Below, piece after piece: positions 1 to 32,233 of a DNA stretch of 32,233 bases. This stretch comes from Sulfuritalea sp. Its GTDB lineage: Bacteria; Pseudomonadota; Gammaproteobacteria; Burkholderiales; Rhodocyclaceae. The translations under genes and the position numbers were made by a program. How positions within the stretch are numbered: the first letter of the stretch is position 1; every line of letters begins with the position of its first letter. The notes below the pieces were generated by a model. The model was not told the DNA's origin, did no database searches, and saw only the letters and a list, made by a program, of their open reading frames with translations. Where the stretch lies: contig JAGXSN010000147.1 in the NCBI GenBank assembly GCA_018333815.1, positions 1 through 32,233 on the forward strand, in the 5' to 3' direction.

Positions 1-9
1 CCGCCCGCC

Positions 10-357
10 GTGGCGGGCGACGTCCACAAACGCGGCCCTGCCGCTCCCGCCGCGGCTCCGCAGCCGGCCTATCCGGTGCGCGCGGCGATGGCGAACTTTC
101 CCGTCGCGCTCTACGTGTCGGCGGATTGCGCCCAAGGCTGCCAGGAAGGCCGCGACTACCTGAGGCAGCGCGGCATACCATTCGCCGAAAAGAACGTCGC
201 CACCCGCGCGGAGGGCGAAGCGCTGAAGAAGCTGACCGGCGATGCGGAGGCGGTCGTGCCGGTGCTGGCGGTGGGGACAAAGACCGCCAGCGGCTGGCTG
301 CGGGGCGAGTGGCAGCGGCTGCTCGACGCCGCCGGCTACCCCAAGGAAAAACCTTAA
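10..357 (+). CDS. Glutaredoxin-like/thioredoxin-fold protein (5' end may lie outside the window)
   Basis: ORF FPVALYVSADCAQGCQEGRDYLRQRGIPFAEKNVATRAEGEALKKLTGDAEAVVPVLAVG resembles a glutaredoxin fold (C-x-x-x-C, then VxPVL-like cis-Pro region). N-terminus looks truncated by the window edge. Confidence 0.7.
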   Translation: MAGDVHKRGPAAPAAAPQPAYPVRAAMANFPVALYVSADCAQGCQEGRDYLRQRGIPFAEKNVATRAEGEALKKLTGDAEAVVPVLAVGTKTASGWLRGEWQRLLDAAGYPKEKP

Positions 358-716
358 CCCAGCAGAGCTGCCAGCTCGCGGTCGAGCAGGGCGGGGTCGC
401 CGCGATTGAGTTCGACCAGGCGGCGCAGATGCGTCATGCTGTCGAGGTCGATGCTCTCGCAGCGCAGCCCGACACGGCGGCCCTCGACATGGGCAACCGT
501 GGCGGCCATGTGGATCGCCGCATCCTGCGCCAGACCCAGGCTCAGCCTGCAGGACTCGCCCGGCCTGCCGATCCAGCCTTGCGGCGCTTCGATCAGGGCG
601 CCCTTGAGCGAAATGTCATGCAGCTCGGCCTCTGCGACCGATTCCTGGGTGACCAGTTGCACCGGAGACTGAAAATGCGCGCGCCAGAACTGGCGGCGGT
701 CTTGCCGTGCGGTCAT
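354..716 (-). CDS. PilZ domain protein
   Basis: 120 aa with RQDRR...[12 protein letters not shown], the PilZ-type DxSxxG motif. Confidence 0.75.
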
Positions 717-760
717 GGGTTTTCCCTGGCGCCCGAGTTCGATTGCGTATCATACCTCTC

Positions 761-1537
761 ATGAAGATCGCGACCTGGAACGTCAACTCGCTCAAGGTGC
801 GCCTGCCCCACGTGCTCGACTGGCTGGCCGCCGCCCAGCCCGACGCCCTGTGCCTGCAGGAGACCAAGACCGAGGACGGCGGTTTCCCCTTCAAGGACAT
901 CGAGGCGGCCGGCTATCGCGCCAGCCACAACGGGCAGAAGACCTACAACGGCGTGGCGATACTCGCGCGCGCCGAGCCGGCCGATGTCCTGCGTGATCTG
1001 CCGGATTTCGAGGATCCCCAGAAGCGCATCATCGCTGCCACGGTGGATGGCGTGAGGCTGGTCTGCGCCTACATGCCGAACGGCCAGGCGGTCGGCTCCG
1101 ACAAGTATGAATACAAGCTGAAGTGGCTGGCGGCGCTCGCCCGCTGGCTGGGCGAGGAGATGCAGCGCCATCCGCAGCTCGCCCTGCTGGGCGACTTCAA
1201 CATCGCGCCGGAAGACCGCGACGTGCACGATCCGCTGGCCTGGCAGGGGCAGATCCTCTGCAGCGAACCGGAGCGCGCGGCTTTCCGCAAGTTCGTCGGG
1301 ATGGGCTTCGCCGATGCCTTCCGGCTGTTCGAGCAGCCGGAAAAGAGCTTCTCGTGGTGGGATTACCGGATGATGGCCTTCCGCCGCAATCAGGGTTTGC
1401 GCATCGACCACATCCTCGTTTCGCCGGCGCTCGCGGCGCGCTGCCGCGCCTGCGGCATCGACCAGACGCCGCGCAAGCTGGAACGGCCTTCGGATCATGC
1501 GCCTGTGGTGGCCGAGTTCGCGGAGTTCGCCCCATGA
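761..1537 (+). CDS. xth: Exodeoxyribonuclease III
   Basis: [22 protein letters not shown]...QETKTED...[15 protein letters not shown]...[11 protein letters not shown]...[10 protein letters not shown]: complete ExoIII/APE motif set. ATG at 761 chosen over the upstream ORF start. Confidence 0.95.
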
Positions 1538-2172
1538 CCTTGTTCGAGCGGTATCCCGTCCTGCAGGAACTGCCCGCGCCGCTGCGGGACCGGCTGGCAG
1601 CCGAGGCGCAACCGATGACCGTGCCGGCCGGCACGCAGCTGTTCGACGAGCGCCAGCCGTGCCGGGGTTTTCCCTTCGTGCTGGCCGGCAGCATCCGCGT
1701 CGTCAAGCTGGCGGCGAACGGACGCGAACTGCCGCTCTACAAGGTGTTGCCGGGCGAGAGCTGCATCATCACCTCGAGCTGCCTGCTCGGCCATGCCGAC
1801 TACAACGCGCGCGGCCAGACCGAAAGCGAAACCACGCTGGTCATGCTGCCGCGCGCCCTGTTCGAGGACATGCTCGGCGCGGAGGTTTTCCGCAGCTTCG
1901 TCTTCGATCTGTTCGCCGAGCGCATTGCCGAACTCATGCAACTCGTCGAGGAGATCGCCTTCCGCAAGCTCGATCAGCGGCTGGCCCACCTGCTGCTCGG
2001 CAAGGGGCGCCAGCTGCACACGACGCACCAGCATCTCGCCGACGAGCTGGGCAGCGTGCGCGAGATGGTCAGCCGGCTGCTCAAGGGCTTCGCCGACCAG
2101 GGGCTGGTCAGGCTGGGGCGCGAACAGATCGAGATTCTCGATCCGGCCGGATTGCGGCGCATTGCGGGATGA
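1534..2172 (+). CDS. Crp/Fnr family transcriptional regulator
   Basis: [21 protein letters not shown]...cNMP-binding-like fold with [14 protein letters not shown]-terminal HTH ([22 protein letters not shown]). ATGA overlap with the xth stop. Confidence 0.88.
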
Positions 2173-2194
2173 AAGTCGGCGCTGGCGGGACGGC
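2171..2194 (+). repeat. Copy A of dispersed ~24-bp element (gaaagtcggcgctggcgggacggc)
   Basis: Direct sequence match to the other copies; overlaps the stop codon of the Crp/Fnr gene. Confidence 0.7.
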
Positions 2195-2279
2195 GCCGGG
2201 AATGTGACATTGGTTACTGAACGGAAATAGTCGGAAATGCTCTAATCCCTGCGCATCCCACAACCCAAGGAGATTCGAA

Positions 2280-2480
2280 ATGAAAGCAAATGTTGGTGGC
2301 ATCGACCGCATCCTGCGCATCGTCGTCGGCCTTGCCCTGGTTGCCTGGGCGCTGATGGGCGGTCCCGTCTGGGCCTGGATCGGGGTCGTTCCTCTCGCTA
2401 CCGGACTGATCGGCTTCTGCCCGGTTTACCCCCTCCTCGGCATGAACACCTGCCCAAACACCTGCCCGATGAAGAAGTGA
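2280..2480 (+). CDS. DUF2892 (YgaP-like transmembrane domain) small membrane protein
   Basis: MKANVGGIDRILRIVVGLALVAWAL...GVVPLATGLIGFCPVYPLLGMNTC: characteristic DUF2892 pattern; AAGGAG ribosome binding site upstream. Confidence 0.85.
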   Translation: MKANVGGIDRILRIVVGLALVAWALMGGPVWAWIGVVPLATGLIGFCPVYPLLGMNTCPNTCPMKK

Positions 2481-2500
2481 GAGTCGATCTGCAGCCCGCA

Positions 2501-2526
2501 ACGGCGTGCCTCGGCACGCCGTTTTT
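2501..2526 (+). terminator. Rho-independent terminator
   Basis: acggcgtgcc-tc-ggcacgccgt followed by a T-tract (10-bp perfect stem). Confidence 0.9.
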
Positions 2527-2541
2527 GCTTAAAATGCGCGC

Positions 2542-3462
2542 ATGCTGAAACAACGCACCCTCAAGTCGATCGTTCGCACCACCGGTGTCGGCCTGCACTC
2601 CGGCGCCAAGGTGACGCTCGTCCTGCGTCCCGCCGCACCGGGCACGGGCATCGTGTTCCGGCGCGTCGATCTGGCGCCCGCCGTCGCCATCAAGGCCGAC
2701 CCGTTTGCCGTGGGCGACACGCGCCTGGCCTCGTGCCTCGAGAGGGACGGCGCGAAGCTCGGCACGGTCGAGCACCTGATGTCCGCCCTGGCCGGCCTGG
2801 GCATCGACAACCTCCACGTGGAGGTCGATGCCGAGGAGATCCCGATCCTCGACGGGTCGGCCGCGCCCTTCGTCTACCTGCTCCAGTCGGCCGGCATCGA
2901 GGAGCAGAACGCCCCGAAGCGGTTCATGCGCGTGAAGAAGGTCGTGGCGGTCAAGGACGGCGACAAGTGGGCGCGCCTGTCGCCCTACGAGGGATTTCGT
3001 GTCGAGTTCTCGATCCAGTTCAACCATCCGGCCGTCAATCGGTCGGGCGCCCGGGTCGCGGTAGACTTCGCCGACCAGTCCTACATCCGCGATATCGCGC
3101 GCGCGCGCACCTTCGGTTTCACCCAGGACGTGGAAACGATGCGGGCGCAGGGCCTGGCGCTCGGCGGCAGCCTGGAAAATGCGGTCGTGATGGACGAATA
3201 CCGCGTGCTGAACGCCGACGGCCTGCGTCTGCCGGACGAATTCGCGCGGCACAAGGCGCTCGATGCGGTTGGCGATCTCTACCTGGCCGGCGCGCCCCTG
3301 CTGGGGGCCTTCAGCGCCCACAAATCCGGCCATGCGCTCAACAACAGGCTGCTGCGCGCCCTGCTGTCCGACGCTGCCGCCTGGGAATGGGCGACGTTCG
3401 AGCGGCCGGACGCGACCCCGGCGCGCGTGGCCCGGCTGTTTCCCGACGTCCGGTTTGCATGA
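2542..3462 (+). CDS. lpxC: UDP-3-O-acyl-N-acetylglucosamine deacetylase
   Basis: [26 protein letters not shown]...[14 protein letters not shown]...LDGSAAPFV...[14 protein letters not shown]...SGHALNN. Confidence 0.97.
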
Positions 3463-3647
3463 TCGTTCTCCTGCGCATCGTCGCCATCCTCGCGGCGGTC
3501 GCCATCGCAGCCAGCGTGGTCGCCTATCTGTTCAGCGGCGACCGCAGGTACCTCGGCTATGCCTGGCGCGTTGCCAAGCTTGCGCTGATCCTTGCGCTGA
3601 TCCTGTTTGCGCTCCTGGCGCTCGAGCGCCTGGCCGTTTTCGTCTAG
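3459..3647 (+). CDS. Small membrane protein of unknown function
   Basis: [66 protein letters not shown] overlap with lpxC; two predicted hydrophobic segments. Confidence 0.7.
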
Positions 3648-4120
3648 GCGTTTTTCAGAAAACCTTCCAGCGCGCGGCGGAGGGGAGAATCCGGGGGTAG
3701 CCCGGCGGCCAGCGAGGTTAGTGAGCGCTTCGATGGAACGCTGAGAAATTTTGGCCGTTTTTCCTGGGGTTGCGAGAAACAGCGACGGCCGGGTTGCACC
3801 CGCACCTCGATTCCGCTAACCTCCGCCCCCTGTTGAACCAGACTCTCGGCGAGCCGGGGCGCCAACTGCCTCAGCTTGACCGCAACCGCGCCGCTATCGG
3901 CGTGGATAACGACTTTGCCCCGCTTGAGATTGGCGACGCGCGTGCCCGGCGCGAGGTGGGCAGGCAGGGCGGCGTCGAGCAGGATTTGCAGCTGTCGCAG
4001 GCGGTCGGCCTGGTCCGCAAGCCGGACGAAGCTTTCGCTGGCGACGAGATGGTCTTTCAACGAGCTTCGTTGACTCGATGACGGGCTGACCGGCAGACGG
4101 GTTTTCTGGCGCAGTGGCAT
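3644..4120 (-). CDS. DUF721 / DciA-like protein
   Basis: MPLRQKTRLPV...LRQLQILLDAALPAHLAPGTRVANLKRGKVVIHADSGAVAVKLRQLAPRLAESL: DUF721 pattern. Internal ATG at 4120 chosen as the more likely start. Confidence 0.75.
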   Translation of the reverse strand: MPLRQKTRLPVSPSSSQRSSLKDHLVASESFVRLADQADRLRQLQILLDAALPAHLAPGTRVANLKRGKVVIHADSGAVAVKLRQLAPRLAESLVQQGAEVSGIEVRVQPGRRCFSQPQEKRPKFLSVPSKRSLTSLAAGLPPDSPLRRALEGFLKNA

Positions 4121-4166
4121 GTCGGTGCGGCGGCGTGTTTGAAAAGCTTGCAGGGAGAGTATACGC

Positions 4167-5105
4167 GTGCAGATCATCCTGGTTTCCAATCACATGGCCA
4201 AGGCCCGCAGCATCACGCTGACGGGACGTCACCTGGCGGCGGTCACGACCCTGCTGGTCGCCACGGTGCTGGCGCTGTCCTCGGTGTTTTCCTATCTCGC
4301 CGTGCGGCATGCCGCCGAGATACGCCTGCCCTTCCTGCAGGACAAGCTGGAGAGCATCGGCGCCGCGGAAGCGGTCAAGACGCGCGAGATGGTGCGCGAG
4401 CACCTCGCCAACATGGCGGCCCGCCTTGGCCAGATGCAAGGCCAGATCCTGCAGCTCGACACCCTGGGCGAACGGCTGGCCGGCATGGCGGGCGTCAAGA
4501 TCAAGGACATCGGACCGGCGCCGGAAGCCAAAGACGGGCGCGGCGGCCCCTTGCAGCGTCCGGACAGCGTCGATCCCCATGCCCTGCAGCGGGCGCTCGA
4601 CGAACTGGCGCGTCAGGTCGAGTTCCGCAGCGAGAAGCTGGTCGCGCTCGAAAGCCGGATTCTCGAAGAACGCATCCGCAAGAGCATGCTGCCGACCTCC
4701 CTGCCGATCCGCGACGGCGCGATCTCTTCCGGTTTCGGCTGGCGCAAGGATCCCTTCACCGGACAGTCGGCGCTGCATGAAGGGGTTGACTTTCCGGCCG
4801 AGCCCGGCACCCCGATCTATGCCGCCGCCGCCGGCATCGTCATCGACGTCGAGCGTCACCCGCAATACGGCAACGTCGTGGACATCGATCATGGCAACGG
4901 TCTGGTGACGCGCTACGCCCATGCCGCGTTCGTGCTGGTCCGTCCGGGCGAACTCGTCAAACACGGACAGCATATCGCGGCCGTCGGCAATACTGGCCGC
5001 TCGACCGGGCCGCATCTGCATTTCGAGGTGCTGCTCGGCGGCGTGCCGCAGAATCCGATGCGTTTTCTCGACCGGCCCGCCCGCCAGCAGTTCGCGCGGC
5101 GCTGA
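4167..5105 (+). CDS. M23 family metallopeptidase (LytM domain)
   Basis: SSGFGWRKDPFTGQSALHEGVDFPAEPGTPIYAAAAGIV...YGNVVDIDHGNGLVTRYAH...VGNTGRSTGPHLHFEV: M23 motifs; N-terminal TM and coiled coil. Confidence 0.93.
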   Translation: MQIILVSNHMAKARSITLTGRHLAAVTTLLVATVLALSSVFSYLAVRHAAEIRLPFLQDKLESIGAAEAVKTREMVREHLANMAARLGQMQGQILQLDTLGERLAGMAGVKIKDIGPAPEAKDGRGGPLQRPDSVDPHALQRALDELARQVEFRSEKLVALESRILEERIRKSMLPTSLPIRDGAISSGFGWRKDPFTGQSALHEGVDFPAEPGTPIYAAAAGIVIDVERHPQYGNVVDIDHGNGLVTRYAHAAFVLVRPGELVKHGQHIAAVGNTGRSTGPHLHFEVLLGGVPQNPMRFLDRPARQQFARR

Positions 5106-5160
5106 GCCCGCCGGGGCGGGGTGATAGAATCGGCGGTCTGTCCGTCAGTCCGCCCGTTTC

Positions 5161-7893
<2,733 letters not shown>

Positions 7894-7897
7894 GCCG

Positions 7898-8956
7898 ATG
7901 GACCCTCCGCTGCAAACCATTCGGGAGGATGGCGCGGCGGTGGTCATCCTCGATCAGACCCGGCTGCCGCGCGAGACGGCCTTCGTCCGCCTCGGGACGC
8001 TGGCCGACGCGGCGCGGGCGATCCGGGTCATGCAGGTGCGCGGCGCGCCGCTGATCGGCGCCACGGCGGCCTACGGCGTCGCATTGGGTTTGCAGGAAGG
8101 CCTGCCCCTCGCACGCATCATCGCCACGCTGGCCGCGACGCGGCCGACCGCGGTCAATCTGCGCTGGGCGCTGGAGCGCATGCGCAGCGCGCTCGAAAAG
8201 TGCCGCCCTGCGGGCGTCCAACCAAACGGGCTGCGCGAAGAGGGACTGCCTGCTGGCGCAGGCGCGTTGTCGGCGTTGGCGGGACGGCAGGATCTCGCCT
8301 GGGATGAAGCGCGCGCCATCGCCCGGGAAGATGCCGAGGCGAATGCCGCGATCGGCCGGCACGGACTGGAGATACTCAAACCCGTCGCCGCGATGAAAGA
8401 CCGTGTCGAGGTCATGACCCACTGCAATGCCGGCTGGCTGGCGACCGTGGCGCACGGCACCGCGCTCGCCCCGATCTACGCCGCGCACGCCGCGGGCCTG
8501 GCCGTGCATGTCTGGGTTTCGGAAACGCGGCCGCGCAACCAGGGCCAGCTCACCGCCTGGGAACTGGCCCGGGCCGGCATTGCCCATACCTTCATCGCCG
8601 ATAATGCCGCCGGACTGTTGATGATGCAGGGCCAGGTCGATTGCGTGATCGTCGGCGCCGACCGCATCGCGGCGAACGGCGACACGGCGAACAAGATCGG
8701 CACCTATCTCAAGGCCCTGGCGGCGCGCGCGCACGGCGTGCCCTTCTATGTCGCGGCGCCGGTCTCGACCATCGACTTCACCTGTCCCGACGGTATGCAC
8801 ATTCCCATCGAGGAGCGTTCCGCCGCAGAGTTCGGCGCGCTCCATACGCCGGTCGCCAACCCGGCCTTCGACGTGACGCCGGCGGTGCTGATCGCCGGCA
8901 TCGTCACCGAGCACGGCAGCGTGCCGGCCGATCAGCTGGCACGGGTGAAACCGTGA
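7898..8956 (+). CDS. mtnA: S-methyl-5-thioribose-1-phosphate isomerase (with atypical internal insertion)
   Basis: LPRETAFVRLGTLADAARAIRVMQVRGAPLIGATAAYGVALG...MTHCNAGWLATVAHGTALAPIYAAHAAG...VWVSETRPRNQG...DCVIVGADRIAANGDTANKIGTY. Confidence 0.95.
   Translation: MDPPLQTIREDGAAVVILDQTRLPRETAFVRLGTLADAARAIRVMQVRGAPLIGATAAYGVALGLQEGLPLARIIATLAATRPTAVNLRWALERMRSALEKCRPAGVQPNGLREEGLPAGAGALSALAGRQDLAWDEARAIAREDAEANAAIGRHGLEILKPVAAMKDRVEVMTHCNAGWLATVAHGTALAPIYAAHAAGLAVHVWVSETRPRNQGQLTAWELARAGIAHTFIADNAAGLLMMQGQVDCVIVGADRIAANGDTANKIGTYLKALAARAHGVPFYVAAPVSTIDFTCPDGMHIPIEERSAAEFGALHTPVANPAFDVTPAVLIAGIVTEHGSVPADQLARVKP
8266..8288 (+). repeat. Copy B of dispersed element, inside mtnA (gttgtcggcgttggcgggacggc)
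   Basis: Match to the core GTCGGCGYTGGCGGGACGGC; lies in a region without evident MtnA homology. Confidence 0.6.
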
Positions 8957-9672
8957 GCGACCTGGCTGCCGAGGTATTGGCGACTGCCCGCCAGATGAAC
9001 GCCGTCGGCATCAATCGCGGCGCGGCGGGCAACGTCAGTGTGCGTGACGGCGATGGATTCATCATCACGCCGACCGGCATGGCCTACGACGAGTGTCGGC
9101 CGCAGGACATGGTTCGCGTGAAAGTCGGCGCCGGGCCGTCCCAAGCCGACGCCCCCCCCGTGGGGGGCAGCGAGCCGGGGTTGCGAGCGCGGGGGGCCAA
9201 CAGTGTCGGCGCTGGCGCGACGGCGCAAGGGCGCCGCCAGCCCTCGTCGGAGTGGCGCTTCCACCGCGACATCTACGCCGCACGGCCCGAGGCGGGCGCG
9301 ATTCTCCATGCGCATGCGCCGTTCGCCACGGCGCTGGCCTGCCAGTCGATCGAGCTCCCGCCGTTCCACTACATGATCGCGCGCTTCGGCGGCGACTCGG
9401 TGCGCTGCGCGCGCTATGCGACCTTCGGCACGCAGGAACTGTCCGACGCCATGCTGGACGCGCTGCGGGAACGGCGCGCCTGCCTGATGGCGCATCACGG
9501 CATGGCGGTGTTCGGCGCCGACCTCAAGGAAGCGCTGGCGCTGGCGGTCGAGCTCGAATCGCTGTGCGAGCAGTATTGGCGCGTGCTGCAGCTGGGTGCG
9601 CCAATACTGCTGCCGGCCGACGAGATGGCGCGCGTGATCGAGAAATTTCGCGCCTACGGCAGGCAGGACTGA
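8953..9672 (+). CDS. Class II aldolase/adducin family protein (with atypical internal insertion)
   Basis: GTG start overlapping the mtnA stop (GTGA). NRGAAGNVSVRDGDGFIITPTGMAYDE...PSSEWRFHRDIYAARPEAGAILHAHAPFATALAC...LMAHHGMAVFGADLKEALALAVELESLCEQY. Confidence 0.9.
   Translation: MSDLAAEVLATARQMNAVGINRGAAGNVSVRDGDGFIITPTGMAYDECRPQDMVRVKVGAGPSQADAPPVGGSEPGLRARGANSVGAGATAQGRRQPSSEWRFHRDIYAARPEAGAILHAHAPFATALACQSIELPPFHYMIARFGGDSVRCARYATFGTQELSDAMLDALRERRACLMAHHGMAVFGADLKEALALAVELESLCEQYWRVLQLGAPILLPADEMARVIEKFRAYGRQD
9121..9240 (+). repeat. Composite in-frame repeat insertion in the aldolase gene (two core-like copies flanking a G/C-rich palindrome)
   Basis: aaagtcggcgccgggccgtccc (from 9121) and agtgtcggcgctggcgcgacggc (9202-9224) bracket gcccccc-ccgt-ggggggc (9151-9168 region). 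Encodes low-complexity KVGAGPSQADAPPVGGSEPGLRARGANSVGAGATAQGRRQ. Confidence 0.6.
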
Positions 9673-9685
9673 CGCCGCCGCGCGC

Positions 9686-10161
9686 CTATTCGTAGCGCAC
9701 GTCGAGGATTTCGTACTCGCGGCGGCCGCCGGGCGTGTGCACCTCGACCACGTCGCCGGCGAACTTGCCGATCAGCGCGCGCGCCACCGGCGAATTGAGC
9801 GAAATCTTGCCCTGGCGGAGGTCGGCCTCGTCGTCGCCGACGATCTGATAGGCGACGGTCCGGCCCGCGTCGGCATCCTCCAGCTCGACCGTGGCGCCGA
9901 AGACGGCGCGGCCGTCGGCGTCGAGCGCGCGCGGGTCGATGATCTGCGCGTGGGCGAGCTTGCCTTCGACTTCGGCGATGCGCCCTTCGAGAAAGGCCTG
10001 GCGCTCCTTGGCGGCGTCGTACTCGGCGTTCTCGGAGAGGTCGCCGTGCGAGCGGGCCTCGGCGATCGCGGCGATCACGGCGGGGCGCTCGACGGTCTTG
10101 AGGCGCTTCAATTCCTCGCGCAGCTGCTCGGCGCCGCGCAGGGTGATGGGTACTTTCCCGC

Positions 10162-10165
<4 letters not shown>
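9686..10165 (-). CDS. greA: Transcription elongation factor GreA
   Basis: [63 protein letters not shown]. Confidence 0.97.
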
Positions 10166-13405
<3,240 letters not shown>

Positions 13406-13413
<8 letters not shown>

Positions 13414-14566
13414 GTTTGCGCTCCGTCATGAGCTTGATGAAGCGGTCGAAGAGGTAAGCGACATCGTGCGGGCCGGGGCTGGCCTCGGGGTGACCCTGGA
13501 AGCACAGCGCCGGGCGGTCGGTCCAGGCCAGGCCTTGCAGGCTGCCGTCGAACAAGGAGACGTGCGTCACCTTGATGTTGGCCGGCAAGGTCGCCGGATC
13601 GGCGGCGAAACCGTGGTTCTGGCTGGTGATCAGCACCTGGCCGGAGTCGAGATCCTTGACCGGGTGGTTCGCGCCGTGGTGACCGAACTTCATCTTGAGC
13701 GTTTTTCCGCCGCCGGCCAGCGCCATCAGCTGGTGGCCGAGGCAGATGCCGAAAGTGGGCAGTTTCTCGTCGAGGAAAGTGCGGATGGCATTGATGGCGT
13801 AATCGCAGGGCTCGGGATCGCCGGGACCGTTGGAGAGGAACACGCCGTCCGGATTCATGGCCAGCACCGCGCCGGCCGGCGTCTGCGCCGGCACCACGGT
13901 GAGCCTGCAGCCGCGCGAAGCCAGCATGCGCAGGATGTTGCGCTTGACGCCGAAGTCGTAGGCCACCACGTGGAAATGAGCGTGGAACTTGTCCTGCGCG
14001 GGCGCCGTATAGCCGGCGCCGAGTTTCCATTCGCCCTCGGTCCAGGCGTAGGGCTTGGCGACCGTGACGACCTTGGCGAGGTCCATGCCGGCGAGGCCGG
14101 GGAATGCGCGCGCCTGGGCAACCGCTTCATCCGCGTTCAGGTTCTCCCCGGTCATCAGGCAGCCTGACTGCGCTCCCTTTTCCCGCAGGATGCGCGTGAG
14201 TTTGCGGGTGTCGATGTCGGCGATGCCGACGACGTTGCCGGCCTTCAGATAGTCGGAAAGAGTCTGTTCGGAACGGAAGTTCGAGGCCAGCAGCGGCAGG
14301 TCGCGGATCACCAGGCCGGCGGCGTAGATGCGGCTGGCGTCTCCACCTTCCACGTCTTCGCGATTGACGCCGGTGTTGCCGATGTGCGGGTAGGTGAGGG
14401 TGACGATCTGGCGCGTGTAGGAGGGGTCCGTGAGGATTTCCTGGTAGCCGGTCATGGCAGTGTTGAACACCGCCTCGCCGACGCTGGCGCCCGCTGCGCC
14501 GATGCCCCTGCCCCGAAATACCGTCCCGTCGGCGAGAGCAAGCAAGGCGGACGGGAATGCGGTCAA
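13406..14566 (-). CDS. carA: Carbamoyl-phosphate synthase small subunit
   Basis: [62 protein letters not shown]...[16 protein letters not shown]...[13 protein letters not shown]. Confidence 0.97.
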
Positions 14567-14594
14567 AATCGGGCTCCTGGGCGATTGTTGCGAT

Positions 14595-14625
14595 GCACCA
14601 ACCCCGTCAAAACAGGGTGTTGGTC
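14595..14625 (-). promoter_or_regulatory. Hairpin in the carA 5' leader region
   Basis: accaaccccgtcaaaacagggtgttggt: arms ACCAAC/GTTGGT plus CCC/GGG, with outer TGCGA/TCGCA possible. Confidence 0.4.
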
Positions 14626-14693
14626 AAACCGTCGCATTGTAGCCGATTTCTGCCCCTTGGGCTAAAGGGGCTGCCCGGGCGGCGGCCTTACCC

Positions 14694-16386
<1,693 letters not shown>

Positions 16387-16413
16387 TTATCGCCACGGCT
16401 TGATCGGACCGGG

Positions 16414-16779
16414 TCAGTGCTCGCCCTTGGTGCGGCGAATCCCGGCCATGCGGTTGCCTTGCTTTTGCGGTCCGCCATAGGGAAACAGGACGTGCAGGTA
16501 ATGGTTGTTGCCGCGTTCCGGGCCCCAGATCTCGCGGAAGTGCTTGATCATGTCGCGCACCTGACCCTGCACCTGATGCTCGGCATAATGGTCGCGGATG
16601 AAACGGATCACCTCCCAGTGCTCTTCGGTGAGTTCCAGTCCTTCCTTCTTTGCCAGGGCGACGGCAAAGGCCTGCGACCACTGGTTCATATCCTGGATGT
16701 AGCCCTCCTGGTCGGTAGCAATGAGTTTGCCATCGACGTCGATATAGTCCGTGCGAATCGCGAAGGGGTTGGTTTGCAT
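16414..16779 (-). CDS. DsrC/TusE family protein lacking cysteines
   Basis: IDVDGKLIATDQEGYIQDMNQWSQAFAVALAKKEGLELTEEHWEVIRFIRDHYAEH...YLHVLFPYGGPQKQGNRMAGIRRTKGEH: DsrC fold signature, no Cys in the protein. Confidence 0.88.
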   Translation of the reverse strand: MQTNPFAIRTDYIDVDGKLIATDQEGYIQDMNQWSQAFAVALAKKEGLELTEEHWEVIRFIRDHYAEHQVQGQVRDMIKHFREIWGPERGNNHYLHVLFPYGGPQKQGNRMAGIRRTKGEH

Positions 16780-16789
16780 GGCATCCTTT

Positions 16790-17194
16790 CTATAGGGTCG
16801 AAACATAAGCCGCGAGGTTCTTGATCTCCTCGTCCGAGAGGTCCTTGGCCCACGGCGCCATCAAATCGGTCAGCGGCCCGATCTGACTTCCCGCGCGATA
16901 AGCGATGAGCATCGCCGCAACCCACTCCTCGGGACGCCCTGTGATCGCTGGGGTGAACTTGCCGCCGATGCCGAGTCGGTGGTGGCATAGCCGGCAGATG
17001 GATTCATACTTGTCCATGCCGGCGCGCACGACAGCGGCGCGCGCCGGGTCGACGGCTTGCAGCCGCTCCAGTTTGGCCATGTCCGGGCCCTTCCGCTTCT
17101 CTGCATCGCCGCTCTGGATGATCCCCTGCAGCGCGAAATGCACCCCGGCGCCGATAGCCAACACCAACATGATCCAGCCGACACTACGGAACAT
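16790..17194 (-). CDS. Membrane-anchored monoheme c-type cytochrome
   Basis: N-terminal hydrophobic helix, CRLCHH heme motif, downstream DLMAPWAKDLSDEEIKNLAAYVSTL typical of class I cytochrome c. Confidence 0.9.
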   Translation of the reverse strand: MFRSVGWIMLVLAIGAGVHFALQGIIQSGDAEKRKGPDMAKLERLQAVDPARAAVVRAGMDKYESICRLCHHRLGIGGKFTPAITGRPEEWVAAMLIAYRAGSQIGPLTDLMAPWAKDLSDEEIKNLAAYVSTL

Positions 17195-17263
17195 CCTTGC
17201 ATCCTTCCCGGCTCCGCATCGGACGTTGACGGGGCGGGCGGTTGACCATGGATGCCCGGGGAG

Positions 17264-17288
17264 CCGCCGTTTCGCGCGGAAACGGCGG
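17264..17288. other. Perfect 10-bp stem hairpin between narI and the cytochrome c gene
   Basis: ccgccgtttc-gcgcg-gaaacggcgg; no adjacent T-tract on the minus strand. Confidence 0.7.
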
Positions 17289-17308
17289 CATGTCCGTCCG
17301 CCACCCGT

Positions 17309-18019
17309 TCAACGTGCGACGAGATTCCGCTTGGTCCGCACGATCTGATAGGAGCGGGCCAGATAGCCGATCGGGAAGCTCCAGACATGAACCAGGCGGG
17401 TGAAGGGGAACAACAGGAACAGCGTCAAACCGAAGAACAGGTGGATCTGAAACACCATTTCGGCACTGGCGACCAACTCCGGCTTGGGATCGAACAACAC
17501 GATGCTCTTGGCCCATTGCGCCATTGCCATCATGGTGTCGGCGCTGCCCTGCGCGGCGTGGTGCGCGGTGGTGAATGTCGTGGCCAGGCCGAAGCCAAGA
17601 GTTACCAGCACCCAGATCAGGATGAAGGTATCCGAAGTCCGGCTGGCAGCGCTCACGCGCCGGTTCGTCAGGCGGCGGATCAGCAACATCAAACCGCCGA
17701 TCATGCACAGCAGGCCGAGGAAGCCGCCGCCGTACATCGCGATGTCCTGCTTGCCGAGCGAGGACAGACCGATGGCCTCCCAGACCGCATAAGGGGCCAG
17801 CAGGCCGATCAGGTGGCCGAAGAAGATGCCGATCACGCCAATGTGAAACAGGTTGCTGGCAAGTCGCATGTTCGCGTTGGAAAGGAGCTGGCTCGACGCG
17901 CTGGTCCAGCCATACTGCTCGCGGTCGAAACGGATCCAGCTGCCGATCACGAACACGCTCAGGCAGATATAGGGATAGATCCCGAAGATCAGATTGTTCC
18001 AGCCGAAGATTTCGTTCAT
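17309..18019 (-). CDS. narI: Respiratory nitrate reductase gamma subunit
   Basis: MNEIFGWNNLIFGIYPYICLSVFVIGSWIRFDREQYGWTSASSQLL...HIGVIGIFFGHLIGLL...FPFTRLVHVWSFPIGYLARSYQIVR. Confidence 0.97.
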   Translation of the reverse strand: MNEIFGWNNLIFGIYPYICLSVFVIGSWIRFDREQYGWTSASSQLLSNANMRLASNLFHIGVIGIFFGHLIGLLAPYAVWEAIGLSSLGKQDIAMYGGGFLGLLCMIGGLMLLIRRLTNRRVSAASRTSDTFILIWVLVTLGFGLATTFTTAHHAAQGSADTMMAMAQWAKSIVLFDPKPELVASAEMVFQIHLFFGLTLFLLFPFTRLVHVWSFPIGYLARSYQIVRTKRNLVAR

Positions 18020-18029
18020 TTCTTGCTCC

Positions 18030-18581
18030 TTAAGCAGCCAAACGGGAAGGTGTGGCGTGGCTTTTCAAACGGGTGAGGGTGGCGCGGCTCCTGACGATGG
18101 CAACCAGCGGCGCGTAGGGGCTGCCGGCCTTCGTCAGGTTGTCGGCCAGAACCGTCAGCACCTTGTGGGCGTCGGCCAGGAAGGCCGTGGCTTCGCTTTC
18201 GTCCAGTGTCGCGACGAATTCGAGGATCAGCGGCAGGTAGTCGGGCAGTTCGTTGGCCGCCACCTTCATGCCGTAGTCCTTGTACAACTCGCCAAGATCG
18301 ATCAGGGCCGGACCGCGGTTCCTGTCGTTGTCGTCGCCGAACAGGTGATGCGTCAAATGCAGGCTGTGCTCCGGCGCCAAGTCGAAGGTTTTGACGTAAC
18401 CCGCCTGCCGTTCGGTCAACGACATGCCGGTCAGGTGGTCGAGGAACGTGTCGAGCGTTCCCTTTTCCGCCGCATCGACGGCGGGATCGCGCGCGACCTC
18501 GGCGCGGATCTCATCGACGTGGTCGAGCAGCGCCTGATCGGGGTAGTCGAGCAGCGCCGAAATGATTTTGTAGATGGACAT
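18030..18581 (-). CDS. narJ: Nitrate reductase molybdenum cofactor assembly chaperone
   Basis: MSIYKIISALLDYPDQALLDHVDEI...HLTGMSLTERQAGYVKTFDLAPEHSLHLTHHLFGDDNDRNRGPALIDL; between narH and narI. Confidence 0.96.
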   Translation of the reverse strand: MSIYKIISALLDYPDQALLDHVDEIRAEVARDPAVDAAEKGTLDTFLDHLTGMSLTERQAGYVKTFDLAPEHSLHLTHHLFGDDNDRNRGPALIDLGELYKDYGMKVAANELPDYLPLILEFVATLDESEATAFLADAHKVLTVLADNLTKAGSPYAPLVAIVRSRATLTRLKSHATPSRLAA

Positions 18582-18594
18582 ATGGATTCTCCCG

Positions 18595-20139
18595 TCAACG
18601 GTCGGCCGGGGGCGCCAACTCGGCCGGCTCCGGCGTCTCCTTGCGGCGGCGCGGGAACAGGGTGATCTTGCTGATGCCGAGCGACGAATCGTTGCCGAAG
18701 GTGAAGCCGTTCTGGCCCTGGAAACCGTAGGCGTCGTCCATGCGCTCTTCCTGATGGCTGGTCGGGATGACGAAACGGTCTTCGTAGTTGGCGATCGCCA
18801 GATAGCGATACATCTCCTTCACCTGCTCCTCGGTGATGCCGGCGGCCTCCAGCGCGCGGGTGTCGACCATGCCCTCGACATTCAGCGAGCGGTAGTAGCT
18901 GCGCATTGCGATCATGCGGTTGAGTGCGACGCGGATCGGCTCTTCCTTGCCCGCGGTCATCAAGTTGGCGAGATACTTGGTCGGTGTGCGCATCGCGCTG
19001 GCGAGCGGGATGGCGCCGTCCGGACCGACCGGCAGCTTGCCCTGGTCGATTTGCGACAGCACCGGCGAGAGGGGCGGCACATACCACACCATCGGCAGCG
19101 TGCGGTACTCGGGGTGCAGTGGAAAGGCGATCTTCCAGTCGATGACCATCTTCCAGATCGGCGACTTCTGCGCGGCGACGATCCAGTCTTCGTTGATGCC
19201 CTCGGCACGCGCCGCGGCGATCACTGCCGGATCGTTCGGGTCCAGGAATATCTTGCAGTGCGCCTCGTACAGATCCTGCTCGTTGCCGATGCTGGCCAAC
19301 TCCTCGATGCGGTCGGCGTCGTAGAGCATGATGCCGTTGTAGCGGATGCGGCCGACGCAGGACTCCGAGCACACCGTCGGCATGCCGGACTCGACGCGCG
19401 GATAGCAGGCGATGCACTTCTCGGCCTTGCCGGATTCCCAGTTGTAGTACACCTTCTTGTAAGGGCAGGCGCTCTGGCAGAAACGCCAGCCGCGGCACTT
19501 GTCCTGGTCGACCAGCACGATGCCGTCCTCTTCCCGCTTGTAGAGCGAGCCGGAGGGACAGGCGGCGACGCAGGCCGGGTTCATGCAGTGGTTGCAGATG
19601 CGCGGCAGGTAGAGGTTGAAGCTGTTCTCGAACTGGCCGAGCATCTCCTTCTGGATGTTTTCCAGGTTCTTGTCCACGCTGCGCTTGGCGAACTCGCCGG
19701 CCAGGTCGTCTTCCCAGTTCGGGCCCCAGGTGATCTTCTCCATGGGGTCGCCGGTAAGCATCGACAGCGGCCGTGCGGTTGGCGCCGCCTCGGACAGCGG
19801 CGCGTTCTGCAGGCGCGCGTAGTTGTAGGTGAAGGGCTCGTAGTAGTCGTCGATCTGCGGCAGATCGGGGTTGGCGAAGATGTTGAGCAGCTTCGCGGCG
19901 CGGCCGCCCGACTTGAGCTCCAGCTTGCCGTTCCTGAGTTCCCAACCGCCTTTCCACATCTCCTGGTTTTCCCACTGCTTCGGATAACCGATGCCGGGCT
20001 TCGATTCGACGTTGTTGAACCAGACGTATTCGACGCCCTTGCGGTTGGTCCAGGTATTTTTGCAAGTTACCGAGCAGGTATGGCAGCCGATGCACTTGTC
20101 CATGTTGAAGACAAAGGCGAACTGAGCGCGTACTTTCAT
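18595..20139 (-). CDS. narH: Nitrate reductase beta subunit
   Basis: MKVRAQFAFVFNMDKCIGCHTCSVTCKNTWTNRKGVEYVWFNNVESKPGIGYPKQWENQ; multiple ferredoxin-type Cys clusters. Confidence 0.98.
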   Translation of the reverse strand: MKVRAQFAFVFNMDKCIGCHTCSVTCKNTWTNRKGVEYVWFNNVESKPGIGYPKQWENQEMWKGGWELRNGKLELKSGGRAAKLLNIFANPDLPQIDDYYEPFTYNYARLQNAPLSEAAPTARPLSMLTGDPMEKITWGPNWEDDLAGEFAKRSVDKNLENIQKEMLGQFENSFNLYLPRICNHCMNPACVAACPSGSLYKREEDGIVLVDQDKCRGWRFCQSACPYKKVYYNWESGKAEKCIACYPRVESGMPTVCSESCVGRIRYNGIMLYDADRIEELASIGNEQDLYEAHCKIFLDPNDPAVIAAARAEGINEDWIVAAQKSPIWKMVIDWKIAFPLHPEYRTLPMVWYVPPLSPVLSQIDQGKLPVGPDGAIPLASAMRTPTKYLANLMTAGKEEPIRVALNRMIAMRSYYRSLNVEGMVDTRALEAAGITEEQVKEMYRYLAIANYEDRFVIPTSHQEERMDDAYGFQGQNGFTFGNDSSLGISKITLFPRRRKETPEPAELAPPADR

Positions 20140-20170
20140 TGGTGTCTCCTGATTTGGTCCGATTGCACGA

Positions 20171-23100
20171 TCAACGCTTGCCGATGCCGGGCGGGTTGAG
20201 CTGCGCCTCGCGTTCCGGGGTCAGCGGGCGTTCCAGCCAGTCGACGTCCTTGTCGGCGACCTTGTGCAGCAGCACCATCGTGTCCCGGTTGACGCCCACG
20301 GGGCCCATGTAGTTGAAGGAATACGCGAGCTGCACGTAGCCGCCGATCATGTGCGTCGGCTTCACGACGACGCGGGTGACCGAATTCAGGATGCCGCCGC
20401 GCTTGCCGGTGGTGTGGGAGCCCGGCACGTTCACGTTCTTCTCCTGGGCGTGATACATCAGCGCCATGCCGAGCGGCACGCGCTGCGAGACCACCGCGCG
20501 CGCGACCGTGGCGCCGTTGCTGTTGACCGCCTCGACCCAGTCGTTGTCCTCGATGCCCACTTGCTTGGCGTCACCCTCGGAAATCCACACATAGGGGCCG
20601 CCGCGGAACAGCGTGAGCATGCGCAGGTTGTCCTGGTAGGTCGAATGAATGCCCCACTTGGAGTGCGGCGTGATCCAGTTGAGTTTCACGTGCGGCTTCT
20701 TCAGGACGGCCGGCGGCGTCCTTTCCAGGTCCTTCATGTCATGCGGCGGGCGATAGGCGCAAAGTCCCTCGCCGAAGTCCAGCATCCATTCGTGATCCTG
20801 GTAAAAGTGGGCCCGACCCGTCAGCGTGCGGAACGGGATGTGCTCGTGAATGTTGGTGTAACCGGACGTGTAGGACACATGCTCGGACTCGACGCCCGAC
20901 CAGGTCGGCGCGGTGATGATCTTGCGGGGCTGCACCTGAATGTCGCGGAAGGTGATCTTGTCTTCGTGACGTGCGGAGTACAGATGGTGGTGGTCGATGC
21001 CGGTTTTCCTGGACATCGCGCTCCAGGACTTGTGTGCAACCTCGCCGCAGGTCTCCGGCGCCATGCGCATCACCGCGTCGCAGACACCGATGTCGTCCTC
21101 GAGCGATGGCATCCCCTGGGAGACTCCGGCGTCCTTGACGACGCCGTTCATCACCTTGAGCTGCTCATACTCGGCCGTGGTGTTCCAGTCGACGCCCTTG
21201 ATGTTGTTGCCCAGCTTGACCATCAACGGGCCCAGCGCGATGAACTTGTTATAGGTGGAGGCGTAGTCGCGTTCGACGAGCTTGATGATCGCCATGGTCT
21301 TGCCCGGTACGGGTTCGCATTCGCCCTTCTTCCAGTCCTTCACCTGCCCGAGCGGCTGTGCGAGTTCGAAAGGCGAGTCGTGCTGCATCGGCAGCATCAC
21401 GATGTCCTTGCGTTTGCCCAGATGCTTCGCCGCCAGTCCGGAAAAGGTCTGCGCGATCGACTTGAAGATCTGCCAGTCGGACTTCGACTCCCAGGCTGGC
21501 GACACCGCCTCCGACAGCGGATGGATGAACGGATGCATGTCGGTGGTGTTGAGGTCGTTCTTCTCGTACCAGGTTGCGGTTGGCAGGACGATGTCGGAGT
21601 AGGCGCCGGTGGAGTTGAGGCGGAAGTTGATGTCAACCATCAGGTCGAGCTTGCCGATCGGCGCCTCGTCGTGCCACTTGATCAACTGGTTGTCGCGTCC
21701 GTCGCCGCTCTCCTGCAGCACGCCGTTTTGTGCGCCGAGCAGGTGCTTGAGGAAATACTCGTGCCCCTTCGCGGAGCAACCGATCAGGTTGGCGCGCCAG
21801 ACAAACAGGTTGCGCGGCCAATTCCTCTCGTTGTCCGGGTCGGCAAAGGCAACGTCGAGCGAGCCGTCCTTGAGCTTGCCGATGACATGCTTGACGATGC
21901 CGGCCTCGTCGGTCGCGCCGTTTTTCTCGGCCTCGTCGGCCAGGTCGAGGGTGTTCGCGTTCCAGTGCGGCACGGACGGCAGCCAGCCCATGCGCACCGA
22001 GGCGACGTTGTAGTCGGCCAGCGAATAGCCCTTGTTCCTGCCCTTGCCGGCGGGCGAGAGGATATCGTCGGCCCTGATGGTCTCGTAGCGCCACTGGTCG
22101 GTGTGGAAATACCAGTAGGAGGTCGAGTTCATTTGGCGCGGCGGCCGGTGCCAGTCGAGCGCGAAGGCGATCGGCGCCCAACCGGCCTGCGGTCGCAGCT
22201 TTTCCTGGCCGACGTAATGCGCCCAGCCGCCGCCCGACTGACCCACGCAGCCGCAGATGTGCAACAGGTTCATGATGCTGCGGTACTGCATGTCGTTGTG
22301 GTACCAGTGGTTGATCGCGGCGCCCAGGATCACCATCGACTTGCCGTGGGTCTTGGCGGCGTTGTAGGCGAACTCCCGACCGGTGCGCTCGAGATCGGCG
22401 GCCTTGACGCCGGTGATCTTCTCGGCCCAGGCCGGCGTGTAGGCAACGTTGGCGTCGGCGTAGCCATTGGCGACGTTGGCGCCGCCCAGGCCGCGATCGA
22501 TGCCGTACTGGGCGACCTGCATGTCGAACACGGAGGTGACGAGAACTTCCTCGCCGCTGGCGAGCCTCAGGCGGCGGGCCGGCACGTTGCGATAGAGCAG
22601 TTCGCCCTCGCCCGTCACGAAGTGCGGAAAGCCGACCGAAACGACCTCATCCCTGCCGGCGATGCAGGACAGCTCGGCTTCGATCTCCTGCTGGTCGGCG
22701 GCATTCTTCGGCAGCAGGTTCCATTTGCCTTCCTCGCCCCAGCGGAAACCGACGGAACCGTTCGGCGCGACGAAAGACCTGCTCTTGGCGTCGAAGACGA
22801 TGGTCTTCCATTCGGGGTTGTTGGTCTCGCCCAAATTGTCGGCGAAGTCGGAGGCGCGCAGGCAGCGGTCGGAGACATAGCCTGCGCCATGCTTGCGCAG
22901 CATCACCTGCACCGGCAGGTCGGTGTACTTGCGCCCGTATTCGGCGAAATACGGATCCTGCTGGTCGATGAAGAACTCCTTCAGTGCGACATGGCCCATG
23001 GCCAGGAAGGCTGCGGCGTCGGTACCTTGCCGGACCGGCATCCAAAGGTCGGAGGCCTTGCAATACTCGGCATAGTCGGGGGCCATCGAGATGACCTTGG

Positions 23101-23926
23101 CGCCCTTGTAACGCACCTCGGAAACGAAGTGGGCATCCGGCGTGCGGGTGGTCGGCAGGCTGGAGCCGCAGACGATGAGGTAGGTGGAGTTATACCAGTC
23201 GGCCGACTCGGGCACGTCGGTCTGTTCGCCCCAGGTCATCGGCGAAGAAACCGGGAGATCGCAGTACCAGTCGTAGAACGAACCGCACCCGCCGCCGATC
23301 AGCGAGAGATAGCGCGAACCGGCCGCATAGGAAATCATCGACATCGCCGGGATCGGCGAGAAACCGAAAATGCGGTCCGGCCCCCACTTCTTGGCGGTAT
23401 AGACGTTCGCCGCGGCGATGATCTCCTTGGCTTCCTCCCAGTTGGCGCGCACGAAGCCGCCGAGGCCGCGCACGGCCGTGTATTTCTTGCGTTTCTCGGG
23501 ATCGGCCTGGATGGCGGCCCACGCCTCCACGGGATCCTTGCCGGACTTGCGCTCGGCGCGGTAGAGATCGAGCAGGCGGCCGCGGATCAACGGATGTTTG
23601 ATCCGGTGCGGGCTGTAGAGATACCAGGAGAACGACGCGCCGCGCTGGCAGCCGCGCGGCTCGTGGTCGGGCAGGTCCTCGCGCGTGCGCGGATAATCGG
23701 TCTGCTGCATCTCGAACGACACGAGGCCATTCTTGACGAAGATCTTCCAGGAGCAGCCGCCGGTGCAGTTTACGCCGTGGGTCGAGCGCACGACCTTGTC
23801 GTGCTGCCAGCGATGGCGGTAGCCGTCCTCCCAGTCGCGATCCTCGTTGGTGACGATGCCGTGGTTGTTGGAAAAGGTCTCCTTCGTTTTTTCGAAGAAC
23901 CTCAGTCGATCGAGAAAATGACTCAT
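20171..23926 (-). CDS. narG: Nitrate reductase alpha subunit
   Basis: MSHFLDRLRFFEKTKETFSNNHGIVTNEDRDWEDGYRHRWQHDKVVRSTHGVNCTGGCSWKIFVKNGLVSFEMQQTDYPRTREDLPDHEPRGCQRGAS. Confidence 0.99.
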   Translation of the reverse strand: MSHFLDRLRFFEKTKETFSNNHGIVTNEDRDWEDGYRHRWQHDKVVRSTHGVNCTGGCSWKIFVKNGLVSFEMQQTDYPRTREDLPDHEPRGCQRGASFSWYLYSPHRIKHPLIRGRLLDLYRAERKSGKDPVEAWAAIQADPEKRKKYTAVRGLGGFVRANWEEAKEIIAAANVYTAKKWGPDRIFGFSPIPAMSMISYAAGSRYLSLIGGGCGSFYDWYCDLPVSSPMTWGEQTDVPESADWYNSTYLIVCGSSLPTTRTPDAHFVSEVRYKGAKVISMAPDYAEYCKASDLWMPVRQGTDAAAFLAMGHVALKEFFIDQQDPYFAEYGRKYTDLPVQVMLRKHGAGYVSDRCLRASDFADNLGETNNPEWKTIVFDAKSRSFVAPNGSVGFRWGEEGKWNLLPKNAADQQEIEAELSCIAGRDEVVSVGFPHFVTGEGELLYRNVPARRLRLASGEEVLVTSVFDMQVAQYGIDRGLGGANVANGYADANVAYTPAWAEKITGVKAADLERTGREFAYNAAKTHGKSMVILGAAINHWYHNDMQYRSIMNLLHICGCVGQSGGGWAHYVGQEKLRPQAGWAPIAFALDWHRPPRQMNSTSYWYFHTDQWRYETIRADDILSPAGKGRNKGYSLADYNVASVRMGWLPSVPHWNANTLDLADEAEKNGATDEAGIVKHVIGKLKDGSLDVAFADPDNERNWPRNLFVWRANLIGCSAKGHEYFLKHLLGAQNGVLQESGDGRDNQLIKWHDEAPIGKLDLMVDINFRLNSTGAYSDIVLPTATWYEKNDLNTTDMHPFIHPLSEAVSPAWESKSDWQIFKSIAQTFSGLAAKHLGKRKDIVMLPMQHDSPFELAQPLGQVKDWKKGECEPVPGKTMAIIKLVERDYASTYNKFIALGPLMVKLGNNIKGVDWNTTAEYEQLKVMNGVVKDAGVSQGMPSLEDDIGVCDAVMRMAPETCGEVAHKSWSAMSRKTGIDHHHLYSARHEDKITFRDIQVQPRKIITAPTWSGVESEHVSYTSGYTNIHEHIPFRTLTGRAHFYQDHEWMLDFGEGLCAYRPPHDMKDLERTPPAVLKKPHVKLNWITPHSKWGIHSTYQDNLRMLTLFRGGPYVWISEGDAKQVGIEDNDWVEAVNSNGATVARAVVSQRVPLGMALMYHAQEKNVNVPGSHTTGKRGGILNSVTRVVVKPTHMIGGYVQLAYSFNYMGPVGVNRDTMVLLHKVADKDVDWLERPLTPEREAQLNPPGIGKR

Positions 23927-23959
23927 GTATGTCTCCCAGTTAAGCTTGCCGTGATGGGT

Positions 23960-25609
23960 TTACGGGTTCTTGATTTCGGAAGCGGCACGCAGGTAGAACC
24001 ACCAGTTGATGACCACGCAAACGGCGTAGAAGGCCGCAAAGCTGTACATGGCGTACTCGGGCGTGCCGGCCTTGATCTGGGCCCCGATCACCAACGGGGC
24101 GATGAAGGAACCGTAGGCGCCGACCGCCGAGGTCCAGCCCAGCACGGGGCCGGCCTGGGTGCGGTCGAAGATCACGCCGACGGTACGGAAGGTCGAGCCG
24201 TTGCCGATGCCGGAGGCCGCGAACAGCACGACGAAGGTGACCATGAACCGGAAGAAATAGATTTCCGGCGTCGCCGACTGGTAGGCCTGCATCATGACGT
24301 AGCCGGCGTAGGCCGAGGCCACCACCATCACCACGGAAACCGCCTGAGTGACGATGGCGCCGCCGACCTTGTCGGAGATCCAGCCGCCGATCGGACGGAT
24401 CAGTGCGCCGACGAAGGGGCCGATCCAGGCGTAAGTCAGCGCAGAGGGGGCGTTGGGGTTTTTCAGTGCATGGCTCCAGGCGCCGGTGGTTGGATCGAGC
24501 GTGTGCTGGAAGCCAAAGATCACCGTGATCGACAGCGGCACCGCCATCGAGAAGCCGATGAAGGAACCGAAGGTGACGATATAGAGCGCGGTCATCGACC
24601 AGGTGTGCTTGTTCTTGAAGATCTCGAACTGCTTGGTGAGGTTGGCTTTCATGTCGCCGAAGGCGGCCAGCTTCATCACCAGCAGCGTGGCGACGATGAT
24701 CAGCGGCAGCGCCACCCACATGTTGAGCAGGCCGAGGCCGTTAGGCGCCGGCAGGTAAAGATAGAGGCCGATCCCGGCGGTAAGGAAGGCCAGACCGTAT
24801 AGCCACAGGATCTTGGCGAAGGCCGCAGCAGTCGAACCGATGCCGGGCGAAATCACCAGCAGATTGTTCATGCCGAAGAAGCTGAAGAAGGCCAGCGGCG
24901 CCAGCAGCAGCAGCCAGACAAAACCGGCGTTCTGGATGAAGGTCGGCGTGCCGGCGGCGATCTTGCCGAATATCCAGCCCGAATCCTTGACCAACTCCAT
25001 CGAGCCGCCGGCGAAGGCGCCGAACAGGCCGACGGTCATCACAAGCGGGATCGCGATCTGCATGGTGGTGACGCCGAAGTTGCCGAGGCCGGCGTTGATG
25101 CCGAGCGCCGTGCCCTGCTGGCTCTTCGGGAAGAAGGTGCTGATGTTGGACATCGAGCAGGCGAAGTTGCCGCCGCCGATGCCGGACAGCAGCGCCGCCA
25201 GCTGGAACACCCACAGCGGGGTGTTTTTGTCCTGCAGCGCGATGCCGGTCAGCATGGCCGGAATCATCAGCAGCGCAGTCGTCAGGAACACCGTATTGCG
25301 GCCGCCGGCGATGCGGATGAAGAAGGAGGCCGGAATACGCAGCGTCGCCCCGGACAGGCCGGCGATGGCCGTCAGGGTAAACAGCTCGTCGGGCTTGAAC
25401 GGAAAGCCCAGGTTGAGCATCTGCACGGTGATGATGCCCCACATCAGCCAGACGGCGAAGCCGCACAGCAGGCTGGGCACGGAAATCCAGAGGTTGCGGT
25501 TGGCGATGGATTTTCCGGTGGTCTCCCAGAAGTTCTTGTCTTCCGGGCGCCAGTCGACGATGTCCCGCTTCGAAGTCGGTGCAGGGGCCTGCGTCGTTGT
25601 CGCGCTCAT
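23960..25609 (-). CDS. narK2: MFS nitrate/nitrite transporter, NarK2-like
   Basis: DWRPEDKNFWETTGKSIANRNLWISVPSLLCGFAVWLMWGIITVQMLNLGFPF...GIGGGNFACSMSNISTFFPKSQQGTALGINAGLGNFGV. Confidence 0.93.
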   Translation of the reverse strand: MSATTTQAPAPTSKRDIVDWRPEDKNFWETTGKSIANRNLWISVPSLLCGFAVWLMWGIITVQMLNLGFPFKPDELFTLTAIAGLSGATLRIPASFFIRIAGGRNTVFLTTALLMIPAMLTGIALQDKNTPLWVFQLAALLSGIGGGNFACSMSNISTFFPKSQQGTALGINAGLGNFGVTTMQIAIPLVMTVGLFGAFAGGSMELVKDSGWIFGKIAAGTPTFIQNAGFVWLLLLAPLAFFSFFGMNNLLVISPGIGSTAAAFAKILWLYGLAFLTAGIGLYLYLPAPNGLGLLNMWVALPLIIVATLLVMKLAAFGDMKANLTKQFEIFKNKHTWSMTALYIVTFGSFIGFSMAVPLSITVIFGFQHTLDPTTGAWSHALKNPNAPSALTYAWIGPFVGALIRPIGGWISDKVGGAIVTQAVSVVMVVASAYAGYVMMQAYQSATPEIYFFRFMVTFVVLFAASGIGNGSTFRTVGVIFDRTQAGPVLGWTSAVGAYGSFIAPLVIGAQIKAGTPEYAMYSFAAFYAVCVVINWWFYLRAASEIKNP

Positions 25610-25630
25610 GTGCGTTGCCTCATGGTAGGG

Positions 25631-26899
25631 TCATTCGATCGGGTCGGCGCAATGGCTGCGCCGCCGCCTCATGTAATCCAGCTTGCGTACCTCGGTGGTG
25701 TACATCCAGATCAGGCTGACCCAGACCACGCCGTACATCAGCATGAAGGCGGAGGAGCGGATGCCGGTGAGGTCCGTCAGCGCGCCGAACATGATCGGCA
25801 GGAGGAAGCCGCCCAAGCCGCCGACCAGGCCGACGATGCCGGACACCGTGCCGATGTTGTGCGGATACTCGTCGGCGATATACTTGAACACGCTGGCCTT
25901 GCCGAAGGCGAAGGCGACGCCGACGACGAACAGCAGTGCGGTGAATACTTCCGGCGACAGGGCGATGCGCCAGGTCTGCGGGCCGGTCACGGTATGCACG
26001 GTGAACTCGGTCTGCGGATAGGACATGAAGAACAGGCAGATCCACGACACCCACAGCACCCACCAGGTCACGCGGTGCGCGCCCCACTTGTCCGACAGCC
26101 AGCCGCCCGCCGCGCGCAGGATGCCGCCCGGCAGCGAAAACGCGGCGGCCAGCAGCGCCGCCTTGGCCAGATCGAACTCGTACTCGGCCACGTAATAGCG
26201 CGTCATCCACAACGACAGCGCGACATAGCCGCCGAACACGATGGAGTAATACTGGCAGTATTTCCATACCACAGGGTCCTTCAGCAAGGCGAGCTGGTCA
26301 CGCACGGTCACGTGCGATGGCGCGCGGTGCGCCGGGTCGTCGTAGGTGAGCAGCCAGAACAGGATGGCGGTGACCAGCATTGCAGCGGCATATACCTGCG
26401 GCACCATGGTCCAGCCGTAGGCGAGGACGATGGCCGGCGCCACCAGCTTGGTCACCGCCGCGCCGACGTTGCCGACGCCGAAAATACCCATGGCCAGACC
26501 CTGCCGCGATTTCTTGAACCAGCGCGCGCAGCAGGAGATGCCTACGGAAAACGAGCCGCCGGCCAGGCCGACGAACAGGCCGATCACCAGGAAATGCCAG
26601 AACTCGGTGGCGGCGGACATCAGCCAGATCGGCCCCACCGTCGCCAGCATCAGCGCGAAGAACACCACGCGACCGCCGAATTTGTCGGTGAGCATGCCCA
26701 GAGGCAGGCGGACCAGCGAACCGGTCAGCACCGGCGTGGCGATGAGCACGCCGAACTGGGTCTCGTTGAGGTCCAGCTGTTCCTTGAGCGGAACACCCAT
26801 CACCGCGAACATCATCCATACGGCGAAACACACGGTGAAGGCGAAGGTATTCATGACCACCACCGACCAGGCCTTGCGTTCGTGCGTTGTCGACACCAT
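25631..26899 (-). CDS. narK1: MFS nitrate transporter, NarK1-like
   Basis: VVMNTFAFTVCFAVWMMFAVMGVPLKEQLDLNETQFGVLIATPVLTGSLVRLPLGMLTDKFGGR...GGSFSVGISCCARWFKKSRQGLAMGIFGVGNVGA. Confidence 0.92.
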   Translation of the reverse strand: MVSTTHERKAWSVVVMNTFAFTVCFAVWMMFAVMGVPLKEQLDLNETQFGVLIATPVLTGSLVRLPLGMLTDKFGGRVVFFALMLATVGPIWLMSAATEFWHFLVIGLFVGLAGGSFSVGISCCARWFKKSRQGLAMGIFGVGNVGAAVTKLVAPAIVLAYGWTMVPQVYAAAMLVTAILFWLLTYDDPAHRAPSHVTVRDQLALLKDPVVWKYCQYYSIVFGGYVALSLWMTRYYVAEYEFDLAKAALLAAAFSLPGGILRAAGGWLSDKWGAHRVTWWVLWVSWICLFFMSYPQTEFTVHTVTGPQTWRIALSPEVFTALLFVVGVAFAFGKASVFKYIADEYPHNIGTVSGIVGLVGGLGGFLLPIMFGALTDLTGIRSSAFMLMYGVVWVSLIWMYTTEVRKLDYMRRRRSHCADPIE

Positions 26900-27019
26900 C
26901 GGGCTCTCCTCCTGTGCAGGGCTAGCGCATGTTTCCCTTCAGCGCTCGCATGCTAGGGAAAGATCGGGGCGGCGGATATTCTCCGGACGGTCGGAACGGC
27001 GCCGCAAAAGGAGGGCGCC

Positions 27020-27044
27020 CCGGCCTGCCAAAGGCGTAGGCCGG
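27020..27044. other. Hairpin between narL and narK1
   Basis: ccggcct-gcc-aaa-ggc-gt-aggccgg; 7-bp outer and 3-bp inner stems, no T-tract. Confidence 0.55.
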
Positions 27045-27067
27045 CAGCGGCGGCTGGTTCGAAGGAA

Positions 27068-27733
27068 CTAGTTCTTCTGGGCTAGACCGTGCTCGACGGC
27101 ATAGACGGCCGCCTGGACCCGGCCGGCCAGGTTGAGCTTCTTGAGGATGCCCTGAATGTGGATCTTGACCGTGCTCTCGGCCAGATCGAGCGCGCGCGCG
27201 ATTTCCTTGTTGCTCGCGCCCTGGGCAAGAAAGCCCATCACCTCGCGCTCGCGCTGGGTCAGCTTTTCATGGCTGGCCGGCGTCTGCGGCGCCGCCGTCC
27301 GCGGGGCGCCGCGTACGCTCGCCATGAGCTTGGCCGTCATCTGCGGCGACATCACCGCGTCGCCGGCGGCGGCGCGCCGGATCGCATCGACCAGGAAGTC
27401 CGCATCGATGTTCTTGAGCAAATAGCCTTGGGCGCCGGCCCGCAGGGCTTCGACCAGATCGTCGGCATCTTCCGATACCGTCAGCATCACCACGCGCGGC
27501 GGGTCGTCGCACCCGGCGATCAACTGGACCGCCTCGCACCCCGAGATGCCCGGCATGTGCAGGTCGAGCAGCACGACGTCGGGATGGAGCGACTGGGCGC
27601 GCTTGACGCCCTCGTGCCCGTCGCCCGCCTCGCCGACCACCTCGAAGCCCTTCTGCCGCTGCAGCAGCGCCTTGATGCCGCTCCTGAACAGCGTGTGGTC
27701 GTCTACCAGCAGAATGCGAATCGGACTTTCCAT
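27068..27733 (-). CDS. narL: NarL-family response regulator
   Basis: MESPIRILLVDDHTLFRSGIKALLQRQ...DVVLLDLHMPGISG...LTQREREVMGFLAQGASNKEIARALDLAESTVKIHIQGILKKLNL. Confidence 0.95.
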   Translation of the reverse strand: MESPIRILLVDDHTLFRSGIKALLQRQKGFEVVGEAGDGHEGVKRAQSLHPDVVLLDLHMPGISGCEAVQLIAGCDDPPRVVMLTVSEDADDLVEALRAGAQGYLLKNIDADFLVDAIRRAAAGDAVMSPQMTAKLMASVRGAPRTAAPQTPASHEKLTQREREVMGFLAQGASNKEIARALDLAESTVKIHIQGILKKLNLAGRVQAAVYAVEHGLAQKN

Positions 27734-27739
27734 GCCTAT

Positions 27740-29683
27740 TTACGCGGCCGCAGTTTCGACCGTGCCGGGGAGCCGGAGAATAACATGGGCGCCGCGGCCG
27801 GGCGCCGACGCCAATTCCAGGCGTGCGCCGATGCGGTGAGCGCGTTCGCGCATGATGGCGACGCCGACATGCGTGCCGCCATCCTCGTCGAGCGCTTCCG
27901 GATCGAAGCCGCGCCCGTCGTCACGCACGGCGATCGACAGATCCTCGCCGCGGTCGATCTCGATGGCCACCGTGCCGGCGCCCGCGTGCTTGCGCACGTT
28001 GGAGAGCGCTTCCTGGACGATGTGCAGCACCTGAATGACGCTCATCGACTCCGGCAACGGCGCATCGCCGCTGACGACGAGCGAGGTGCGTATGCCGGTT
28101 TGCCCCTCGAAGCGGTCCAGGGCGCTGCGGATCGCGCCTTCGAGGTCGGCGCCGCTACCGACGCGGATGCGAAAATGCACCAGCAGTTCGCGGACGTTGT
28201 CGTAGCTTTCCTGGATGCCCTCGCGCATGCGCGCGAGCTCCTTCTCCGCCGGTTCGGTCTCGCCGGCGCGCAACGAAGCCTGCAGCATCTGTGCCTGGAT
28301 GTTGAGGAAGGCCAGCGACTGGGCGATGCTGTCGTGCAATTCCTGCGCCAGCAGGTTGCGCTCTTCCGACACCGCCATCTCTTTCTCGCGCAGCGCCAGC
28401 CGCCGGTTCTCGATGGCCACGCCGAGCTGCTGACCGACGGCCTCGAGCAGCTGGATTTCGCTGGCGGTCAGAGGGCGCTGGCCGCGAAAGAACAGATTGA
28501 AGATGCCGAATATCTGGCTCTTCGACATGATCGGGATGGCCGCCAGCGACGGCAGTCCCTCATGCGCGCAGTTGAGCAACAGGCCGCTCCGGTCGGTCGG
28601 TTTTTCCGCCACCGAGCGTCCGCTGGCCGCGGCGCGGCCGCACAGGCAAGTCCCCACCGGCAGGCGCGCCTCGGCTTGCAGGAAGTCTTCGGAGAGATTG
28701 ACGGCAGCGACAATCTCGAGTTCCTGCGTCTTGGCGTCGATCAGGCGCACGGCCCCCGACTCGGCCGCCAGCAGGACACGCAGCTTGTCGAGCACGCCGC
28801 GGCATACGGTCTCGATGTCCGCCGGTTCGGCCAAATAGGCGGCGATCTCGTAGAGCACCGCCAACTCGAGGTTCTTCTCCTCGATGTCGCGCGTCTTCTC
28901 GACGACGCGCTGCTCCAGCGTGTCGTAGAGGCCGCGCAGCTGGTCGGCCATGCGATTGAAGCCGGCCGCCAGTTCGCCGACCTCGTCGCGGGATTCGACG
29001 GGCGCGCGCACGCTGAAGTCGGCCGCTGCCATGCGATCCATGCCGAGCTTGAGCGTCTCGACCGGCTGGATCACCACCAGGCGGAACAGCAGGGTCAGGA
29101 ACAGCGTTCCGCCAAGGGAGAAACCGACCAGCGCGTTCAGGATCAGCCAGGTCGAGTTGGTGTAGCGGGCGTTGGTTTTCTCGATGACCAGCACCAACGC
29201 GTCGATCCGCTGCACGAAGTCGCGAACGACTTCCACCAGGTCGTCGAGGTCTCGTTGCGCATCGTCGCTGTCGGCCGTCGCCATCGCCCGGCTGATTAGA
29301 GGCAGCATGCGATGCTGCCAGTCCAAGCGCAAACCGGCCATGGCCAGATGCACCTCCTCGGTGCGCGGCAGGAACAGCGGTCGTTCGGGATCCCCGTCCT
29401 CCAGCAGAACAAGCGCCGAATCGAACTGGCCGACCGTATCGACCGCAGCGCTGATCCAGCGCGCATGCTCTGGCGTTCCGGCGGCCCGTTCGAGCAGGTA
29501 GGCGATGCGATAGATCCGCATGCGCTGGGCGCCGGCCTCGTTGATGGCCGCGGCGCCGCCTTCGAGCTGCCGGCCGACATGGAGCGTCACCATGATCATG
29601 GACAGGGCAACCAGAAAGAACAGCAGCAGGATGGCATTGATCTTGGTGCTCAGTTTGCCCGGCAGGCGCGCCAAACTCAGCAT
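27740..29683 (-). CDS. narX: Nitrate/nitrite sensor histidine kinase NarX-like
   Basis: N-terminal type IV pili methyl-accepting-like sensor, HAMP, GAF with CLCG...CAHEG, HisKA_3 ELHDSIAQSLAFLNIQAQML and HATPase. ATG at 29683 preferred over the TTG ORF start. Confidence 0.93.
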   Translation of the reverse strand: MLSLARLPGKLSTKINAILLLFFLVALSMIMVTLHVGRQLEGGAAAINEAGAQRMRIYRIAYLLERAAGTPEHARWISAAVDTVGQFDSALVLLEDGDPERPLFLPRTEEVHLAMAGLRLDWQHRMLPLISRAMATADSDDAQRDLDDLVEVVRDFVQRIDALVLVIEKTNARYTNSTWLILNALVGFSLGGTLFLTLLFRLVVIQPVETLKLGMDRMAAADFSVRAPVESRDEVGELAAGFNRMADQLRGLYDTLEQRVVEKTRDIEEKNLELAVLYEIAAYLAEPADIETVCRGVLDKLRVLLAAESGAVRLIDAKTQELEIVAAVNLSEDFLQAEARLPVGTCLCGRAAASGRSVAEKPTDRSGLLLNCAHEGLPSLAAIPIMSKSQIFGIFNLFFRGQRPLTASEIQLLEAVGQQLGVAIENRRLALREKEMAVSEERNLLAQELHDSIAQSLAFLNIQAQMLQASLRAGETEPAEKELARMREGIQESYDNVRELLVHFRIRVGSGADLEGAIRSALDRFEGQTGIRTSLVVSGDAPLPESMSVIQVLHIVQEALSNVRKHAGAGTVAIEIDRGEDLSIAVRDDGRGFDPEALDEDGGTHVGVAIMRERAHRIGARLELASAPGRGAHVILRLPGTVETAAA

Positions 29684-29758
29684 CGCAAACCCGCTGCACC
29701 GGTGCGGCAAGCAAACAGCCGACGGGTCGGCGCGCCCTGGGCAGCCATCATGCCCTCC

Positions 29759-30934
29759 TCACGGCATGATCTCGACATATTCGTAAACCTCGTTGTCGAC
29801 CAGGCGCTTCCGGACCGGCACGGCCAGCTTGGCGAACCACGCGTGCGGATCGTGTCGGTCGATCTCGCGCCCCATGAAGCGGATCAGTTCGCAGATCGGC
29901 TCGACGACGTTGGTGCGGTAGCGCTCGTCCTTCTTGACATAGCCGAGCCACAGGTTTTTCATGCAGTTGCGGCGGCACCAGGAAAACGCCTCGCAGCCCT
30001 CGCAGGGCATCTCCGGGCTCGGCTGCAGCGGGCTCTTCTTGAGCCAGTTGCCCTGGATCTCGCCCATCTGCATGGGGTGGACATACATCATGTCCGGGCA
30101 GGGGAAGATCTGGCCGTCGGGCATGACGTTGATGAGGTGGGAGGAGGCGCGGCACTGCGTGAGGCCGGCGTAAAGCTCGGCGCCGCGATTGGGCAGCAGC
30201 TTGTTCCTCACCATGCCCATCACCGGGATCAGCGGATAGAGTGCGTCGCTGCGGGCGAAGAACCTGTCGATCAGCCTGACCAGCACGGCCTTGCGCTTCG
30301 CCACCGAGTCGCCGGAGTACATCTCGTCGGCGACGAACTGCCAGTAGAGGTAGTCGATGGCTTCGAGCGCCGCGGCCAGCTCGTCGAGCTCCTCGAACGC
30401 GGTGTCTGGGTTGCCCCAGGTGACGCGCGCCGTGATGGTGCCGCCGACGCGGCCATGCACCCTGTCCAGGTTGGCGATCACCTGCCGCCAGATGCCGCGC
30501 CCGCGATAGCCGTCGGTGGTCGCCTCGCCGCCGTCGATCGAGACCAGGATGTTGGAAAACCTTGCCAGCATCCAGTCCGGCAGGTCGTCGAGCAGCGTGC
30601 CGTTGGTCTGGAGCTGAAAGCGGAATTCGGGGAAGCGCCGCATCACCTGTTCCATCATCGGGCGGTTGAGCGTCGGTTCGCCGCCGTAGAAGGTGACGTA
30701 GACCTCCTTGCCCCTGAGGTGGGTGGCGACGAAACGGGCGAGTTGGTCGATGTCGTATTTGAGTTCGGTCTGCGAGCCGAGCACGCCGCCGACGCCGAGC
30801 GAGCAGTAGGTGCACTTGAGGTTGCACTTGAGCGTGGTCAGCAGCTGCAGTTCGACGCGGCCGCCGACGATGGGATCGGGATCGGAGACGGGCTGGATGG
30901 GCGCCGGAGCGAAATCGAGGACATGCGTCATCAT
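29759..30934 (-). CDS. Radical SAM/SPASM domain protein
   Basis: TTLKCNLKCTYCSLG (CxxxCxxC), YVTFYGGEPTLN, C-terminal Cys-rich QCRASSHLINVMPDGQIFPCPDM...CEGCEAFSWCRRNC. Start MMTHV chosen at 30934; the longer ORF extension runs through repeat-like sequence. Confidence 0.92.
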   Translation of the reverse strand: MMTHVLDFAPAPIQPVSDPDPIVGGRVELQLLTTLKCNLKCTYCSLGVGGVLGSQTELKYDIDQLARFVATHLRGKEVYVTFYGGEPTLNRPMMEQVMRRFPEFRFQLQTNGTLLDDLPDWMLARFSNILVSIDGGEATTDGYRGRGIWRQVIANLDRVHGRVGGTITARVTWGNPDTAFEELDELAAALEAIDYLYWQFVADEMYSGDSVAKRKAVLVRLIDRFFARSDALYPLIPVMGMVRNKLLPNRGAELYAGLTQCRASSHLINVMPDGQIFPCPDMMYVHPMQMGEIQGNWLKKSPLQPSPEMPCEGCEAFSWCRRNCMKNLWLGYVKKDERYRTNVVEPICELIRFMGREIDRHDPHAWFAKLAVPVRKRLVDNEVYEYVEIMP

Positions 30935-31064
30935 CGTGATCGATTCCTGAAGGGAGGGGCGAAGGCACAAGCCTGCGGCCGGCATTATCCTACGGGCAGA
31001 CTTCGGCGTAAGCGGGGGGATCGAGAGATGCGCCTTCCGGACTCGGCTCGGAGGTTCCGCGGCT

Positions 31065-31088
31065 GCCGTCCCGCCGGCGCCGACTTTC
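31065..31088 (-). repeat. Copy E of dispersed element upstream of the radical SAM gene (gaaagtcggcgccggcgggacggc on minus)
   Basis: Near-identical to copy A (one substitution in 24 nt). Confidence 0.7.
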
Positions 31089-31142
31089 AGCCCGGCCTGC
31101 CGTCGGCGCGCCCATGTGCGCGTTCTGCGCTTCGCCGCAGCC

Positions 31143-31300
31143 GGCAAATCCATATCATAAATATATTTTATGCAATTGAAAGTTTTTTTTTTAATTACAT
31201 ACAAAATAGATCAGGTTTATGATCCAACCTTAAAGCAACTATAAGCTTGTCGCCATATTGCAATGTTTTCCTTATGCAATAAGCAAAATGAACCACCAGC
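31143..31300. promoter_or_regulatory. AT-rich intergenic region with T10 tract, candidate regulatory region for the MCP gene
   Basis: catatcataaatatattttatgcaattgaaagttttttttttaattacat... in otherwise GC-rich DNA; direct repeats TTATGCAAT at 31168-31176 and 31272-31280. Confidence 0.5.
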
Positions 31301-31315
31301 AGGGGAGATATCAAG

Positions 31316-32233
31316 ATGTTTGCATTGCGGATTTCCGCCCGTCTCTGGCTGTTGACGGGCCTGTCGCTGGCGCTGTTTTTTATCGCGATCGCCGCCGGAC
31401 TCTCCGGCATGAAGTCCGCGGCGGAGGCGCTCCGGACGGTGTATGAGGATCGCGCGGTCGCGATGGATCGGCTGGCGCGCGTGGAAAGCATCCTGCGCGC
31501 CAACCGCACCGAAGCGCTGCTCGTTTTTCAGCACGATCCGGCCAACGCCTTCGCCAAGCTGCACGATCATCCGGCGCAGCTGCATCTGGAGGCCATGAAC
31601 CGGCGCATGCAGGAAGCCACCGATCTCTGGCAGGCCTATAGGGCGACCGATATGACCGAGGCGGAAAAGGCGCTGGCCGCGGACTTCGAACAAAAGCGCG
31701 CCGCCTGGCTGGCCAGGCTCGGGAGCTTCATCCATGGCGTCCAGGCCGGCGATTTCGGCTTTCCCGTGTTGCAGGGTTTTCTTGCCGCCGGCAACAAAGA
31801 ATTCCCGGCCGCCATCGAGGCGATCAAAAAGTTGCGCGCCTACCAGATCGCCGTGGCGAAACGGGAGTATGAAGCGGCGGAGCGGCGCTACCAAACGATG
31901 CTGATCCTGTTTGCCGCACTGGCCCTCGTGGGGATGGCGGGTCTGGGCGGGGCGGCCTACCTGGCGCAGCGGCGCATCAACGGCGGACTGCGGGAAGCGA
32001 TCCGGGCGGCCAGGGAAATCGCCGCCGGCAATCTGGCGGTTGAACTGCCTCAGCCCCGGCCGGACGAAATCGGGGATCTGCTGCGGCAGGTCGCCACGAT
32101 GCGCGACGGCCTGGGCCAAATCGTCGGCGCCCTGCGCGCCAACGTGGCCGCGCTCAACGGGGCAGCGCGGGAGCTGACGCAGGCCGCCGCAACGAGCAAG
32201 GAGACCGGTGCGAGCCAGTCCGAATCGGCTGCC
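31316..32233 (+). CDS. Methyl-accepting chemotaxis protein, N-terminal part (truncated by window end)
   Basis: MFALRISARLWLLTGLSLALFFIAIAAGLSGMKSAAEALRTVYEDRAVAMDRLARVESIL...second TM, HAMP (REIAAGNLAVELPQPRPDEIGDLLRQVATMRDGL). Open to the window end, so absent from the supplied ORF list. Confidence 0.9.
   Translation, partial: MFALRISARLWLLTGLSLALFFIAIAAGLSGMKSAAEALRTVYEDRAVAMDRLARVESILRANRTEALLVFQHDPANAFAKLHDHPAQLHLEAMNRRMQEATDLWQAYRATDMTEAEKALAADFEQKRAAWLARLGSFIHGVQAGDFGFPVLQGFLAAGNKEFPAAIEAIKKLRAYQIAVAKREYEAAERRYQTMLILFAALALVGMAGLGGAAYLAQRRINGGLREAIRAAREIAAGNLAVELPQPRPDEIGDLLRQVATMRDGLGQIVGALRANVAALNGAARELTQAAATSKETGASQSESAA

Follow-up and report, generated by a model that had tools for sequence, protein, structure and literature searches.

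Many dsr-bearing sulfur oxidizers respire nitrate, and we know of no answer to the question of how such organisms run or coordinate a cytoplasmic sirohaem sulfite reductase beside the production of nitrite in the cytoplasm. The haem of dissimilatory sulfite reductase can be coordinated by nitrite (PMC8840924). In crystals, the arm of DsrC occupies the cleft between DsrA and DsrB and its penultimate cysteine reaches the sirohaem (PMC3397948). According to the same paper, this cysteine (Cys111 in A. vinosum) is strictly conserved in DsrC, and the binding of DsrC to DsrEFH depends on it (PMC3397948).

The protein considered here is encoded within a stretch of 32,233 nucleotides from Sulfuritalea sp. 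(assembly GCA_018333815.1, contig JAGXSN010000147.1), referred to below as the window, where it closes a nar operon. Judged by its sequence relationships it is a member of a distinct, highly conserved family of DsrC paralogues in which both persulfide-carrying cysteines are fixed as Asn and Glu. We use the working name DsrC-GEH, taken from the final residues of the clade.

The nar operon and its last gene

The open reading frame of this cysteine-free DsrC-family protein runs on the minus strand from an ATG at 16779 to a stop at 16414 and encodes 121 amino acids; the original prediction had the coordinates 16414-16779 right, and the strand has now been added. An alternative in-frame ATG is found at 16806, and the start at 16779 is favored by orthologues that begin MQTNP or MKTNP and by the Shine-Dalgarno sequence AGAAAGGA upstream of it. 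This ribosome-binding site is a good one, and the DsrC-GEH start lies 10 nt past the cytochrome c stop.

DsrC-GEH is the last in a run of minus-strand genes that proceeds from radical SAM through narXL, narKK, narGHJI and cytochrome c. Domain profiles identify the product of the gene ahead of narXL (29759-31204) as a SPASM-type radical SAM protein and show, after it, a NarX-like histidine kinase with PilJ, HAMP, GAF and HisKA_3 domains (27740..29710), followed by a NarL-like response regulator (27068..27733; PF00072 and PF00196) and two NarK-type transporters, the first at 25631..26899 and the second at 23960..25609 (both PF07690). The assignment of narG (20171..23926, 1251 aa) comes from size, gene order and 74-86% identity to its counterpart in other nar clusters rather than from a profile search; it precedes narH (18595..20139; PF14711 and Fer4 domains), narJ (18030..18581; PF02613, 47.1 bits) and narI (17309..18019; PF02665, 266 bits, and TIGR00351). 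A single-haem, membrane-anchored cytochrome c with one CxxCH (16790..17194; PF13442, 38.7 bits, and sequence) separates narI from the DsrC-GEH gene, the two not being directly adjacent in the window, and relatives of this cytochrome lie at the equivalent position in loci L038 and L093 of other genomes. Beyond the DsrC-GEH gene lies a convergent fur gene. A scan for a promoter or terminator of its own around the DsrC-GEH gene gave nothing clearly above shuffled sequences.

Within the spacer that separates narI from the cytochrome c gene, at 17263-17289 (minus strand), is a hairpin with a perfect 11 bp stem, a 5-nt loop and no T-run following; because the full spacer sequence shows no greater folding stability than shuffles, no function is claimed for the hairpin. 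The radical SAM protein has an 82% identical counterpart at the equivalent position of locus L035, and its gene therefore looks fixed in this type of nar cluster. Locus L035 also carries, past the radical SAM gene at the far end of the nar cluster (16832-17158), a further DsrC variant with one cysteine, an odd C-terminus (...MKRPRAWSTG) and a very long branch in the tree.

A predicted DsrC fold with both arm cysteines replaced

The window protein matches PF04358 with 116.6 bits (cut-off 24.9), which places it in the DsrC/TusE/DsvC superfamily, and TIGR03342 with 105.3 bits, above the curated threshold of 53.5. The top Foldseek matches to its AlphaFold2 model (pLDDT 91.3) are all DsrC chains, giving a DsrC fold for the predicted structure, and the nearest solved fold is that of A. 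vinosum DsrC, 1YX3 (TM 0.79/0.85). The arm is 102-GGPQKQGNRMAGIRRTKGEH-121, in which Asn109 stands at the position of the second arm cysteine of functional DsrC (CysB, Cys100 in A. vinosum) and Glu120 at that of the penultimate cysteine (CysA). Against the TusE profile PRK11508 the protein scores 102.5 bits, below the equivalog cut-off of 191.

These results bear out the reading of the gene product as a DsrC-family protein with no cysteine among its 121 residues, which with both arm cysteines replaced cannot carry a persulfide; the closing sequence that had been quoted for it, GPQKQGNRMAGIRRTKGEH, is also correct. A cysteine-free protein of this length is expected by chance in about 23-38% of cases (at 0.8-1.2% Cys), making the absence unremarkable by itself. 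What goes beyond chance, on the alignments described below, is the fixed replacement of both arm cysteines.

The genome from which the window comes also has a canonical dsrEFHC-M cluster that includes a DsrC with two cysteines. In addition it carries dsrA and, as a third DsrC paralogue, a protein with the ending KGGY.

DsrC-GEH as a separate clade

In three close relatives from other genomes, which share 65-73% identity with the window protein, the last 20 residues are nearly unchanged. A scan of GTDB genomes gave 80 DsrC-GEH loci from Beta- and Gammaproteobacteria and from one genome labelled Rhodospirillales; L057 and L101 are apparently duplicates of the contigs of L035 and L036, with which they agree in length, and each pair should count once. 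In all 80 the arm has the sequence FPxGGPQKQGNRxAG and the ending GEH, one additional relative beyond them ends GEV, and across all 93 collected relatives the arm is essentially fixed, so that the most constrained region of the protein is its C-terminal arm and not the helices of the fold. The CysB position, a cysteine in 98% of 45 sampled DsrC proteins, is Asn109 in 100% of the 93 clade members, and the CysA position, a cysteine in 100% of the same 45, is Glu120 in 100% of the clade. Also specific to the clade against these 45 are a Gly insertion at 102, W85, H96, Q105, R110 and the C-terminal His; the one-residue insertion may alter the reach of the arm.

In the tree DsrC-GEH forms a single clade of one origin (SH-aLRT 99), and in a class-wide sample of 274 genomes the clade profile picks out 14 carriers at 174-215 bits, all other DsrC proteins scoring at most 124.5. 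A decaying paralogue is ruled out by an arm that is invariant in 93 sequences of many families.

Several Gammaproteobacteria carry an extra conserved domain of about 95 residues on the N-terminal side of the cysteine-free DsrC domain (L091:9704-10345, L097:9707-10345, L115:1044-1682, L116:9707-10345, L155:8330-8968, L156:2320-2958 and L157:7868-8506). It has no Pfam match; the predicted structure is a beta-sandwich, connected through a disordered linker, with weak fold similarity to transthyretin/CnaB-like domains. Viral carriage of the clade was not found: two IMG/VR viral contigs with matches (L148:5001-5297 and L149:5001-5297) encode ordinary two-cysteine DsrC proteins ending KPTGCI, outside the clade.

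Genomic settings

The 80 loci fall into nar (34), nas (10) and dsr (18) settings and a group with HPP or NnrS neighbors (5), the remainder lying near contig ends or having no resolved context; many come from MAGs, and neighboring genes were called by homology with our own queries. The linkage to narI that the original prediction drew from this one operon is thus real and widespread, being present at 34 of the 80 loci in other genomes and in 5 of the 14 class-sample carriers, and a linkage peculiar to the window's genome is ruled out by the survey. At 33 of the 80 loci the gene is preceded closely by narI in the same orientation; at one more, L092, a copy lies on each side of narGHJI. The carriers include a culturable dsr+ nar+ strain, Sedimenticola selenatireducens DSM 17993, in which the gene follows narI (L045).

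Ten loci are assimilatory nitrate clusters with nirBD, nasA, a fused Fe-S/DmsC-type subunit, a transporter and a kinase-phosphatase. In the nirB-nirD-nasA cluster at L104:3019-9955, and likewise in L085, L113, L117, L150, L153, L154 and L158, the partner subunit is a 4Fe-4S protein fused to a DmsC-type membrane anchor, a composition that suggests assimilatory nitrate reduction linked to quinol rather than to NADH or ferredoxin. A single protein combining a PP2C phosphatase with a Ser/Thr kinase lies beside a nitrate transporter and adjoins the cysteine-free DsrC gene at L050:8304-10001, L052 and L097.

Within dsr operons, the DsrC-GEH gene follows dsrN at 12 of the 80 loci. In Hydrogenophaga/Rhodoferax-type genomes the two are fused, DsrN (a CobB-type amidotransferase) being continuous with the cysteine-free DsrC domain; by profile, L110 (8570-10330) encodes DsrN and DsrC in a single uninterrupted protein, and an equally long frame is seen in L102 and L112. 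Six further loci have a unit with tandem TusA, which in most cases also holds a KGGY-type paralogue and lies next to dsrA. Directly before the tandem-TusA gene of L094, near dsrA, is an ORF (2271-3098) that matches Pfam Cas6 with 177.6 bits, and related ORFs occur in L106 and L107. Three loci place DsrC-GEH after an HPP-family membrane gene and two before NnrS; the HPP family includes known nitrite transporters (PMC4137279).

Of the 14 class-sample carriers, five have the gene in nar and five in nas settings, one beside HPP and LysR genes, two beside LysR only and the remaining one without resolved context. Nine of them have napA, never near the DsrC-GEH gene, and no true NapA was found within the 80 loci. 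With periplasmic Nap never adjoining, the linkage narrows from nitrate reduction as such to nitrite in the cytoplasm as the feature common to these settings.

Co-occurrence with dsrA and narI

In the class-wide sample dsrA is present in all 14 carriers, compared with 93 of the full 274 genomes (Fisher 1.3e-7, the genomes not being phylogenetically independent). It was likewise present in 48 of 50 further carriers, picked mainly for a DsrC-GEH gene lying outside a dsr operon, and both exceptions are draft MAGs. About a dozen families show this pattern. The reverse does not apply: DsrC-GEH is carried by 14 of the 93 dsrA-bearing genomes, and most genomes with dsrA are without the gene.

Among 45 narI-bearing genomes, DsrC-GEH lies beside narI in 5 of the 22 that have dsrA and in none of the 23 that do not (p 0.02, kinship ignored). 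The 17 of 22 without a copy beside narI indicate that the protein is not essential for the combination of nar and dsr. Within the window's genus, narI occurs in 3 of 19 genomes, and exactly these three carry DsrC-GEH, in every case beside narI; other DsrC proteins are present in all 19. Outside the genus, five relatives with narI gave no DsrC-family match, and DsrC-GEH is absent from them.

The near-restriction to dsrA genomes, taken with the linkage to nitrate and nitrite genes, suggests from genome comparison an unrecognized connection between nitrate use and sulfur oxidation. The original prediction proposed that the protein modulates the nitrate reductase or signals its redox state. This is not favored: the clade also occurs in dsr operons and in nas clusters without nar, and practically only in dsrA genomes, which makes a shared partner in the Dsr system more likely. 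The co-occurrence with dsrA would look the same whether the partner were DsrAB, DsrMK, DsrL or another Dsr protein.

A possible role at the Dsr machinery

We lean, tentatively and with somewhat less than even confidence, toward DsrC-GEH being a catalytically dead mimic of DsrC, made together with cytoplasmic nitrite producers and docking on the Dsr machinery, probably on DsrAB, to shield or throttle it. The protein would retain the docking ability of DsrC, its arm would most likely enter the DsrA/DsrB cleft leading to the sirohaem, and once docked it would neither deliver nor accept sulfur. Produced alongside NarGHI, NasA/NirB or an HPP family transporter, it could serve as a plug or competitor of DsrC, keeping nitrite or NO away from the sirohaem or lowering flux through Dsr, while nitrate is being reduced. 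With Glu in place of the penultimate cysteine and a terminal His, it would not be expected to engage DsrEFH in the manner of DsrC. A plug or competitor on DsrAB is the simplest account of a gene that is nearly restricted to dsr-bearing genomes and linked to cytoplasmic nitrite. The pose of the arm within DsrAB is a guess, as the arm tip (residues 119-121) is disordered in the model (pLDDT 33). Stated in full, as a family of dead mimics carried by nitrate and nitrite modules for Dsr-type oxidizers, whose Glu/His-tipped arm plugs the sirohaem cleft of DsrAB and protects or switches the sulfite reductase upon the appearance of cytoplasmic nitrite, the proposal is rather doubtful.

It is unlikely that DsrC-GEH is a transcription factor that uses the helix-turn-helix of the fold to bind the promoters of dsr genes, nitrate genes or both and so match sulfur oxidation to the availability of nitrate. 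PMC7787665 cites Venceslau 2014 for a putative function of DsrC as a regulator of transcription, part of the model is weakly similar to the LexA DNA-binding domain (E ~1), and the co-occurrence with dsrA would be explained if the dsr promoter were the target. However, the strongest constraint is found in the C-terminal arm and not in the helices, the net charge of the window protein is negative (-2), and the modules already have regulators of their own, NarXL here and LysR elsewhere.

An action on DsrK of DsrMKJOP, where DsrC-GEH would compete with the disulfide form of DsrC and steer electrons or the quinone pool to nitrate reduction, seems quite unlikely. It would account for the dsrA co-occurrence as well as a DsrAB partner does, reduction of DsrC by DsrK is proposed in PMC3397948, and the relationship between NarI and DsrM, to which the original prediction appealed, holds up, with DsrM matching PF02665 at 44.8 bits and NarI matching DsrM at E 2e-5. 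Yet it is not obvious why DsrK should be bound by a protein that lacks the disulfide, and the quinone pool leaves the linkage to NasA, NirB and HPP genes unexplained.

At 34 of 80 loci the gene lies directly downstream of narI, and at others it follows nasA or the gene for the partner subunit of NasA. These positions would suit an accessory subunit of the co-encoded nitrate reductase or a factor in its maturation, but this is distinctly improbable: the same clade stands at HPP loci and in dsr operons that have neither nar nor nas, no subunit common to NarGHI and NasA would explain both, and its absence from all 23 genomes with narI and no dsrA, together with its occurrence outside nar operons, leads us to reject a general nitrate-reductase subunit. 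A role in making, inserting or protecting sirohaem, the cofactor common to DsrAB and NirB, is the least probable, for although the gene adjoins or is fused to DsrN and lies near CysG-type genes, and NirB, a nitrite/sulfite-reductase-type enzyme, is encoded in the nas clusters, the commonest setting is narGHJI, which has no sirohaem, and most dsrA genomes are without the gene, 14 of 93 having it.

As a dead mimic or otherwise, DsrC-GEH is a concrete candidate for the coordination of dsr with nitrite, moving with nitrate and nitrite modules and almost only in dsr-bearing genomes. Some of what is counted as "dsrC/tusE" in metagenomes and transcriptomes encodes proteins that cannot carry sulfur.

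Comparison with known DsrC-type proteins

No description of a nar-linked cysteine-less DsrC, of the clade's linkage to nar or nas, or of its dependence on dsrA was found in open-licence papers, and an earlier description may exist elsewhere. RspA-type DsrC-like proteins without arm cysteines, with a proposed regulatory (DNA-binding) role, were reportedly described by Venceslau et al. in 2014; DsrC-GEH resembles them in having no arm cysteine. A search for RspA in open-licence papers gave unrelated matches only.

The KGGY-type paralogues of dsr clusters likewise lack the penultimate cysteine, and most also lack the second. They lie next to dsrA in the window's own genome (C66:6184-6501, locus L037) and in L094, L096, L106, L107 and L111, and at five loci a KGGY-type gene directly precedes a GEH-type gene. 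DsrC-GEH differs from them in forming its own clade (SH-aLRT 99) and in the end of its arm, and the KGGY copy of the window's genome is about 33% identical to the window protein. To TusE (PRK11508), of the tRNA thiolation relay, DsrC-GEH is similar by profile, but it falls below the equivalog score and is without the penultimate cysteine that TusE requires.

With the DsrC of sulfur oxidizers (A. vinosum 1YX3, TIGR03342) DsrC-GEH shares the predicted fold and the arm backbone motif FP-GP-KQ---AG---G, and the window protein is about 41% identical to the DsrC of its own genome. Against this stand Asn109 and Glu120 in place of the persulfide/disulfide cysteines, Gly at 102, the residues specific to DsrC-GEH (W85, H96, Q105, R110 and the C-terminal His) and the separate clade. 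DsrC-GEH thus belongs to the DsrC superfamily by profile and fold, yet it has neither of the cysteine features of functional DsrC and does not qualify as TusE.
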